DNA of 64,000 nucleotides from Verrucosispora sp. NA02020 (GTDB lineage Bacteria; Actinomycetota; Actinomycetes; Mycobacteriales; Micromonosporaceae): contig NZ_CP054923.1 in the NCBI RefSeq assembly GCF_013364215.1, forward strand, positions 1,302,001 to 1,366,000, given 5' to 3'. The first letter of the stretch is position 1. Every line of letters begins with the position of its first letter. Under the pieces are notes generated by a model. It was not told the origin of the DNA, did no database searches, and saw only the letters and a list, made by a program, of their open reading frames with translations. Shown piece after piece: positions 1 through 64,000 of this stretch. The translations under genes were made by a program, and so were the position numbers.

Positions 1-249
1 GGTCGGGCCGCGTGACGCCACCACCCGGACCGTCTCCGAGGCCAGCACCTCGTCGCGGGCGGCCTGCCGGTCCGGGCCGTCGGCGGGTACGTCCACCAGC
101 CGCCCCTCCGCCTTCGAGACGATCTTGCTGGTCACCACCAGCACGTCGCCGTCGCGCAGCCAGGGTGCCGCGCCTCCGATCAGTGCCGCCAGGTCGTCGC
201 CCTCGGTCACGTGGCCGATGCCCGGCACCGGCAGGATCTCCAGTCTCAC
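1..249 (-). CDS. fbiB: Coenzyme F420:L-glutamate ligase (CofE/FbiB), partial
   Basis: Only the N-terminal 83 codons are in the window; the gene runs off the left edge. The reading opens [14 protein letters not shown], then has the GDDLAALI segment and the [16 protein letters not shown] stretch typical of the CofE fold. That enzyme adds gamma-linked glutamates to F420-0 using GTP. The GTG start at 249 overlaps the cofD stop (GTGA), so the two are translationally coupled in the usual cofD-cofE order. Whether a C-terminal nitroreductase-like FbiB domain follows cannot be seen. Family call is firm; the symbol assumes the actinobacterial two-domain form. Confidence 0.85.
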
Positions 250-1214
250 GTCAACTCCACCGCGGCGCGGACCATCGCCGCCGTCGCCGCCTCGTCGGTC
301 ATCCGTAGCGGCACCGCGCGTACCGTCACGTCCGGCACCACCGTGTCCGCATCCTCCTCGGCGACCAGCCATCCGTCGAGCAGGCCGCCGTAGGCCCGGC
401 TCCCGTACAGCCCGCCGACCCCGGCGGCGGTGCACGGCACACCGACCACCGAGAGGCACCGGTCCGCCATGCCGCGTACCGGCGCGCCACCGATGATCGG
501 CGACACCCCGACCACCGGGGCCGGACCGCCGGTCAGCGCCGCCCGCACGCCCGGTACGGCGAGGATCGGCGCGATGCTGACCACCGGGTTGCTCGGTGCC
601 ACCAGCACCACGTCGGCGTCGGCGATCGCCTCCGTCACGCCGGGCGCCGGCTTCGCGGCCTCCGCACCGACGAAGACGAACCGGTGCGTCGGCACCTGGG
701 CGCGGTACCGGATCCACCACTCCTGGAAGTGGATCGCCCGCTGCCCGTCGGTGCCGTCGCCGGCCTCGTCGGGCGGGGTCACCACGACGTGCGTCTCCAG
801 GCGGTCGTCGGTCGCCGGCAGCAGGCGTACGCCGGGCTGCCAGCGGGTCGCCAACGCGTCGGTCACCTGGTGCAGCGGGTACCCGGCGTCGAGCATGGTG
901 GTGCGTACCAGATGGGTGGCCAGGTCCTTGTCGCCGAGCCCGAACCAGCTCGGCTCGGCACCGTACGCGGCCAACTCGGTCTTGACCGTCCAGCTCTCGC
1001 CGGTACGACCCCAGCCGCGCTCGGGGTCCGCCCCGCCGCCGAGGGTGTACATGACGCTGTCCAGGTCCGGGCAGACCCGGAGCCCGTGCAGGCGAAGATC
1101 GTCGCCGACGTTGACCACGGCGGTCACCTCGGCACCCACCTCACGGGCGTACGCACGCACCCCGAGCAGGAACCGGGCACCCCCGATTCCGCCGGTCAGA
1201 ACCACGACACGCAT
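246..1214 (-). CDS. cofD: 2-phospho-L-lactate transferase (CofD/FbiA)
   Basis: This 322-residue cytoplasmic enzyme transfers the phospholactyl/phosphoenolpyruvyl moiety from its guanylylated form to FO, giving F420-0. The N-terminus [19 protein letters not shown] carries the family's glycine-rich GTP/FO-binding loop, followed by [11 protein letters not shown] and later [15 protein letters not shown] and [11 protein letters not shown], all characteristic of CofD. Length is normal for the family. ATG at 1214 is the natural start because the conserved loop begins within ten residues. It overlaps cofE by four bases, and fbiC lies about 1.2 kb away on the other strand, so all F420-core genes are close together here. 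Confidence 0.95.
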
Positions 1215-1312
1215 CAGCCCATCCTCGCCTACGTGACGCCTCCGTCGGCCAGTCGTCCGGGGAGACTAGGCTCACGTCGGCACCTGTCCGCTTTCGCCCC
1301 CAGGGAGAGTCC

Positions 1313-2332
1313 GTGACCAGCCCCGTGGAGCAACCGCCCACCGAACCGACCCCGGCCCGTCAGGTGACCGGGCCGCTTCGGGAACTCGTCGCCCTCGTGC
1401 TCCTGGGCGCGAACGCCGTCTTCCTCTTCGTCGCGCTGATCCGGTTGGTCACCCCGCAGGGTGCCTACAGCACGGTGACCGGCCGGGCGGGCAGCGCGTT
1501 CTTCGCCTTCGTCGGGCTGGAGGCGATCGTCCTGCCGCTGCTGGCGGTGCTGCTCGCAACCCACCTCGCCCCGGTGGTCGGCAAGGCGAAGCTGATCACG
1601 CAGGTGGCCCTGGTCGAGTACGCGGTCAGCGTCGTGCTCGGCGGCCTGACGCTGCTGATCTGGACGGTCGGCCGGCTGGCCGAGGCACAGATCTTCGACG
1701 CCCTGACCGGCGTCCTCGTCCGGGCGGCCTGGGTGGCGTTGTTCGGTGCGGCGGCGTACGTGGTCTGGACCGTCTGGCGGCGGCTCTACCACGTGCCCAA
1801 GCCCAAGCAGGAGCCCGGACTGTACGGCAGCCCGCAGCAGGGCTGGGCCCCGCAGGGCAACCCGGGGCAGCCCGGTGGCTACCCGGGTGGGTGGCAGCAG
1901 CAGCCCGGTCCGGGTGGCGGTTGGTCCGGTGGCGAGCAGTCCGGCGGATACCCCGGCCAGGTCGGCTACCCGGGCGCGGGTCAGCCCGGCGGTTACCCCG
2001 GCCAGCCGGGGGGTTACCCCGGTTCTCAGCCGGGCGGATTCCCCGGTGGTCAGCCGGGCGGGGACCAGCCGCAGCCGGGTTGGCCGGTGGCGGGCCAGGC
2101 GCCTGGCGGGCCGCCGTCCGCCCCGCACACCTGGCCGCCGCACGGCCAGCCGGTCGTGCCGCCGCAGCCGCCGGCGCCGACCTCTCCGGCGGCACCGCCC
2201 TTCGGGCAGCCCCCGTCGGCCGACCCGACCCAGACCATCCCCCGGCAGAGCACCGAGCCGGGCCAGGCGACGCCGCCTCCGGGTGAGGGCGACCGCACCC
2301 AGCGGATCGACCCGGGCGACAAGTCGGCCTGA
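1313..2332 (+). CDS. Membrane protein with Gly/Pro-rich C-terminal tail
   Basis: This 339-residue protein has no family I recognise with certainty. The first ~160 residues hold four strongly hydrophobic segments: around [56 protein letters not shown] and [17 protein letters not shown]. The remaining half is a low-complexity tail rich in [10 protein letters not shown] and PPQPP units, probably a disordered cytoplasmic or surface-exposed extension. GTG at 1313 follows a GGGAG-like ribosome site. It stands between divergently read cofD and fbiC and may share a transcript with fbiC, but a hairpin at 2342-2363 separates them. Function unknown. Confidence 0.75.
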
Positions 2333-2341
2333 CCGGCGTGA

Positions 2342-2363
2342 CACCCGGCCGGGCGGCCGGGTG
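2342..2363 (+). terminator. Hairpin terminator after membrane-protein gene
   Basis: A perfect 9-bp stem (2342-2350 with 2355-2363, loop GGGC) begins nine bases after the stop at 2332. It has no T-tract, as is common in high-GC actinobacteria, so termination strength is inferred only. Confidence 0.55.
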
Positions 2364-2415
2364 CGGTTGCCCACGTGGGGGGTGTGCCGCCGGTGCCAGC
2401 GCCTAGGCTGGGCGG

Positions 2416-4950
2416 ATGGTTGATCGCAGCGAGCCTGGGCCTGCGGAGGCGGCCGTCCGCCGGGCCCTGCGTCGGGCCGCCGCCGGCCGGGCGCTCGACG
2501 TCGACGAGGCGTCCGCACTGCTGAGTGCGCGCGGCACCGCCCTCACCGAACTGCTCGACGTCGCCGGCGCGATCCGCGACGCCGGCCTGCGGGACGCCGG
2601 GCGGCCGGGTGTGGTCACGTACTCGAAGAAGGTCTTCGTGCCGTTGACCCGGCTCTGCCGGGACCGCTGCCACTACTGCACCTTCGCCACGGTGCCGCAC
2701 CGGCTGCCGGCGGCGTTCCTCGACCGCGACGAGGTGCTCGCCATCGCCCGCGCCGGTGCGGCCCAGGGCTGCAAGGAGGCGCTGTTCACCCTCGGCGACC
2801 GGCCGGAGGAGCGCTGGCCGGCGGCCCGGCAGTGGCTGGACGAGCGGGGTTACGAATCCACGCTGGACTACGTGCGGGCCTGCGCGGTGGCGGTGCTGGA
2901 GGAGACCGGCCTGCTGCCGCACCTGAATCCGGGCGTGCTCTCCTGGTCGGAGTTGCAACGGCTCAAGCCGGTCGCGCCCAGCATGGGGATGATGCTGGAG
3001 ACCACCGCGACGCGGCTCTGGTCGGAGCCGGGCGGCCCGCACTACGGCTCGCCCGACAAGGAACCGGCGGTCCGGTTGCGGGTGCTCGACGACGCCGGTC
3101 GGGTCGGCGTCCCCTTCACCACCGGCATCCTGATCGGCATCGGCGAGACGCCCGCCGAACGGGTGGACGCGATCTTCGCCATCCGGCGGGCGCACCGGGA
3201 GTACGGCCACCTCCAGGAGGTGATCGTGCAGAACTTCCGCGCCAAGCCGGACACCGCGATGCGCGGCATGCCGGACGCGGAACTGCACGACCTGGCGGCC
3301 ACCGTCGCGGTGGCCCGGCTGTTGCTCGGCCCGAAGGCCCGCATCCAGGCGCCGCCGAACCTCATCGCCGGCGAGTACGACCTGTTGCTGCGGGCCGGCA
3401 TCGACGACTGGGGCGGCGTCTCGCCGGTGACCCCGGACCACGTCAACCCGGAACGCCCGTGGCCGCAGCTCGACGAGTTGGCGGCGCGTACCGCCGCCGC
3501 CGGGTTCACGCTGCGCGAGCGGCTGACCGTCTACCCGGAGTACGTCCGGGCCGGTGAGCCGTGGCTGGATCCGCGCCTGCTGCCGCACGTCACCGCGTTG
3601 GCCGAGCCGGCGACCGGGCTCGCCGTGGAGTCGGCCCGGCCGGTCGGCCGTCCCTGGCAGGAGCCGGACGAGACCTTCGGCGGGCGGACCGACCTGCACG
3701 TCGACATCGACCGCACGGGACGGACCGAGGACCGGCGGGGCGACTTCGACCACGTCTACGGGGACTGGTCGGAGGTGGCGGCCAAGGTCGCCGTACCGCC
3801 CGCCGGTCCGGCCGGTCGGTCGGTCGCCGCCGGTGCCGGTGACGCCGACCTGCGGGCGGGGCTGCGGCTGGCCGCCGACAACCCTGCGGCGCTCCTCGAA
3901 CCCCGGCACGCCGACGCCGCGATGGCGCTGTTCGGCGCGGACGGCCCGGCCCTGGACGAACTCTGCCGCCGCGCCGACGACCTGCGCCGGGACACGGTCG
4001 GCGACGACGTCACGTACGTCGTCAACCGCAACATCAACTTCAGCAACGTCTGCTACGTGGGTTGCCGGTTCTGTGCCTTCGCGCAGCGGGAGCGGGACGC
4101 CGACGCGTACCGCCTGTCGGTGGAGCAGGTCGCCGACCGGGCGCAGGAGGCCTGGGACGCCGGTGCCGGCGAGGTCTGCATCCAGGGCGGTATCGACCCG
4201 AAGTTGCCGGTCACCGTCTATGCCGACCTGGTCCGCGCGATCAAGGCGCGGGTGCCCCGGATGCACGTGCACGCCTTCTCCCCGATGGAGATCGCCACCG
4301 CCGCCGCGAAGGCCGGGGTGTCGGTGAAGGAGTGGCTGACCGGGTTGCGCGAGGCGGGCCTGGACACCATCCCCGGGACGGCGGCGGAGATCCTCGACGA
4401 CGAGGTGCGCTGGGTGCTGACCAAGGGCAAACTGCCGACCGCCGCCTGGGTCGAGGTGGTCAGCACCGCCCACGAGCTGGGCCTCCGGTCCAGCTCCACG
4501 ATGATGTACGGCCACGTGGACCATCCCGGGCAGTGGCTGGCGCACTTCCGGGTGCTGGCCGGTGTGCAGGACCGCACCGGCGGGTTCACCGAGTTCGTGG
4601 CGCTGCCCTTCGTGCACACCAACGCCCCGATCTACCTGGCCGGCATCGCCCGGCCGGGGCCGACCTGGCGGGAGAACCGGGTGGTGCACGCGATGGCCCG
4701 GGTGCTCCTGCACGGTCGGATCGACAACATCCAGTGCTCCTGGGTGAAGCTGGGCGACGAGGGCACGGTCGAGATGCTCCGCAGCGGCTGCAACGACCTG
4801 GGCGGCACGTTGATGGAGGAGACCATCTCGCGGATGGCCGGTTCGGGCAACGGTTCCGCGCGGACCGAGGAGCAGCTACGGGCGATCGCGACGGCGGCCG
4901 GTCGTCCGGCGCGTAGGCGTACGACTTCGTACGGTCACCTCAGCGCCTAG
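2416..4950 (+). CDS. fbiC: FO synthase, bifunctional CofG/CofH (FbiC)
   Basis: This 844-residue two-domain radical-SAM enzyme makes FO, the deazaflavin core of F420, from tyrosine and a pyrimidine. Both CxxxCxxC iron-sulfur motifs are visible: CRDRCHYC (C81, C85, C88) in the N-terminal CofG half and CYVGCRFC (C546, C550, C553) in the CofH half. Other family landmarks are [20 protein letters not shown] sequence, QGGIDPKL and VLTKGKLPT. Length matches actinobacterial FbiC fusions. ATG at 2416 gives a normal N-terminus. In mycobacteria fbiC is unlinked from fbiAB; here it is within 1.3 kb. Confidence 0.97.
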
Positions 4951-4987
4951 CGTCGAACCTTCGCGCGTCCCCGGCCGTACCTGTCGA

Positions 4988-5023
4988 TGCCGGCGGCGGG
5001 ATCGGCGAGGACCGCCGCCGGCA
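4988..5023 (+). terminator. Hairpin downstream of fbiC
   Basis: A 12-bp perfect inverted repeat (4988-4999 with 5012-5023, 12-nt loop) lies 37 bases past the fbiC stop and before the next ribosome-binding site. It is a likely intrinsic terminator. Confidence 0.5.
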
Positions 5024-5107
5024 CCCGAGATTCGGGGGCCTTCGCGGTCCGTGCGGCGACCCCCGTCCGTCCTTGCGGGCGCCTGCGCGCCGCCGGAAAG
5101 GTTGGCC

Positions 5108-5395
5108 ATGATCACTGAGAGAAGGCGGACGCGGCAGTGGCCGCGACTGACCCGCCGGCAGACGTTGACGGCTGCGGCCAGCGCCACGCTCGGCGCCGCC
5201 GCCCTGGCGGTGCCGGGCCTCTCGGCCGCCGGGGACGACGACAAGGGGGTCGCGGCCGGCGCGGACGAGACGATCGTGGTGCACCTGCGCGACGCCCGCT
5301 CCGGCACGATGGACGTCTTCGTGGGCCAGTCCCGCATCGAGGTGCGGGACCGTGGTCTGGCGGACCGGCTGCGCAAGGCTGCCGCCCGGCGCTGA
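5108..5395 (+). CDS. Small Tat-type secreted protein
   Basis: This 95-residue protein opens MITERRRTRQWPRLTRRQTL with a twin-arginine-like LTRRQTLT motif, followed by an alanine-rich hydrophobic core ending near LSAAGDDD. It is therefore predicted to be exported by Tat. The short mature part (ETIVVHLRDARSGTMDVFVG, then RDRGLADRLRKA) has no catalytic signature I recognise. ATG at 5108 is chosen over an upstream in-frame start at 5051 because GGAAAGG sits just upstream and because it puts the signal peptide at the N-terminus. It precedes the DUF4331 gene, and the two are probably functionally linked. Confidence 0.7.
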   Translation: MITERRRTRQWPRLTRRQTLTAAASATLGAAALAVPGLSAAGDDDKGVAAGADETIVVHLRDARSGTMDVFVGQSRIEVRDRGLADRLRKAAARR

Positions 5396-5574
5396 CCGTG
5401 CCCACCCGACCTCCGCCCGCCACGCCGGGCGTTGCCGACCGCGGCGCCCGTCACCGGCGCTGAGCGGTCACCCGCCGCCGCCGTACGGGCGGCCGCGTAC
5501 TCCGGTCCGGCGCGGGCTCTCGGCGCCCGGCCGTCCGTCCAATGCACACTTTTGCCCCGTGAGGTGGGTTCGTC

Positions 5575-6969
5575 ATGTCGTCACACCGCGAAGCGCCGGA
5601 GATCGCCAAGGATCCGGTCGCCGATTCGTCGGACCTGTACGCCTTCGTCACGCCGGACCGTCCGGACACGGTGACGCTGATCGCCAACTACGTACCGTTG
5701 CAACTGCCCTCGGGCGGCCCGAACTTCTTCGAGTTCGGCGACGACGTGCGCTACGAGATCCACATCGACAACAACGGTGACGGGCAGCCGGACGTCACCT
5801 ACCGTTTCGAATTCACCACCGAAATCACGAACCCGAATAGTTTTCTCTACAACACCGGGCCGATCGATTCGCTGGACAGCGAGAACTGGAACCGACGGCA
5901 GTTCTACAGCCTGACCCGGATCGCCGGTGGACGGGAAGAGCGGCTGGCGCGCAAGCTGCCCTGCCCGCCGTGCAACGTCGGCCCGCTTTCCACCCCGAAG
6001 TACGGCGAGTTGGTCCGCCAGGCCACCTTCTCGCTCTCCACCGGCGAGAAGGTCTTCGCCGGGCAGCGCGCCGACGGCTTCTTCGTCGACCTCGGGGCGA
6101 TCTTCGACCTCGGTACGCTGCGCCCGTTCCAGCAGTTGCACGTGGCCGGCAAGAAGATCTTCCGGGAGCCCGGCACGCCGGTGAACACCACCGACCGGCT
6201 CAACGTGCACAGCATCGCCCTCCAGGTGCCGCTGGACCGGGCGCGCCGCAAGGCGAACCGGTATCACTGGCAGGAACCCGCCTCGGTGATCGGCGTCTGG
6301 ACCTCGGCGTCCCGCCGCCAGGTGCGGGTGCTCGGCGACAGGGTGGCCGCCGACACGAGCACCGGGCCGTTCACCCAGGTGTCCAGGTTGGGCAACCCAC
6401 TGTTCAACGAGGTCATCGTGCCGATGGCACAGAAGGACCTGTGGAACACCCTGCCGCCGTCGGAGGACAAGCGGTTCGCGAAGTTCGTCGAGCGACCCGA
6501 GTTGGCCGCCCTGCTGCCGGTGCTCTACCCGGGCGTCTTCCCCAACCTGGAGAAGCTGAACAAGTCCGAGAAGGCGCGGGCGGACCTGGTCGCGATCCTG
6601 CTCACCGGTGTCCCGGAGGGACTGATCGACGGCTTCACCAACGCTACCGGCGACGTGCAGGCCGACATGCTGCGCCTGAACACCGCGATCCCGCCGGCCC
6701 GCCGCCCGAACGCCATCGGCGTACTCGCCGGTGACCTGGCCGGTTTCCCGAACGGTCGGCGGGTCACCGACGACGTGGTGACGATCGCGCTGCGGGCCAT
6801 CGCGGGTCTGACGGTGCCGCTGGTGGACCGGAAGTTCCAGCCGGACGAGGCGGCCGCCGCGGTCACCCCGGGGTTGAGCGCCGCCGACGTGACCGCGCCG
6901 TTCCTGCGCAACTTCCCCTTCCTCGGTACGCCCTACGACGGCTTCAACAACCCGGGAGCGGCGGCATGA
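5575..6969 (+). CDS. DUF4331 family protein
   Basis: This 464-residue protein opens MSSHREAPEIAKDPVADSSD and continues LYAFVTPDRPDTVTLIANYVPL, the hallmark N-terminus of DUF4331. A calcium-like acidic loop (HIDNNGDGQPDV) follows at about residues 63-74, and GTPYDGFNNPGA is near the end. No signal peptide is visible. Biochemical function of the family is not established. ATG at 5575 is preceded by GAGGTGG. The stop at 6967-6969 overlaps the ATG of a 23-codon mini-ORF, the start of an unusual coupled chain leading to the gene at 7099. The genes either side (5108, 7099) look like partners. Confidence 0.9.
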   Translation: MSSHREAPEIAKDPVADSSDLYAFVTPDRPDTVTLIANYVPLQLPSGGPNFFEFGDDVRYEIHIDNNGDGQPDVTYRFEFTTEITNPNSFLYNTGPIDSLDSENWNRRQFYSLTRIAGGREERLARKLPCPPCNVGPLSTPKYGELVRQATFSLSTGEKVFAGQRADGFFVDLGAIFDLGTLRPFQQLHVAGKKIFREPGTPVNTTDRLNVHSIALQVPLDRARRKANRYHWQEPASVIGVWTSASRRQVRVLGDRVAADTSTGPFTQVSRLGNPLFNEVIVPMAQKDLWNTLPPSEDKRFAKFVERPELAALLPVLYPGVFPNLEKLNKSEKARADLVAILLTGVPEGLIDGFTNATGDVQADMLRLNTAIPPARRPNAIGVLAGDLAGFPNGRRVTDDVVTIALRAIAGLTVPLVDRKFQPDEAAAAVTPGLSAADVTAPFLRNFPFLGTPYDGFNNPGAAA

Positions 6970-7037
6970 GCGAGCGGAGCGAGCGAGTCATCGATTCAGG
7001 GGTGTGCCGGCGCGGAGCGCAGCGGAGGACGGCATGA
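6966..7037 (+). other. Mini-ORF 1 in stop/start relay (23 codons)
   Basis: ATG at 6966 overlaps the DUF4331 stop (ATGA). The frame reads MSERSERVIDSG and on to a TGA at 7035-7037, which itself overlaps the ATG of a second mini-ORF. The DNA contains the GAGCGAGCGGAGCGAGCGAG repeat seen again at 40127-40146. I see no reason to think the peptide has a function. It is more plausibly a translational bridge or a repeat insertion that preserved coupling. Confidence 0.4.
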
Positions 7038-7102
7038 GCGAGCGAATCATCGGTGCGGTCGGCCCTCGTGCCGGCGCGGAGCGTAGCGGAGGGTCGGCAT
7101 GA
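7034..7102 (+). other. Mini-ORF 2 in stop/start relay (22 codons)
   Basis: ATG at 7034 overlaps mini-ORF 1's stop, and its TGA at 7100-7102 overlaps the ATG at 7099 of the next real gene. It begins MSERIIGAVG. A purine-rich GCGGAGG precedes both this start (about 7022-7028) and the 7099 start (about 7086-7092). The two stretches are diverged tandem copies of one CGGCGCGGAGCG...GCGGAGG...CGGCATGAGCG unit. Confidence 0.4.
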
Positions 7103-7443
7103 GCGGGCATGTGCACACATACGGTCCGACGGGGAGCGCGACTGTTGTGCTTGACCTGGGCGGGGAGACCGGTGCCCTGATCGTGCACACCGGACGTCAC
7201 CTGCTCGGTCGGGAAATCGAGGTCAGCCGCCCGGACCACGACGACGAGCCGCGGACCCACTCCGCCGTACGCGAGCGGCAGGTCCTGGACGGTACCTTCC
7301 ACAGTGCGGTCTACCCGGACCTACCGGCAGGTACCTATACCGTCTGGTGGGACGACGATACGCCTGCCGGGACGGTCCGGGTGGCCGGTGGTGTGGTCTC
7401 CGAATTCACGTGGCCCACCAGCCTTTCCGCGACTTCCGACTGA
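7099..7443 (+). CDS. Hypothetical protein downstream of DUF4331 gene
   Basis: This 114-residue soluble protein opens MSGHVHTYGPTGSATVVLDLG and has a beta-rich appearance. It has a conserved-looking SRPDHDDEPRTHSAVRER segment, then FHSAVYPDLPAGTYTVWWDD and a closing VRVAGGVVSEFTW. The latter part resembles carboxypeptidase-regulatory/prealbumin-like beta-sandwiches, but this is only a shape impression. ATG at 7099 has a GGAGGG ribosome site in the preceding repeat. It is probably cotranslated with the DUF4331 gene through the two mini-ORFs. Function unknown. Confidence 0.7.
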   Translation: MSGHVHTYGPTGSATVVLDLGGETGALIVHTGRHLLGREIEVSRPDHDDEPRTHSAVRERQVLDGTFHSAVYPDLPAGTYTVWWDDDTPAGTVRVAGGVVSEFTWPTSLSATSD

Positions 7444-7747
7444 CCGCGCCGACTGTCTCACGACCGCGCCCCGTCCACGATGTGGACGGGGCGCGATCGT
7501 CGTATGCCCGGTGGACGGGCGGTCCCGACGAAGTCGGGCTAATCTTGCGGGTCAAGATCAACCGATCTTGTCGGGTGGCCTTCCGGAGGCCGGCGCGGGG
7601 TGTGATCACCGCTGTCCCGGGCCGTGCGCCACGGGAGAAAACTCGGGCAACTCGCCGGAGAGGGCGTTACTCGGCCGGGGTCTGAATCGATAGGGCAGGG
7701 CGAGACCGGGTGCGTGTCGGGAGGGCGACTCCATTATCAAGTTTGGC
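7444..7747. other. Gap upstream of whiB promoter with several hairpins
   Basis: After the strong terminator at 7465-7495 the gap holds a CCCGAC/GTCGGG hairpin (7524-7538) and a 7-bp CAAGATC/GATCTTG hairpin (7553-7570), which competes with ATCTTG at 7542-7547. No credible ORF is present. I do not recognise a known RNA family. The stretch 7571-7747 shows nothing clear. Confidence 0.4.
7465..7495. terminator. Strong hairpin terminator
   Basis: A 14-bp perfect stem (7465-7478 with 7482-7495, loop GAT) starts about 20 bases after the stop of the 7099 gene. It probably ends the DUF4331 operon. Confidence 0.75.
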
Positions 7748-7777
7748 TTGACGCCGCACGCATTACACGCGTGTAAT
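7748..7777 (+). promoter_or_regulatory. whiB promoter with palindromic operator over the -10
   Basis: TTGACG (7748-7753) and TGTAAT (7772-7777) are separated by 18 bp and fit a sigma-70-type promoter, giving a leader of roughly 108 nt to whiB. The -10 is embedded in a perfect 16-bp palindrome, ATTACACGCGTGTAAT (7762-7777). The half-sites TNACNC/GNGTNA resemble the BldD box, but the centre here is two bases rather than one, so BldD is only a candidate. A second 12-bp palindrome, GTTCGCACGAAC-like, lies at 7790-7801. Confidence 0.55.
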
Positions 7778-7891
7778 TTGAATGGGGTTGTTCGCACGAA
7801 CCGCATCATAACGGGACCGGACGGACAAGCACGCCTTTCGCGTGGGGGGTTGCAGCGGCGATGGCGCCGGTGCGCGACAAGGAGGCAATTG

Positions 7892-8149
7892 ATGGACGGC
7901 CAGCTCGAGGCGGCCGACCTGCTCGGAAACGCGCCGGAGTGGCAGGAGCGAGCGCTGTGCTCGCAGACCGACCCGGAGGCGTTCTTTCCCGAGAAGGGCG
8001 GCTCGACCCGCGAAGCGAAGCGCATCTGCTCGCGGTGCGAGGTCAAGACCGAATGCCTCGAATACGCTCTCGGCCACGACGAGCGGTTCGGGATCTGGGG
8101 TGGGCTCTCCGAGCGTGAGCGGCGCAAGCTCAAGCGGCGAGCAGCCTGA
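7892..8149 (+). CDS. whiB: WhiB-family iron-sulfur transcription factor (WhiB/WhiB2 type)
   Basis: This 85-residue Wbl protein has four cluster-binding cysteines at C23, C46, C49 and C55 (C-x22-C-x2-C-x5-C), followed by the GIWGG turn (67-71) and a basic tail ERERRKLKRR. It is expected to hold a [4Fe-4S] cluster and work with the primary sigma factor in septation and sporulation control. ATG at 7892 is chosen because AAGGAGG ends six bases upstream; longer in-frame extensions lack a ribosome site. Position next to cofD, the zincin-like gene and the DUF3499 gene matches whiB2 (Rv3260c) in mycobacteria. Confidence 0.92.
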   Translation: MDGQLEAADLLGNAPEWQERALCSQTDPEAFFPEKGGSTREAKRICSRCEVKTECLEYALGHDERFGIWGGLSERERRKLKRRAA

Positions 8150-8225
8150 GTCGTCGGGAAGGGACGGTCGGGGGACGTCCCGCCCCGGGGGTGACGATGT
8201 GCCGTGGGGGGTCACGGCGGCCGGG

Positions 8226-8675
8226 TCAGGCCAACTCGTCCGGGTCGACGCCGAGCAGGTTCGCCACCTGCTCGATGATCACGTCGTGCACCAGGTCGGC
8301 GAGATCCTCGCGGTCCATGGCCCGGAACTCCAGCGGGCGGCGGTACAGCACGATGCGAGGTGGCACCTCCTGACGTCCCGGCCGACCCGGCAGCAGTCGG
8401 GCCAACGGCACCTCGCCGTCCTCCAGCACGTCGGTGTCATAGACGTTGAGATCCGGCGGGACGTCCTCGACGGCGAACTCCACCCCGGCGAGTTCCTTGG
8501 CGAAGCGACGCTCCAGCGTCTCGACGGTGTCCAGCACCAGGTCGTCGAAGATCTCCGCCTTGGTGCGCGCCAACGGCACAGTCGCCGGCACCAGCCGCCC
8601 ACGCAGACCGCGCCCGTGCCGGTCGCGGTGCGCCCGCCGGCCGGGGCCGGGGCGGCGGTTCTCCGGACTCGTCAT
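8226..8675 (-). CDS. Metallopeptidase-family (zincin-like, DUF1025-type) protein lacking HExxH
   Basis: This 149-residue cytoplasmic protein opens MTSPENRRPGPGRRAHRDRHGRG and has the family body KAEIFDDLVLDTVETLERRF, ELAGVEFAVEDVP, RIVLYRRPLEFRAMDRE and LVHDVIIEQVANLLGVDPDEL. The last segment aligns with the HEIxHHFGID zinc motif of related proteins, but here the positions read E-Q-V-A-N-L, so no catalytic zinc site is evident. Actinobacterial relatives as I remember them share this degenerate form. ATG at 8675 gives the conserved MTSPE start. It is convergent with whiB and corresponds to Rv3259 by position. Molecular role unknown. Confidence 0.75.
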   Translation of the reverse strand: MTSPENRRPGPGRRAHRDRHGRGLRGRLVPATVPLARTKAEIFDDLVLDTVETLERRFAKELAGVEFAVEDVPPDLNVYDTDVLEDGEVPLARLLPGRPGRQEVPPRIVLYRRPLEFRAMDREDLADLVHDVIIEQVANLLGVDPDELA

Positions 8676-8824
8676 GAGCCAAAGGGTAGCCGCCACCGCG
8701 CCCCCGCCCGCATCAGCGCCGCCACCTGGCGCGCCGCGCCCCGGGCCGAAATGTGATCACCAAGACGGGCGTGTCGTAACGCGAACCGGTGCGCCGGACC
8801 CGGTAATGGGGATACCCTGCGCCC

Positions 8825-9196
8825 GTGAGGTCACCACGGCGCTGCTCCCGTAACGGCTGCCCCCGGCAAGCGGTCGCCACGCTGACCTATGTCTACAACG
8901 AGTCGACGGCCGTGGTGGGTCCGCTCGCCGCCTTCGCCGAGCCGCACACGTACGACCTGTGCGAGCCGCACGCCCGGAGCCTGACCGCACCGCGCGGCTG
9001 GGAGGTGGTCCGGCACGAGGGCGAGTTCGAGCCCCCGCCGCCCACCACCGACGACCTGGTCGCGCTCGCCGAGGCGGTCCGCGAAGCCGCCCGCCCGGCG
9101 CCCCGCCCTCCGCAGGACGACCAGACCCAGCAGGCCGCACCCCCCACCACCTCCTCGCGGCGCGGCCACCTCCGCGTAATCCCCCCCACGCACTGA
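8825..9196 (+). CDS. DUF3499 family protein
   Basis: This 123-residue protein has the DUF3499 start MRSPRRCSRNGC followed by AVATLTYVYNESTAVVGPL and DLCEPHARSLTAPRGWEVVR. Cysteines C7, C12 and C46 with H49 form a plausible zinc-ribbon. The C-terminal third is a disordered proline/glutamine tail. GTG at 8825 is the start. In mycobacteria the homologue (Rv3258c) sits between the zincin-like gene and manB; here roughly 28 kb of accessory DNA separates it from manB. Function unknown. Confidence 0.85.
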   Translation: MRSPRRCSRNGCPRQAVATLTYVYNESTAVVGPLAAFAEPHTYDLCEPHARSLTAPRGWEVVRHEGEFEPPPPTTDDLVALAEAVREAARPAPRPPQDDQTQQAAPPTTSSRRGHLRVIPPTH

Positions 9197-9248
9197 CCCC
9201 CGCACCCACCCTCACGCGCTCTCCACGCTGCGCTCTCCGCCCGCGCCC

Positions 9249-9328
9249 GGTGGCGCCCGCCCGCGCCTGGTGGCGCCCGCCCGCGCCTGGTGGCGCCCGC
9301 CCGCGCCTGGTGGCGCCCGCCCGCGCCC
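9249..9328. repeat. Four tandem 20-bp repeats
   Basis: The unit GGTGGCGCCCGCCCGCGCCT is repeated four times (the last copy ends C) in the convergent gap before hairpin A. It does not encode anything credible. Confidence 0.85.
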
Positions 9329-9343
9329 GGCGGCGCCCGGTGG

Positions 9344-9406
9344 CGTTGATCAAGAAGTTTGCGCTGATTTTTGGGCGCCTGGGCCGACCAAACTTCTTGA
9401 TCAACG
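9344..9406. repeat. Intergenic hairpin element A (18-bp arms)
   Basis: Perfect inverted repeat: 9344-9361 (CGTTGATCAAGAAGTTTG) with 9389-9406, loop 27 nt. It lies in the convergent gap between the DUF3499 gene and the FAD oxidase gene. It is a variant of the GATCATGGAGTTG arm seen at 13830, 22566 and 23667. It may act as a bidirectional terminator but looks like a mobile repeat family. Confidence 0.8.
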
Positions 9407-9453
9407 CGTCAAGGCGGGGCGGGAGGCGGGGAGGGAGGGGGCGGGGGAGGGGG

Positions 9454-10833
9454 TCAGTGGCCTAGGAGGCGGGAGAAGGTGGCGGCGCGGCGGGATGCCC
9501 GGCCGGTACGGGACTCGCGTTCGTCGGCGGAGAGCATCAGGCGGAGGCCGGCGTTGACCGCGAGCCAACGTAGGGGCTCCGGCTCCCAGCGGGGCGAGCG
9601 GTGGTTGACCCAGGGCAGGCGCGTCAGCTCGGTCGGTTCGTTCCGGATCAGGTCGGCCAGCGTACGACCGGCGAGGTTGCTGGTGCCCACCCCGTCGCCG
9701 ACGTACCCGCCGGCCCAGCCCAGCCCGTCGGCCCGGTGGTAGCCGACCGAGGCCGCCCAGTCCCGGGCCACCCCGAGCGGACCGCCCCAGGTGTGCGTGA
9801 CCGGCACGTCGGGACCGAGCGTCGGGAAGAGGTCGCCGAGCGTACGGCGGAGGGCGGCGAAGACCCGTGGCTCCCGGTCGTAGTCGGACCGGACCCGCGA
9901 GCCGAAGTGGTACGGGGCACCCCGCCCGCCGAAGGCGAGTCGGCCGTCGACCGTGCGTTGGCCGTAGATGATGACGTGCCGGTGGTCGGAGAACGTCTCC
10001 CGCTCGGCCAGCCCGATCTCGGCCCAGGTCTCGTCGGGCAGCGGCTCGGTGGCGATCATCAGTGAGTAGACCGGGGCGAGGGCCCGCCGGTGCCCGGTCA
10101 GCGCCGGCGTGTAGCCCTCGGTCGCCCGGATCACCACCGGGGCGCGTACGGTGCCGGCCGGGGTGACCGCCGCGCGGGGCCGGATCTCGGTGACCGGGGT
10201 GCGCTCGTGGATCGTGACGCCCCGGCGTTCGACGGCACGTGCCAGGCCACGGACCAGCCGCGCCGGGTGCACGGCCGCGCAGTGCGGCGTGTAGGTGGCG
10301 GCGCGTACCCCGGTGGCACCGCACCGGGCGACGGCCTCCGCCGGACCGAGCAGGTCCAGGTCCTCCCGGCCGAAACCGAACTGCCGCGCCTCGGCCACCG
10401 CCGCCCGGGCGCGCTGTACCTGCGGCGCGCTCCGGGCCAACACCACGGTGCCGCCGTACGACCAGTGGCAGTCGATGCCCTCGGCGGCGACCACCCGGCC
10501 GACCTCGCGGACCGTGTCGTGCATGGCGTGCTGCATGGCGATCGCGGCGTCCCGGCCGTGCCGCCGGGCCAACGCGGTCAGCGAGGTGGGCAGCAGCGCG
10601 GAGCACCAGCCGCCGTTACGCCCGGACGCGCCGAAGCCGGCCACCTGGCGTTCCAGGACCACGATCCGCAGGGCGGGCTCGGCCTCGGCGAGGTAGTACG
10701 CCGTCCACAGTCCGGTGTAGCCCGCGCCCACGATGACCACGTCGGCGACGGTGTCACCGGCCAGCGGCGGGCGTGGCGTCAACGGCTCGTCCACGGTGGA
10801 CAGCCAGTACGACAGGTCCTGGTAGGCCACCAC
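9454..10833 (-). CDS. FAD-dependent amine oxidase (DAO family, PuuB-like)
   Basis: This 459-residue flavoprotein has a dinucleotide-binding loop VVIVGAGYTGLWTAYYL (about residues 33-49) and the GFGASGRNGGWCSA signature of gamma-glutamylputrescine oxidase/amine oxidase-type DAO proteins. THTWGGPLGVARDW and GYVGDGVGTSNLAGRTLADL follow near the C-terminus. It probably oxidises a primary or glutamylated amine to an aldehyde with hydrogen peroxide release. It overlaps nothing but starts seven bases after the aminotransferase stop, so they form an operon. Exact substrate (putrescine, glutamylputrescine or another amine) is inferred from the neighbouring polyamine genes. Confidence 0.85.
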   Translation of the reverse strand: MVAYQDLSYWLSTVDEPLTPRPPLAGDTVADVVIVGAGYTGLWTAYYLAEAEPALRIVVLERQVAGFGASGRNGGWCSALLPTSLTALARRHGRDAAIAMQHAMHDTVREVGRVVAAEGIDCHWSYGGTVVLARSAPQVQRARAAVAEARQFGFGREDLDLLGPAEAVARCGATGVRAATYTPHCAAVHPARLVRGLARAVERRGVTIHERTPVTEIRPRAAVTPAGTVRAPVVIRATEGYTPALTGHRRALAPVYSLMIATEPLPDETWAEIGLAERETFSDHRHVIIYGQRTVDGRLAFGGRGAPYHFGSRVRSDYDREPRVFAALRRTLGDLFPTLGPDVPVTHTWGGPLGVARDWAASVGYHRADGLGWAGGYVGDGVGTSNLAGRTLADLIRNEPTELTRLPWVNHRSPRWEPEPLRWLAVNAGLRLMLSADERESRTGRASRRAATFSRLLGH

Positions 10834-10839
10834 CGCCTC

Positions 10840-12186
10840 CTAGAGTCTGGTCCAGGCCTCGGTGAGTACGCCGCGCAGGATCTGTTCGATCTCGTCGAAC
10901 TGCTGCTGCCCGGCGATCAGCGGTGGGGCGAGCTGCACCACCGGGTCCCCCCGGTCGTCGGCCCGGCAGTACAGCCCGGCGGAGAACAACGCGCTGGACA
11001 GGAAGCCGCGCAGCAGCCGTTCCGACTCGGCCTCGTCGAAGGTCTCCCGGGTGGTCTTGTCCTTGACCAGCTCGATGCCGTAGAAGTAGCCGTCGCCTCG
11101 GACGTCGCCGACGATCGGTAGGTCGTGCAGCTTCTCCAGGGTCGACCGGAAGGCCGCCTCGTTGGCGCGTACGTGCCCGACGAGGTCCTCACGGGCGAAG
11201 ACCTCCAGGTTGGCCAGGGCCACCGCGCAGGAGACCGGGTGCCCGCCGAAGGTCACCCCGTGGGCGAACATGCCGGTCTCGGTGAGGAACGGCTCCATCA
11301 GGCGGTCGCTGGCGATCATCGCGCCGAGCGGGGCGTACCCCGAGGTGATGCCCTTGGCGGTGGTGATGATGTCCGGCTGGTATCCGTAACGGGTCGCGCC
11401 GAAGTACTCGCCGAGCCGACCCCACGAGCAGATCACCTCGTCGCTGACCAGCAGCACGTCGTACGCGTCGCAGATCTCGCGGACCCGCTCGAAGTAGCCG
11501 GGCGGCGGTGGGAAGCAGCCGCCCGAGTTCTGCACCGGCTCCAGGAAGACCGCCGCGACGGTGTCCGGCCCCTCCCGCTCGATGGCCCGTCCGATCTCCT
11601 CGGCGGCCCAGCGACCGAACGCCACCGGGTCGTCACCGTGCTCCGGAGCCCGGTAGAAGTTCGTGTTCGGCACCTTGATCCCGCCCGGCACCAGCGGCTC
11701 GAAGTCCGTCTTGATGCCCGGCAGCCCGGTGATCGACAGGGCGCCCATGGAGGTGCCGTGATAGGCGATGTACCGGCTGACCACCTTGTGCTTGGTGGGC
11801 TTGCCGACCCGCTTGAAGTACGCCCGGGCCAGTTTCCAGGCCGCCTCGACCGCCTCCGACCCGCCGGTGGTGAAGAAGACCCGGTTGAGGTCGCCCGGGG
11901 CCAGCTCCGAGATCCGCTCGGCCAGCTCCACGGCGGTCGGGTGGGCGTACGACCAGAGCGGGAAGTACGCCAACTCCCCGGCCTGCTTGGCGCCGGCCTC
12001 GGCCAGCTCGGTGCGACCGTGGCCCGCGTTGACCACGAAGAGCCCGGCGAGGCCGTCCAGGTAGCGGCGACCCTGCGAGTCCCAGACGTACGCGCCCTCG
12101 CCGCGCACGATCGTCGGTACCTCGCCTGCGGAGTAGCTCGCCATCCGGGTGAAGTGCATCCAGAGGTGGTCGGTGGCGTTCGCCAT
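10840..12186 (-). CDS. Class III aminotransferase (putrescine/omega-amino acid type)
   Basis: This 448-residue PLP enzyme opens MANATDHLWMHFTRMASY and has GLAGLFVVNAGHGR, VFFTTGGSEAVEAAWKLAR, RYIAYHGTSMGALSITG, LVSDEVICSWGRLGEYFG and the PLP-lysine segment ITTAKGITSGYAPLGAMI. This signature is seen in aminotransferases for putrescine, diaminopropane, beta-alanine or taurine. ATG at 12186 is chosen because the conserved HLWMHFT motif starts here; the open frame extends upstream to 12669 without homologous sequence. It shares an operon with the FAD oxidase. Three TGCAA-type repeats upstream may be operators. Confidence 0.88.
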   Translation of the reverse strand: MANATDHLWMHFTRMASYSAGEVPTIVRGEGAYVWDSQGRRYLDGLAGLFVVNAGHGRTELAEAGAKQAGELAYFPLWSYAHPTAVELAERISELAPGDLNRVFFTTGGSEAVEAAWKLARAYFKRVGKPTKHKVVSRYIAYHGTSMGALSITGLPGIKTDFEPLVPGGIKVPNTNFYRAPEHGDDPVAFGRWAAEEIGRAIEREGPDTVAAVFLEPVQNSGGCFPPPPGYFERVREICDAYDVLLVSDEVICSWGRLGEYFGATRYGYQPDIITTAKGITSGYAPLGAMIASDRLMEPFLTETGMFAHGVTFGGHPVSCAVALANLEVFAREDLVGHVRANEAAFRSTLEKLHDLPIVGDVRGDGYFYGIELVKDKTTRETFDEAESERLLRGFLSSALFSAGLYCRADDRGDPVVQLAPPLIAGQQQFDEIEQILRGVLTEAWTRL

Positions 12187-12272
12187 GTCAGCCCCATCGG
12201 GTCTCGGGCCGGTCAGGGGTTCACCGGCCGCTCTGCTCACGGTTATCCCACAGCCCGCCGCCGCGAGGCAAG

Positions 12273-12341
12273 TGCAATCGGTTGAACTTACGCCTCGATG
12301 CAACGGATTTAGCGAGCTTATCCGACTAAGTGCAACGGATT
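12273..12341. promoter_or_regulatory. Repeated TGCAACGGATT boxes upstream of the aminotransferase
   Basis: TGCAACGGATT occurs exactly at 12299-12309 and 12331-12341 (32 bp apart, about three helical turns) with a degenerate TGCAATCGGTT at 12273-12283. Even helical spacing upstream of 12186 suggests cooperative binding by one regulator, possibly the Lrp-type protein encoded at 14064. That assignment is a guess. Confidence 0.4.
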
Positions 12342-12460
12342 CCGCATCGCCACTGCCCTGCGGCGTCCTCCTGCGGGTCCGGCGCGTCAGCTCGTCGGGT
12401 CCCACTGATCTTCGCGCGGCTGGTGGGAGGTCAGGTGCCTCACTGTCGATCAGTCGAGAT

Positions 12461-12501
12461 CTTGGACAGTTTCCGTTATCTACTAACGGAAACTTTCCAA
12501 G
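12461..12501. repeat. 18-bp inverted repeat with 5-nt loop
   Basis: 12461-12478 pairs with 12484-12501 with a single mismatch (C12467/T12495); the core arm is AGTTTCCGTTA and the loop TCTAC. It sits in the 603-bp divergent gap between the aminotransferase and Xre genes. It could be an operator or a small hairpin RNA. The rest of this gap (12342-12460, 12502-12789) shows no credible gene. Confidence 0.7.
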
Positions 12502-12789
12502 GTCCATGTTCGCGATGTGATGGCCGAACCGGCGCCGGCCGGCGACCTCCGCGTCGGCGGGCCTGCCCCGCCCGCTCCCGCCACCGGACCCGCCTCGCCC
12601 GCAGGTGGGTGGTGGAGGTGAATGGCGGGCGTCGGGTAGTGCGTCCTGTCCAGGGCATTCGAGGGGCATCTCGGTCGCACCTCAGATGCGCGAAACAGTC
12701 CCGCCCGCAACACGCCGAGACCGGGCGGACAGCGCCACCCAGAGTGTCTAGCGTGCGGCGCAACGTGACGCGTGGACGGAGGTCGGCAG

Positions 12790-13560
12790 ATGAACGAGAC
12801 ACTGCGGTTGGCGATGGCGGACAAGGGTGAGACGGCTCAGTCGTTGGCCGGGAAGGTCGGCGTCGACCCGAAGACGGCGGGCCGTTGGGTGGCCGACGGG
12901 CGTACCCCGCATCCCGGCACCCGGGCCGCCGTCGCCGCCGTCCTCGGATGCCAGTCGAAGGAACTTTGGCCGGAGCCCCACCGTCGCCGGGACATGCCCT
13001 GGTTCCAGGAGTGGGCCCAACTGGAGCAGATCGCCAGCTCGCTGCGGTCGTACCAGCCGCTGCTCGTGCCGGGCCTGCTCCAGACCGAGGCGTACGCCCG
13101 AGCGGTGCTGGCGACCGGCGGCCTGGTGGCGCCGACGCAGGTGGAGGAGATCGTGGCGGCGCGACTGGCCCGGCAGCGGGTGCTGGAGCGCGAGGTGCCG
13201 CTGCAACTGGTGGCGGTGATCGACGAGGTGGTGCTGCGTCGGCGGGTGGGCGGCGACCGGGCGGTGATGGCCGGGCAACTGCTCCACCTGGCCGAGTGGG
13301 GCGAGCGGGAGCACGTGCAGGTCCGGGTGATCCCGGCGGAGAATCCGTGGCACACCGGCCTGGCCGGGCCGTTCGTGCTGGCCCGGACGCCGGACGGCGG
13401 TGAGCCGGCCTATCTGGACAATCAGTTGCGCGGTCAGGTGGTGACCGAGCGTGCCGACCTTGCTAGCCTGGGCGCGAGATGGGAGAGCGTCACCGGTGAG
13501 GCGCTGCCCCGCCGCCGGTCCATCGAGCTGATCAGGGAAGTGGCGACGACATGGACATGA
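12790..13560 (+). CDS. Xre-type regulator with DUF5753 domain
   Basis: This 256-residue protein has an N-terminal helix-turn-helix (residues ~1-55: LRLAMADKGETAQSLAGKVG and then TAGRWVADGRTPHPGTR). The DUF5753 body follows, with WAQLEQIASSLRSYQPLLVPGLLQTEAYARAV, RLARQRVLER and VIPAENPWHTGLAGPFVL. Such genes almost always precede a DUF397 gene, as here (overlap of 10 bases), and are linked to development or silencing in actinomycetes. ATG at 12790 is chosen because GGAGG lies nine bases upstream; a GTG at 12772 would contain that ribosome site. Target promoters cannot be told from the sequence. Confidence 0.88.
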   Translation: MNETLRLAMADKGETAQSLAGKVGVDPKTAGRWVADGRTPHPGTRAAVAAVLGCQSKELWPEPHRRRDMPWFQEWAQLEQIASSLRSYQPLLVPGLLQTEAYARAVLATGGLVAPTQVEEIVAARLARQRVLEREVPLQLVAVIDEVVLRRRVGGDRAVMAGQLLHLAEWGEREHVQVRVIPAENPWHTGLAGPFVLARTPDGGEPAYLDNQLRGQVVTERADLASLGARWESVTGEALPRRRSIELIREVATTWT

Positions 13561-13736
13561 CCGACGCCCGCTGGCGCACCGCCACCCGCAGCAGCAACAA
13601 CGGCGGCGACTGCGTCGAGGTGGCCGACAACCTGCCCGGCCGGGTCCTGGTGCGCGACAGCAAGGATCGAGCCGGCGGCACCCTGACCTTCGCTCCCGAC
13701 GCCTGGCGCGCGTTCCTCACCACACCCCCGCGCTGA
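13551..13736 (+). CDS. DUF397 domain protein
   Basis: This small protein of 61 residues has RWRTATRSSNNGGDCVEVAD, VLVRDSKDRAGGTLTF and a closing WRAFL: the compact DUF397 fold paired with the preceding Xre/DUF5753 regulator. ATG at 13551 or the second in-frame ATG at 13557 (which forms ATGA with the upstream stop) could be used; both give the complete domain. Partner proteins of this type are thought to bind and antagonise the regulator, but this is not shown for this pair. Confidence 0.88.
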   Translation: MDMTDARWRTATRSSNNGGDCVEVADNLPGRVLVRDSKDRAGGTLTFAPDAWRAFLTTPPR

Positions 13737-13760
13737 CCTCCCGCACGGCCCTCGCCGCGC

Positions 13761-13826
13761 GGCACCGCGCTTCACGCGCGGCCCTCCCCGCACGGCACCG
13801 CGCCTCACGCGCGGCCCTCCCCGCAC
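13761..13826. repeat. Two tandem 33-bp repeats
   Basis: Two copies of a 33-bp unit beginning GGCACCGCGC (13761-13793, 13794-13826), differing at one visible base. They are directly followed by hairpin element B. Confidence 0.8.
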
Positions 13827-13829
13827 GGT

Positions 13830-13897
13830 GATCATGGAGTTGTGGCAGCGACAAACCAGGGCGATCGGCGCGTTTCCGCGACCACAACTCCATGATC
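13830..13897. repeat. Intergenic hairpin element B (16-bp arms)
   Basis: Perfect inverted repeat GATCATGGAGTTGTGG (13830-13845) with 13882-13897, loop 36 nt. It lies in the convergent gap between the DUF397 and Lrp genes, and is a family member with those at 9344, 22566 and 23667. Confidence 0.85.
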
Positions 13898-13900
13898 GCC

Positions 13901-13956
13901 GCGAGGGCGCGAGGGCGCGAGGGCGCGAGGGCGCGAGGGCGCGAGGGCGCGAGGGC
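13901..13956. repeat. Seven tandem GCGAGGGC octamers
   Basis: A perfect 8-bp microsatellite (7 copies) abuts hairpin B; the following 90 bases are further G-rich low-complexity sequence up to the Lrp gene's 3' end. Confidence 0.85.
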
Positions 13957-14063
13957 GAGTGGGTGGGGGCGCGCGGTGGGGCGGGGGCGCGCGGGGCCGG
14001 GGCGGGTGGGGCGCGGGCGGGTGGGGCGAGGGCGCACGGGGCGGAGGCGCGCGCGGCGCATGA

Positions 14064-14576
14064 TCAGGCGGTGCCCCAGCTGTAGGTCTGCTTGCGGAGT
14101 TTGAGGTAGACGAACGCCTCGGTGGAGAGCACGCCGGAGACCGCGCGCAGGCGTTGCAGGATCTCCAGCAGGTGCTCGTCGTTGCGGCAGACCACCTCGG
14201 CCAGCAGGTCGAAGGAGCCGGCGGTGATCACCACGTAGTCGACCTCGTCGAGTTCGGCGATTCGGTCCGCGACGCTCTCCAGGTCGCCGTCGGTACGCAG
14301 GCCGATCATGGCCTGGCGGGGGAAGCCGAGTTGGAGCGGATCGGTCACCGCGACGATCTGCATCACCCCGGCGTCGAGCAGCCGTTGTACGCGTTGACGT
14401 ACCGCAGCCTCGGAGAGCCCGACCGCCTTGCCGATGGTCGCGTACGGGCGACGGCCGTCCTGCTGGAGCTGTTCGATGATCTGCTTGGCCACGTCGTCGA
14501 GCAGCACGTGGCTGGCGCCCTCCCGCACGCTGACCCGGCGTCCGCCGGTGCCGTTGTCCTGCTGCCGGTTCGTCAT
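14064..14576 (-). CDS. Lrp/AsnC-family regulator of the polyamine locus
   Basis: This 170-residue protein has an N-terminal tail, then an AsnC-type winged HTH (VAKQIIEQLQQDGRRPYATIGKAVGLSEAAVRQRVQRLLDAGV, about residues 29-71). A RAM effector domain follows (GLRTDGDLESVADRIAELDEVDYVVITAGSFDLLAEV). These regulators sense amino acids or related metabolites. It is read divergently from potD across 205 bp and convergent with the Xre/DUF397 pair, so control of the pot operon is the natural inference. The first ~25 residues are variable, and the true start could be slightly downstream. Confidence 0.88.
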   Translation of the reverse strand: MTNRQQDNGTGGRRVSVREGASHVLLDDVAKQIIEQLQQDGRRPYATIGKAVGLSEAAVRQRVQRLLDAGVMQIVAVTDPLQLGFPRQAMIGLRTDGDLESVADRIAELDEVDYVVITAGSFDLLAEVVCRNDEHLLEILQRLRAVSGVLSTEAFVYLKLRKQTYSWGTA

Positions 14577-14781
14577 CGAGCGCTCCCCATGTCCATCACG
14601 GCGCTGAGCCTAACGCCACCGCGCAGTCTGGCGTAATTCGTCGTCCACGGCTATTGCGGCTACGGAATCCCTTGTGAGCGAGGTTTCCTCATGTCAGGAT
14701 CAGTCGTCCATCGCCATTGACCCTCCCGTCGGCGCGCCCACCCCCGTCCCGCCGCCGACGATGACCTGTAGGAGTCGTCAC
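14577..14781. promoter_or_regulatory. Divergent control region between Lrp gene and potD
   Basis: This 205-bp spacer serves both the Lrp gene and the pot operon. It holds relatively AT-rich patches (GGCGTAATTCGTCG near 14628, GGCTATTGCGGCTACGGAAT near 14650) in otherwise GC-rich DNA, a usual setting for Lrp binding. No clear -35/-10 pair is certain. Confidence 0.4.
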
Positions 14782-15966
14782 ATGCGAAACGCTTACCGGC
14801 CCCTCACTCGGCGTGGTCTGCTCACCGGCACCCTCGGCTCGGCCGCGCTGCTCGCGGCGGGTGGCACTCTCGCCGGTTGCGGCACCCCCGGCGCGCAGCA
14901 GACCGAGGCCGGTTGTGTCAGCGAGGACCTGTCCGGCACGGAGAAGACTGTCGCCTTCTCCAACTGGCCGCAATACATGGACGTCGATGACGACGACGCG
15001 TCGAAGCGTCCCAGCCTCGACAAGTTCGTCACCGACACCGGCATCCAGGTGACCTATTCCGAGGACGTCAACGACAACAACGAGTTCTTCGGCAAGGTGC
15101 AGAACCAGCTCGCCGCCTGTCAGGGCACCGGGCGGGACGTCATGGTGCTCACCGACTGGATGGCCGCCCGGATGATCCGGCTCGGCTGGATCCAGCGGCT
15201 CGAGAAGTCGAATCTGCCCAACGTCGAGGCGAACCTGCTGCCGTCGCTGCGGAACCGTCCCTTCGACGTGGACAACCACCTCGCCGTCCCGTGGCAGTCC
15301 GGCCTGGCCGGATTGGCGTACAACGGGCGGGTCACCCGGGAGATCCGGACCGTCGACGAGCTGCTCACCCGCGCCGACCTCAAGGGCAAGGTGACCGCGC
15401 TGACCGAGATGCGCGACACCATGGGCCTGCTGCTGATGTCGAACGGCCACAACCCGGCCGACTTCACCGCCAGCCAGTTCGACGACGCCCTGAACAAGCT
15501 CAAGAAGGCGGTCGACTCCGGGCAGATCCGCCGCTTCACCGGCAACGACTACGCCCCCGACCTGGCCAAGGGCGACATCGCGGCGTGCATCGGCTGGTCC
15601 GGCGACATCATCCAGCTCGGCTTCGACGACGAGCAGATCAAGTTCGTGGTGCCCGACTCCGGTGTGACGCTCTGGTCGGACAACATGCTCGTGCCGAACA
15701 AGGCCACCCACAAGGGCAACGCCGAGGCCCTGATCAACCACTACTACGAGCCGGCCATCGCCGCGCAGCTCGCCGCGTACGTCAACTACATCTGTCCGGT
15801 GCAGGGCGCGCAGGAGGAGATGGAGAAGATCGACCCGGAGTTGGCCGCCAACCCGCTGATCTTCCCGGACGAGGCGATCCTCTCCAAGGCCCGCGTCTTC
15901 ATGGCCCTGGACGAGCAGCAGGAACGCGAGTACGAGACCAAGTTCCAGCAGGTTATCGGAGCGTGA
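14782..15966 (+). CDS. potD: Polyamine ABC transporter substrate-binding lipoprotein (PotD-like)
   Basis: This 394-residue extracellular solute-binding protein has an RR-containing signal (LTRRGLLTG) followed by a lipobox LAGC with C33 as the lipidated residue. The mature part has FSNWPQYMDVDDDD and ITYSEDVNDNNEFF-type sequence, then VMVLTDWMAARMIRLGWIQ, VPWQSGLAGLAYN and CIGWSGDIIQLGFD, all typical of spermidine/putrescine-binding proteins. ATG at 14782 has TAGGAG upstream. An in-frame extension to 14674 would bury the signal peptide. It is the first gene of the potD-A-B-C-oxidase-dehydrogenase-ureohydrolase operon. Confidence 0.93.
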   Translation: MRNAYRPLTRRGLLTGTLGSAALLAAGGTLAGCGTPGAQQTEAGCVSEDLSGTEKTVAFSNWPQYMDVDDDDASKRPSLDKFVTDTGIQVTYSEDVNDNNEFFGKVQNQLAACQGTGRDVMVLTDWMAARMIRLGWIQRLEKSNLPNVEANLLPSLRNRPFDVDNHLAVPWQSGLAGLAYNGRVTREIRTVDELLTRADLKGKVTALTEMRDTMGLLLMSNGHNPADFTASQFDDALNKLKKAVDSGQIRRFTGNDYAPDLAKGDIAACIGWSGDIIQLGFDDEQIKFVVPDSGVTLWSDNMLVPNKATHKGNAEALINHYYEPAIAAQLAAYVNYICPVQGAQEEMEKIDPELAANPLIFPDEAILSKARVFMALDEQQEREYETKFQQVIGA

Positions 15967-15968
15967 CG

Positions 15969-17120
15969 ATGGCGCGGGACACTCCGGCCGGTGACCTGAG
16001 GCTGGCCGACCTCACCAAGACGTTCGGCCCGTTCACCGCCGTCGACGACCTGAGCCTGACCATTCCGCAGGGCTCGTTCTTCGCCCTGCTGGGTGCGTCC
16101 GGCTGCGGCAAGACCACCACGCTGCGGATGATCGCCGGGCTGGAGGAGCCGACCAGCGGGCAGGTGCTGCTCGGTGACCGGGACATCGCCCGGCTGCGTC
16201 CGTACAAGCGGCCGGTCAACACCGTGTTCCAGAGCTACGCCCTCTTCCCGCACCTGGACATCTTCGAGAACGTGGCCTTCGGCCTGCGGCGGCGCGGCAT
16301 CCGCTCGGTCGACGGGCAGGTCCGCGAGATGCTGTCGCTGGTGCAGCTCGACGGGTACGAACGGCGTCGCCCGGCCCAGCTCTCCGGCGGGCAGCAGCAG
16401 CGGGTCGCGCTGGCCCGCGCGCTGATCAACCACCCGCAGGTGCTGCTGCTGGACGAGCCGCTCGGCGCGCTCGACCTCAAGCTGCGTCGGCAGATGCAGA
16501 TCGAGCTCAAGCGCATCCAGACCGAGGTCGGCATCACCTTCGTACACGTCACCCACGACCAGGAGGAGGCCATGACGATGGCCGACACGGTCGCGGTGAT
16601 GAACGCCGGGCGGATCGAGCAGCTCGGCCCACCCGCCGAGATCTACGAGTTCCCGGCCACCGCGTTCGTGGCCAACTTCCTCGGCCAGTCCAACCTGATC
16701 GCGGGCGAGGTCTCCGGCACCGACGGCGGCGACCTCCTGGTCACCGCGCACGGCGCGCGGTTCTCCGTGCCGTCGGCGCGGGCCCGCACCGACCAGGGTC
16801 CGGTCTTCCTGGGCGTACGCCCCGAGAAGCTGCACCTGGTCGGCGCCGCCGTGCAGGTGCCGGCCGGTAACCAGCACCTCGAAGGCACCGTCACCGACGC
16901 CTCCTACGTCGGGGTGAGCACGCAGTACCTGCTGCGCACCGGATGGGGCACCGAGCTGAGCGTCTTCGTCGCCAACAGCGGGGCGCAGCAGCGCTTCGCC
17001 GTCGGCGAGCGGGCCGTGGCGTACTGGGATCCGCAGCACGCCTTCCTGCTCGGGCGCCGCGCCGACGAGGAGGACCGGACCACTCCGGTCCTGGACGAGC
17101 CGGTCGGTGCGTCCTCATGA
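15969..17120 (+). CDS. potA: Polyamine ABC transporter ATPase (PotA-like)
   Basis: This 383-residue ATPase has Walker A GASGCGKTT, Q-loop FQSYALFPHL, signature LSGGQQQRVALARAL, Walker B VLLLDEPLGALD and the switch histidine VTHDQEEAM. A C-terminal TOBE-type domain starts near GQSNLIAGEV. ATG at 15969 follows the potD stop by two bases with GGAG upstream; a GTG at 15963 overlapping that stop is an alternative. The gene ends in an ATGA that begins a nine-codon mini-ORF leading to potB. Specificity for polyamines is inferred from PotD and the operon. Confidence 0.93.
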   Translation: MARDTPAGDLRLADLTKTFGPFTAVDDLSLTIPQGSFFALLGASGCGKTTTLRMIAGLEEPTSGQVLLGDRDIARLRPYKRPVNTVFQSYALFPHLDIFENVAFGLRRRGIRSVDGQVREMLSLVQLDGYERRRPAQLSGGQQQRVALARALINHPQVLLLDEPLGALDLKLRRQMQIELKRIQTEVGITFVHVTHDQEEAMTMADTVAVMNAGRIEQLGPPAEIYEFPATAFVANFLGQSNLIAGEVSGTDGGDLLVTAHGARFSVPSARARTDQGPVFLGVRPEKLHLVGAAVQVPAGNQHLEGTVTDASYVGVSTQYLLRTGWGTELSVFVANSGAQQRFAVGERAVAYWDPQHAFLLGRRADEEDRTTPVLDEPVGASS

Positions 17121-17146
17121 GCCAGCGACGCGAGGGCACGGCGTGA
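17117..17146 (+). other. Nine-codon mini-ORF bridging potA and potB
   Basis: ATG at 17117 overlaps the potA stop; the frame reads MSQRREGTA then TGA (17144-17146), which overlaps potB's GTG at 17143. This is the same stop/start relay layout as at 6966-7102 and 40124-40210. Confidence 0.45.
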
Positions 17147-18057
17147 GCGCGCTGGCTCACGTACCCACCGGCTCCGGGCAGCCGGCGTCGCCGCCGCCGG
17201 CTGCCCGATCAGGGCGGTACCGCCTCCTGCCGTACCTGTTGCTGCTGCCGGGTGCGGCCTGGCTGTTCCTCTTCTTCGCCCTGCCGTTGCTGCAACTCGC
17301 GGCGGCCAGCCTCTACGACCCGAACGGCACGCTCTCCACCGGGTACGCGATGACCTGGGCCTTCGGGAACTACCCGGCGGCGTTGCAGGCGTACTGGCCC
17401 CAGTTCAGCCGCTCGTTCCTGTACGCGGGCATCGCGTTGGTGCTGGCGCTGCTGATGGGCTACCCGTTGGCGTACGCGATCGCGCAGAAGGCCGGCCGGT
17501 GGAAGAACCTGCTGCTGGTCTGCGTGATCGCGCCGATGTTCACCAGTTTCCTGGTGCGCACGCTGGCCTGGAAGACCATCCTGTCGGACAACGGCTGGTT
17601 GGTCGGGCTGCTGCGGGACGTCCACCTGCTCGGTCCGGACGGACGGCTGCTGGCCACCCCGATCGCGGTGGTGCTCGGCCTGACGTACAACTTCCTGCCG
17701 TTCCTGGTGCTGCCGCTGTACGCGAGCCTGGAGCGGCTCGACCACCGGCTGCTGGAGGCGTCCAGCGACCTGTACGCGAGCCCGCTGAAGACGTTCCGTC
17801 GGGTCACCCTGCCGTTGTCGATGCCGGGCCTGATCGCCGGGACGCTGCTCTTCTTCATCCCGGCCACCGGCGACTACATCAACGCCGAACTGCTCGGTAC
17901 GCCCAACCAGTACATGATCGGCAACGTCATCGACTCGGCGTTCCTGGTCCGGCTGGACTATCCGCAGGGCGCGGCGCTGTCGTTCCTGCTGATGTCGGCG
18001 ATCCTCGCGGTGGTCTTCGTCTATCTGCGTCGGGCCGGCACGGAGGAGGTCCTATGA
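17143..18057 (+). CDS. potB: Polyamine ABC transporter permease (PotB-like)
   Basis: This 304-residue inner-membrane permease has about six hydrophobic helices, starting with LLPYLLLLPGAAWLFLFFALPLL. The cytoplasmic EAA loop LLEASSDLYASPLKTFRRVTLPLSMPGLIAG contacts the ATPase. GTG at 17143 is chosen because it overlaps the mini-ORF stop and has GAGGG upstream; a GTG at 17107 inside potA is less likely. The stop overlaps potC (ATGA). It is one half of the heterodimeric channel of the importer. Confidence 0.92.
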   Translation: MSALAHVPTGSGQPASPPPAARSGRYRLLPYLLLLPGAAWLFLFFALPLLQLAAASLYDPNGTLSTGYAMTWAFGNYPAALQAYWPQFSRSFLYAGIALVLALLMGYPLAYAIAQKAGRWKNLLLVCVIAPMFTSFLVRTLAWKTILSDNGWLVGLLRDVHLLGPDGRLLATPIAVVLGLTYNFLPFLVLPLYASLERLDHRLLEASSDLYASPLKTFRRVTLPLSMPGLIAGTLLFFIPATGDYINAELLGTPNQYMIGNVIDSAFLVRLDYPQGAALSFLLMSAILAVVFVYLRRAGTEEVL

Positions 18058-18890
18058 CCAGGTTCTCCCGGTGGTGGGCGCAGCACTGGGTGATGGGCGT
18101 GGCCCTGCTGGTGCTCGGCTACCTGTTCCTGCCGATCGCCGTGGTGGGCGCGTTGTCGTTCAACCGCCCCTCCAACCGGCTCTCGTACGACTTCCACGCG
18201 TTCACGCTCGACAACTGGCGTAACCCGTGCGCCACCTCCGACATGTGCGACGCGGTGGTCCGCAGCGTGCAGATCGGCTTCATCGCCACCGTCGCCGCCA
18301 CCGCGCTCGGCACGCTGATGGCGTTCGCGCTGGTCCGGCACCGGTTCCGGGGACGCTCCGGGCTCAACGTGCTGATCTTCCTGCCGATGGCCACGCCGGA
18401 ACTGGTGATGGGCACCTCGCTGCTGGCCCTCTTCGTCGCCGGCGGGGTGCCGCTGGGGTTCTGGACCATCGTCATCGCGCACGTGATGTTCTGCATGTCG
18501 TTCGTGGTGGTGACGGTCAAGGCGCGGCTGGCCGGGATGGACCGGCGGCTGGAGGAGGCCGCGATGGACCTCTACGCCAGCGAGTGGCAGACGTTCCGCC
18601 GCATCACGTTGCCGTTGGTGCTGCCCGGCATCGTGGCCGCCGCACTGCTGGCGTTCTCGCTCAGCTTCGACGACTTCATCATCACCAACTTCAACTCCGG
18701 CACCACCGTCACGTTCCCGATGTACGTCTGGGGTGCCGCCCAGCGGGGCATCCCGCCGCAGGTCAACGTCATCGGTACGGCCATGTTCGCGATCGCGTTG
18801 CTGCTGGTGCTGGCCAGCATGCTGCGGGGCCGACGGGCCCGCCGGGCGGCGTTCGCGGTGCCGGCTCCCCGGGCGACAAGCCGGTCATGA
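18054..18890 (+). CDS. potC: Polyamine ABC transporter permease (PotC-like)
   Basis: This 278-residue second permease subunit opens with MTRFSRWWAQHWVMGVALLVLGYLFLPI and has the EAA loop LEEAAMDLYASEWQTFRRITLPLVLPGI. The typical PotC FSLSFDDFIITNFNSG motif follows. ATG at 18054 overlaps the potB stop and its own stop overlaps the next ATG, so the whole run is translationally coupled. An unusual short CATSDMCD segment (two cysteines) lies in the first external loop. Confidence 0.92.
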   Translation: MTRFSRWWAQHWVMGVALLVLGYLFLPIAVVGALSFNRPSNRLSYDFHAFTLDNWRNPCATSDMCDAVVRSVQIGFIATVAATALGTLMAFALVRHRFRGRSGLNVLIFLPMATPELVMGTSLLALFVAGGVPLGFWTIVIAHVMFCMSFVVVTVKARLAGMDRRLEEAAMDLYASEWQTFRRITLPLVLPGIVAAALLAFSLSFDDFIITNFNSGTTVTFPMYVWGAAQRGIPPQVNVIGTAMFAIALLLVLASMLRGRRARRAAFAVPAPRATSRS

Positions 18891-20305
18891 CCGGGCCATC
18901 CGCCGGCCGGGCGCTCGCCGACGCGGTCCGCGCACCGTACTGGCTCGACCGGCCGGAGCGGCCCGACCCGCTGCCGCCGCTGCCCGGCCCGACCACCGCC
19001 GACCTGGTGGTGATCGGGGGCGGCTACAGCGGGCTGTGGGCGGCGCTGCTGGCCAAGCAGGCCGACCCGGCGCGGGACGTGCTGCTGGTGGAGGCGGGGA
19101 CCTGCGGCTGGGCGGCCTCCGGACGCAACGGCGGGTTCTGTGCCGCCTCGCTGACGCACGGGCTGGCCAACGGGGTGCAGCGGTTCCCGGACGAGATCCA
19201 GACGCTGGAACGGCTCGGCCGGGAGAACCTCGACGCCATCGCCGACACCGTTGCGGAGCACCGGATCGACTGCGACTTCGCGCGGACCGGCGAACTGTCG
19301 GTGGCGGTCGAGCCGTACCAGCTCGACGGGTTGGCCGCCGACGCCGCGCTGGCCGGACGGTACGGGCACGACGTGCGCCTGCTCGACGCCGACGAGGTGC
19401 GCGCCGAGGTCGACTCGCCGACGTACCTCGGCGGACTGTGGGACCGTGACCGGGTGGCGATGCTCGACCCGGCGCGGTTGGCCTGGGGACTGCGCCGGGC
19501 CTGCGTGGACCTCGGCGTACGGGTGCACGAGCACACCCGCGTCACCGGCCTGCACCGGGACACCAACGCGTTGCTGGCCCGCACCGTCGCCGCCGACGGC
19601 AGCCCCGGGGCGGTCCGCGCCGCCAAGGTGGTGCTGGCCACCAACGCGTTCCCGCCGCTGCTGCGCCGCCTGCGCACCTGGATCGTGCCGGTGTACGACT
19701 ACGCGCTGACGACCGAGCCGTTGACGCCCGCGCAGCGGGACGCCGTCGGCTGGCGTAACCGGCAGGGACTGGCCGACACCGGCAACCAGTTCCACTACTA
19801 CCGGCTCACCGACGACGGGCGGATCCTGTTCGGCGGCTACGACGCGATCTACCACTACGGCAACCGGATGACGCCGGCACTGGACCAGCGCGACGCCACC
19901 TTCACCGCCCTCGCCCGCCACTTCTTCACCACCTTCCCGCAGCTCGCCGACGTCCGGTTCAGCCACCGCTGGGGCGGGGTGATCGACACCAGCACCCGGT
20001 TCTGCGCCTTCTTCGGCACGGCGTACTCCGGTCGGCTCGCGTACGCGGCCGGGTACACCGGGCTCGGCGTCGGGGCTACCCGGTTCGGTGCCCGGGTGAT
20101 GCTCGACCTGCTCGACGGCGTGGACAGCCCGCTGACCCGGCTCGACCTGGTCCGCAGCCGGCCGCTGCCGTTCCCGCCCGAACCGGCCCGCGCGGTCGGC
20201 ATCGGGCTCACCCGCTGGTCCATGGCCCGGGCCGACGCTCGACAGGGGCGGCGCAACCTGTGGCTCCGTACGCTCGATCGCTTCGGTCTGGGGTTCGACT
20301 CGTGA
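18887..20305 (+). CDS. FAD-dependent amine oxidase (DAO family), second copy
   Basis: This 472-residue protein carries an FAD loop LVVIGGGYSGLWAALLAKQ (about residues 40-58) and GWAASGRNGGFCAASLTHGL, the same signature as the oxidase at 9454. NQFHYYRLTDDGRILFGGYDAIYHYG, RWGGVIDTSTRF and GYTGLGVGATRFGARVMLDLL follow. It is coupled to potC (ATGA) and to the following dehydrogenase (TGATG), implying that it acts on the imported substrate or its glutamylated form. The two oxidases differ enough to suggest different amine substrates. Confidence 0.87.
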   Translation: MTGPSAGRALADAVRAPYWLDRPERPDPLPPLPGPTTADLVVIGGGYSGLWAALLAKQADPARDVLLVEAGTCGWAASGRNGGFCAASLTHGLANGVQRFPDEIQTLERLGRENLDAIADTVAEHRIDCDFARTGELSVAVEPYQLDGLAADAALAGRYGHDVRLLDADEVRAEVDSPTYLGGLWDRDRVAMLDPARLAWGLRRACVDLGVRVHEHTRVTGLHRDTNALLARTVAADGSPGAVRAAKVVLATNAFPPLLRRLRTWIVPVYDYALTTEPLTPAQRDAVGWRNRQGLADTGNQFHYYRLTDDGRILFGGYDAIYHYGNRMTPALDQRDATFTALARHFFTTFPQLADVRFSHRWGGVIDTSTRFCAFFGTAYSGRLAYAAGYTGLGVGATRFGARVMLDLLDGVDSPLTRLDLVRSRPLPFPPEPARAVGIGLTRWSMARADARQGRRNLWLRTLDRFGLGFDS

Positions 20306-21507
20306 TGCGTGTGCTGCTGATCGGGGCCGGAGGCGTCGGTTCCGCCGTCGTCGCCATCGCGGCCCGACGTGCCTTCTTCGACACGATGGTGGTCGCCGAC
20401 CACGACGGGACCCGCGCCGCGCGGGCCGTCGCCGGCCGGGACGACCGCTTCGTCGCCGCCGGGGTCGACGCCGCCTCGGCGGAGGCGGTCGCGGCACTCT
20501 GCCGTGAACACCGGATCACCCACGTGCTCAACGCGGTCGACCCACGCTTCGTCATGCCGATCTTCGACGGGGCGTACGCGGCCGGCGCCGACTACCTCGA
20601 CATGGCGATGTCGTTGTCCCGCCCGCATCCGACCCGGCCCTACCAGGAGACCGGCGTGATGCTCGGCGACGCGCAGTTCGCGGCGGCCGACCGCTGGACG
20701 GAGGCCGGGCGGCTGGCGCTCTGCGGCATCGGTGTCGAGCCCGGCCTCTCCGACGTCTTCGCCCGGTACGCCGCCGACGAGTTGTTCCGCGAGATCGACG
20801 AGATCGGGGTACGCGACGGCGCGAACCTGACCGTCGACGGCTACGACTTCGCCCCGTCGTTCTCCATCTGGACCACCATCGAGGAGTGCCTGAACCCGCC
20901 GGTGATCTGGGAGGCCGACCGGGGCTGGTTCACCACCGAGCCGTTCAGTGAGCCGGAGGTCTTCGAGTTCCCCGACGGGATCGGGTCGGTCGAGTGCGTC
21001 AACGTGGAGCACGAGGAGGTGCTGCTGATCCCGCGCTGGGTGCCGGCCAGGCGGGTCACCTTCAAGTACGGCCTCGGCGCGGAGTTCATCGAGGTGCTCA
21101 GGACGCTGCACAAACTCGGTCTCTCCTCGACCGCGCCGGTGCGGGTGGGCCCGGTCTCCGTGTCGCCGCGCGACGTGGTGGCCGCCTGCCTGCCCGACCC
21201 GGCCACCCTCGGCGACCGGATGCGCGGCAAGACCTGCGCCGGCACGTACGTCACCGGTATCGGCACCGACGGCGAGCCGCGCCGGGTCTACCTCTACCAC
21301 GTGGTCGACAACGAGTGGTCGATGCGCGAGTACGGCCACCAGGCGGTGGTCTGGCAGACCGCGGTGAACCCGGTGGTCGCCCTGGAACTGCTGGCCGACG
21401 GCGTGTGGTCGGGCAGCGGGGTGCTCGGACCGGAGGCGTTGCCGCCCAAGCCCTTCCTCGACCTACTCACCGCCTACGGCTCGCCGTGGGGAATGGCGGA
21501 ACGATGA
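20305..21507 (+). CDS. Saccharopine dehydrogenase-family protein (carboxynorspermidine synthase-like)
   Basis: This 400-residue enzyme has an N-terminal Rossmann fold MRVLLIGAGGVGSAVVAIAARR, then THVLNAVDPRFVMPIFDGA and ADYLDMAMSLS. A C-terminal catalytic-type domain (GVEPGLSDVFARYAADEL; GKTCAGTYVTGIGTDGE) completes the fold. Family members use NAD(P)H to join an amine with a keto acid or aldehyde, or the reverse: lysine/saccharopine or carboxy(nor)spermidine. In this operon, an opine-like step on a polyamine is plausible, but the substrate is not known. ATG at 20305 overlaps the oxidase stop; a GTG at 20302 is possible. Confidence 0.8.
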   Translation: MRVLLIGAGGVGSAVVAIAARRAFFDTMVVADHDGTRAARAVAGRDDRFVAAGVDAASAEAVAALCREHRITHVLNAVDPRFVMPIFDGAYAAGADYLDMAMSLSRPHPTRPYQETGVMLGDAQFAAADRWTEAGRLALCGIGVEPGLSDVFARYAADELFREIDEIGVRDGANLTVDGYDFAPSFSIWTTIEECLNPPVIWEADRGWFTTEPFSEPEVFEFPDGIGSVECVNVEHEEVLLIPRWVPARRVTFKYGLGAEFIEVLRTLHKLGLSSTAPVRVGPVSVSPRDVVAACLPDPATLGDRMRGKTCAGTYVTGIGTDGEPRRVYLYHVVDNEWSMREYGHQAVVWQTAVNPVVALELLADGVWSGSGVLGPEALPPKPFLDLLTAYGSPWGMAER

Positions 21508-22517
21508 CCCGGTACGGCCCGATGTACGGCCCCGACGTGACGTTCCTCGGCGTACCGCCCTGCACGATCGAGGAGCCCGTCACGTACGCCGACGCCGACG
21601 TCGTGATCATCGGCGCGCCCTTCGACGGCGGCACCTCGCACCGCCCCGGCACCCGGTTCGGCCCGTCCGCCATCCGGCAGGCGTGCTATCTGCCGCACGA
21701 CGGCTCCCGCCCCTCCCTGGCGCTGCGCGTCGACGCGCTGCGCGACCTGTGCGTCTACGACGCCGGTGACGTCGAGATGTTCTCCGGCGACATCGAACGG
21801 TCGCTGTCCGCGCTGGAAACCGCCGTGTACGCGGTCGCCTCGGCCGGTGCGATCCCGGTGGTCCTCGGCGGCGACCACTCCATCGCCCAGCCCGACGCCA
21901 CCGGGGTGGCCCGCCACCACGGTCTCGGCCGGGTGTCGCTGGTGCACTTCGACGCGCACGCCGACACCGGCGACATCGAGTTCGGCTCGCTGCACGGTCA
22001 CGGCCAGCCGATGCGTCGACTCATCGAGTCCGGCGCGGTACGCGGCGACCGGTTCCTCCAGATCGGCCTGCGCGGCTACTGGCCGGGCCCGTCGACCCTG
22101 TCCTGGATGGCCGAGCAGCGCATGCGCTCCTACGAGATGACCGAGATCGTGGCCCGTGGCCTGGACGACTGCCTCACCGAGGCGTTCGACATCGCGACCG
22201 ACGAGTGCGAGGGCGTCTTCCTCTCCGTCGACGTGGACGTGGTCGACCCGGGCATGGCCCCCGGCACCGGCACCCCCGAACCGGGCGGCTTCACCAGTCG
22301 GCAGTTGCTCGACGCGGTCCGCCGGGTCTGCTACGAACTCCCCGTGGTCGGGGTGGACGTGGTGGAGGTCGCCCCGCCGTACGACCACGCCGACATCACC
22401 GCCTACCTCGGCAACCGGGTCGTGCTGGAAGCGTTGTCGGCCATCGCCCGCCGCCGTCGCGACGCCGCCGGTGGCCCACCCTGGAACCCCACCCAACCCC
22501 TCCTGGACAGCCGCTGA
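21504..22517 (+). CDS. speB: Agmatinase-like ureohydrolase
   Basis: This 337-residue manganese enzyme has the three metal motifs of the arginase/agmatinase family: VVLGGDHSIAQP, VHFDAHADTGD and FLSVDVDVVDPGMAPGTGTPEPGG. The IGAPFDGGTSHRPGTRFGPSAIR entry motif is typical of agmatinases. It should remove urea from agmatine or a related guanidino acid (guanidinobutyrate is an alternative), feeding putrescine or GABA to the neighbouring oxidases and aminotransferases. It starts by ATGA overlap and is the last gene of the pot operon; hairpin element C follows. Confidence 0.85.
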   Translation: MTRYGPMYGPDVTFLGVPPCTIEEPVTYADADVVIIGAPFDGGTSHRPGTRFGPSAIRQACYLPHDGSRPSLALRVDALRDLCVYDAGDVEMFSGDIERSLSALETAVYAVASAGAIPVVLGGDHSIAQPDATGVARHHGLGRVSLVHFDAHADTGDIEFGSLHGHGQPMRRLIESGAVRGDRFLQIGLRGYWPGPSTLSWMAEQRMRSYEMTEIVARGLDDCLTEAFDIATDECEGVFLSVDVDVVDPGMAPGTGTPEPGGFTSRQLLDAVRRVCYELPVVGVDVVEVAPPYDHADITAYLGNRVVLEALSAIARRRRDAAGGPPWNPTQPLLDSR

Positions 22518-22565
22518 CCCTCCCACCCGTCTCCCTGCCCGTCGATCCCGCCCTCTCCTGCCCGT

Positions 22566-22634
22566 CGATCATGGAGTTGAGGCTGCGATCCTGGGGTATT
22601 CGCCCCTTTTCGGAGTGCCGCAATTCCATGATCG
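22566..22634. repeat. Intergenic hairpin element C (14-bp arms)
   Basis: CGATCATGGAGTTG (22566-22579) pairs with 22621-22634 with one mismatch, loop 41 nt containing a smaller GGGG/CCCC hairpin. It sits in the convergent gap after the agmatinase. The 13-bp sequence CTGCCCGTCGATC occurs at 22535-22547 and again at 22558-22570, spanning its left edge. Confidence 0.8.
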
Positions 22635-22724
22635 CGGCTGCCGGTGCGGCTGCGTGCGGGGCCGTTGCGGAGTGGGGAGGGTGGGGGAAGGCGTTGGGGT
22701 GCCCAGGGCAGGGGGTTCGGGAGT

Positions 22725-23576
22725 TCAGGGGGCGAGGAGGTGGTGGATGGTGGTGACGATGTGGGTGGGGCGGCGGTAGAGGTCGTCGGCGGTGAAGTAG
22801 CGCATCCGCCAACCCTGACCGGCCAGCCAGTTCGACCGGGAACGGTCGTAGTGCAGGAGCTCCGGGGTCAGGTGGGACTGTCCGTCGTACTCGATGCCGA
22901 TCCGACGCTTGCGGTAGGCCAGGTCGATCCGGTGCAGCGGTATGCCGTACCGGTCGTGCACCCAGAGCTGAGGCTCCGGGGCCGGTAGTCCAGCGTCCAC
23001 GAGAATCAGTCTCAACTGACTCTCCTGCCGGCATTCCGACCGGGGATCCGCCAGGCCGATCAGGTCCCGTGCCTGGCGGGCGTTACGCAGTCCCCGATGG
23101 CGCCCGAGCTCGTCATGGAGATCGTCGCGCCGGCAGGCTGTCGCCCGCAGACAGAGGTCCAGCACCGGAAGGGCTTCTGTCCGCCGGAGTGATCTCGCCA
23201 GATCGACGGCACATCGCGCGGCCGGAGCGCAGGGCAGTCCGCGGATCCGGACGGGATCGCGGACCGGCACGACGGACTCATGCGCCACGACCCCACGGAT
23301 CTGCGGCACGACCGAACCCGCCGGCACGATGACGTGGCACCTGGTCGACCGGGCATCCCCGAAGCCGTGCAGCATCGCACCGGTGTGGAACCCCGCCACC
23401 GCGCCGTCGGGCAGACGTTCGAAGATCGCCCTGAGGTGGTCGTCGGCGGCGGCGGGAGGCCCGTAGACACCTCGGGTCAGCCGAAGCAGTGCCCCCTGTG
23501 CGATCTGCCCCCGCACCTGACCTCGACTCCACCCGGTCGCCAACAACTCGGAGTAACGAATCAGTCGCTCTGTCAT
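22725..23576 (-). CDS. AbiEi/DUF559-like protein with endonuclease-fold C-terminus
   Basis: This 283-residue protein has an N-terminal winged-helix-like region (LIRYSELLATGWSRGQVRGQIAQGALLRLTRGVYGPP) as in AbiEi-type antitoxins. A middle segment (VVPQIRGVVAHESVV) leads to a C-terminal domain, HRIDLAYRKRRIGIEYDGQSHLT ... GWRMRYFTADDLY. The IGIEYDGQSH part matches the DUF559/Vsr-like PD-(D/E)XK nuclease core. Such genes are scattered, often alone, in actinobacteria. No toxin partner lies next to it. ATG at 23576 is used; the frame stays open to 23660. It sits between hairpins C and D. Confidence 0.7.
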   Translation of the reverse strand: MTERLIRYSELLATGWSRGQVRGQIAQGALLRLTRGVYGPPAAADDHLRAIFERLPDGAVAGFHTGAMLHGFGDARSTRCHVIVPAGSVVPQIRGVVAHESVVPVRDPVRIRGLPCAPAARCAVDLARSLRRTEALPVLDLCLRATACRRDDLHDELGRHRGLRNARQARDLIGLADPRSECRQESQLRLILVDAGLPAPEPQLWVHDRYGIPLHRIDLAYRKRRIGIEYDGQSHLTPELLHYDRSRSNWLAGQGWRMRYFTADDLYRRPTHIVTTIHHLLAP

Positions 23577-23666
23577 CTCGCCACTGTCCCGGCCCACCCC
23601 GGCTGCCGTCCGCCCCTGTGGACGACGTACCGGGCCGCTGTGGATAACTCGCGGCCCCACGGCTGT

Positions 23667-23749
23667 CCGCGTCGATCATGGAATCGTGGCGATCGCAAAT
23701 AAGGATAAAAGCTTCCATAAGTGCAGCCCCAACTCCATGATCGACGCGG
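23667..23749. repeat. Intergenic hairpin element D (arms ~16-23 bp)
   Basis: CCGCGTCGATCATGGA (23667-23682) pairs perfectly with 23734-23749; pairing continues imperfectly inward to 23689/23727. The loop (23690-23726) is AT-richer than its surroundings. It stands in the divergent gap between the DUF559 gene and the VanR-like gene, the only family copy here not in a convergent gap. Confidence 0.8.
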
Positions 23750-24015
23750 CGACGACGACGGCGACCGACGGCGACGACGACGGCGACGCGACGACGGGGG
23801 CGGGTGGGGGAGGGTGGTGTGGCTCACTCTCTGTTACGGGGGTGGGGGGAGAGTGGGACGTACGTGCTGTTCAGGCGCGTGGTGACCGGCTGTGCCCGTG
23901 CTGATTTGTGGTGACGTCGTGGACGTGGAGTATTGCTGCGGCGGGCGCTTACGAAACCCTTATCTTCCGCCTGCGAACGTATGCCCGGCAACGACGGATC
24001 ACGGGGGCGAAGAGC
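23750..24015. other. Gap upstream of the VanR-like gene
   Basis: It holds a direct repeat GGCGACGACGACGGCGAC (23748-23765 and 23770-23787) overlapping hairpin D. A patch near 23948-23966 (CTTACGAAACCCTTATCTTC) is AT-richer than its surroundings and may be a promoter. A longer open frame from 23908 runs into the regulator but lacks homologous residues, so this is taken as non-coding. Confidence 0.4.
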
Positions 24016-24681
24016 GTGCGGGTGTTGGTGGCGGACGACGAGCGGCTGCTGGCGGACATGGTCGCCGAGGGCCTCAGGCGGCTCTCGATGGCGGTGGACG
24101 TCTGCTACGACGGTGACGGCGCGTTGGAGCGGATCGGGGTGAACCGCTACGACGTGGCGGTGCTGGACCGGGACATGCCGGGGCACACCGGTGACGAGGT
24201 GTGCCGCAGTCTCGCCGGGTCCGGTTCGGGTACGCGGGTGCTGCTGCTCACCGCCGCCGCCGGCATCCGCGACCGGGTGGAGGGTCTCGGACTCGGGGCC
24301 GACGACTATCTCACCAAGCCGTTCGCCTTCGCCGAACTCGTCGCCCGGGTGCACGCGCTCGGTCGGCGGTCGGCGGCGGCGGTGCCGCCGGTGCTGGAGC
24401 AGCACGGGGTGGCGCTGGACGTGGCCCGGCACTCGGTCACCCGGGACGGCCGGGCGGTCGGCCTGAGCCCGAAGGAGTTCGCCGTACTGCACGTGTTGAT
24501 GCGTGCGGACGGGCGGGTGGTCAGCTCGGAGGAGCTGCTGGAGCAGGCGTGGGACGAGTTCGCCGACCCGTTCACCAACACCGTGCGGGTGACCGTGATG
24601 ACCTTGCGGAAGAAGCTCGGTACGCCTCAGGTGATCCACACCGTGCCTCGGGCCGGTTACCGGATCGGTCCGGCGTCGTGA
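24016..24681 (+). CDS. VanR-like response regulator (OmpR family)
   Basis: This 221-residue regulator has a receiver domain opening VRVLVADDERLLADMVAEGLR, with D7/D8 and phospho-acceptor D51 in the distinctive VLDRDMPGHTGDEV. GADDYLTKPFAFAELVARV follows, then an OmpR-type winged helix with AWDEFADPFTNTVRVTVMTLRKKLG and VIHTVPRAGYRI. The VLDRDxPGxxGDE and AWDExADPFTNxVR signatures are those of streptomycete VanR-type regulators, a class also used for non-glycopeptide signals. GTG at 24016 is preferred since the receiver starts there. The stop overlaps the kinase (GTGA). Target promoters probably include the genes from 25843 on. Confidence 0.85.
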   Translation: MRVLVADDERLLADMVAEGLRRLSMAVDVCYDGDGALERIGVNRYDVAVLDRDMPGHTGDEVCRSLAGSGSGTRVLLLTAAAGIRDRVEGLGLGADDYLTKPFAFAELVARVHALGRRSAAAVPPVLEQHGVALDVARHSVTRDGRAVGLSPKEFAVLHVLMRADGRVVSSEELLEQAWDEFADPFTNTVRVTVMTLRKKLGTPQVIHTVPRAGYRIGPAS

Positions 24682-25736
24682 CCCCGCGTCGCAGGATCGT
24701 GCTGGTCGGCGTGGTCGCCCTGATCGCCGGGTACGCCCTGCCGGGACTGACCGTGTCCGTCACGAGCGAGTTGTGGTGGCGGGTCCGGGGTCTCTGCGAC
24801 AGCGGGCTGTCCGGCAGCGGGCTGGTGTGCGAGCCGGCGCGGGGCCTCGGCGGGGTCGCGCTGTCGCTGCTGGGGCTGGTGGTGTTCCTGCTCGCGGTGG
24901 CGGCGGTCTGGGTCGCTGCGGGCTGGTGTCTGCGACCGGTCCGGGACCTCGCCGGCCCGATCTCGCACGCCGGGCCGCAGAACCTCGGTCACCGGATCCG
25001 GATGCGCGGCAACGACGAGGTGGCCCGGCTGGCCCGGTCGATCGACGAGATGATGGAGCGCATCGCCGCCGGGTACGAGGGGCAACGGCGGTTCGCCGCG
25101 AACGCCTCGCACGAGTTGCGGACGCCGTTGGCCGTGCAGCGCACGCTGATCGAGGTCGGCCTGTCCCGGTCACTCAGCGGCGAGCAGATGGAGCTGGTGG
25201 CCGACCAGCTCTTGGAGACCAACGAGCGCAACGAACGGTTGATCGAGGGGTTGCTCGCGCTCAGCGAGAGCGACCAGGGGCTCCGTTCCCGCCTGCCGCA
25301 GCGCCTCGACGAGATCGTCACGGAGGTGCTGGCCGCGTACCAGGACCGGATCACCGAGGCCGGGGTGACCGTCAGCACCCACCTGGAGCCCCGGACCGTG
25401 ATGGGTGAGCGCGTGCTGCTGGAGCGCCTGGTGACCAACCTGCTGGAGAACGCGATCAAGTACAACCGCCAGGGTGGCGCGATCAGCGTCACCGTCGGCC
25501 GCAACCCGGCGCTGACCGTGGTCAACACCGGTCAGGTGGTGCCGGCCGAGGCGGTGGCCGGGCTCTTCGAGCCGTTCCGCCGGCTGGCGCGGGACCGCAC
25601 CAACCAGAGCGGTGGTGCCGGTCTCGGTCTGGCCATCGCCCGCTCGATCACCCAGGCGCACGACGGACTGATCGCCGCCCGCCCCGCCGAGTACGGCGGA
25701 CTGCGGGTCGACGTCCAGCTTCCGCACGTGCCCTGA
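24678..25736 (+). CDS. VanS-like sensor histidine kinase
   Basis: This 352-residue membrane kinase has a first TM at ~7-27, a short extracytoplasmic loop of about 30 residues with two cysteines (C40, C51), and a second TM at ~58-82. A HAMP region follows, then RFAANASHELRTPLAVQRTLIEVGL with H145, an N-box LVTNLLENAIKYNRQGG and G-box GGAGLGLAIARSI. The short sensor loop recalls Streptomyces VanS, where a comparably small loop is involved in glycopeptide sensing; a membrane-stress input is also possible. It is coupled to the regulator gene by GTGA. There is a 106-bp space before the next gene, enough for a regulated promoter. Confidence 0.85.
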   Translation: MTPRRRIVLVGVVALIAGYALPGLTVSVTSELWWRVRGLCDSGLSGSGLVCEPARGLGGVALSLLGLVVFLLAVAAVWVAAGWCLRPVRDLAGPISHAGPQNLGHRIRMRGNDEVARLARSIDEMMERIAAGYEGQRRFAANASHELRTPLAVQRTLIEVGLSRSLSGEQMELVADQLLETNERNERLIEGLLALSESDQGLRSRLPQRLDEIVTEVLAAYQDRITEAGVTVSTHLEPRTVMGERVLLERLVTNLLENAIKYNRQGGAISVTVGRNPALTVVNTGQVVPAEAVAGLFEPFRRLARDRTNQSGGAGLGLAIARSITQAHDGLIAARPAEYGGLRVDVQLPHVP

Positions 25737-25842
25737 GCCCTTCCGGTCACCACGACCCGATCCACGGGGTCGCACATTCCGCGACGTCCCGTCCCTCGGC
25801 ATGCCCGAAAACGTCACCACCGCGTGGGAGAGGAGCACCCCG

Positions 25843-26991
25843 GTGCGTACCCGTGACCACCTCGCGCCCGTCACCGGCGCCCGCCCGGCCGGCGAACGGT
25901 GGGACTGGGCGGACGTCGCCAAGGGCGGCTGCATCCTGCTGGTCCTGCTCTGGCACGTGATCATGAAGGACTACCTCCAGATCGACTGGCGGCTGGACGT
26001 GCCGGTGGCGGGGGCCTGGGGGACGTTCGGCGAACTGCTGCTGCCGATGCGGATGCCGCTGTTCTTCACCATCTCCGGGATGTTCGCGGCCACCGCGGTG
26101 CAACGGCCGTGGCGGGCCGTCGGCCGTCCGCGCATCGCCAGGTTCCTCTACCTGTACGCGGTCTGGCTGCTGATCCACACCGCCCTGCTGGCCCTCGCGC
26201 CGGACTTCCCGACCGACCGGGCGACCGGCCCGGGGGAACTGCTGGCACAGCTGACGGTCAGCCCGTCCAACCTCTGGTACCTGTACGCGCTGGCGCTCTA
26301 CTTCGTACTCGCCAAGGCGTTGCGCCGGGTCCACCCGGCGCTGCTGCTGGCCGCGGCGGGCGCGCTGAGCGCGGTCGCCGCGGTGGGGCTGCTCGACACC
26401 CCCGGCAACCGGGGCGGGCTCTACCAGAACCTGGTGTTCTTCCTCGCCGGCCTGCACCTGCGTCGCCATGTGCGGCGGTGGTCGGCGGCGGTGACCGGTC
26501 GACGTCTGCTGCTGGCGGTCGGCGGATACCTCGCCGTGCTGGCCGCCGTGCGGGTGACCGGTGCCGGGCGGCTGCCGGGGGTGACGCCGCTGGTCTCGGT
26601 CGTCGCGGTGCTGGCCGGCATCGCCCTGGCGGTGCAACTGGCCCGGTGGCCGCTGGTCCGCGAGCCGCTGGCCGCGCTGGGCCGGCAGACGCTGCCGATC
26701 TATGTGATCCACATGCCGGTGCTGGCCCTCCTGCACCGAATGATCGCCGAGCCCATCGCCGACCTGGGTGACTCCGCCCGGCTCGCGTTGGCCTTCGGCT
26801 ACCCGTTCTCGCTCACCGTCCTGGTGCTGGCGCTCAGCCTCGGCCTGCACCGGGCGCTGCTGGCGGCACGTGCGACCTGGCTGTTCGACCTGCCGGCTCG
26901 CCGATCGCCGATCGAATCGACAAGGGAGACGACATGTTCCACACCGATCCGCCCGAACCCGCCGATCCCGGTCGGCCCTCGGTCGACGTGA
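25843..26991 (+). CDS. Acyltransferase-3-family membrane protein (VanT N-terminal domain-like)
   Basis: This 382-residue protein has about ten transmembrane helices: DVAKGGCILLVLLWHVIM, LPLFFTISGMF-type TM2, FLYLYAVWLLIHTALLAL, LWYLYALALYFVLA, and onward to LPIYVIHMPVLALL and LTVLVLALSLGLHRAL. The DWADVAKG...WHV start is the acyltransferase-3 pattern. The same fold forms the membrane half of VanT serine racemases, where it is linked to L-Ser uptake. GTG at 25843 is chosen for the GAGAGGAG seven bases upstream; ATG at 25801 lacks one. The 3' end overlaps the next gene by 58 bases. A true acyl transfer role is the alternative. Confidence 0.75.
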   Translation: MRTRDHLAPVTGARPAGERWDWADVAKGGCILLVLLWHVIMKDYLQIDWRLDVPVAGAWGTFGELLLPMRMPLFFTISGMFAATAVQRPWRAVGRPRIARFLYLYAVWLLIHTALLALAPDFPTDRATGPGELLAQLTVSPSNLWYLYALALYFVLAKALRRVHPALLLAAAGALSAVAAVGLLDTPGNRGGLYQNLVFFLAGLHLRRHVRRWSAAVTGRRLLLAVGGYLAVLAAVRVTGAGRLPGVTPLVSVVAVLAGIALAVQLARWPLVREPLAALGRQTLPIYVIHMPVLALLHRMIAEPIADLGDSARLALAFGYPFSLTVLVLALSLGLHRALLAARATWLFDLPARRSPIESTRETTCSTPIRPNPPIPVGPRST

Positions 26992-27998
26992 CGGCGGCGG
27001 CGCGGTGGCTCGACGGCCAGGTGCTGCGTACCCCGCTGCTGCGGTCCCCGGTGATCGACCGCCTGGTCGGGGCGCGGGTGCTGCTCAAGGCGGAGAACCT
27101 GCAGACCGGTGGCTCGTACAAGATGCGGGGCGGGTTGTACGCGGTGGGGCGGCTCGCCGCCGCCGGGCACACCGGTGTGGTCGCGCAGAGCACCGGCAAC
27201 CACGCGGTCGCGGTCGCGCTGGCGGCGCGCCGGCACGACATGGCCGCCACGGTGGTGTTGCCGGTCGACGCGACGCCGTCGAAGGTGGCGCGGGCCCGGG
27301 GGGCCGGTGCCCGGGTGGTCCTGGTCGGCTCCACCGTGGAGGAACGGCTGGCGGTCGCGCGCCGGATCAGCGACGAGACCGGTCATCCGATCGTCGACGC
27401 GTACGACCACCCGGACGTGATCTCCGGGCAGGGCAGCGCAAGTCTCGAAATGATCGAGGACGCCGAGCGGGCGGGCACACCGCTGGACACCCTGATCGTG
27501 CCGGTCGGTGGGGGCGGCGGCGTCGCCGGTGCCTGCCTGGCCGCGTCCGACCGGCCCATCGACGTGTACGGCGTGGAGCCGGTCGGCTGCGACTCCCTGG
27601 CGCACAGCCTGGTCGCCGGTCGACCGACGCCGGTCCGGCCGGCGCCGACGATCGCCGACGGGCTGCGGCCGTCCTGCGTCGGCGAACTGCCCTTCGACAT
27701 CCTGCGCACCCGCCTGCGCGGGGTGGTCCGGGTGGACGACGAGGAGATCGCGGCAGCGTTCCGGCTGCTCCTGATGGAGCTGAAGGTGCTGGCCGAGCCC
27801 TCCGGAGCGGCCGGTCTGGCCGGTGCCCTCTGTCTCGCCGCCGACGGCGCGACGCGGGTGGTCGCCGGCACCGCCGCACCGGGCAGCGGCTCTCGACCGC
27901 GCACGGTCGGCGTGGTGCTGACCGGCGGAAACGTGGAAGCGGACCTGGTCGCCCGGCTGGCGACCCCGGTCCTGCCCAGACAAGGAGTGGCGGCATGA
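26934..27998 (+). CDS. Fold-type II PLP enzyme (threonine/serine dehydratase or serine racemase-like)
   Basis: This 354-residue enzyme of the threonine dehydratase/serine racemase family has the PLP lysine K63 in GGSYKMRGG, the AQSTGNHAVAVALAA substrate loop, and phosphate loop PVGGGGGVAGACL. VYGVEPVGCDSLAHSL and LAEPSGAAGLAG follow. There is no C-terminal ACT domain, so it is not biosynthetic IlvA. It starts inside the membrane-protein gene (58-base overlap, GGGAG upstream) and its stop overlaps the D-Ala ligase start. In that setting a serine racemase supplying D-Ser is the attractive reading; a plain catabolic dehydratase is the alternative. Confidence 0.8.
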   Translation: MFHTDPPEPADPGRPSVDVTAAARWLDGQVLRTPLLRSPVIDRLVGARVLLKAENLQTGGSYKMRGGLYAVGRLAAAGHTGVVAQSTGNHAVAVALAARRHDMAATVVLPVDATPSKVARARGAGARVVLVGSTVEERLAVARRISDETGHPIVDAYDHPDVISGQGSASLEMIEDAERAGTPLDTLIVPVGGGGGVAGACLAASDRPIDVYGVEPVGCDSLAHSLVAGRPTPVRPAPTIADGLRPSCVGELPFDILRTRLRGVVRVDDEEIAAAFRLLLMELKVLAEPSGAAGLAGALCLAADGATRVVAGTAAPGSGSRPRTVGVVLTGGNVEADLVARLATPVLPRQGVAA

Positions 27999-29143
27999 GC
28001 GAGCGGGGCGGCGGTATGAGCGCGGAAGTACGGATCGGGGTCCTGTTCGGTGGGCCGTCGGCGGAGCACGACGTCTCCTGCGCCTCGGCGCTCGGGGTGG
28101 CGCGGGCGCTGTCCGGTGGCGGGTACCGGGTCGTCGCCATCGGGGTGACCCGCAGCGGTCGGTTCCGGCTGATGCCGGACGACGTGCTGCGTCAGTTCCT
28201 GGACGGCACCGGCGGGGAACGGGCCATCGACGACCGGTTCACGGTGACCGGCCCGGCCGTGGAGTTGCGGGCGGGGTGGCGGCGTGGCACGGCACTGGTC
28301 ACCGCGGCGGACCCGCCGGGTGCGGTGCAGGCCGAACTGGACGTGGTCTTCCCGGTGCTGCACGGCCCGTTCGGCGAGGACGGTGTGGTGCAGGGGCTGC
28401 TCGAATCGCTCGGTGTGCCGTACGCGGGCTGCGGCATCCTCGCCTCGGCGGTCGGCATGGACAAGGTGGCCATGAAGCGGGCGCTGCGTGCCGAGGGGGT
28501 GCCGGTCACGCCGTACGTCTCCTTCGACGCGTCGACCTACCGGGCCGCCGAGGACCCGGAGAAGCTGGTGGTCGAGCTGCGCCGGCCGCTGTTCGTCAAG
28601 CCGGCCCGGATGGGTTCCTCGATCGGGATCTCCCGGGTGGGTGACGGCGACGACCTGGCGGCGGCGGTGGAGGAGGCGCTGCGGCACGACAACCTGGTCA
28701 TCGTGGAGCAGGGGGTCACCGCGCGGGAACTGGAGTGCGGCGTACTCGGTGGGAGCCACCCGGAGGCGTCGGCGGTCGGTGAGGTCACGGTCAGCGGCGG
28801 CTGGTTCGACTACCGGCAGAAGTACTTCGGCGACAGCGACCCGATGGTGGTCCCCGCCTCGCTGCCGGACGAGGTGACCGAGCGGATCCGGGAGTTGTCG
28901 CTGCGCGCGTTCGCCGCGATCGGCGGCTGGGGGTTGGCCCGGGTCGACTTCCTCTATGACGAGGAAGCCGGCGAGCTGTACGTGAACGAGCTGAACACCA
29001 TGCCCGGCTTCACCGCGCACTCGATGTATCCGAAGGTGTGGGCGGAGAGCGGCGTCGGCTACCGGGAGATCGTGGACCGGCTGGTCGCGTTGGCGGTCAG
29101 CCGGCACGCGGAGCGTCCCGGCGGCACGGGGGAGGCGCCGTGA
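27995..29143 (+). CDS. D-alanine--D-X ligase (Ddl/VanC-type)
   Basis: This 382-residue ATP-grasp ligase has the subsite-1 glutamate in LFGGPSAEHDVSCASA (E24), LHGPFGEDGVVQG, AVGMDK, FVKPARMGSSIGIS, the omega-loop WFDYRQKYFGDSD with K276-Y277, and VNELNTMPGFT. The Lys-Tyr pair argues against D-Lac specificity (VanA/VanB ligases differ there) and for D-Ala or D-Ser in the second position. It is not in the usual housekeeping context next to gpsA. ATG at 27995 has AAGGAG eight bases upstream. The N-terminal MSERGGG looks like an in-frame copy of the mini-ORF cassette; M8 at 28016 is an alternative start. Confidence 0.9.
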   Translation: MSERGGGMSAEVRIGVLFGGPSAEHDVSCASALGVARALSGGGYRVVAIGVTRSGRFRLMPDDVLRQFLDGTGGERAIDDRFTVTGPAVELRAGWRRGTALVTAADPPGAVQAELDVVFPVLHGPFGEDGVVQGLLESLGVPYAGCGILASAVGMDKVAMKRALRAEGVPVTPYVSFDASTYRAAEDPEKLVVELRRPLFVKPARMGSSIGISRVGDGDDLAAAVEEALRHDNLVIVEQGVTARELECGVLGGSHPEASAVGEVTVSGGWFDYRQKYFGDSDPMVVPASLPDEVTERIRELSLRAFAAIGGWGLARVDFLYDEEAGELYVNELNTMPGFTAHSMYPKVWAESGVGYREIVDRLVALAVSRHAERPGGTGEAP

Positions 29144-29775
29144 TCCTGCTCTGCGATCCGCGCGTCGCGGCGGTGCCCGGTGCCGACGACGGCGAGCCTC
29201 TCGTCGACCTGCGCGGGATCCCGGAACTGCGGTTGGACGGGCGGGCGGCCGACCCCGACGGTGCGTACGCGCGACTGCGCAAGGGGGTAATGGAGCGGTT
29301 GCTGGCCGCGCAGGACGCCCTGCCAGACGGGCTCCGCCTGCTGGTGATCGAGGGGTACCGGCCGTACCGGTCGCAGTGGGAGATCTTCACCGGCTACCAC
29401 GACGAGCTGCGGCGGGCGCATCCTGACTGGTCGCCGGAGCGGGTGTACGAGGAGACCACGAAGTTCGTCTCACCGGTCGAGGTGGCGCCGCACAGCACCG
29501 GTGGTGCGGTGGACCTGACGCTCTGCACCGCCGACGGGGTGGAGGTCGACATGGGTACGGCGGTCGACGCCACCCCGGAGGCGAGCGGGAACGCCTGCTT
29601 CACCGCCGCGCCGACGATCGGTGCTCTGGCCCGCCGGAACCGTCGCATCCTGGTCGACGCGTTGACCGGCGTGGGCCTGGTCAACTACCCGACCGAGTGG
29701 TGGCACTGGTCGTACGGCGACCGCTACTGGGCACTGCTGACCGGAGCGCCGCACACCTGCTACGGACCGGTGTGA
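29140..29775 (+). CDS. VanX-like D-Ala-D-Ala dipeptidase
   Basis: This 211-residue cytoplasmic zinc peptidase of the VanX/DdpX family has all active-site residues in place: R74 in IEGYRPYRSQW, zinc ligands H118 and D125 in PHSTGGAVDLTL (SxHxxGxAxD-type), general base E186 and zinc ligand H189 in EWWHWSYGD. No signal peptide is present, as in VanX, which hydrolyses D-Ala-D-Ala before it can be used. GTG at 29140 overlaps the ligase stop. Together with a ligase making D-Ala-D-X this would remove the normal dipeptide, the logic of glycopeptide resistance. A role in dipeptide recycling is possible. Confidence 0.88.
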   Translation: MILLCDPRVAAVPGADDGEPLVDLRGIPELRLDGRAADPDGAYARLRKGVMERLLAAQDALPDGLRLLVIEGYRPYRSQWEIFTGYHDELRRAHPDWSPERVYEETTKFVSPVEVAPHSTGGAVDLTLCTADGVEVDMGTAVDATPEASGNACFTAAPTIGALARRNRRILVDALTGVGLVNYPTEWWHWSYGDRYWALLTGAPHTCYGPV

Positions 29776-29834
29776 CCGGTCTGCCGCAGGGTTCACCCGA
29801 AACTTTGTTTTCGATACGCGTCACGCCGGTGAAC

Positions 29835-29849
29835 TGGGTAGCGCTCCCA
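29835..29849. promoter_or_regulatory. Near-palindrome resembling a CebR/LacI-type operator
   Basis: TGGGTAGCGCTCCCA, 48 bp before the gene at 29897, differs from the streptomycete CebR box TGGGAGCGCTCCCA by one inserted base. It may be an operator of a LacI-family regulator. The one-base disruption makes this tentative. Confidence 0.3.
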
Positions 29850-29896
29850 GCCCGTACCGACCCCTGAACGCAGGCGGGGAGTAACGGGAGGCGACA

Positions 29897-30577
29897 GTGA
29901 GGCTGCAACGGAAGCACGTGTTGGCGGCGGGGGTGGCGGTGGTCGCCGCGGCGACCGTGGCGGTGGGCACCGGGCTCGGGTTCGCCGACAGCGGCCCGGC
30001 CGGGCAGAGCGCCTGCTCCGGCTCGATCACATTCTCGGCGGAGGGCGGCGAACCGGGCGCCACCAGCGACCGGTTCCCGGTCGGCACCCGGTTGCGGGTG
30101 ACCAACCTGGACAACGACAGGTCGGCGGAGGTGACCGTGGTCGGCCCCTCCGGCAGCTGTGTGCTGCTCAACTCCGCCGCGATGGAACTGGTCCGCGAGC
30201 CGGGTCGGAACGTCATCCGGCGCAACCTCGTCGAGCGGCTGGACGGCCCGGCGGCACGGCCGGACACCGTAGCGCCGAGCGGGCCCGCCGACCGGCCCGG
30301 CTCGTTCTCCCCGCCGGCCGCCCGACCCGGTACGGCGTCGGCCTGCCCGGGCCCGATCACCTTCTTCGAGGAGGCGGCCGGACCGGGCGCCACCAGCGAC
30401 CGGTTCCCGGTCGGCACCCGGTTGCGGGTCACCAACCTGGACAACGACCGGGCGACCACGGTGACGGTGACCGGCCCGTCGGCGAGCTGCGTGCTGCTCA
30501 ACTCCGCCGCGATGGAGCAGATCCGCGAGCCGGGCAAGAACCTCGTCCGCAACAACGTCGTCGAGGTGTTGCGCTGA
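29897..30577 (+). CDS. Secreted protein with two tandem RlpA/DPBB-like repeats
   Basis: This 226-residue protein has a signal peptide (KHVLAAGVAVVAAATVAVGTGLGFADS) and then two ~75-residue repeats (about 40-115 and 150-226). Each reads ITF...PGATSDRFPVGTRLRVTNLDNDR, then SCVLLNSAAME and REPG(R/K)N. The VGTRLRVTNLDN...VTV...LLNSAAM pattern resembles the double-psi beta-barrel of RlpA/expansin-like proteins, suggesting cell-wall or glycan binding. The usual catalytic aspartate of RlpA is not evident. A Pro/Ala linker joins the repeats. GTG at 29897 has GGGAGG upstream. The repeats are nearly identical at DNA level, so the duplication is recent. Confidence 0.7.
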   Translation: MRLQRKHVLAAGVAVVAAATVAVGTGLGFADSGPAGQSACSGSITFSAEGGEPGATSDRFPVGTRLRVTNLDNDRSAEVTVVGPSGSCVLLNSAAMELVREPGRNVIRRNLVERLDGPAARPDTVAPSGPADRPGSFSPPAARPGTASACPGPITFFEEAAGPGATSDRFPVGTRLRVTNLDNDRATTVTVTGPSASCVLLNSAAMEQIREPGKNLVRNNVVEVLR

Positions 30578-30584
30578 GCTGAGA

Positions 30585-30640
30585 TGTAAGGAGGGGTCCC
30601 CTGCTATACACGAGGCGTTAGCAGGGGACCCTTCCTTACA
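30585..30640. repeat. 22-bp-arm hairpin overlapping the gabT stop codon
   Basis: TGTAAGGAGGGGTCCCCTGC (30585-30604, continuing TA) pairs with 30619-30640 with one mismatch; loop 12 nt. The right arm contains the TAA stop of gabT (30636-30638, minus strand). It is probably the shared terminator of the DPBB gene and gabT. I recall very similar AAGGAAGGG...CCCTTCCTTA sequences as repeats in Micromonosporaceae genomes. Confidence 0.8.
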
Positions 30641-31937
30641 CGAAGGCGGCGTCGAGGATGTCGAGCCCACGGGTGAGGTCGGCGTCGGAGATCACCAGCG
30701 GGGGCAGGAAACGCAGCACGTTGCCGTAGGTGCCGCAGGTCAGGGTGAGCAGACCGGCGGCGTGGCAGGCGGCCGAGATCGCCGACGCGGCGGCCGGGTC
30801 CGGGGTCAGGGTGCCCGGCTGCACCAGTTCGACGGCGAGCATCGCGCCCCGACCGCGTACCTCGGCGATCCGGGGATCGCGTGCGGCGATGCTCCGCAGC
30901 CGGTCCGTCATGGTCGCGCCGATCCGCCGGGCGGCGGCGGCCAGGTCCAGCTCGTGCAGGGTCTCGATGGTGGCCAGCGCGGCGGCGCAGGCGATCGGGT
31001 TGCCGCCGTACGTGCCGCCGAGGCCGCCCACGTGCACCGCGTCCATCAGCTCCGCCCGCCCGGTCACGGCGGCCAGCGGCAGCCCACCGGCGATGCCCTT
31101 GGCGAGCGTGATCAGGTCCGGTTCGACGCCCTCGTGCTGGCAGGCGAACCAGTCGCCGGTGCGGCAGAAGCCGGTCTGGATCTCGTCGGCCACGAAGACC
31201 ACCCCGGCCGCCGTCGCCCAGGTGCGCAGCGCGGGCAGAAACCCGTCCGCGGGTACGACGAATCCGCCCTCGCCCTGGATCGGCTCGATCAGCAGCGCGG
31301 CGACGTTCTCGCCGCCGACCTGTTTCTCCACCATCTCGATCGCCCGGGCGGCGGCGGTGGCGCCGTCGAGCCCGCCGTCGCGCAGCGGGTACGACATCGG
31401 CACCCGGTACACCTCACCGGCGAACGGCCCGAACCGGTGCTTGTAGGGCATGTTCTTCGCGGTCAACGCCATGGTCAGGTTGGTCCGGCCGTGGTAGGCG
31501 TGGTCGAAGACCACCACCGCCGGCCGCCCGGTGGCGTGCCGGGCGATCTTCACGGCGTTCTCCACCGCCTCGGCACCGGAGTTGAACAGTGCCGACCGCT
31601 TCTCGAAGGCACCCGGGGTCACTGCGTTGAGGCGCTCGCAGACCGCCACGTACGACTCGTACGGGGCGACCATGAAACAGGTGTGGGTGAAGCGTTCGAC
31701 CTGGGCGCGTACCGCCTCGACCACCCGGGGCGCGGAGTTGCCGACGTTGGTGACGGCGATGCCGGCGGCGAAGTCGATCCACTCCCGACCGTCGACGTCG
31801 GTGAGCAGGCCACCCGAGGCACTGTCGACGTAGGAGGAGATCACGCTGCCCACACCCCGGGCCACGGCGGCGCCCCGCCGCACGTGCAGTGCGTGCGAGG
31901 CCGGTGCCGGCGGCACCGGCCCACTTCCGACGCTCAC
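30636..31937 (-). CDS. gabT: 4-aminobutyrate aminotransferase (GabT)
   Basis: This 433-residue class III PLP aminotransferase has DGREWIDFAAGIAVTNVGN, ALFNSGAEAVENAVKIAR, VFDHAYHGRTNLTMALTAK, VFVADEIQTGFCRTGDWFA and the PLP lysine in LITLAKGIAGGLPLAAVTG. These are GabT-type features; the enzyme converts GABA and 2-oxoglutarate to succinate semialdehyde and glutamate. GTG at 31937 lies four bases after the stop of the aldehyde dehydrogenase gene, so the two are an operon taking aminobutyraldehyde to succinate semialdehyde. The last codons and stop lie in a repeat hairpin. Confidence 0.92.
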   Translation of the reverse strand: MSVGSGPVPPAPASHALHVRRGAAVARGVGSVISSYVDSASGGLLTDVDGREWIDFAAGIAVTNVGNSAPRVVEAVRAQVERFTHTCFMVAPYESYVAVCERLNAVTPGAFEKRSALFNSGAEAVENAVKIARHATGRPAVVVFDHAYHGRTNLTMALTAKNMPYKHRFGPFAGEVYRVPMSYPLRDGGLDGATAAARAIEMVEKQVGGENVAALLIEPIQGEGGFVVPADGFLPALRTWATAAGVVFVADEIQTGFCRTGDWFACQHEGVEPDLITLAKGIAGGLPLAAVTGRAELMDAVHVGGLGGTYGGNPIACAAALATIETLHELDLAAAARRIGATMTDRLRSIAARDPRIAEVRGRGAMLAVELVQPGTLTPDPAAASAISAACHAAGLLTLTCGTYGNVLRFLPPLVISDADLTRGLDILDAAFV

Positions 31938-31941
31938 CGGC

Positions 31942-33378
31942 TCAGCCCTCGATGTTGTGCATGACGTGCTTGAGCCGGGTGTAGTCCTCCAGGCTGTAGA
32001 CCGAGAGGTCCTTGCCGTGCCCGGAGTGCTTGAACCCGCCGTGCGGCATCTCGGAGACGAACGGGATGTGGGTGTTCACCCAGACGCAGCCGAAGTCCAG
32101 CCGTCGGGTCATCCGCATGGCCCGGCCGTGGTCCCGGGTCCAGACCGAGGCGGACAGGCCGTAGTCGACGCCGTTGGCCCAGCGCACCGCCTCGTCCTCG
32201 TCGGAGAAGCGCTGCACGGTGATGACCGGCCCGAACACCTCGTCCTGGATGATCTCGTCCTGCTGGCGCAGGCCGGAGACGACGGTGGGCGCATAGAAGT
32301 AGCCGCGCTCACCCACCTGCGTACCACCGGTCTGGACGGCGGCGTGGTCGGGCAGGCGGTCGACGAAACCGCGTACCCGGGCGAGCTGGTTGGCGTTGTT
32401 CAGCGGGCCGTAGAGCACGTCCTCGTCGTCCGGCGCGCCGGTGCGGGTGTTGCGGGCCTGCTCGGTCAGGGCGGCGACGAAGTCGTCGTGCACGCCGGGG
32501 CCGGTGAGCACCCGGGTCGCGGCGGTGCAGTCCTGGCCGGCGTTGAAGTAGCCGCCGGTCGCGATGGCCTCGGCCGCCGCCGCGACGTCCGCGTCGTCGA
32601 AGACCACCACCGGTGCCTTGCCGCCCAGTTCCAGGTGGGTGCGCTTGAGGTCGGGGGCGGCGGCTGCGGCCACCTCCATGCCGGCCCGGGTGGAGCCGGT
32701 GATCGACACCAGTTGCGGGGTGGGGTGCGCGACGAGGGCCCGCCCGGTGTCGCGGTCGCCGCAGACCACGTTGAACACACCCGGCGGCAGGTACTCGGCG
32801 GCGATCTCCGCCAGCAGCAGCGTCGACACCGGCGTGGTGTCCGACGGCTTGAGCACCACCGTGTTGCCGGCGGCGAGCGCCGGGGCGATCTTCCAGACCG
32901 CCATCATCAGCGGGTAGTTCCAGGGCGTGACCTGGGCGCAGACTCCGATCGGCTCGCGCCGCACGTACGAGGTGTGCCCGGCCATGTACTCGCCGGCCGA
33001 CCGTCCCTCCAACAGCCGGGCCGCCCCGGCGAAGAAGCGGAACTCGTCCACGGCCGGCGGCAGTTCCTCGTCGGCGGTGAGCTGCCGGGGCTTGCCGGTG
33101 TTGCGGACCTCGGCGTCGACCAGGTCGGCGGCCCGCGCCTCGACCGCGTCGGCGAGCTTGAGCAGGGCCTTCTGTCGCTCGGCCGGAGTGCTGTCCCGCC
33201 AGCTCTCGAAGGCGGTCGCGGCGGCCTTCATGGCCGCGTCGACGTCGGCGGCGCCGGAGACCGGGGCCTGGGCGAACGCCTCCCCGGTGCAGGGGTCGAT
33301 CAGGTCGGCGTAGCCGCCGTCGGCCGGCTCGACGTACTCGCCGTCGACGAAGTTGCGCAGCTTCTGCTTGTCACTCAT
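31942..33378 (-). CDS. Gamma-aminobutyraldehyde dehydrogenase
   Basis: This 478-residue NAD-dependent aldehyde dehydrogenase has [53 protein letters not shown], the catalytic glutamate in [18 protein letters not shown] and catalytic cysteine in [14 protein letters not shown]. The [10 protein letters not shown] context is characteristic of aminobutyraldehyde/betaine-type enzymes (PatD/Prr). It would oxidise the product of putrescine oxidation to GABA for GabT, the next gene. ATG at 33378. It is read divergently from a second aldehyde dehydrogenase. Confidence 0.9.
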
Positions 33379-33518
33379 GGCTGGATCACTCCGAGGGGTC
33401 CGGGGTCGCGCTGCGGCGGTTATCGCAATCTTCGTGCCATCTTCGCTACTGAATTCGCGGCAGACAAGGTCTAGCGCGACCGTTTCCGTGGGCGGCTGCC
33501 GGAGTTACGCTGCGATAC
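33379..33518. promoter_or_regulatory. Divergent control region between two ALDH genes
   Basis: This 140-bp spacer has an AT-richer patch (GGTTATCGCAATCTTCGTGCC near 33418 and CTACTGAATTCGC near 33446) that resembles, in composition only, the Lrp-potD spacer at 14577. Both operons may answer to the same regulator; no exact shared box was found by eye. Confidence 0.35.
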
Positions 33519-34958
<1,440 letters not shown>

Positions 34959-34964
34959 CGCGCC

Positions 34965-36074
34965 TCACCAGGAGCCGTCGTCGCGTACCCGCGCCGGGGC
35001 GCGACCGGACAGCAGGGTGACCAGGGCGGCGTCCAGGTCCGCGCCGAGGAACCACTCGCCGGCCTGGTCCAGCGCGAAGACCCGGCCCCGCTCGTCCACC
35101 GCGAGGATGCTGTGCTGCTCCTCGGTGCCGATCGGAAGCAGCCGTGCCCCGATCACCGCCCCGAAGTCGGCGAGCGAGTCGGCGGAGTGCGCGACCTGAC
35201 GCGCCCGCAGCTCGAACGGGGAGATCCAGACCTGCTGACCCGGTCCGCGTCGGGTGCTGGACAGGTGAGGCGAGTCGGTGAGGTCGGTGTCGACGACCTC
35301 CGGCGGAGACCGGCCCGGGACGGGATCCGGTGCCTCGGCGGGCGGCCGGGGCGCGAGCTGGTCCCGGGCGGTGCCCGGCAGGACGCCGAAGTCCACCAGC
35401 AGGGCCAGACACGAGTCGCAGGGCCTCCCGGCCGGACCGGCGTGCGGATCCGTCGGCTCACGGACCCGGAACACCTCGACGCGGGCCGACGCCAGCAGGC
35501 CCTTGGCGTCGCCCAGGCACATCGGGGCGATGCCCTCGGCGGCACGGAGGTGGTCGTGGTGGTGCAGCACGTCGGAGACGACCACGACCTCCGCGTGCCG
35601 TTCGGCACCACGGACCAGGTGCCCGGCCGGCAGCCCGTCCAGGTACTCGTCGAGCAGCGGATGGAGGTGCAGCGGCAGGTCGCCCTTCGCGCCCCGGGCG
35701 GTGAAGATCCGTCCCTCGACGGTGAGGTGCGCGGTGACGGTCGGCGTGGGCGACCGGTGCACCTCCCGCATGAGCTGACCGGCCGGGTCCACCGTGCGTG
35801 GCACCGGCGGCCCGCTCGGGCGGCTGCGTCGGTAGAGCCGCTGGACCACCTCGGTCGCCACCCGGGGCCAGGTGCTCACCTCGCCGGTGTGCTTGTCGAC
35901 CACGGTCGCCGGCAGGTCGCCGGGGAGCGCTCCGGCCGGTGTCGGGACGGTGGAGGTGATCACGTAGCCGAGGTCGAACTCGGTGACCGATGGACGACAC
36001 TCGTGCCCGAGTCGTACCGAGTCGCGACGGGCCCACACCGCAGCGATCTGCTCGGCCTGCTCGCGGTCGATCAC
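34965..36074 (-). CDS. YwqJ-like deaminase domain flanked by immunity-type domains
   Basis: This 369-residue protein appears to have three parts. Residues ~1-85 resemble YrhB/Imm35-type immunity domains (GYVITSTVP, then TVVDKHTGEVSTWP). Residues ~90-235 carry a cytidine-deaminase-like zinc site, H160-A-E162 and P218-C219-D-S-C222, as in YwqJ-type toxin deaminases. The C-terminal ~95 residues (WISPFELRARQVAHSADSLADFG, then LLPIGTEEQHSILAVDERGRVFALDQ) resemble a SUKH-family domain. No signal or secretion domain is present, so it may be a self-contained conflict or decoy protein. Domain names come from pattern memory only. Confidence 0.6.
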   Translation of the reverse strand: MIDREQAEQIAAVWARRDSVRLGHECRPSVTEFDLGYVITSTVPTPAGALPGDLPATVVDKHTGEVSTWPRVATEVVQRLYRRSRPSGPPVPRTVDPAGQLMREVHRSPTPTVTAHLTVEGRIFTARGAKGDLPLHLHPLLDEYLDGLPAGHLVRGAERHAEVVVVSDVLHHHDHLRAAEGIAPMCLGDAKGLLASARVEVFRVREPTDPHAGPAGRPCDSCLALLVDFGVLPGTARDQLAPRPPAEAPDPVPGRSPPEVVDTDLTDSPHLSSTRRGPGQQVWISPFELRARQVAHSADSLADFGAVIGARLLPIGTEEQHSILAVDERGRVFALDQAGEWFLGADLDAALVTLLSGRAPARVRDDGSW

Positions 36075-36285
36075 ACGGGGAATTTACCGGAGAAGCACAC
36101 TTTCGTGGCACTCCGTACGGTTGTTGTGACCCAGAGTGAGTCGCGTCGTGCCCTCGGTGACGGCTCGGCGTACCGGCGTCGGCGTGATGCGCCCCACCTG
36201 CGGGGTGCTCGCCGACCGGCCGGGGTCGTGCCCCGGTAGTAGCCTGACCGCGGTCCCCCGTCAGGGGGAAGAACGGTGGGTGATC
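36075..36285. other. Divergent spacer, no clear gene
   Basis: This 211-bp gap lies between the deaminase-like gene and the proline-rich membrane protein. An in-frame extension of the latter reaches 36136 but is Arg/Pro-rich shadow-like sequence. It must carry both promoters; none stands out. Confidence 0.35.
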
Positions 36286-37239
36286 ATGTCGGTACGTCGC
36301 CTCGCGACGCTCTGCGTGCCCCTGGGTGGCCTGGTGGTGCTCGGTGGCGCGCCGGCTCGCGCCGACGCGGACGGGGTGCGCTCCGTCCAGGCCGTCGAGC
36401 AGTCCTCCGGCGGATCGCCGGTGATGTACTTCGGCGTCGGCATGGTCGTCCTCGGCGTCCTGCTCATCGCGCTCTTGATCGTCCGGTCCCGGAAGGACCG
36501 GCGGCAGCGTCAGGACCGGGTCGAGATCCCGCTGCCGCGCAACCCGGGCGGCACCACCTACCGCTCCGGCGCGAGTCACGGCGCCGCGTCCGTGCCGCCA
36601 GGTCCGGGTGCCGCGCCGCCGATGCCGCCGGGCACGGTCGTCGCGCCGCCGATGCCGCCGGGTGGGGTCGTGCCACCGCCGGTGCCGCCGGGCCGGGGTG
36701 TTCCGCCGGTGCCGCCCGGCCCGGTGCCGCAGGCGTCTCCCGGGCACGTGTACGGCACCGCACGGCCCGCCGCGCCCCGGGTCTACGGCGCCCCGGCGTC
36801 GCCGCGCCCGTCCGGCGGTCTGTACGGCGCCCGGCCGGAGCCTGGTGACCAGCCCCACGCGTCACCACCGGCCGCCACCGGCTCCGCGATTCCGCCGGTC
36901 TCGGCTCCGCCCGTGTCGGGCTACCCGGTGGTCTCGCCGGTGTCGGCCCCGCCCGTGGTCCCGCCCGTCTCGGCCCCGCCCGTGTCCGGCTACCCGCCGG
37001 TGTCGGCTCCGCCCGTGTCGGCTCCGCCCGTGTCGGGATACCCGCCGGTGTCGGGCTACCCGGTGGTCTCGCCGGTATCGGCCCCGCCGGTGATCCCCCC
37101 GGTGTCGGCGCCGCCGACGGCCCCGCCGGTCTCGGCGCCCCCGGTGGCGTCGACCTCGGGCCAGACCGGGTCTGCGGCGGTGCCGGGACGGCCGGAGGGC
37201 GGGGACGAAGACGAACCGGGGCGCGGGCTCTCCGGCTGA
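36286..37239 (+). CDS. Single-pass membrane protein with proline-rich repeat tail
   Basis: This 317-residue protein has an N-terminal signal peptide (RRLATLCVPLGGLVVLGGAPARADA) and one TM (YFGVGMVVLGVLLIALLIV, about residues 48-66). A basic stop-transfer follows (RSRKDRRQRQD), then a long cytoplasmic tail of PPMPPG and VSAPPVSGYPPVSAPP repeats. No enzymatic domain is visible. ATG at 36286 puts the signal peptide first; a GTG six bases upstream is possible. The repeats are likely disordered and could bind SH3-like or FHA-type partners, but nothing shows this. It directly precedes manB. Confidence 0.7.
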   Translation: MSVRRLATLCVPLGGLVVLGGAPARADADGVRSVQAVEQSSGGSPVMYFGVGMVVLGVLLIALLIVRSRKDRRQRQDRVEIPLPRNPGGTTYRSGASHGAASVPPGPGAAPPMPPGTVVAPPMPPGGVVPPPVPPGRGVPPVPPGPVPQASPGHVYGTARPAAPRVYGAPASPRPSGGLYGARPEPGDQPHASPPAATGSAIPPVSAPPVSGYPVVSPVSAPPVVPPVSAPPVSGYPPVSAPPVSAPPVSGYPPVSGYPVVSPVSAPPVIPPVSAPPTAPPVSAPPVASTSGQTGSAAVPGRPEGGDEDEPGRGLSG

Positions 37240-37309
37240 GCCGGGACGGGGCCCGGCGCTCCGTTACGCTCAGGTGCGTTGACCGACCTGCGGCCGAGGA
37301 GTGGAACCG

Positions 37310-38689
37310 GTGTCTGATCTGTCCCAGATCGTGAAGGCTTACGACGTCCGTGGGACGGTGCCGGACCAGTGGGACGAGCGGGTGGCAGGTGCTCTGGGCA
37401 CCGCCTTCGCGCAGATGCTCGACGAGGCCGGCCCGCCCGGCGAGGCCGTCCTGATCGGGCACGACATGCGGGCCTCCGGGCCGAAGCTGGCCGAGGCCTT
37501 CGCCACCGGCGTACGCGCCGAGGGGCGCCCGGTCATCGAGATCGGACTCGCCTCGACGGACATGGTCTACTACGCCTCCGGCGCGCTCGGGCTGCCCGGC
37601 GCGATGTTCACCGCCAGTCACAACCCGGCGCAGTACAACGGCATCAAGATGTGCCACGCGGGTGCCCGTCCAGTCGGACAGGACAGCGGGCTGGCCGAGG
37701 TCCGGGACCGGGCACAGGCCCTGCTCGACAAGGACGAGCCGCTCGGTGAGCCGAGCGCCCCGGTCGAGCGCCGGGATCTGCTCGCCGCGTACGCCGCACA
37801 CCTGCGCACGCTGGTGGACCTCTCCGGCATCCGGCCGCTGACCGTGGTGGTCGACGCGGGCAACGGCATGGGCGGGCACACCGTGCCGAGCGTGCTCGGT
37901 GACGCCGCGTTGTCGGCGCTGCCGCTGCGGATCGTGCCGCTCTATTTCGAACTCGACGGCACCTTCCCGAACCACGAGGCCAACCCGCTCGACCCGGCCA
38001 ACCTGGTCGACCTGCAACGCGCCGTGGTGGCGCACGGCGCCGACATCGGGCTGGCGTTCGACGGTGACGCGGACCGCTGCTTCGTCGTCGACGAGCGCGG
38101 CGAGCCGGTCTCGCCCTCGGCGATCACCGCGCTGGTCGCGGCCCGGGAACTGGCCCGGCACCCCGGCTCCACGGTGATCCACAATCTGATCACCTCGCGC
38201 GCCGTACCGGAGATCATCCGGGAGCACGGCGGCGAACCGGTGGTGGCCCGGGTCGGGCACTCGTTCATCAAGGCCGAGATGGCCCGCACCAACGCCGTTT
38301 TCGGTGGCGAGCACTCGGCGCACTACTACTTCCGGGACTTCTGGTTCGCCGACACCGGGATGCTGGCCGCGATGCACACCCTGGCGGCGCTCGGCGAGCA
38401 GCCGCTGCCGCTGTCCACGCTGGCCGCCGAGTACGAGCGGTACGTTGCCTCGGGGGAGATCAACTCCACCGTACGGGACCAGGCCGCGAAGGTGGACGAG
38501 GTGCGGGCCGCGTACCCGGACGCCGAGGTCGACGAGTTGGACGGCCTCACGCTGCGCTTCCCCGACGGGGCGTGGCTCAACCTGCGTGCCTCCAACACCG
38601 AGCCGTTGCTGCGGCTCAACGTGGAGGCACCGACCGCCGAGCGGATGACCGCCCTGCGCGACGACGTGCTGGCCGTGGTTCGCCGATAG
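37310..38689 (+). CDS. manB: Phosphomannomutase/phosphoglucomutase (ManB)
   Basis: This 459-residue alpha-D-phosphohexomutase has the phosphoserine loop in MFTASHNPAQYNG, the magnesium site LAFDGDADRCFVVDERG, the sugar-binding GGEHSAHYYF and the phosphate-binding RASNTEPLLRLNVEA. It interconverts mannose-6-P and mannose-1-P for GDP-mannose, glycolipids and glycoproteins. GTG at 37310 is preferred over GTG 37301 because AGGAG ends at 37301. It begins the mannose-metabolism run (manB, Trm112-like gene, SIS isomerase, CDF gene, manA), as in mycobacteria. Confidence 0.94.
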   Translation: MSDLSQIVKAYDVRGTVPDQWDERVAGALGTAFAQMLDEAGPPGEAVLIGHDMRASGPKLAEAFATGVRAEGRPVIEIGLASTDMVYYASGALGLPGAMFTASHNPAQYNGIKMCHAGARPVGQDSGLAEVRDRAQALLDKDEPLGEPSAPVERRDLLAAYAAHLRTLVDLSGIRPLTVVVDAGNGMGGHTVPSVLGDAALSALPLRIVPLYFELDGTFPNHEANPLDPANLVDLQRAVVAHGADIGLAFDGDADRCFVVDERGEPVSPSAITALVAARELARHPGSTVIHNLITSRAVPEIIREHGGEPVVARVGHSFIKAEMARTNAVFGGEHSAHYYFRDFWFADTGMLAAMHTLAALGEQPLPLSTLAAEYERYVASGEINSTVRDQAAKVDEVRAAYPDAEVDELDGLTLRFPDGAWLNLRASNTEPLLRLNVEAPTAERMTALRDDVLAVVRR

Positions 38690-38751
38690 GATCGCTCGCG
38701 CCGGTCGGCACCGTCGATCGGTGAAGCCGCATACGTGGAAGGAGCCGCGCA

Positions 38752-38934
38752 GTGGCCCTCGACCCGCAGTTGCTGGAAATCCTCGCCTGCCCGGACACAC
38801 ACCATGCACCGCTCGACTACGACGCGCAGGCCCAGACGCTGACCTGCACGGAGTGCGGCCGGATCTTCGAGGTCCGTGACGACGTGCCGGTGCTGCTGCT
38901 GGACGAGGCGCGCGGCCCTGCGGAGCGGTCGTGA
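38752..38934 (+). CDS. Trm112-like zinc-ribbon protein
   Basis: This 60-residue protein has LLEILACPDTHHAPLDYD and TLTCTECGRIFEVRDDVPVLL, the Trm112/UPF0434 layout. C13 and the C32-x2-C35 pair are present, with a CPDTHH in place of the common CPxC. Such proteins act as small activators of partner enzymes. It is conserved between manB and the SIS isomerase in actinobacteria. GTG at 38752 follows AAGGAG; its stop overlaps the next start (GTGA). Confidence 0.85.
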   Translation: MALDPQLLEILACPDTHHAPLDYDAQAQTLTCTECGRIFEVRDDVPVLLLDEARGPAERS

Positions 38935-40127
38935 TCGACGGAACGGCCGGCGTCAGCGGCCACCGCCATGCCGACGACCGGCTCCTCGACGACCCGCAGG
39001 CGCTGGCCGAGCGGGATCCGGGCGGGATGCTGCGGCACACCGCCTCGGCCGGCGCACAGGTCCGCGAGTCGGCGGCCCTGGCCGCCGAGGCCAACCTCGG
39101 CGTCCTCGGCGACGACGGACGACCCCGGGCGGTCGTCATCGCCGGCATCGGCACGGCCGGGCGGACCGGTGACGTGCTGGCCACCGTGGCCGGGCCACGG
39201 TGTCCGGTGCCGGTCATCGCGCACCGCAGCGCGGGCGTACCCGGCTGGGTCGGCGCGGCCGACGTGGTGATCGCGATCAGCGCCTCCGGGCGCAGCCCCG
39301 AGGCGCTCGGCGCGGCCGAGGCCGCCCACCGTCGCGGGGCCCGACTGGTCGCGGTGGCCCCACCGGACTCGCCGCTGCACTCGGTGGCCGAGCGGGCCCG
39401 TTCCCCGTTCATCCCGGTGCCGAGGCGGGCCCCGGCCCGGGCCAGCCTCTGGGGGCTCACCGTGCCGGTCCTGATGGCCGCGCGGGCCCTCGGCCTGGTC
39501 AAGGTGAACGAGGCGGACCTGGCCGAGACGGCGGCCCGGCTGGACGCCGACGCCGACCGATGCCGGCCGACCGCCGAGTCCTTCGTCAACCCGGCGAAGT
39601 CGCTGGCGCTCGGCCTGGCCGGGTCGATCCCGATCGTCTGGGGATCGTCGCCGCTGGCGTCGGTCGCCGCCCGCCGTTTCGGCGACACGCTCTCCGCCAA
39701 CGCCCGGTACCCGGTGGTCACCGGCGCGCTCGGCGAGGCGGGCCGGGGACGCGTCGGTCTGCTCGACGGCGTGTTCGGCGGCCTCGCGGAGGGGGACCGG
39801 GACATCTTCGCCGACCCGGACGACGCCGAGGACGGGGACACCCGGCTGCGGTTGGTCCTGCTGCGCGACGGGGGTCTGAACGCCGAGGACGACACCGACG
39901 AGCCGCACGCGGTCGAGGAACGACGCGCGGAGGCGGTGCAGACCCTCGCCGAGCGACGTGGCGTACGGTGCGACGTGGTCACCGCCGAGGGCGGCTCGGC
40001 GCTGGAACGACTGGCCTCCCTGGTGGCGGTGCCCGACTTCGCGTCGATCTATCTGGCGCTGGCGCACGGCCTGGACCCGATGGCGGTGCCGGCGATCACC
40101 GAGATGAAGGAGCTGTCCAACCAGTGA
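38931..40127 (+). CDS. SIS-domain phosphosugar isomerase (bifunctional PGI/PMI-like)
   Basis: This 398-residue protein is a SIS-fold isomerase. VVIAGIGTAGRTGDVLATVAG and VVIAISASGRSPEALGAAEAA form the N-terminal SIS domain, with a second one after SIPIVWGSSPLASVAARRFGDTL. It ends LAHGLDPMAVPAITEMKELS. It matches the archaeal/actinobacterial phosphoglucose/phosphomannose isomerase group (position of Rv3256c). Some residues expected in active enzymes cannot be checked here, so activity is inferred. GTG at 38931 overlaps the Trm112 stop. Its own stop starts the 28-codon mini-ORF to the CDF gene. Confidence 0.8.
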   Translation: MIDGTAGVSGHRHADDRLLDDPQALAERDPGGMLRHTASAGAQVRESAALAAEANLGVLGDDGRPRAVVIAGIGTAGRTGDVLATVAGPRCPVPVIAHRSAGVPGWVGAADVVIAISASGRSPEALGAAEAAHRRGARLVAVAPPDSPLHSVAERARSPFIPVPRRAPARASLWGLTVPVLMAARALGLVKVNEADLAETAARLDADADRCRPTAESFVNPAKSLALGLAGSIPIVWGSSPLASVAARRFGDTLSANARYPVVTGALGEAGRGRVGLLDGVFGGLAEGDRDIFADPDDAEDGDTRLRLVLLRDGGLNAEDDTDEPHAVEERRAEAVQTLAERRGVRCDVVTAEGGSALERLASLVAVPDFASIYLALAHGLDPMAVPAITEMKELSNQ

Positions 40128-40210
40128 GCGAGCGCAGCGAGCGAGCCGGCCGGCCCGGTGACCCGGCTCCTCGCACCGGCTGCTCACGTCGCGGGAGATC
40201 CGGGGCGTGA
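40124..40210 (+). other. 28-codon mini-ORF bridging SIS isomerase and CDF genes
   Basis: GTG at 40124 overlaps the isomerase stop (GTGA). The frame reads VSERSERAGRPGD and ends TGA at 40208-40210, overlapping the CDF GTG at 40207. It contains the GAGCGAGCGCAGCGAGCGAG repeat also present at 6969-6988 with one change. Same relay layout as 6966-7102 and 17117-17146. Confidence 0.45.
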
Positions 40211-41160
40211 GCAGCCAGGGTGGCACACGGGCGATCGTCGCGGCGCTGCTGGCCAACCTCGGCATCGCGGTGACGAAGTTCGTCGCGTACCTGCTGACCA
40301 GTTCGTCGTCGATGCTGGCCGAGTCGATCCACTCGGTCGCCGACACCGGCAACCAGGCGCTGCTCCTGCTCGGCGGCAAGCGGGCCCGCCGGGCGGCCAC
40401 GCCGCAGCACCCCTTCGGCTACGGCCGGGAGCGCTACGTCTACGCCTTCCTGGTCTCGATCGTGCTGTTCAGCCTCGGTGGTCTCTTCGCGCTCTACGAG
40501 GCCTGGCACAAGTGGTCCGACCCACACGGCATCACCAGTTGGCAGTGGGTGCCGGTGACGGTGCTGCTGGTCGCCATCGTGCTGGAGTCCTTCTCCTTCC
40601 GCACCGCCATCGTCGAGTCGAACCTGGTCCGGGGACGGGAGTCGTGGACCAGGTTCATCCGCCGCTCCAAGGCGCCCGAGCTGCCGGTGGTGCTGCTGGA
40701 GGACTTCGGCGCGCTGGTCGGTCTGGTCTTCGCCCTGTTCGGGGTGGGTATGACGCTGGCGACCGGGGACGGCCGGTGGGACGCGGCCGGCACCGCGATG
40801 ATCGGGTTGCTGCTGGTGACCATCGCGGTGGTGCTGGCGATCGAGACCAAGAGCCTGCTGCTCGGCGAGGGAGCGGAACCGAGCGAGGTGGCCGCCATCG
40901 AGCAGGCGGTCACCGCCGGTCCGGAGGTGGAGCGGATCATCCACATGAAGACCCTCTACCTCGGTCCCGAGGAGTTGTTGGTGGCCGCGAAGGTCGCGGT
41001 GGCGCGCTGCGAGACCGCCGAGGAGGTGGCTCGGAACATCGACGCGGTGGAGGCCCGGATCCGGGCCGCCGTGCCGGTGGCCCGGGTGATCTATCTGGAG
41101 CCGGACGTGTATCACGCGGATGCGGGGCCGGCGGAGGCGTCCGGTCGACGGGAGAGCTGA
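40207..41160 (+). CDS. Cation diffusion facilitator (CDF) transporter
   Basis: This 317-residue inner-membrane efflux protein opens AIVAALLANLGIAVTKFVAYLL, followed by SSSMLAESIHSVADTGNQALLLLGGKRA with the SxxADxxN-type metal site. It has about six TM helices in all (LEDFGALVGLVFALFGVGM holds the second metal-binding DxxxD-like site as LLEDFGAL). A C-terminal cytoplasmic domain follows. It probably exports zinc, iron or manganese. GTG at 40207 is coupled to the mini-ORF. manA follows after three bases. Confidence 0.88.
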   Translation: MSSQGGTRAIVAALLANLGIAVTKFVAYLLTSSSSMLAESIHSVADTGNQALLLLGGKRARRAATPQHPFGYGRERYVYAFLVSIVLFSLGGLFALYEAWHKWSDPHGITSWQWVPVTVLLVAIVLESFSFRTAIVESNLVRGRESWTRFIRRSKAPELPVVLLEDFGALVGLVFALFGVGMTLATGDGRWDAAGTAMIGLLLVTIAVVLAIETKSLLLGEGAEPSEVAAIEQAVTAGPEVERIIHMKTLYLGPEELLVAAKVAVARCETAEEVARNIDAVEARIRAAVPVARVIYLEPDVYHADAGPAEASGRRES

Positions 41161-41163
41161 CCG

Positions 41164-42327
41164 GTGGAACTGCTGCACGGACCGATCAAGGACTACGCCT
41201 GGGGCTCCCGCTCGGCGATCGCCGCACTCCAGGGGCGGCCGGTGCCCAGCGACGGGCCGGAGGCAGAGCTGTGGCTGGGCGCGCATCCGGGCGCGCCGGC
41301 CACCGTGTCGCGGGCGGACGGTCCGGCGACGTTGATCGACGTGCTCACCGTCGACCCGGGCCGGTGGCTCGGCCAGCCGGCGATCGACCGGTTCGGCGTA
41401 CGCCTGCCGTTCCTGCTCAAGGTGCTGGCGGCGGAGGCACCGCTCAGCCTTCAGGCGCACCCGGACGCGGAGCAGGCCCGGGCCGGTTATGCCGCCGAGT
41501 ACGCCCAGGCCGATGGGGTGCGCAACTACGTCGACCCGTTCCACAAGCCGGAGTTGCTGGTGGCGCTCGGGCCGATGGAGGCGTTGTGCGGGTTCCGGGA
41601 CCCGGCGGTCTCGGCGAAGGTGCTGGCCGGGTTGGGCGTACCGGAGCTGCGGCCGGTGCTGGACGCGTTGAGTGCCGGGCCGGCGGGCCTGGCCGAGGCG
41701 GTCCGCACGCTGTTGACCTGGCCGGAGGCGGAGCGGGAGGCGCTGGTGACGGCGGCCCGGACGGCGGCGGTGACCGGCCCCGACGCCGACCTGGTGGCGA
41801 TGCTGGCGCAGACCTATCCGGCCGACCCGGGGGTGCTGGTCGCGCTGCTGCTGAACCGGGTACGCCTGGCCGAGGGCGAGGCGATCTGGATGCCGGCCGG
41901 CAATCTGCACGCCTACCTGCGGGGCACCGGCGTGGAGGTGATGGCGGCCAGTGACAACGTGCTGCGTGGTGGCCTCACCCGCAAGCACGTCGACGTGGCC
42001 GAACTGCTGCGGGTGCTCCGGTTCGAGGTGCTGGACGAGCCGGTGGTGCCGTCACGACCGGTCTCCGACGGGGTGGTGACCTGGCCGGTGCCGGTGCCGG
42101 ACTTCGCGTTGCACCGGGTGACCGTGCGGGGCGACCGGCCCGGGGTGACGCTCACCGTGCCGGGGCCGCGCGTCCTGCTCTGCACCATCGGGGAGGTCAC
42201 CGTGGCCGACGCCGTCGCGCCGGTGACGCTGGGTCGTGGGCGGGCCGCGGTGGGGCCGGCCGACGGTGGTGCGCTGACGGTGCGCGGCGCGGGCGAGGTC
42301 TTCGTCGCCTCGACCGGCTCACTCTGA
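41164..42327 (+). CDS. manA: Mannose-6-phosphate isomerase, class I (ManA)
   Basis: This 387-residue zinc enzyme converts fructose-6-P and mannose-6-P. Visible motifs: IKDYAWGSRSAI, AELWLGAHPGAPA, LPFLLKVLAAEAPLSLQAHPD (zinc-binding QAHP), DPFHKPELLVAL, and IWMPAGNLHAYLRGTGVEVMAASDNVLRGGLT. This last is the signature near the active site. GTG at 41164 has no gap problem with the upstream stop at 41160. Last gene of the mannose run. Confidence 0.94.
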   Translation: MELLHGPIKDYAWGSRSAIAALQGRPVPSDGPEAELWLGAHPGAPATVSRADGPATLIDVLTVDPGRWLGQPAIDRFGVRLPFLLKVLAAEAPLSLQAHPDAEQARAGYAAEYAQADGVRNYVDPFHKPELLVALGPMEALCGFRDPAVSAKVLAGLGVPELRPVLDALSAGPAGLAEAVRTLLTWPEAEREALVTAARTAAVTGPDADLVAMLAQTYPADPGVLVALLLNRVRLAEGEAIWMPAGNLHAYLRGTGVEVMAASDNVLRGGLTRKHVDVAELLRVLRFEVLDEPVVPSRPVSDGVVTWPVPVPDFALHRVTVRGDRPGVTLTVPGPRVLLCTIGEVTVADAVAPVTLGRGRAAVGPADGGALTVRGAGEVFVASTGSL

Positions 42328-42617
42328 TCCCGGCAGTCCAGGATCCGCGCATCCCGCTGAACCGGCAAGTCCGACTTTCCCGAAATCGCTTGACTCGCGT
42401 CTAGCGCAGTGTGACTCTATGGGTGCGCAGCGTTATCGCGACGAAGGTCCGAGAACGCGCGGGGAACCAAACCGGGGGGATGCACGGGGCGGGCGGGACT
42501 GGGCGGCACACGTCCACGACCGACCGCCCCGTGTGCTGTCCGCAACCAGGCCGTCCCGCAGCGGACAGCGCGCGTAAGGTTGGTGGTTGCGCAGCACATC
42601 GTCCGACAGGAGCATTC
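42328..42617 (+). promoter_or_regulatory. sahH leader with mutually exclusive helices
   Basis: This 290-bp gap holds a possible -35 TTGACT (42390-42395) without a convincing -10. Nearer the gene three helices compete: 42506-42512 with 42530-42536; 42535-42543 with 42561-42569 (9 bp, perfect); and 42532-42547 with 42585-42598 (14 bp with a 2-nt bulge). The last ends ten bases before the AGGAG at 42608-42612. This looks like a switch-type leader. The published SAH riboswitch consensus is not recognised here. Confidence 0.5.
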
Positions 42618-44117
<1,500 letters not shown>

Positions 44118-44126
44118 CCGACGCGT

Positions 44127-44163
44127 ACCGGGCCGGGTCGACCTCAGGTCGGCCCGGCCCGGT
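44127..44163 (+). terminator. Hairpin terminator after the adenosylhomocysteinase gene
   Basis: A long inverted repeat (44127-44144 with 44146-44163, one G-T wobble; the practical loop is CTCAGG) starts ten bases after the stop. It is followed by CGTTCGTCTTT, a modest T-rich run. Confidence 0.75.
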
Positions 44164-44232
44164 CGTTCGTCTTTGGGCCGGGTCAACGGGGCCGGCGGCC
44201 CCACGGCCAGCCGAGTCAGCGCGGCACGTGGG

Positions 44233-44391
44233 TCAGCGGGGCGGGTTCTGGCGGCGGGTGGGCCGGACCCAGGTCCAGACGCACCAGGCCAACCAGGTCA
44301 GCGAGACCACCGCTGCCAGGCTGCGCAGACGCAGCGCGCTGAGCAGCAGCACCAGCCCGAGCACGGCCAGCCACGGCAACAGACCCCTCAT
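44233..44391 (-). CDS. Small two-helix membrane protein
   Basis: This 52-residue protein opens MRGLLPWLAVLGLVLLLSALRL and continues SLAAVVSLTWLAWCVWTWVRP, giving two hydrophobic helices with a basic tail. ATG at 44391 overlaps the stop of the RDD gene (TGATG), so it is co-translated with it; longer in-frame readings only overlap the RDD gene. No family recognised. The conserved coupling suggests a small subunit or accessory of the RDD protein. Confidence 0.6.
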   Translation of the reverse strand: MRGLLPWLAVLGLVLLLSALRLRSLAAVVSLTWLAWCVWTWVRPTRRQNPPR

Positions 44392-45482
44392 CAGGTCCTC
44401 CCGGGTGTGCCCTGGACACCGGGCACCGGCGTCTGGTCGGACTCGACGAGCGTGGACGGTCGTACCGCCGGCCGGTTCTGGGTCGGCACCGGCGCTCGCG
44501 GCGGTTCCGGCGGGACGGCGCCCGGATGCCCGGGGACGGCGGGCCGTGGCCACGGTACGCCGAGCGGCGCGCTTGCCGGACCGTCCGGCCGGTCGGCGTG
44601 CGGCAGCAGGCCGAGCCGGGGCCAGAGTGCGGCGGTGAGCACCCGTTCCTCGGCCAGCCGGTGCCGGGCCCGCCGGTGCCGTTCACCGAGCACGGCGGCC
44701 AGGTAGACCGCCGCCGGCAGTCCGCCCGGTGGCGGCGGGGTGATCACCGTGGCGACCTCCCGCCACAGCCGCGACGCCAGGTCGTCGGAGGCCGCACCGG
44801 TGAACAGGTGGGCCCGGGCCAGGTACTGCCGGGTGGCCAGCGCCAGCTTCGGATCGAGCCGGCTCAGGTCCAGGGTGTACGTCCACTCCCGCAACGCCGG
44901 CACGGTGGCCGGGACCGGACGCCAGGACGTCGCGGTGCGGGTGTGCACGACCAGGGTGCCCGCCACCAGGTCACCGAGACGCCGCCCCCGGGTGTCGCTG
45001 AGCATCACCGTGACCCCGGCCACCCAGGACAGCAGCGGCAGCACCAGACCGGGCCACTCGACGGCCACCCCGACCAGCGCCCGGGCCAACGACTGGCGCA
45101 GCCCGACCGGGGCGCCGTCGACGCTCACCACCCGCAACCCCACCGCCGCCTTGCCGGGGGTCCGGCCGTGGTGGAGCTGCTCGAACAGCACCGGGTAGCC
45201 CACCAGCAGCAGCACCACCCCGATGGTGAGCAGCGCCCGTTCGGTGGCCGCGTCGATCGCGCCGTGCGGCAGGGCGGCCAGACCCAACCCGACGAGCGCG
45301 GCCAGCAGCAGGCCGAACAGCAGTTGGATCAGCACGTCGAGCAGCAGCGCGAGCACCCGCGAGCCGATCCGGGCGGCCCGTACGTCCAGCTCCACCGCCT
45401 CACCGCTGACCAGCTCGGCGTCGCCCCAGGCCGGGGCGTTCCACGGTCGCGATGCTGCTGTGCTCACCCGCACAGTGAACAC
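44391..45482 (-). CDS. RDD-family membrane protein
   Basis: This 363-residue protein has an RDD domain in the first ~180 residues: RAARIGSRVLALLLDVLIQLLFGLLLAAL with the R..D pattern, LVGYPVLFEQLHHGRTPGKAAVGLRVV, and DTRGRRLGDLVAGTLVV. A cytoplasmic region (TYTLDLSRLDPKLALATRQYLARAHLF) and a Pro-rich tail follow. RDD proteins may be transporters, but function is generally unproven. GTG at 45482 is the longest start; GTG at 45470 also fits. It is read divergently from the SpoIIM-like gene with only 26 bp between them, a conserved pairing. Confidence 0.85.
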   Translation of the reverse strand: MFTVRVSTAASRPWNAPAWGDAELVSGEAVELDVRAARIGSRVLALLLDVLIQLLFGLLLAALVGLGLAALPHGAIDAATERALLTIGVVLLLVGYPVLFEQLHHGRTPGKAAVGLRVVSVDGAPVGLRQSLARALVGVAVEWPGLVLPLLSWVAGVTVMLSDTRGRRLGDLVAGTLVVHTRTATSWRPVPATVPALREWTYTLDLSRLDPKLALATRQYLARAHLFTGAASDDLASRLWREVATVITPPPPGGLPAAVYLAAVLGERHRRARHRLAEERVLTAALWPRLGLLPHADRPDGPASAPLGVPWPRPAVPGHPGAVPPEPPRAPVPTQNRPAVRPSTLVESDQTPVPGVQGTPGRT

Positions 45483-45483
45483 T

Positions 45484-45489
45484 ATGATC
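45484..45489 (+). promoter_or_regulatory. Candidate -10 (TATGAT) for the SpoIIM-like gene
   Basis: TATGAT stands 19 bases before the GTG at 45509 in the 26-bp divergent spacer. With so little room the transcript would be nearly leaderless. The -35 (about 45461-45466, TGCTCA) is poor, and part of the promoter must lie inside the RDD coding sequence. Confidence 0.4.
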
Positions 45490-45508
45490 GCGCGGACGGG
45501 GGTGGACG

Positions 45509-46477
45509 GTGGATCTCGACGCGTACGTCGCCGAGCACGGCGGGGAGTGGCGCCGGCTGGACCAGCTCTCCGGCCGCCGACGACTGACCGTCGACGAGGT
45601 CGACGAACTGGTCGCGCTCTACCAGCGGGCCACCACCCAGCTCTCCATGCTGCGCAGTCGCTCGCCCGATCCGGCGCTGGTCGGTCAGCTCTCCCAGGTG
45701 GTGCTCCGGGCGCGGGCGCGCCTCACCGACCGGCCGCGTCCCTCGTGGGCGATCGTCCGGCGGTTCGTGCTGGTGGACTTCCCCGGTGCGGTCTGGCGCG
45801 CGGCACCCTGGTGGTGCGCGGTGGCGACCGCCTTCACGCTGCTCACCTTCACCCTGATCGGGTTCGTGGCGGACAATCCGGAGACGGCGGCGGCGTTCGT
45901 CGGCGAGGCGGAGGCCGCCCACCTGGTCGAGTCCGGCTTCGCCGGCTACTACACCGAGTTCTCCGCGCCGACCTTCGCCTTCCACCTCTGGACGCACAAC
46001 GCCTGGCTGGCCGCCAAGTGCCTGGCGGCGGGTGTGCTGGTCGTCCCGGTGGTGTATCTGCTGTGGCAGAACGTGGTGAACATCGGCGTGGTCGGCGGCG
46101 TCATGGTCGGGTACGGCCGGGGGGACGTCTTCTTCGGCCTGATCACCCCGCACGGGCTGCTGGAACTGACCGGGGTGTTCGTGGCCGCCGGAGTCGGGTT
46201 GCGTCTCGGGTGGGCGTGGATCGCGCCGCCGGAGCAGCTCACCCGGGGACAGGCGGTGGCCCGGGCGGGTCGCGACGGCGTCGTGGTCGCCCTCGGCCTG
46301 GTGGTGGTCTTCGCGATCTCGGCGCTGATCGAAGCCTTCGTCACCCCCGCCCCGGTGCCGACGGCTCTGCGTATCGCCGTCGGCGCCACCGCCTGGCTCG
46401 CCTTCCTCACGTACGTCTTCGTGCTCGGCTCCCGGACCAGGGGCGCCGCTGGCGATTCTCCTGCCGTGCAGCACTGA
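45509..46477 (+). CDS. SpoIIM-like (DUF95) membrane protein
   Basis: This 322-residue stage II sporulation protein M homologue opens MDLDAYVAEHGGEWRRLDQL, with the soluble LYQRATTQLSMLRSRSPDPALV segment. Hydrophobic segments include AAPWWCAVATAFTLLTFTLIGFV, FAFHLWTHNAWLAAKCLAAGVLVVPVVYLLWQN, GVVGGVMVGYGRGDVFFGLITPHGLLELTGVFVAAGVGLRLG and two near the C-terminus. In endospore formers SpoIIM acts in septal wall hydrolysis; in actinobacteria the DUF95 gene is paired with RDD and MoxR/DUF58 genes. Specific role unknown here. Confidence 0.85.
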   Translation: MDLDAYVAEHGGEWRRLDQLSGRRRLTVDEVDELVALYQRATTQLSMLRSRSPDPALVGQLSQVVLRARARLTDRPRPSWAIVRRFVLVDFPGAVWRAAPWWCAVATAFTLLTFTLIGFVADNPETAAAFVGEAEAAHLVESGFAGYYTEFSAPTFAFHLWTHNAWLAAKCLAAGVLVVPVVYLLWQNVVNIGVVGGVMVGYGRGDVFFGLITPHGLLELTGVFVAAGVGLRLGWAWIAPPEQLTRGQAVARAGRDGVVVALGLVVVFAISALIEAFVTPAPVPTALRIAVGATAWLAFLTYVFVLGSRTRGAAGDSPAVQH

Positions 46478-46494
46478 GGCGGGTGCCGGGCGGA

Positions 46495-47805
46495 TCAGAG
46501 TTGGCCGGTGAACTTGAGCCGCAGGTAGGCGTCGGTCAGCGCGGCGGCGAGCTGTGGCGCGGGAGCGTCGATGACGGTGACGTCGTGGCCGGTCAGGGCG
46601 GCCGTGAGTCGGTCACGTTCGGCGAGCGTGCGCCAGGCGGCGGCGGCCGTGTAGGCGTCCTCGACCTGCCGGGGCGGCCCGGTGGTGAGCGTGGCGAGCA
46701 CCGGGTCCTGGGCTGCTGCCACCACCACCCGGTGCCGGGCGGCCAGCCGGGGCAGCACCGGCAGCAGACCCTCGCCGAGGGCGCCGGGCTCCAGCGCGGT
46801 GAGCAGGACTACCAGGCTGCGTGGACGGTGCCGGCGCAGCAGCTCGCCCGCGATCAGACGGAAGTCGGTCTCCACCAGGGCGGGTTGCAGCGGCGCCAGC
46901 GCGTGCGCCAGTCGGCTCCACTGCGCCGGTCGTTCGGCGCCGCTGACCGACGCCCGGGGCACGGCGTCGGCGGCGAACACGTCGACCCGGTCACCGGCCC
47001 GGGTGGCCAGTGCGGTGAGCAGCAGCGCCGCCTCGATCGAGGTGTCCAGCCGAGGCTCGTCCCCGAGGCGCACCGCCGACGTCCGTCCGGTGTCCAGCAC
47101 GCAGACCACCCGTCGGTCCCGCTCGGGGCGCCAGGTCCGGACCAGCACCTCGCCCCGGCGGGCGGTGGCCCGCCAGTCGACGGACCGCACGTCGTCGCCG
47201 GGCACGTACTCGCGCAGCGTGTCGAACTCGGTGCCCGCGCCGCGTCCCCGGCCGACCTGGCGGCCGTCGATGACCCGCAGCCGGGCCAGCTTCTCGGGCA
47301 GGTGCCGCCGCGAGTCGAAGCGGGGCAGCACCCGCAGGGTCCACGGCGGTGTCACCGGTCGACCGCTCCACTGCCGGAACGCCAGCCCGAGCGGCCCGAG
47401 CGAGCGGACCGTGAGCGTCACGGCGGGCCGGTCACCCCGGCGGGTCGGGGTCAGCCGGCTGGGCAGCGCCACCACCGTGCCGGGGGCGACCTGCACCACC
47501 CGGTTCGACGGCACGTCGGGCCGGGCCCCGGCCGACGGCACCCAGGCGTCGCGGACCTGGGCGCGCAGCGGCCGACCGGAGGGATTGCCCAGGTGCAGGA
47601 CGACGGTGGCGGTCCCGCCGAGTCGGACGGACCGTTCGCCCTCCCGCGAGGCGGTGAGCGACCGTAGCGGCGCGGCGAGCGCGAGATCCACGACGAGCAG
47701 CAGCAGGACCGCACCGACCATCACCGCCACCCCGACGAAGGGAGCCGGCCACAGCGGCAGGGTCAGCGCGCCCACCGCGAGCAGCGCCGCCGCCCGCCAG
47801 GTCAT
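46495..47805 (-). CDS. DUF58 domain protein
   Basis: This 436-residue protein has two N-terminal TMs (WRAAALLAVGALTLPLW, FVGVAVMVGAVLLLLVVDLAL), then a beta-rich region. The DUF58 core follows: GTEFDTLREYVPGDDVRSVDWRATARRGEVLVRTWRPERDRRVVCVLDTGR with a VWA-like fold. It typically works with the MoxR ATPase encoded immediately upstream (ATGA overlap at 47802-47805). ATG at 47805 is chosen since upstream frame overlaps MoxR. Fifth and last gene of the minus-strand operon from 51581. Confidence 0.88.
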   Translation of the reverse strand: MTWRAAALLAVGALTLPLWPAPFVGVAVMVGAVLLLLVVDLALAAPLRSLTASREGERSVRLGGTATVVLHLGNPSGRPLRAQVRDAWVPSAGARPDVPSNRVVQVAPGTVVALPSRLTPTRRGDRPAVTLTVRSLGPLGLAFRQWSGRPVTPPWTLRVLPRFDSRRHLPEKLARLRVIDGRQVGRGRGAGTEFDTLREYVPGDDVRSVDWRATARRGEVLVRTWRPERDRRVVCVLDTGRTSAVRLGDEPRLDTSIEAALLLTALATRAGDRVDVFAADAVPRASVSGAERPAQWSRLAHALAPLQPALVETDFRLIAGELLRRHRPRSLVVLLTALEPGALGEGLLPVLPRLAARHRVVVAAAQDPVLATLTTGPPRQVEDAYTAAAAWRTLAERDRLTAALTGHDVTVIDAPAPQLAAALTDAYLRLKFTGQL

Positions 47806-48788
47806 CGCGGGGTCGGCACGGTGGCCAGCACCGTGTCCAGTACGGCGTCGACCGCGACACCCTCCAGTTCCGCCTCGGGGCGCAGCCGGAGCCGGTGCCG
47901 CAGGGTGGGCCGGGCCATCGCCTTGACGTCGTCGGGCACCACGTGGTCGCGGCCGCTGAGCCAGGCCCACGCCTTGGCGGCGCCGAGCAGACCGGTGGCG
48001 CCACGGGGCGAGGCGCCCAGTTCCAGCGCGGGTACGGCCCGGGTGGCCCGGCACAGGTCGACGATGTACCCGAGCAGCGGCTCGGCGACGTGCACCCGGC
48101 TCACCGCCGCGCGGGCCGTGGCGAGGTCGGCGGCACCGGCCACCGGGCCCACACCGACGCCGGCCAGGTCGCCCGGGTCGAAGCCGGCGTGGTGGGCGCG
48201 GAGCACCCCCAACTCCTCGTCCCGGTTGGGCAGCGGCACGGTCAGCTTGAGCAGGAAACGGTCCAGCTGGGCTTCCGGCAGCGGATAGGTGCCCTCGTAC
48301 TCCACCGGGTTCTGGGTGGCGACGACGATGAACGGGTCGGGTAGGCCACGGCGCTCGCCCTCGACGGTGACCTGCCGTTCCTCCATCACTTCGAGCAGCG
48401 CGGACTGGGTCTTCGGCGGGGTCCGGTTGATCTCGTCGGCGAGCAGCAGGTTGGTGAAGACCGGTCCTTCGCGGAAGGTGAACGCCGCGGTCCGCGAGTC
48501 GAAGACCATCGAGCCGGTGACGTCTCCGGGCATCAGGTCCGGGGTGAACTGCACCCGCCGGGCCGTGAGGTCCAACGCGGCGGCCAGCGTACGCACCAGC
48601 AGCGTCTTGGCCACCCCCGGTACGCCCTCCAGCAGGACGTGGCCCCGGCAGAGCAGCGCGACGACGAGGCCGGCGACGACGGCGTCCTGCCCGACGACCG
48701 CCTTGGCCACCTCGGCGCGCAACCGGTGCAGCGCGGCCCGGGCGGGGTCGGCGGCGAGCGGGTCGGCGGTGGTGGCGGGTCGGGTCAC
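47802..48788 (-). CDS. MoxR-type AAA+ ATPase
   Basis: This 328-residue AAA+ protein has Walker A LLEGVPGVAKTLLVRTLA, RVQFTPDLMPGDVTGS, Walker B NLLLADEINRTPPKTQSALLEVMEERQVT, sensor 1 VVATQNPVEYEGTYPLPEAQLDRF and sensor 2 in ASPRGATGLL. MoxR ATPases act as chaperones for VWA-domain partners such as the DUF58 protein. GTG at 48788 overlaps the upstream stop (GTGA). Confidence 0.93.
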   Translation of the reverse strand: MTRPATTADPLAADPARAALHRLRAEVAKAVVGQDAVVAGLVVALLCRGHVLLEGVPGVAKTLLVRTLAAALDLTARRVQFTPDLMPGDVTGSMVFDSRTAAFTFREGPVFTNLLLADEINRTPPKTQSALLEVMEERQVTVEGERRGLPDPFIVVATQNPVEYEGTYPLPEAQLDRFLLKLTVPLPNRDEELGVLRAHHAGFDPGDLAGVGVGPVAGAADLATARAAVSRVHVAEPLLGYIVDLCRATRAVPALELGASPRGATGLLGAAKAWAWLSGRDHVVPDDVKAMARPTLRHRLRLRPEAELEGVAVDAVLDTVLATVPTPR

Positions 48789-50161
48789 CGGGGGTCTCCT
48801 TCGGATCGGGGCTGCGGTACGGGGGGTGACGGTCGAGGCCGGGCCGGATCGGCGTCGTCGGTGCGGGCCGCCCGGTCCAGGCCGGTGGCCAGGTCCAGCA
48901 GGTCCTGGTCGGTGGTGGGCGGCGGACCGTGCAGCAGGCGGTCGACGATCTCCCGGGGAGCGCCGGTACGGGCCGACACGGCGGCGGCCACGCCCTCGTG
49001 CCCGGTGTCGGCGGGCAGGTGCAGCCGGCGGGCCAACCGGGTCCGGGCGGCGGCCCGCAGCGTCTCGGCGGCGCTCTCGTGAGCCTGCGCCCGCTGATAG
49101 AGGCGGGCTCGTCCGCGCACCGTCTCGGCGGCGGGGACGGTCACCGGCAACGGCTCCGGCGTCGGCGGTCCGAGTCGCCGGGCTCGCCAGACACCGACGA
49201 GCAGGGCGGCCAGGAGCAGTTGCAGCAGCAGCGCCCAGAACCAGGGCGGGAAGGCGGACCAGAGCGGGTTGGTCGAGTCGTCCTGGCCGGAGCGGCCCGG
49301 TCCGGAGGAGTCCCGCCCGGACCGGTCACCGGAGGCGTTCCCCTCGCCGTCGGCGGTGCCCACGTCCGCGTCGCCCTCGGGCCCGCCGTACCCGGAGTCG
49401 GTCGGGTCCGGTGGCGGGGAGGCCGGGCCCGGCGGCGGCTCGGGCGGTGGTGGCGCGGGACCGTCCAGGTCGAGCCAGACCACCCGGCCGGTGCCGGCGA
49501 GCAGGCCGGTGGCGAAGGCGTGGTTGTCCCACTCGTCGATGCGGCTGTTGCGGAACGGGTCGCTGGCACCCACCACCAGGCTCTCGCTGGGGCCCGGCAA
49601 CCGGGCCAGGCCGGCGGAGAAGCAGAGCTCGACGGGTTCCACGGCCCCGGTGGGCGCGTACCGCGCCCGGGTGACGGCGGCGGTGCCGACGCCGGCCATC
49701 GCGGCCAGCGGGCAGGGCCGCCCGTCGTGGTGCGGGGCGACCGCCCGCGCCGCCCACCGCCGGGCGGCGGGCCGGATCGGCAGCCCGGCGGCGTCCAGCA
49801 CCCGCCGGGGCGGGTCGACCAGCACCAGGCGGGTGCCGGCGGGCAGCAGGCCGAGGTCGTCGACGGTACGCGGGTGCAGCAGTTCGGGTGCCGGGACGAA
49901 CAGGGTGGCCGGCGTGCCCCGGGTGGCCCGTAGTGCCTGCACGGTCTCGGTCTCCCGCTGCACCACCACGCCGTTGCGGGCCAGGCTGGCCGCGAGCCGG
50001 CTGCCGCCGTCGTCCGCGGTGGACACCGGCGAGAGGAAGCCCGGGTCGGTCTGGTCGGGCTGGTCGAACTCGCGACTGACCAGGGTGACGGTGAACAGCA
50101 GCGCGGCGAGGACGACCGGGATCACCACCCGGTGCCGGCGACGGGTGGCCCGGGGCGTCAC
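48785..50161 (-). CDS. DUF4350 domain membrane protein
   Basis: This 458-residue protein has an N-terminal TM (RVVIPVVLAALLFTVTLV) and an extracellular DUF4350-like domain (STADDGGSRLAASLARNGVVVQRE and then ESLVVGASDPFRNSRIDEWDNHAFATGLLAG). A Pro/Gly/Ser/Asp linker leads to a second TM (FPPWFWALLLQLLLAALLVGVW) and a cytoplasmic helical tail with RLYQRAQAHESAAETLRAAART. GTG at 50161 forms GTGA with the upstream stop. Consistently found between DUF4129 and MoxR genes. Function unknown. Confidence 0.82.
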   Translation of the reverse strand: MTPRATRRRHRVVIPVVLAALLFTVTLVSREFDQPDQTDPGFLSPVSTADDGGSRLAASLARNGVVVQRETETVQALRATRGTPATLFVPAPELLHPRTVDDLGLLPAGTRLVLVDPPRRVLDAAGLPIRPAARRWAARAVAPHHDGRPCPLAAMAGVGTAAVTRARYAPTGAVEPVELCFSAGLARLPGPSESLVVGASDPFRNSRIDEWDNHAFATGLLAGTGRVVWLDLDGPAPPPPEPPPGPASPPPDPTDSGYGGPEGDADVGTADGEGNASGDRSGRDSSGPGRSGQDDSTNPLWSAFPPWFWALLLQLLLAALLVGVWRARRLGPPTPEPLPVTVPAAETVRGRARLYQRAQAHESAAETLRAAARTRLARRLHLPADTGHEGVAAAVSARTGAPREIVDRLLHGPPPTTDQDLLDLATGLDRAARTDDADPARPRPSPPVPQPRSEGDPR

Positions 50162-50739
50162 CACGTGACCTCCGCCGACTCGTCGGTGGCGAGTACGTGG
50201 CGCAGCCGGTCGGCGTGCTCGCGCATCCGGTGGTCGTGGTCGACGGTGGCGCCGCGTTGGGCGTACCAGAGTTCGGAGAAGATGTCCGCCGCGGCGGCGA
50301 GCGGCGGGCCGACGGGCGGGCGGTTGGCGCCGGCGGCGGTGACGACCTCGCCGACGGTCATGCCCGGCCGGATCCAGACCACGCGCCGGTCGGTGAGGTC
50401 GTGGAGCATGGCCCGCAGTCGTTCCCGGACGGCCTCGGCGTAGCGGCCGTCGGCGGAGAGCCGGTCGGCCAGGTCGGAGGCGGCCACCGGCGACACGGCC
50501 GAGGGCGGCACGTCGACGACGGCGGGCGCGGGTGCCGCACTCACGGTCTCGACGCGCTCCGGCCGGTTGCGGGTACGGCGACGCAGTCGGGGAATCCGCC
50601 GGGGCACCCAGCGCGGGAAGGTGTACCAGCCGGCCGCGACCAGGGCCGTGACCAGCGCCAGCGCCAGTGCGGCCAGCGGCAGCGGGACAAGGTCGCCGAG
50701 TGCCGCCGTGGTCTCGGTCCACCATCGGCTCGGGTTCAT
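50158..50739 (-). CDS. DUF4129 domain membrane protein
   Basis: This 193-residue protein has one TM (PLPLAALALALVTALVAAGWYTFPRW) and a C-terminal DUF4129 domain with DLADRLSADGRYAEAVRERLRAMLHDLTDR, GMTVGEVV and FSELWYAQRGATVDHDHRMREHADRLR. The domain resembles those fused to transglutaminase-like proteins. ATG at 50739 overlaps the upstream stop (ATGA). Part of the coupled 5-gene membrane operon; role unknown. Confidence 0.83.
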   Translation of the reverse strand: MNPSRWWTETTAALGDLVPLPLAALALALVTALVAAGWYTFPRWVPRRIPRLRRRTRNRPERVETVSAAPAPAVVDVPPSAVSPVAASDLADRLSADGRYAEAVRERLRAMLHDLTDRRVVWIRPGMTVGEVVTAAGANRPPVGPPLAAAADIFSELWYAQRGATVDHDHRMREHADRLRHVLATDESAEVTW

Positions 50740-51581
50740 CCGCGCACCGCCAGGGCTGCCGGTGCCGCGTCGGCCGGTACCCGGGACAGGTGGATGTCCA
50801 GCCCCTCGGTGCGGATCCGGGTCTCCAGGTGGAGGACGGCGTCCAGACACGCCAGTGCGGCGTACGCGACGGTGTTGACCGCGGCCCAGAGCAGGGTCGC
50901 GGCGACGACCAGGGCGCCCTCACCCTCGATCAGGCCGAGGGAGGAGAGCCCGAGGAACATGCCCCAGCCGAGACCGACCCGGAGGATCCACCAGACCAGG
51001 TAGCCGAGGGTCCGCAGGGCGGCGGCGCGACCCTCGATCCGCAGGGCGAGCGAGGCGGAGCGGGTGAGGGCACGCGGTGGCGTGACCCGGTCGAGCACGA
51101 GGGCGGGGGCCACCGCGCCGAGCAGGGCCCATCCGACGAACCACGCCGGGCCGAGCAGGGCCAGGAACAGCATCGCGGCGCCCACCAGCAGGGCGAGCAG
51201 CAGGGTCGCGCCCCACCGGCCACCGGTCGGGCGTACCAGGTGCCGGGCGGTGCGGCGGTGACCGAGCAGCGCGCCGCCGGCGGCCCGGGCGGCCGGGTTG
51301 CCGAGCAGCACGACGATCATCGCCTCGGTCGCCGCGCCGAGCGCGAGCAGCAGCCAGAACCCGCCGAGATTGTTGAGGTTCGGCAGCCACCACAGTGGTG
51401 GGCCGACACCGAGGGCGGTACGCAGGGGCAGCAGGAGGAACTGCTCGCCGACGGCGAGTACGGCGGCGAGGGGGAGCAGCGTCGGGGCGTGGTGGCGTAG
51501 CAGGAGCACGGCGGAGTCGAGGAGTTCACCGACGGTGAGCGGGCGGCCGGGGAGCACGGCGATGGGGCCTGCTTCGGGCAC
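50736..51581 (-). CDS. Multi-pass membrane protein heading the MoxR operon
   Basis: This 281-residue protein opens VPEAGPIAVLPGRPLTVGELLDSAVLLLRHHAPTLLPLAAVL and has about six hydrophobic helices (FWLLLALGAATEAMIVVLL, TLLLALLVGAAMLFLALLGPAWF, YLVWWILRVGLGWGMFLGL, ALVVAATLLWAAVNTVAYAALACLDAVLHLETRIRTEG). The GELLDSAVLLLRHHAPTLL start recalls the membrane domain of glycerophosphodiester phosphodiesterase-type proteins (DUF7544-like), but no enzyme domain is present. GTG at 51581 is chosen for AGGAG six bases upstream; the open frame to 52043 runs antisense to mtrA. Confidence 0.75.
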   Translation of the reverse strand: MPEAGPIAVLPGRPLTVGELLDSAVLLLRHHAPTLLPLAAVLAVGEQFLLLPLRTALGVGPPLWWLPNLNNLGGFWLLLALGAATEAMIVVLLGNPAARAAGGALLGHRRTARHLVRPTGGRWGATLLLALLVGAAMLFLALLGPAWFVGWALLGAVAPALVLDRVTPPRALTRSASLALRIEGRAAALRTLGYLVWWILRVGLGWGMFLGLSSLGLIEGEGALVVAATLLWAAVNTVAYAALACLDAVLHLETRIRTEGLDIHLSRVPADAAPAALAVRG

Positions 51582-51789
51582 GCGTACTCCTGGGAGGCGT
51601 GGATGGTGGCGCGCGGCGGCGCACCCGGGGATCATGTTGACACGCGCGGTCCGCCCGGGTGCAGGCCCGGCCCGGGGTGGCTCGCGCGAGCGGTGCAACC
51701 GGCCGGTGCTGGGCACTGCGTGTACTCCGGCAGTAGCGTGCCGGGTGACGCCGAGTCCACCGAACTGACGGGATGGAAACATTAACCCC
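51582..51789. other. Divergent spacer upstream of mtrA
   Basis: This 208-bp gap carries promoters for the membrane operon and for mtrA. No -10/-35 pair is convincing, though GGATGGAAACATTAA just before the mtrA ATG is AT-richer than the rest. No gene seen. Confidence 0.35.
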
Positions 51790-52479
51790 ATGAGAGCCCG
51801 GGTACTGGTGGTCGACGACGATCCTGCGCTCGCCGAGATGCTCGGCATCGTGCTGCGCAGTGAAGGCTTCATGCCGTCCTTCGTGGCGGACGGGGAACGG
51901 GCATTGGCCGCGTTCCGCGACAACCGGCCCGATATCGTCCTGCTCGACCTCATGTTGCCCGGAATGAGCGGAATCGACGTGGCGCGGGCCATCCGGGCCG
52001 AATCCGGCGTACCGATCGTCATGCTCACCGCCAAGAGCGACACGGTCGACGTCGTGCTCGGCCTGGAGTCCGGGGCGGACGACTACGTGGTGAAGCCGTT
52101 CAAGCCCAAGGAGCTTGTCGCCCGGATGCGGGCGCGGCTGCGGCGGGGCGAGGACGCGGCGCCGGAGATGCTCACCATCGGTCCGCCCGGCAACCAGATC
52201 TCCATCGACGTGCCGGCGCACACCGTCAGCCGCAACGACGAGGAGGTGAAGCTGACGCCGCTGGAGTTCGACCTGCTGGTCGCGCTCGCCCGCAAGCCGC
52301 GCCAGGTCTTCACCCGCGAGGTGCTGCTGGAGCAGGTGTGGGGATACCGGCACGCGGCGGACACCAGGTTGGTGAACGTGCACGTGCAGCGGCTGCGTGC
52401 CAAGATCGAACCGGATCCGGAGCGCCCGGAAATCATCCTCACCGTGCGCGGCGTGGGTTACAAGGCGGGTACCGGATAG
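51790..52479 (+). CDS. mtrA: Response regulator MtrA
   Basis: This 229-residue OmpR-family regulator has acidic pocket D9-D10, phospho-acceptor D53 in IVLLDLMLPGMSG, VMLTAKSDTVDVVLGLESGADDYVVKPF, and a winged helix with KLTPLEFDLLVALARKPRQVFTREVLLEQVWGYRHAADTRLVNVHVQRLRAKI. The very conserved DTVDVVLGLESGADDY and GYRHAADTRLVNVH sequences identify MtrA, the essential-type regulator of cell division, replication and wall hydrolases. ATG at 51790. Twelve bases separate it from mtrB. Confidence 0.96.
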   Translation: MRARVLVVDDDPALAEMLGIVLRSEGFMPSFVADGERALAAFRDNRPDIVLLDLMLPGMSGIDVARAIRAESGVPIVMLTAKSDTVDVVLGLESGADDYVVKPFKPKELVARMRARLRRGEDAAPEMLTIGPPGNQISIDVPAHTVSRNDEEVKLTPLEFDLLVALARKPRQVFTREVLLEQVWGYRHAADTRLVNVHVQRLRAKIEPDPERPEIILTVRGVGYKAGTG

Positions 52480-52491
52480 CCTGGTCGCACT

Positions 52492-54267
52492 GTGACCAAC
52501 TCCCCGCTACCGGATCTTGACACGACGTCCCACCGGCGAGGTGCCGCGTGGGAGTTGTGGCGTGGGCTCAGCGGCCGGGCGGCCCGGCTCGTCGCCGGGC
52601 TGCACCAGACCTGGCGGCGCTCGTTGCAGGTCCGGGTGGTGACCATCACCCTGGTGGTCTCCAGCCTGCTGGTGGGCGGGTTCGCGTTCCTCATCGCCGA
52701 CAAGATCACCAACATCCTGCTGGACAACGCCAAGACCGACGTCCAGCTCCGGCTGACGAACGGCGCCGAGTACGCGGCCAAGCAGTTCAGTCTCTACGGT
52801 CAGCCGCAGGAGGCCCAGCTCCAGGAGACCATCGACGGCACGGTCAACTACCTGGCCGGCGGTGACCCCCAGCAGAACAGCGGCGTCGTGGTGGCCCTCA
52901 CCGCGGACAGCTACCCCGGGGTGATCGAGCCCCGCACGTCGCCGTCGGTGAACGTCCGGCCGCTGATCAGCCCCGAGCTGCGGGCCGCGGTCACCGATGG
53001 CAACGTGGCCAACCAGATCGTCACCGGGCGGCTCACCAGCGACGACAACACGAAGTACCTGGTCTACGGCACGCCGGTGCCGACCCAGTTCGGCCAGGTG
53101 GAGCTCTACTACTTCGTGCCGCTGACGGTGCAGGACGTGACGTCCGGTCAGGCCCGGGCCACCGTGGTCGCCACCGGGGTCGCCCTGGTGCTGCTGCTCG
53201 GCGTGCTCGCCGCGCTGGTGACCCGGCTCGTGGTGCTGCCGGTGCGGGTCGCCGCCCGGACCGCCCAGCGGCTCTCCGCCGGCCTGCTCGACCAGCGGAT
53301 GGCGGTCAACGGCGAGGACGACCTGGCCCTGCTCGCCGCCTCGTTCAACCAGATGGCCACCAACCTGCAACGACAGATCCTGCGGCTGGAGGAGATGTCC
53401 CGGCTGCAACGCCGGTTCACCTCGGACGTCTCGCACGAGCTGCGGACGCCGCTGACCACGGTCCGGATGGCCGCCGACCTGATCTTCGCCGAGCGCGACG
53501 AGTTCGATCCGGCGGTGGCCCGCAGCGCCGAGCTGCTCCAGGCCGAGCTGGACCGGTTCGAGGAGCTGCTGACCGACCTGCTGGAGATCAGCCGGTTCGA
53601 CGCCGGTTTCGCGGTGCTCGACTCCGAGCCGACCGACCTGGTGCCGGTGGTGCACCGGGTGGTGGACCGGCTCTCCGGGCTGGCCGAGCGGGTCGGGGTG
53701 ACGATCGAGTTGGACGTGCCGTCCGCCCCGGTGATCGCCGAGATCGACCCGCGCCGGGTCGAGCGGGTGCTGCGCAACCTGGTCGGCAACGCCGTGGAGC
53801 ACGGTGAGGGCCGGCCGGTGCGGATCACGCTGGGGATGGACGAGACCGCCGTGGCGCTCACCGTCCGGGACCACGGCGTCGGGCTCAAGCCCGGCGAGGA
53901 GAAGCTGGTGTTCAACCGGTTCTGGCGGGCCGACCCGTCGCGGGCCCGGCAGACCGGTGGCACCGGGCTGGGGCTGTCGATCAGCCTGGAGGACGCCCGG
54001 CTGCACGGCGGCTGGCTGGAGGCGTGGGGCGCACCCGGGCAGGGTGCCCAGTTCCGGCTCACCCTGCCGGCGCGGGCCGGTGACCGGTTGACCACCTCGC
54101 CGCTGCGCCTGGTGCCGGCCGACGCGACGCTGCCGTTCGGCGGTGCCCCCGCCGGAAGCCTGCTGGCCATCGGCCCGGGGCCGGCCGGTGGGCTCACCGT
54201 CACACCGGCGGCCGGTGGCGGCGCCACCCCGACCGTGCCCGAGCAGCGCGCGGAGGTGGGGTCGTGA
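52492..54267 (+). CDS. mtrB: Sensor histidine kinase MtrB
   Basis: This 591-residue kinase has TM1 at VVTITLVVSSLLVGGFAFLIADKI, a ~140-residue extracytoplasmic domain, and TM2 at VATGVALVLLLGVLAALVTRLVV. Then come HAMP, dimerisation region RFTSDVSHELRTPLTTVRMAADL with phospho-acceptor H315, and ATP-binding NLVGNAVEHGEG and GTGLGLSISLEDARLHGGWLEAWG. Features and order with mtrA and lpqB identify MtrB. GTG at 52492. Its stop overlaps the lpqB start (GTGA). Confidence 0.95.
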   Translation: MTNSPLPDLDTTSHRRGAAWELWRGLSGRAARLVAGLHQTWRRSLQVRVVTITLVVSSLLVGGFAFLIADKITNILLDNAKTDVQLRLTNGAEYAAKQFSLYGQPQEAQLQETIDGTVNYLAGGDPQQNSGVVVALTADSYPGVIEPRTSPSVNVRPLISPELRAAVTDGNVANQIVTGRLTSDDNTKYLVYGTPVPTQFGQVELYYFVPLTVQDVTSGQARATVVATGVALVLLLGVLAALVTRLVVLPVRVAARTAQRLSAGLLDQRMAVNGEDDLALLAASFNQMATNLQRQILRLEEMSRLQRRFTSDVSHELRTPLTTVRMAADLIFAERDEFDPAVARSAELLQAELDRFEELLTDLLEISRFDAGFAVLDSEPTDLVPVVHRVVDRLSGLAERVGVTIELDVPSAPVIAEIDPRRVERVLRNLVGNAVEHGEGRPVRITLGMDETAVALTVRDHGVGLKPGEEKLVFNRFWRADPSRARQTGGTGLGLSISLEDARLHGGWLEAWGAPGQGAQFRLTLPARAGDRLTTSPLRLVPADATLPFGGAPAGSLLAIGPGPAGGLTVTPAAGGGATPTVPEQRAEVGS

Positions 54268-56060
54268 GGCGTCGGGTCACCGGTGCCGTGTTCGGCGTCG
54301 TCCTGGCGCTGGCCCTCACCGCGGGTTGCGGCATCCCGGATCACTCCGAGGTGCAGGTCGAGCAGCGTGGGCCGGCGGCCGAGGCGAGCTGGTCGCTGGG
54401 ACGGGGCAGCGAGCCGCCGACCCGGACGGCCAGCGGGAGCGACGCCGAGGCGTTCGTCCGCAACTTCCTGGCCGCCGCCGCGGGCGAGCCGGACCGGGCG
54501 TACGAGCGGGTCAAGCAGTTCATCGCGGCGGCCGACAAGCCCAGCCTGCAGGAGCGGCAGGGCAGCGAGGTGGCGCTGTCGGTGGTCCGCCTGACCGACG
54601 ATCCGGTGATCGAGCCGGACGTCGATAGCATGAAGGTCACCATCACCGTCCAGCAGGTCGGCCTGCTGCGGGCCAACGGCATGCTGGTGCCACCGTTGGC
54701 CACCGAGTCGACCTACGAGTTCCGGCTGATCAGCGCCGGTCCGGCAGGCCAGGACGACGCCGGCTTCTATGTCAGCGACCCGCCCAACGTGCTGCTGCTC
54801 AGCGACGAGGCCCTGCGCCGCTACTACCAGGCCCAGTCCATCTACTTCTGGAACTCCGACCGCACCCGGCTCGTGCCCGACCAGCGGTACCTCTCCTCGG
54901 TGGTGCCCGCCGAACGCCGGGTCAGCGAGGTGGTCCGCTGGTTGACCGCAGGGCCTTCGGAGTGGCTGCGGGCCGGCGCCTCCGGCCTGCCCGACCGCAC
55001 CGAGATGATCAACAATGCCACCGGCGCGGACGGCCGGTGGGAGGTCAACCTGGACATGCCCGGTGCCGACGAGGGGCGTCTGGAGCAGCTCGCCACCCAA
55101 CTGGCCTGGTCCCTGCCGGAGCTGGACGGCACCGTCGAGATCAAGATCCTGAACCAGTCCCGCAAGGTCGTCGACCTGGGTGGACAGCGGTCGTCGAACC
55201 CGCTCTACACGCTCGACGGCACCGCCCGGTACTGCGTCTACGACGGAGCGATCCACGGGCTGGCCGTCACCAGCGAGTCGAACCGGCCGGTCCCGGTGGC
55301 CGCCGAGTCGAACCGCGACATCGTCTCCGCCGGGCTGCGGCGGGCCGGCCCCGACGTGCTGGCCGCCCTGGTGGTGACCGGCGCGGACGGCCGACAGCGA
55401 CTCAGCGTCGGGCGGGGCCGGGACGTGGTAGAGAACTTCGTGACCGAACCGGCCCGTGGCCACGCCGCGATCAGCCGTCCGGTGTGGCTCCGCAGCGACC
55501 ACGGCCGCCCGTACGGGCTGGTGGTCGCCGACAACCGGCTGTACCGCTTCGACGACCAGGCGGCGCTGCGGCCGGTGCAACTGGGCCTGCCGGGTCAGGT
55601 CGGCGGGGTCGCGGCGGCGCTGGACGGGCACCGGGTCGCCCTGATCGTCGACGGTGCGCTGCACGTGGCGGCGATCAGCTGGGAGGGCGGCGTGCCCACG
55701 GTCGGCCCGACGCGGCGTCTGGTCACCTCGTTGACCCGGCCGACGGCGGTCGACTGGGGCGCGGAGAACCGGCTGCTGGTGGCCGGTTCGGCGGGGCGAC
55801 CGGCGATCTACGAGGTCAGCGTGGACGGCGCCCTGGAGACCCCGCTGCGGGAGGACGCCGGAGCCGAGGTGAGTCACGTGGCCGCGTACCCGACGATGCC
55901 GCTCTCCCCGTACGCGGGCTCGTTCATGTACGAGGCCAACGGCGTCGCGTACCGCAGCAACCCGTTCGAGCGGATCGTGCGGGACCAGGTCCAGGACGTC
56001 ACCCCGCCGCCCGCCGGGGTGCGCCCGGGCAACCCCACCGCTCCCTTCTTCCTCTACTAG
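54264..56060 (+). CDS. lpqB: Lipoprotein LpqB
   Basis: This 598-residue lipoprotein has signal and lipobox LALALTAGC (C22). A GerMN-type domain follows (RLVPDQRYLSSVVPAERRVSEVVRWLTAGPSEWL), then a C-terminal beta-propeller-like region. LpqB interacts with the MtrB sensor domain and tunes MtrAB signalling in mycobacteria. GTG at 54264 is coupled to mtrB. Confidence 0.93.
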   Translation: MRRRVTGAVFGVVLALALTAGCGIPDHSEVQVEQRGPAAEASWSLGRGSEPPTRTASGSDAEAFVRNFLAAAAGEPDRAYERVKQFIAAADKPSLQERQGSEVALSVVRLTDDPVIEPDVDSMKVTITVQQVGLLRANGMLVPPLATESTYEFRLISAGPAGQDDAGFYVSDPPNVLLLSDEALRRYYQAQSIYFWNSDRTRLVPDQRYLSSVVPAERRVSEVVRWLTAGPSEWLRAGASGLPDRTEMINNATGADGRWEVNLDMPGADEGRLEQLATQLAWSLPELDGTVEIKILNQSRKVVDLGGQRSSNPLYTLDGTARYCVYDGAIHGLAVTSESNRPVPVAAESNRDIVSAGLRRAGPDVLAALVVTGADGRQRLSVGRGRDVVENFVTEPARGHAAISRPVWLRSDHGRPYGLVVADNRLYRFDDQAALRPVQLGLPGQVGGVAAALDGHRVALIVDGALHVAAISWEGGVPTVGPTRRLVTSLTRPTAVDWGAENRLLVAGSAGRPAIYEVSVDGALETPLREDAGAEVSHVAAYPTMPLSPYAGSFMYEANGVAYRSNPFERIVRDQVQDVTPPPAGVRPGNPTAPFFLY

Positions 56061-56070
56061 GGTCTCACCC

Positions 56071-56769
56071 GTGCTGGCCGGGCTCTGGGCGGACCTGACC
56101 GATCTGGTGCTGCCCGCCGACTGCGCCGGATGTCGGGAACGCCGGTCGGGACTGCGGCACGGCGTGTGTCCCGACTGCGTCGCCACGCTCGGCGCGCTGC
56201 GTCCCGGGCCGGTGCGGCCGGTCCCCGCCCCACCCGGACTGCCGCCCTGTCACGCCCTGGGCCCGTACGGCGGGCCGCTGCGGGAGATCCTGCTGGCGTA
56301 CAAGGACCACGGCCGCCACGGCCTGGCCCGCCCGCTCGGCGCCCTGCTCGCCGAGGTCGTGGCCGCGGCGGTCGGCCCGGTCGGCCCGGTGCTGCTGGTG
56401 CCGGTGCCGGACACCCCGGCGGCGGCCCGGGCCCGGTACGGCGACCACCTCGGCCGGTTGACCCGCCACTGTGCCCACCGGCTCCGCGCGGCGGGCTGGC
56501 CGGTGCGGGTCGGTCGGGCGCTGCGCGCCATGCCGCGTCCGGACTCGGTCACGCTGGACAGCGCCGGTCGGGCCGAGGCCGCGGCGGCGGCGTTCCGGAT
56601 GCGCCCCGGCCTCGGGGCGGTGCCGGACGGGACGCGGGTGGTGCTGCTCGACGACATCGTCACCACCGGGGCCACCCTGGCGGCGATCAGCCGGGTGCTG
56701 ACCGCGCACGGATGGTCGCCCTCGGTGGCGACAGTGCTCGCGGCGACCGCGCGAAGGCGCCAACCGTAA
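56071..56769 (+). CDS. ComF-like phosphoribosyltransferase-family protein
   Basis: This 232-residue protein has an N-terminal zinc-ribbon-like region (CAGCRERRSGLRHGVCPDC), YGGPLREILLAYKDHGRHGLARPLG and the PRPP-binding loop VVLLDDIVTTGATL. These are the ComF/GntX family features. In naturally competent bacteria ComF helps DNA uptake; the actinobacterial role is unknown. GTG at 56071, ten bases after lpqB; it corresponds to Rv3242c. Confidence 0.87.
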   Translation: MLAGLWADLTDLVLPADCAGCRERRSGLRHGVCPDCVATLGALRPGPVRPVPAPPGLPPCHALGPYGGPLREILLAYKDHGRHGLARPLGALLAEVVAAAVGPVGPVLLVPVPDTPAAARARYGDHLGRLTRHCAHRLRAAGWPVRVGRALRAMPRPDSVTLDSAGRAEAAAAAFRMRPGLGAVPDGTRVVLLDDIVTTGATLAAISRVLTAHGWSPSVATVLAATARRRQP

Positions 56770-57019
56770 CCGATTGTGTTTCCGTTTCACCCCTTCGTGT
56801 ATGAGCTGTGGAAATCACCCGGTGGTCTTGGCGACGGGGGGTGACGGCCGGGCGAACAGGAGTTAGCGTTTGCCTGTCGGGGGTAGGAAGGCGATTCCAC
56901 CCACCCCCGGCGGTGAGAGGAGGCGTAGCCGTATTGACCGGTCGACGCCGACTGGGGTCGTCCCCGCCACGCGCGACCGGGTTTCTCGGATCGAAGACCA
57001 TCCGATCGAGGGAGGTCAC
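56770..57019. other. Leader region of hpf
   Basis: This 250-bp spacer must hold the hpf promoter. CGTGTATGAGCTGTGG and GAGTTAGCGTTTGCC are the only AT-richer patches. An open in-frame extension of hpf (from 56870) is Arg/Pro-rich and not conserved-looking, so it is treated as non-coding. Confidence 0.35.
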
Positions 57020-57649
57020 GTGGACATCGTGGTCAAGGGCCGTAACGTCGAAGTGCCGGATCACTACCGGGTACATGTCGCAGACAAACTCGCGAAGATC
57101 GAACGCTACGACCACAAACTTATTCGTGTCGATGTGGAGCTGTTCCACGAGCGCAATCCGCGCCAGGCCGATCACTGCCAGCGGGTGGAGATCACCTGCT
57201 ACTCCCGGGGCCCGGTAATCCGGGCGGAGGCCTGCACCGACGACTTCTACAGTGCGCTCGACGCGGCCATCGCCAAGCTCGACGCCCGGCTGCGTCGTGC
57301 GGCCGACCGGCGTCGCGTACACCGTGGGCGGCACACACCGATCTCGGTCGCCGCCGCCACCGCCGGCCTGCCGGTGACCGACCTGCCCGCGCTCGCCGCG
57401 CCTGCGGAGTCCGGCACCGCCACCGCCGTGGCCGAGCGGCCGGAGGAGGAACACGAGGCGGAACAGCCCTGGCACATCGCCCGGGAGAAGGTCCACCCCG
57501 CCGAGCCGATGACCGTCGACGACGCCCTCTTCCAGATGGAACTGGTCGGCCACGACTTCTACCTGTTCCAGGACAAGGAGTCCGGCCGGCCGAGTGTGGT
57601 CTACCGACGGCACGCCTACGACTACGGCATCATCTCGCTGGACATCTGA
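57020..57649 (+). CDS. hpf: Long-form ribosome hibernation promoting factor
   Basis: This 209-residue protein has an N-terminal S30AE domain (VDIVVKGRNVEVPDHYRVHVADKLAKIERYD, VDVELFHERNP, IRAEACTDDFYSALDAAIAKLDARLRR), a variable linker and the C-terminal dimerisation domain. The latter includes KVHPAEPMTVDDALFQMELVGHDFYLFQDKESG and ending DYGIISLDI. It dimerises 70S ribosomes in stationary phase or stress. GTG at 57020 is chosen for GGGAGG just upstream; earlier starts add unrelated sequence. Between the comF-like gene and secA, as in mycobacteria. Confidence 0.95.
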   Translation: MDIVVKGRNVEVPDHYRVHVADKLAKIERYDHKLIRVDVELFHERNPRQADHCQRVEITCYSRGPVIRAEACTDDFYSALDAAIAKLDARLRRAADRRRVHRGRHTPISVAAATAGLPVTDLPALAAPAESGTATAVAERPEEEHEAEQPWHIAREKVHPAEPMTVDDALFQMELVGHDFYLFQDKESGRPSVVYRRHAYDYGIISLDI

Positions 57650-57655
57650 GCGGCC

Positions 57656-57695
57656 CGCCGCCCCCGGATCGGGAGCGCCCGATCCGGGGGCGGCG
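57656..57695. terminator. Bidirectional hairpin terminator
   Basis: An 18-bp perfect stem (57656-57673 with 57678-57695, loop AGCG) sits in the convergent gap between hpf and the GNAT gene, serving both. Confidence 0.85.
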
Positions 57696-57715
57696 CGACC
57701 GGCCCTCCCGAGCGG

Positions 57716-58825
57716 TCAGTCCGCCGGGTCGGTGCGGAGCAGCCCGTACACCGTGGAGTCGGCCCGGGTGCCCTCCGAGGCGGGCAGCCGCCCGCGCAGC
57801 AGCCCCTCGCGCCGGAAGCCGGCCTTCTGCAGGACCCGCTGCGAGGCGAGGTTCTCCGAAAGCGTGCCCGCCCAGAGCCGGGCCAGCCCGACGCGGTCGA
57901 ACCCCCACCGGGTGAGCAGCCGGACGGCCCGGGTGGCGTACCCGCGCCCGTACCACTCCGGCAGCAGGCTGTAACCGATCATGGCCTGGCTCGCGGGTGC
58001 CTCGTGGATCAGCGAGCAGCCGCCGACGAACGCGTCGCTGGCGGCGTCCCGCAGGACCACGGCGGCGGACCGGCCGACCAGCCACTGACTCTGTGCCCCG
58101 GCGCACCGGCGGTCGACGTCGTCCCGCGTGGGCCGCTCGGGCGGCACCATGCTGGCCACCACCTCCGGCGCGGAGTGCAGACGGAACATGTCGTCCGCGT
58201 CGTCGGGACCGAGCGGGCGCAGCACGACCACCCCGTCGGTGAGCCGGCCGTCGGGCAGGTCCGGCAGCGGACGCGGGGACGGTCCGGGCGGGTCGTCGGC
58301 GAGGCGTACCCAGACGGTCAGGTCCCGGCGGCCACCGCCGCGCACCGGACCGCCGCTGCGGCGTACCCCCTCGGGTTGGAAGCCGGCGGCCAGCGCGACC
58401 CGCTGGCTGGCCGTGTTCTCGACGTGGGTGACCAGCTCCAGCCGGGCGGTTCCGGTGGCGAAGGCCCGTTGCGCCAGGGCCCGGGTGGCGGCGGTGGCGA
58501 CACCCCGGCCGCGCGCCCACGGCGCCACCCAGTAGCCGATCTCGGCCTGGGCGCGCTGCGGCACCGCATGACTCAGCCCGACCGTGCCGAGCAGCCGGTC
58601 GTCGCCGGGGTCCGCGACGGCGTACGCGGCGCCTCCGGCGGCGAAGGCGGCCGGGGCGCCCTCGGCCACCCACCAGCGGCCGTCGGCCTCGGTGTACGGA
58701 CGGGGCAGCCCGTCGAGGTAGCGCTGGACCAGCGGGTCGGCGCACCCCGCGACGATGTCGGGGACGTCGTCCGGTCGGAACGGGCGCAGCCGGACGTCCG
58801 CCGTCTCGATGCTTGCCGGCGTCAT
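57716..58825 (-). CDS. Tandem double-GNAT acetyltransferase
   Basis: This 369-residue protein contains two RimJ-type GNAT domains. Domain 1 is about residues 1-180 (VRLRPFRPDDVPDIVAG, EIGYWVAPWARGRGVATAATRALAQRAF). Domain 2 is about 195-369 (VVLRPLGPDDADDMFRLHSAPEVV, MIGYSLLPEWYGRGYATRAVRLLTRWGF, ENLASQRVLQKAGFRREG). Both acetyl-CoA loops (R/G-x-x-G-x-A) look intact. Substrates could be ribosomal protein N-termini or small molecules. ATG at 58825 overlaps the upstream double-GNAT stop (ATGA). Confidence 0.85.
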   Translation of the reverse strand: MTPASIETADVRLRPFRPDDVPDIVAGCADPLVQRYLDGLPRPYTEADGRWWVAEGAPAAFAAGGAAYAVADPGDDRLLGTVGLSHAVPQRAQAEIGYWVAPWARGRGVATAATRALAQRAFATGTARLELVTHVENTASQRVALAAGFQPEGVRRSGGPVRGGGRRDLTVWVRLADDPPGPSPRPLPDLPDGRLTDGVVVLRPLGPDDADDMFRLHSAPEVVASMVPPERPTRDDVDRRCAGAQSQWLVGRSAAVVLRDAASDAFVGGCSLIHEAPASQAMIGYSLLPEWYGRGYATRAVRLLTRWGFDRVGLARLWAGTLSENLASQRVLQKAGFRREGLLRGRLPASEGTRADSTVYGLLRTDPAD

Positions 58826-59979
58826 GCCAGGTCCTCCGCGATCAGGCCGCCGACCCAGGCGTCGACCCGGGTGCCGCGATGGGCGAGGGCCCGCCGGGCG
58901 GTGCCCTCGACGGCGAAACCGACCTTCTCGGCGACCCGTCGCGAGGCGACGTTGCCGACGGTGGCCCGCCACTCCACGCGGGCCAGGCCGAGCACGGCGA
59001 AGCCCCAGGCGCAGAGCGCGGCCAGCGCCGCGGTCTGGTGACCCCGGCCACGGGCGTGCGGCGCGGTCATGAAGCCGACGTCGGCCAGCAGCGGATCGGT
59101 GGGGGAGAGCCGCAGGTCGATCGTGCCGACGTAGCGGTCCTGCCGGTCGGCGATCGCGTAGCCGGCGGCGGTGCCCCCGGCCCACGCCTGACGGCAGTAC
59201 TCCAGGAACGACTCGGCGTCCCGCCGCCGGTAGTCCGTCGGGAGACTGGTCCAGCGCCGGGTCTCCGGATCGCGGCAGGTGGCCTCGATCGCGTCGAGGT
59301 CGTCCTCCTCCATGGCCCGCAGCCGCAGCTCGTGGTCGCCGCTGGTGGCGAAGAGGACGGGCGGTGGCCGGCCGAAGACCGCCGCCCGTCGGGCCGGCAG
59401 GGTGCCCGGCCCGGCCGGACCCACCTCACCCGGCGCCGGGATCTCGTCGGGCGAGAGCGAGCCGATCCAGCCCTCCGGTCGGCCCCCGGGTGCCGGATCG
59501 GCCAGCCGCAGCCGACCGTCGATGCGGAAACCGGCCCGTAGCGCGACCAACCGGGAGGCGTGGTTGCCCAGTTCCGCCTGCCAGATCAGGCGGCGCAGGG
59601 GCACCGCGTCGAAGGCCCAGCGGGCCACCGCCCGGGTGGCACGTACCGCCACGCCGCGTCGGCGGGCCCAGGGGGCGGTCCAGTAGCCGACCTCGCCCGT
59701 ACCACGGTCGATCGAGACGAGCCCGCAGGAGCCGAGCAGTGTGCCGGTGATGGCGTCGCAGACCGCGAAGGGTGCTCCGGTGCCGGCCGTCCAGGCCGCC
59801 GGGGCGATCTCGGCGACGAACCGCTGGGCGTCCACCGGTCGGTACGGGCGGGGTACGGTGGTCCAGCGCTGAATGTCCGGATCCTGGCAGGCGCGGTGGA
59901 CGTCGGCGGCGTCCTCGGGTTGCCACGGGCGCAGCAGTACTCCGTCCTCGGCGATCTCCACGGGCTCCATCCGAGACAT
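58822..59979 (-). CDS. Tandem double-GNAT acetyltransferase, second gene
   Basis: This 385-residue protein also has two GNAT domains. The first has VLLRPWQPEDAADVHRACQDPDIQRW and GYWTAPWARRRGVAVRATRAVARWAF. The second has LRLRAMEEDDLDAIEATCRDPETRRWTSLP and GFMTAPHARGRGHQTAALAALCAWGF, NVASRRVAEKVGFAVEG. It is operonic with the following double-GNAT gene, giving four GNAT domains in a row, probably by gene duplication. Start taken at ATG 59979; ATG 59970 and GTG 60000 are alternatives without a deciding ribosome site. Confidence 0.83.
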   Translation of the reverse strand: MSRMEPVEIAEDGVLLRPWQPEDAADVHRACQDPDIQRWTTVPRPYRPVDAQRFVAEIAPAAWTAGTGAPFAVCDAITGTLLGSCGLVSIDRGTGEVGYWTAPWARRRGVAVRATRAVARWAFDAVPLRRLIWQAELGNHASRLVALRAGFRIDGRLRLADPAPGGRPEGWIGSLSPDEIPAPGEVGPAGPGTLPARRAAVFGRPPPVLFATSGDHELRLRAMEEDDLDAIEATCRDPETRRWTSLPTDYRRRDAESFLEYCRQAWAGGTAAGYAIADRQDRYVGTIDLRLSPTDPLLADVGFMTAPHARGRGHQTAALAALCAWGFAVLGLARVEWRATVGNVASRRVAEKVGFAVEGTARRALAHRGTRVDAWVGGLIAEDLA

Positions 59980-60140
59980 CGTGCCGGATCGTTCGCCCAC
60001 GGCGTAACCGGATGACCGAGGGTCGGGCGGTCCGTCGGTGCGTTATGTCGGTTTCACGGCGGCCGACCACCGCCACCAGTGACCATCGGCCCGTGGGAAC
60101 GCCTACGATGGTTCGAGACTGTCTAGGGGAGCGTTGATCC
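59980..60140. other. Divergent spacer upstream of secA
   Basis: About 160 bp between the GNAT operon and secA. The segment CTACGATGGTTCGAGACTGTCTAGGGGAGC just before secA includes its ribosome site. No other structure stands out. Confidence 0.35.
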
Positions 60141-63059
<2,919 letters not shown>

Positions 63060-63102
63060 CGCCGCACCCGGCGGGCCTACCGGCCCCGCCGCGACGGGTT
63101 CT

Positions 63103-63139
63103 CGACGGAGCCGTGGTCCTGGTGACCACGGCTCCGTCG
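63103..63139. terminator. Bidirectional hairpin terminator after secA
   Basis: A 16-bp perfect stem (63103-63118 with 63124-63139, loop CTGGT) in the convergent gap between secA and the Rv3235-like gene. Confidence 0.85.
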
Positions 63140-63195
63140 CGTCCGCGCCGGGGACCCTGCGCGCCGGGGACGGCCTCGGGCGGCCCCGGGGGCGC

Positions 63196-63858
63196 TCAGA
63201 GGACGCGGAGGTCGGTGCAGAGCCAGGTGCCGCGTCGGTGTTCCAGGCGGAGCGCCATCGCCCAGGTGCGGCCGGCGGCCCCGGTGAGCACCACGGCGAC
63301 CTCGATGGCGGCCGGACGCGGCTCGCAGACACGCAGTCGACGCAGCCGGAGACCGGGGCGGGTGGACCGGCGGCGGGGCGTGGCCGGGGCGCCTCGGGCG
63401 GCGGCCCTGGCCAACTCGGGCAGCAGGTGGGCGGTGCGGGCCGGGTCGAGGTGGCGCCGCAACTGCACCGGCGGCCGGAAGCCGTTGAACACCTCCAGGC
63501 AGGTCGCCACGAAACGGTGCGCCACCCGGGTGGCCGCCGGAGTGGCCGTGACCAGGGCGTCGGGCGGCAGTCGTCGGGACCGGTCAGCCCCCGGCCCGGA
63601 CGGTGCCGGGCGGGTGTGCGGCCCGGCTTCGTCGACCAGGGGAATCGCGCCGAGGACCGGACGTCGGGTGGGCGGCCGGTCGGGCTCACGCCGGACGGGC
63701 CACGGCCCGGCCCCGGCGAAGAGGTCGAGGGCGAGCTGGCCGTGCACCGGGACGGGCCAGCCGGTGGCGTCCTCGTCCAGGAACGGCGGGTCGAACGCGG
63801 GGGCGGGTCGCAGCCGCACGGGAGGGCGGGGCGGCCCGGGTCGCCGGAGGTCGGTCAT
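63196..63858 (-). CDS. Rv3235-family protein
   Basis: This 220-residue protein has a disordered Pro/Arg-rich N-terminal half, then a conserved domain: ATRVAHRFVATCLEVFNGFRPPVQLRRHLDPARTAHLLPELARA, RLRRLRVCEPRPAAIEVAVVLTGAAGRTWAMALRLEHRRGTWLCTDLRVL. This is the actinobacterial Rv3235 family found near secA. The C-terminal half looks like an alpha/beta NTF2-like fold with tryptophans. Function unknown. ATG at 63858. Confidence 0.82.
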   Translation of the reverse strand: MTDLRRPGPPRPPVRLRPAPAFDPPFLDEDATGWPVPVHGQLALDLFAGAGPWPVRREPDRPPTRRPVLGAIPLVDEAGPHTRPAPSGPGADRSRRLPPDALVTATPAATRVAHRFVATCLEVFNGFRPPVQLRRHLDPARTAHLLPELARAAARGAPATPRRRSTRPGLRLRRLRVCEPRPAAIEVAVVLTGAAGRTWAMALRLEHRRGTWLCTDLRVL

Positions 63859-64000
63859 CGCACTGCGCCTCGCCTCGGGATGTCAGCGGTGGATGTCAGC
63901 GGTCGTTGGTTGCGTTTGCCTTCGTTTGCCTTCGACAGCTTCCATCTTCGGCCATGGATCAGGGTCGGTCAATGGCGCGGCGGGATCGGGTGGCTACTCC
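63859..64000. repeat. Upstream gap with two short tandem duplications
   Basis: GGATGTCAGCGGT is repeated directly (63878-63890, 63891-63903), and GTTTGCCTTC is repeated directly (63914-63923, 63924-63933). They lie upstream of the Rv3235-like gene and may be regulator sites or replication slippage. No gene start is seen before the window ends. Confidence 0.6.

What the first reader, a model, noticed from the sequence alone, without database searches (positions are those of the whole stretch)
24016..29775. VanC/E/G-like module with a split, replaced VanT
Six tightly packed genes encode a VanR/VanS-like pair, a ten-TM acyltransferase-3-family protein like the membrane half of VanT, a fold-type II serine racemase/dehydratase-like enzyme, a Ddl-type ligase with a Lys-Tyr omega loop, and a VanX-like dipeptidase with all catalytic residues. 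Known D-Ser resistance operons use VanT, a fusion of that membrane domain with an alanine-racemase-type domain. Here the racemase role could be filled by a separate, unrelated PLP enzyme. There is no vanH, so a D-Lac route is unlikely. The combined function is inferred from gene content and order.
Basis: partly seen in the sequence, partly recalled or inferred. Interest (0 to 1): 0.88.

Follow-up and report, generated by a model that had tools for sequence, protein, structure and literature searches.

The report
Cell-wall cassette with unrelated racemase-like enzyme
A known but untested group of soil-bacterium genes that probably changes the end of cell-wall building blocks appears to use an enzyme unrelated to the classic vancomycin-resistance racemase in the same job, sometimes in one reading frame with the same kind of membrane protein.

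Summary
The six genes are real, at the stated coordinates, and form a discrete module. It is not unknown: Andreo-Vidal et al. 2021 (PMC8698665) described PALP + Ddl + VanX-like + VanRS in Micromonospora as the 'pdx operon' and suggested D-Ala-D-Ser-like remodelling; the passages I read do not mention the acyltransferase gene. Added here: (1) the acyltransferase-3 gene is accessory (separate in 11 genomes including the window, in one reading frame with PALP in 10, damaged in 2, not found in about 32); the joined form has VanT's layout with an unrelated PLP domain. (2) Sister operons carry alanine-racemase-type enzymes in the PALP slot, with His (20 of 21) or Asn (1, VanT's residue) instead of the alanine-racemase Tyr, and ligases with Gln at the DdlB Leu282 column; in one genus PALP itself pairs with a Gln ligase. 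So PALP and a possible serine racemase look interchangeable. Best reading: a precursor-remodelling cassette whose PALP makes a D-amino acid, probably D-Ser. No activity is shown. New variant of a known kind.

The parts
24016..24681 (+). R: OmpR-family response regulator, nearest NCBIfam model VanR-O (261.7 bits, below its cut-off of 505)
   Evidence: 86-95% identical in same-genus operons
24678..25736 (+). S: sensor histidine kinase (HAMP, HisKA, HATPase_c); VanS-O model 152.2 bits against a cut-off of 720, second to a heavy-metal sensor model (165.8 against 292.55)
25801..26991 (+). T: stand-alone acyltransferase-3 membrane protein with K-X10-H and FFxISG motifs; accessory gene, in one reading frame with PALP in 10 other species
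26934..27998 (+). P: fold-type II PLP enzyme (PALP) of an operon-specific subfamily (GSYK ... STGNH ... EPxGCDS); proposed D-amino-acid racemase
27995..29143 (+). D: second Ddl-type ligase with Ser/Tyr/Met at the DdlB 150/216/282 columns
29140..29775 (+). X: M15 VanX-like D,D-dipeptidase with all five catalytic/zinc residues
26922..26936 (+). AAGGGAG ribosome-binding-type sequence and ATG of PALP inside the end of T; a similar internal start is kept in frame in the joined T-P forms

Best explanation
The module is a pdx operon: a two-component-controlled cassette that changes the last residue of peptidoglycan precursors. The VanR/VanS-like pair senses cell-wall stress (inferred). PALP converts an L-amino acid, most likely L-serine, to the D form (inferred). 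The ligase couples D-Ala to it, or tolerates it once D-Ala-D-Ala is removed (inferred). The VanX-like enzyme hydrolyses D-Ala-D-Ala (inferred from residues). The acyltransferase-3 protein is the same kind of optional membrane partner that VanT carries as its N-terminal domain; its role is unsettled there too. Shown here: conserved gene order, PALP and alanine-racemase-type enzymes in one slot, the latter with a VanT-like or other non-Tyr residue at the specificity position, acyltransferase-PALP reading frames, and operon-specific PALP active-site residues. Not shown: any enzyme activity or resistance.
For: Slot exchange: T-Alr-Ddl-X in L114 and L115; Alr-Ddl-MurG-like-X in L101, L102, L111, L116, L117; Alr-Ddl-X in L119; X-Alr-Ddl in L090, L092, L094-L097, L100, L104, L121 (17 of the 40 X-homolog stretches L085-L124), and in L168 (=L102), L171, L174 and L236. 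These enzymes have His in 20 of 21 loci and Asn in 1 (L114) at the Tyr354 column, where the own-genome Alr has Tyr. PMC3485190 (passages) says that Tyr is strictly conserved in alanine racemases and that the serine racemase VanT has Asn. Their ligases have Gln at the Leu282 column, and PALP pairs with ligases of that clade in L089, L223, L225 and L226. T and PALP form one stop-free frame in 10 species, spacing 144, 147 or 195 nt, all multiples of three. PALP keeps the Schiff-base Lys and a hydroxyl (Thr) at the re-face position; human S84T still racemises L-Ser about 10-fold less well, S84A does not (PMC6424897 passages).
Against: All 54 window-type ligase rows keep Ser/Tyr/Met, and the window's ligase passes D-Ala-D-Ala models. 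PMC7691350 (passages) says Ser150/Tyr216 mark ligases that make only D-Ala-D-Ala; the Gln-kind ligases keep both residues too, so by that criterion neither kind is a D-Ser ligase, and the importance of column 282 is recalled from VanC2 work, from no call. A D-Ala-D-Ala ligase beside a D-Ala-D-Ala dipeptidase would be a futile pair. PALP lacks the aspartate of the serine-racemase Mg site. Thr at the re-face position is shared with five non-operon relatives. PALP's best NCBIfam matches are ammonia-lyases, all 25 shown (of 40) below cut-off. Foldseek ranks threonine deaminase and serine racemase about equally. His, found in 20 of 21 sister racemases, is not VanT's residue. No activity data were seen. 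I lowered this confidence slightly (0.5 to 0.45) on re-checking, because the Gln ligases also keep Ser150/Tyr216.
Confidence: 0.45

Rival explanations
1. PALP is a serine/threonine dehydratase, the ligase makes ordinary D-Ala-D-Ala and X recycles it. The operon is a stress-inducible turnover or repair set for normal precursors, not a terminus-changing system.
For: Ligase residues like the second Ddl and D-Ala-D-Ala models passed; ligase clade beside that Ddl, though the placement is open; PALP's best NCBIfam matches are ammonia-lyases; serine-racemase Mg aspartate missing.
Against: Does not explain why PALP and Alr-type enzymes with His/Asn occupy one slot, or why PALP also pairs with Gln-kind ligases. 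Operon PALPs keep a hydroxyl at the re-face position, where the IlvA-type enzyme 8y1j and the paralog L050 have Ala; but the threonine deaminase 1ve5 has Ser there, so this is weak.
Confidence: 0.28
2. PALP is a racemase but for another amino acid (for example Thr, Ala or Asp), and the operon makes D-Ala followed by that residue, or extra D-Ala.
For: Fold-type II racemases for aspartate exist (5ybw is a match). His instead of Asn in 20 of 21 sister racemases is not the known serine residue. The Met ligases suit a small nonpolar second residue (inference).
Against: Asn, the VanT residue, in L114; no positive evidence for any other substrate.
Confidence: 0.17
3. The acyltransferase-3 gene has its own job (acylating a cell-wall or surface glycan) and is linked to the operon only because both belong to the same stress response; the joined frame is a by-product of missing stops. 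This can hold together with any of the other readings.
For: T keeps the K-X10-H motif thought to bind acyl-CoA. T is found directly with X and no PALP or ligase in L110, L122 (=L170) and L172, and without any of these genes nearby in other families. A strong internal start for PALP is kept in all 10 joined forms.
Against: T recurs beside PALP, Alr-type and X genes in several genera. Spacing changes in the joined clade keep frame. The same kind of domain is fused to the racemase in VanT (PMC12423673 passages).
Confidence: 0.35

Closest known systems
pdx operon of Micromonosporales (Andreo-Vidal et al. 2021, PMC8698665)
   Same: PALP + Ddl-like + VanX-like genes with a VanRS-like pair, mostly in Micromonospora; D-Ala-D-Ser-like remodelling already suggested there
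   Different: The passages and section read do not mention the acyltransferase-3 gene, the joined frame, the PALP/Alr exchange, or the Met/Gln and Tyr/His/Asn residues; figures and supplements were not seen
VanC/E/G/L/N D-Ala-D-Ser operons with VanT
   Same: Two-component pair, ligase, M15 peptidase, PLP enzyme, acyltransferase-3 domain; in 10 relatives acyltransferase and PLP enzyme share one reading frame in the same order as VanT
   Different: Fold-type II instead of fold-type III PLP enzyme; ligase matches D-Ala-D-Ala, not D-Ser, models; VanX-like enzyme; acyltransferase dispensable
Alr-type sister operons (T-)Alr-Ddl(Gln)-X in Micromonosporaceae and alr-ddl fusion genes on Streptomyces plasmids
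   Same: Same slot, same X family, same T family in L114/L115; the 2021 paper notes alanine/aspartate-racemase + ddl + vanY sets in other orders
   Different: Fold-type III racemase with His or Asn, ligase with Gln; a MurG-like gene in five of the fetched loci
vanHAX D-Ala-D-Lac operons
   Same: Ligase-VanX order and VanRS control
   Different: No vanH in the module; ligase has the omega-loop Lys-Tyr pair, and Met where VanA has Arg
Fold-type II serine racemases and threonine deaminases (1ve5, 1v71, 5cvc, TdcB 2gn0)
   Same: Fold, Schiff-base Lys
   Different: Thr at the re-face position, Tyr before the Lys, Cys-Asp-Ser in place of the Mg-site motif

Membership tests
pdx operon (PMC8698665) | PALP, Ddl-like and VanX-like genes in a row with a VanRS-like pair, in Micromonosporales | tested here: met
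   named relatives are Micromonospora; definition read
VanC/E/G D-Ala-D-Ser operon | D-Ala:D-Ser ligase | tested here: not met
   VanG model 277.2 of 495 bits, D_ala_D_ser 245.2 of 520, D-Ala-D-Ala models passed; Ser/Tyr/Met columns. That VanC2 has Phe250/Arg322 is recalled, from no call. Activity not testable here.
VanC/E/G D-Ala-D-Ser operon | VanT: acyltransferase-3 domain fused to an alanine-racemase-type serine racemase | tested here: not met
   T has one NCBIfam match, NolL; no VanT model among the 25 of 40 matches shown for P; P is PF00291
VanC/E/G D-Ala-D-Ser operon | D,D-peptidase removing D-Ala-D-Ala | tested here: inconclusive
   Catalytic residues all present but the VanX model gives 43.8 of 320 bits
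VanC/E/G D-Ala-D-Ser operon | Precursors ending in D-Ala-D-Ser and glycopeptide resistance | not testable with these tools
   needs precursor mass spectrometry and susceptibility tests
vanHAX D-Ala-D-Lac operon | VanH lactate dehydrogenase and a VanA-type ligase | tested here: not met
   none of six proteins is a dehydrogenase; the D-Lac ligase models shown are below cut-off
Fold-type II serine racemase | Schiff-base Lys and a re-face hydroxyl acid | tested here: met
   Lys invariant; Thr in all 55 operon rows and in all 10 joined forms; human S84T retains some racemisation. Non-operon relatives have Thr too.
Fold-type II serine racemase | Mg-binding site with Glu and Asp | tested here: not met
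   Glu kept, Asp replaced by Ser in operon PALPs; site identity recalled
Fold-type II serine racemase | Racemisation of L-Ser | not testable with these tools
   enzyme assay needed
Threonine/serine dehydratase | Curated family model above cut-off | tested here: not met
   all 25 of 40 matches shown are below cut-off, the best being ammonia-lyase models; this does not exclude dehydratase activity
Acyltransferase-3 (TmAT) family | PF01757 domain with R/K-X10-H motif | tested here: met
   1.2e-30; K/R-X10-H in 38 of 39 aligned rows, the 39th being started late by my gene caller

The most novel reading that the evidence does not exclude
VanT has been assembled twice: the same kind of membrane acyltransferase-3 module works with a fold-type III racemase in VanT and split-VanT operons, and with an unrelated fold-type II racemase in Micromonospora, where the two can be translated as one protein. 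Micromonosporaceae swap the two racemase folds in otherwise similar D-Ala-D-X operons, so the membrane domain serves the pathway rather than the racemase fold.
Probability: 0.38. Interest if true: 0.8.

Novelty: new variant of a known kind. Interest (0 to 1): 0.6.

Why it matters
The function of VanT's membrane domain is an open question: PMC12423673 (passages) notes that high-level resistance mutations fall in it. A natural set of operons in which that kind of domain is joined, separate, damaged or absent next to an unrelated PLP enzyme makes the question testable by comparison and by deletion in harmless soil bacteria. It would also add a second racemase fold to the known routes of precursor remodelling and give residue markers for telling such operons apart.

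Tried and rejected
Considered and rejected: (1) D-Lac route: no vanH in the module, ligase not VanA-like. (2) T as a specific VanT relative: no VanT model hit; by blastp it does not match the acyltransferase gene beside the Streptomyces alr-ddl fusion gene (E about 1). (3) The secreted 226-aa gene at 29897-30577 as a seventh member: it also occurs in genomes without the module. (4) Fold comparison to choose racemase or dehydratase: ties. (5) Own-genome VanT-CELN search: one match, below cut-off, the Tyr-type alanine racemase L125. (6) PDB sequence search with T: no match. (7) Two plasmid hits labelled 'vanT' (H49, H52): H49 lies among genes with no van function in their annotation, H52's stretch is unannotated apart from that label. 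Papers on VanT (PMC4542195, DOI 10.1128/mBio.00806-15) and VanG (PMC3488035) are not held, so statements about VanG and VanC residues beyond one search are recalled, as is the human numbering of serine racemase that I laid on aligned maize and Dictyostelium enzymes.

Rows dropped and damage seen: non-operon PALP relatives were left out of the T counts (kept as contrast). Joined loci whose ORF was filed under T are missing from the PALP table; one search gives the signature of all 10 joined forms. Alr proteins called shorter than 300 aa (L097) and the later-fetched L236 are missing from the table; one search shows His in both. Ligases called shorter than 250 aa (L100) are missing. L047 and the two-contig genome G028 (L043, L044) were left out of the PALP tree. 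PALP reads in two frames in L142, L145 and L160, Ddl in L142, X in L031 and, from the split gene calls, in L117 and L120: sequencing error or decay, not followed. Gene starts come from my own simple gene caller, which mis-started some T and P genes. Several loci are one genome fetched twice; distinct counts are. For one search I used 37 chosen ligases and for 55 chosen X proteins. The family and class searches draw evenly from larger groups. The 40 X-homolog stretches were picked by me for variety out of the 177 of 300 genomes with a match.
Full report
What is there. Six genes lie between 24016 and 29775 on the + strand exactly as described: response regulator, histidine kinase, acyltransferase-3 membrane protein (T), fold-type II PLP enzyme (PALP, P), Ddl-type ligase (D) and M15 VanX-like dipeptidase (X). 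The genes overlap or nearly touch. The flanks carry arginase-family, saccharopine-dehydrogenase-like, class III aminotransferase and aldehyde dehydrogenase genes, which suggests polyamine/GABA metabolism. In three congeners without the module (L242-L244; 3 of 5 stretches fetched) the DUF559-type gene on its left and the secreted-protein gene on its right are adjacent, so R to X is one discrete unit. The genus is Micromonospora: contigs of the unnamed same-genus genomes G007 and G005 have the lengths of M. phaseoli and M. craterilacus contigs, and the named loci closest in X are Micromonospora and Verrucosispora plus one 'Micromonosporaceae bacterium'.

Prior art. Andreo-Vidal et al. 2021 (PMC8698665; passages, the Micromonosporales section) call PALP + Ddl + VanX-like with a VanRS-like pair the 'pdx operon', find it often in Micromonospora, place its ligases as a distinct clade among housekeeping Ddl clades, and suggest D-Ala-D-Ser-like remodelling, untested. 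In its text 'acyltransferase' occurs once, in a reference, and 'membrane protein' not at all; 'VanT' was counted 0 times in a search listing. I did not see figures or supplements. A search for 'pdx operon' with VanX or Micromonospora listed 13 papers, of which only this one holds 'pdx operon'; a second search showed no follow-up among its 8 listings. Only openly licensed papers are held.

Conservation. The PALP ortholog (74% identity or more) is in 25 of 37 same-genus genomes, own included (my count). Of the 24 others fetched, 21 show R-S-(T)-P-D-X in order (X reads in two frames in one, L031), one lacks D (M. chokoriensis, L040 = L141), and two are cut by contig ends. dN/dS is below 1 for every gene in the six pairs tried, T (four pairs) 0.29-0.54, the rest 0.06-0.47. 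Operon PALPs also occur in other genera of the family: P-D-X in L106, L109, L123, L124; P-X without D in L105 and L159 (= L222, Couchioplanes); P-D without X in L224 and L227.

The acyltransferase is accessory and sometimes joined to PALP. Among genomes with an operon PALP, T is a separate gene in 11 (window included), in one reading frame with P in 10, damaged in 2, and not found nearby in about 32 (one search lists 33 loci, two of which, L043 and L044, are one genome). In the joined forms one stop-free frame carries PF01757 followed by PF00291 (9 of the 10 scanned). The spacing between fixed points in T and P is 144, 147 or 195 nt, always a multiple of three, while in the window and the nine separate forms measured it is not (the tenth, L160, was not measured). 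An internal ATG with an AAGGAG-type site is kept in frame in all 10, so both a joined protein and free PALP may be made; if T is translated in these species, the joined protein follows. On the PALP tree the 9 joined forms included fall in one 14-row group (SH-aLRT 95) together with 4 rows without T and one with a damaged T; loss inside the group is the simplest reading, which the tree alone cannot prove. The order, membrane domain then PLP domain, is that of VanT, whose membrane domain has no settled function (PMC9558356 passages; PMC12423673 passages). T keeps the K-X10-H motif.

The slot is shared with alanine-racemase-type enzymes. X homologs occur in 177 of 300 genomes of the family at E 1e-6 or better. 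Of 40 such stretches picked for variety, 17 have an Alr-type enzyme beside ligase and X: T-Alr-Ddl-X in L114 and L115, Alr-Ddl-MurG-like-X in L101, L102, L111, L116, L117, Alr-Ddl-X in L119, and X-Alr-Ddl with another type of kinase and regulator (domains scanned in L092) in L090, L092, L094-L097, L100, L104, L121; 6 have PALP beside or one gene from X; L110 and L122 have T and X only; in L120 a Gln ligase stands beside a split X; the rest have neither enzyme beside X. L168 (= L102), L171 and L174 add named cases, and L236 one from another order. T in L115 is 67% identical to the window's T and X is 71% identical. Genome G305 carries both kinds (L115 and L227). The Alr-type enzymes have His at the Tyr354 column in 20 of 21 loci and Asn in one (L114); the own-genome alanine racemase has Tyr. 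The column is Tyr364 of the M. tuberculosis enzyme 1xfc by the alignment, which PMC3485190 (passages) equates with Tyr354, calls strictly conserved in alanine racemases and important for specificity, and says is Asn in VanT. The alr-ddl fusion gene of a Streptomyces plasmid (L129) also has His and, in its printed sequence, Gln in the ligase half.

The ligases fall in two kinds. At the DdlB columns Ser150/Tyr216/Leu282, all 54 window-type rows are Ser/Tyr/Met, like the own-genome second Ddl; all 21 rows of the other kind are Ser/Tyr/Gln; VanA has Arg at the third (distinct sequences 46 Met including the second Ddl, 20 Gln). PMC7691350 (passages) links Ser150 and Tyr216 to D-Ala-D-Ala-only ligases, so by that criterion both kinds look alike; that column 282 decides D-Ser use in VanC2 is recalled. 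PALP pairs with the Met kind in Micromonospora and others, but with the Gln kind in genus g53 (L089, L223, L225, L226); the tree puts these with the Alr-operon ligases (SH-aLRT 90) and apart from the window's clade (99) (a short-search tree in which long branches are flagged). The same PALP signature is found with both kinds.

The PALP subfamily. Operon PALPs share Tyr before the Schiff-base Lys, Thr at the re-face position and Cys-Asp-Ser after the conserved Glu (54 rows; one more, L124, has Asn for Cys; the 10 joined forms agree); five non-operon relatives at 45-51% have Phe, Thr, Val-Pro-Ala; the serine racemases 1v71, 5cvc and 6lut and the threonine deaminase 1ve5 have Phe, Ser and a final Asp. 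A Lys and an Arg that I take for hSR K114 and R135 (numbering recalled) are aligned in the operon rows shown. Human S84T is the only S84 mutant studied that keeps L-Ser racemisation, ten-fold reduced, whereas S84A loses it (PMC6424897 passages). So Thr fits racemisation but does not prove it; the lost Mg-site Asp speaks against a classical serine racemase. The predicted structure is confident (mean pLDDT 90.6) but matches threonine deaminase and serine racemase about equally.

Reading. PALP and a possible serine racemase fill one slot, next to the same X and T families, and with the same ligase clade in one genus. That is the best available evidence that PALP supplies a D-amino acid, most likely D-Ser, to a precursor-remodelling route. 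The window's own ligase argues for caution: by models and residues it is a D-Ala-D-Ala ligase. One way to reconcile them, inferred only, is that with D-Ala-D-Ala removed by X and D-Ser supplied by PALP even a promiscuous Ddl would make D-Ala-D-Ser, which would also explain lineages that keep P and X but not D. The plainer alternative is a turnover operon without any change of terminus.

Noticed in passing
29897-30577 (+): Secreted-type 226-aa protein with two similar internal repeats (seen in the sequence), directly downstream of X; also present in genomes without the module, so a neighbour rather than a member
   Followed up: yes
22725-23597 (-): DUF559/REase_MTES_1575 protein with a weak AbiEi-type N-terminal match, the left border gene of the module
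   Followed up: partly
L110, L122 (=L170), L172: Acyltransferase-3 gene next to a VanX-like gene as a pair, with no PALP, racemase or ligase beside it (Asanoa and a relative)
   Followed up: partly
L101, L102, L111, L116, L117: A MurG-like glycosyltransferase gene sits between ligase and VanX-like gene in these Alr-type operons
   Followed up: partly
L126, L129 (Streptomyces plasmids): Alanine racemase and Ddl-type ligase in one gene (L129 by blastp, L126 by the span of the annotated gene); in L129 followed by an acyltransferase gene unrelated in sequence to the window's
   Followed up: partly
L176-L210: VanX-like relatives without a PALP, Alr-type or Ddl gene beside them occur in Streptomyces and Streptosporangiaceae; of the few neighbours inspected by eye, some look like AfsR/SARP-type or ROK-type regulators
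   Followed up: partly
L087, L093, L103: Three VanX-like proteins outside the operons have Gln instead of the catalytic Glu181
   Followed up: no
L032, L033, L031, L142, L145, L160: T is a remnant (L032) or frameshifted (L033), X reads in two frames in L031, PALP in L142, L145 and L160: decay or sequencing error
   Followed up: no
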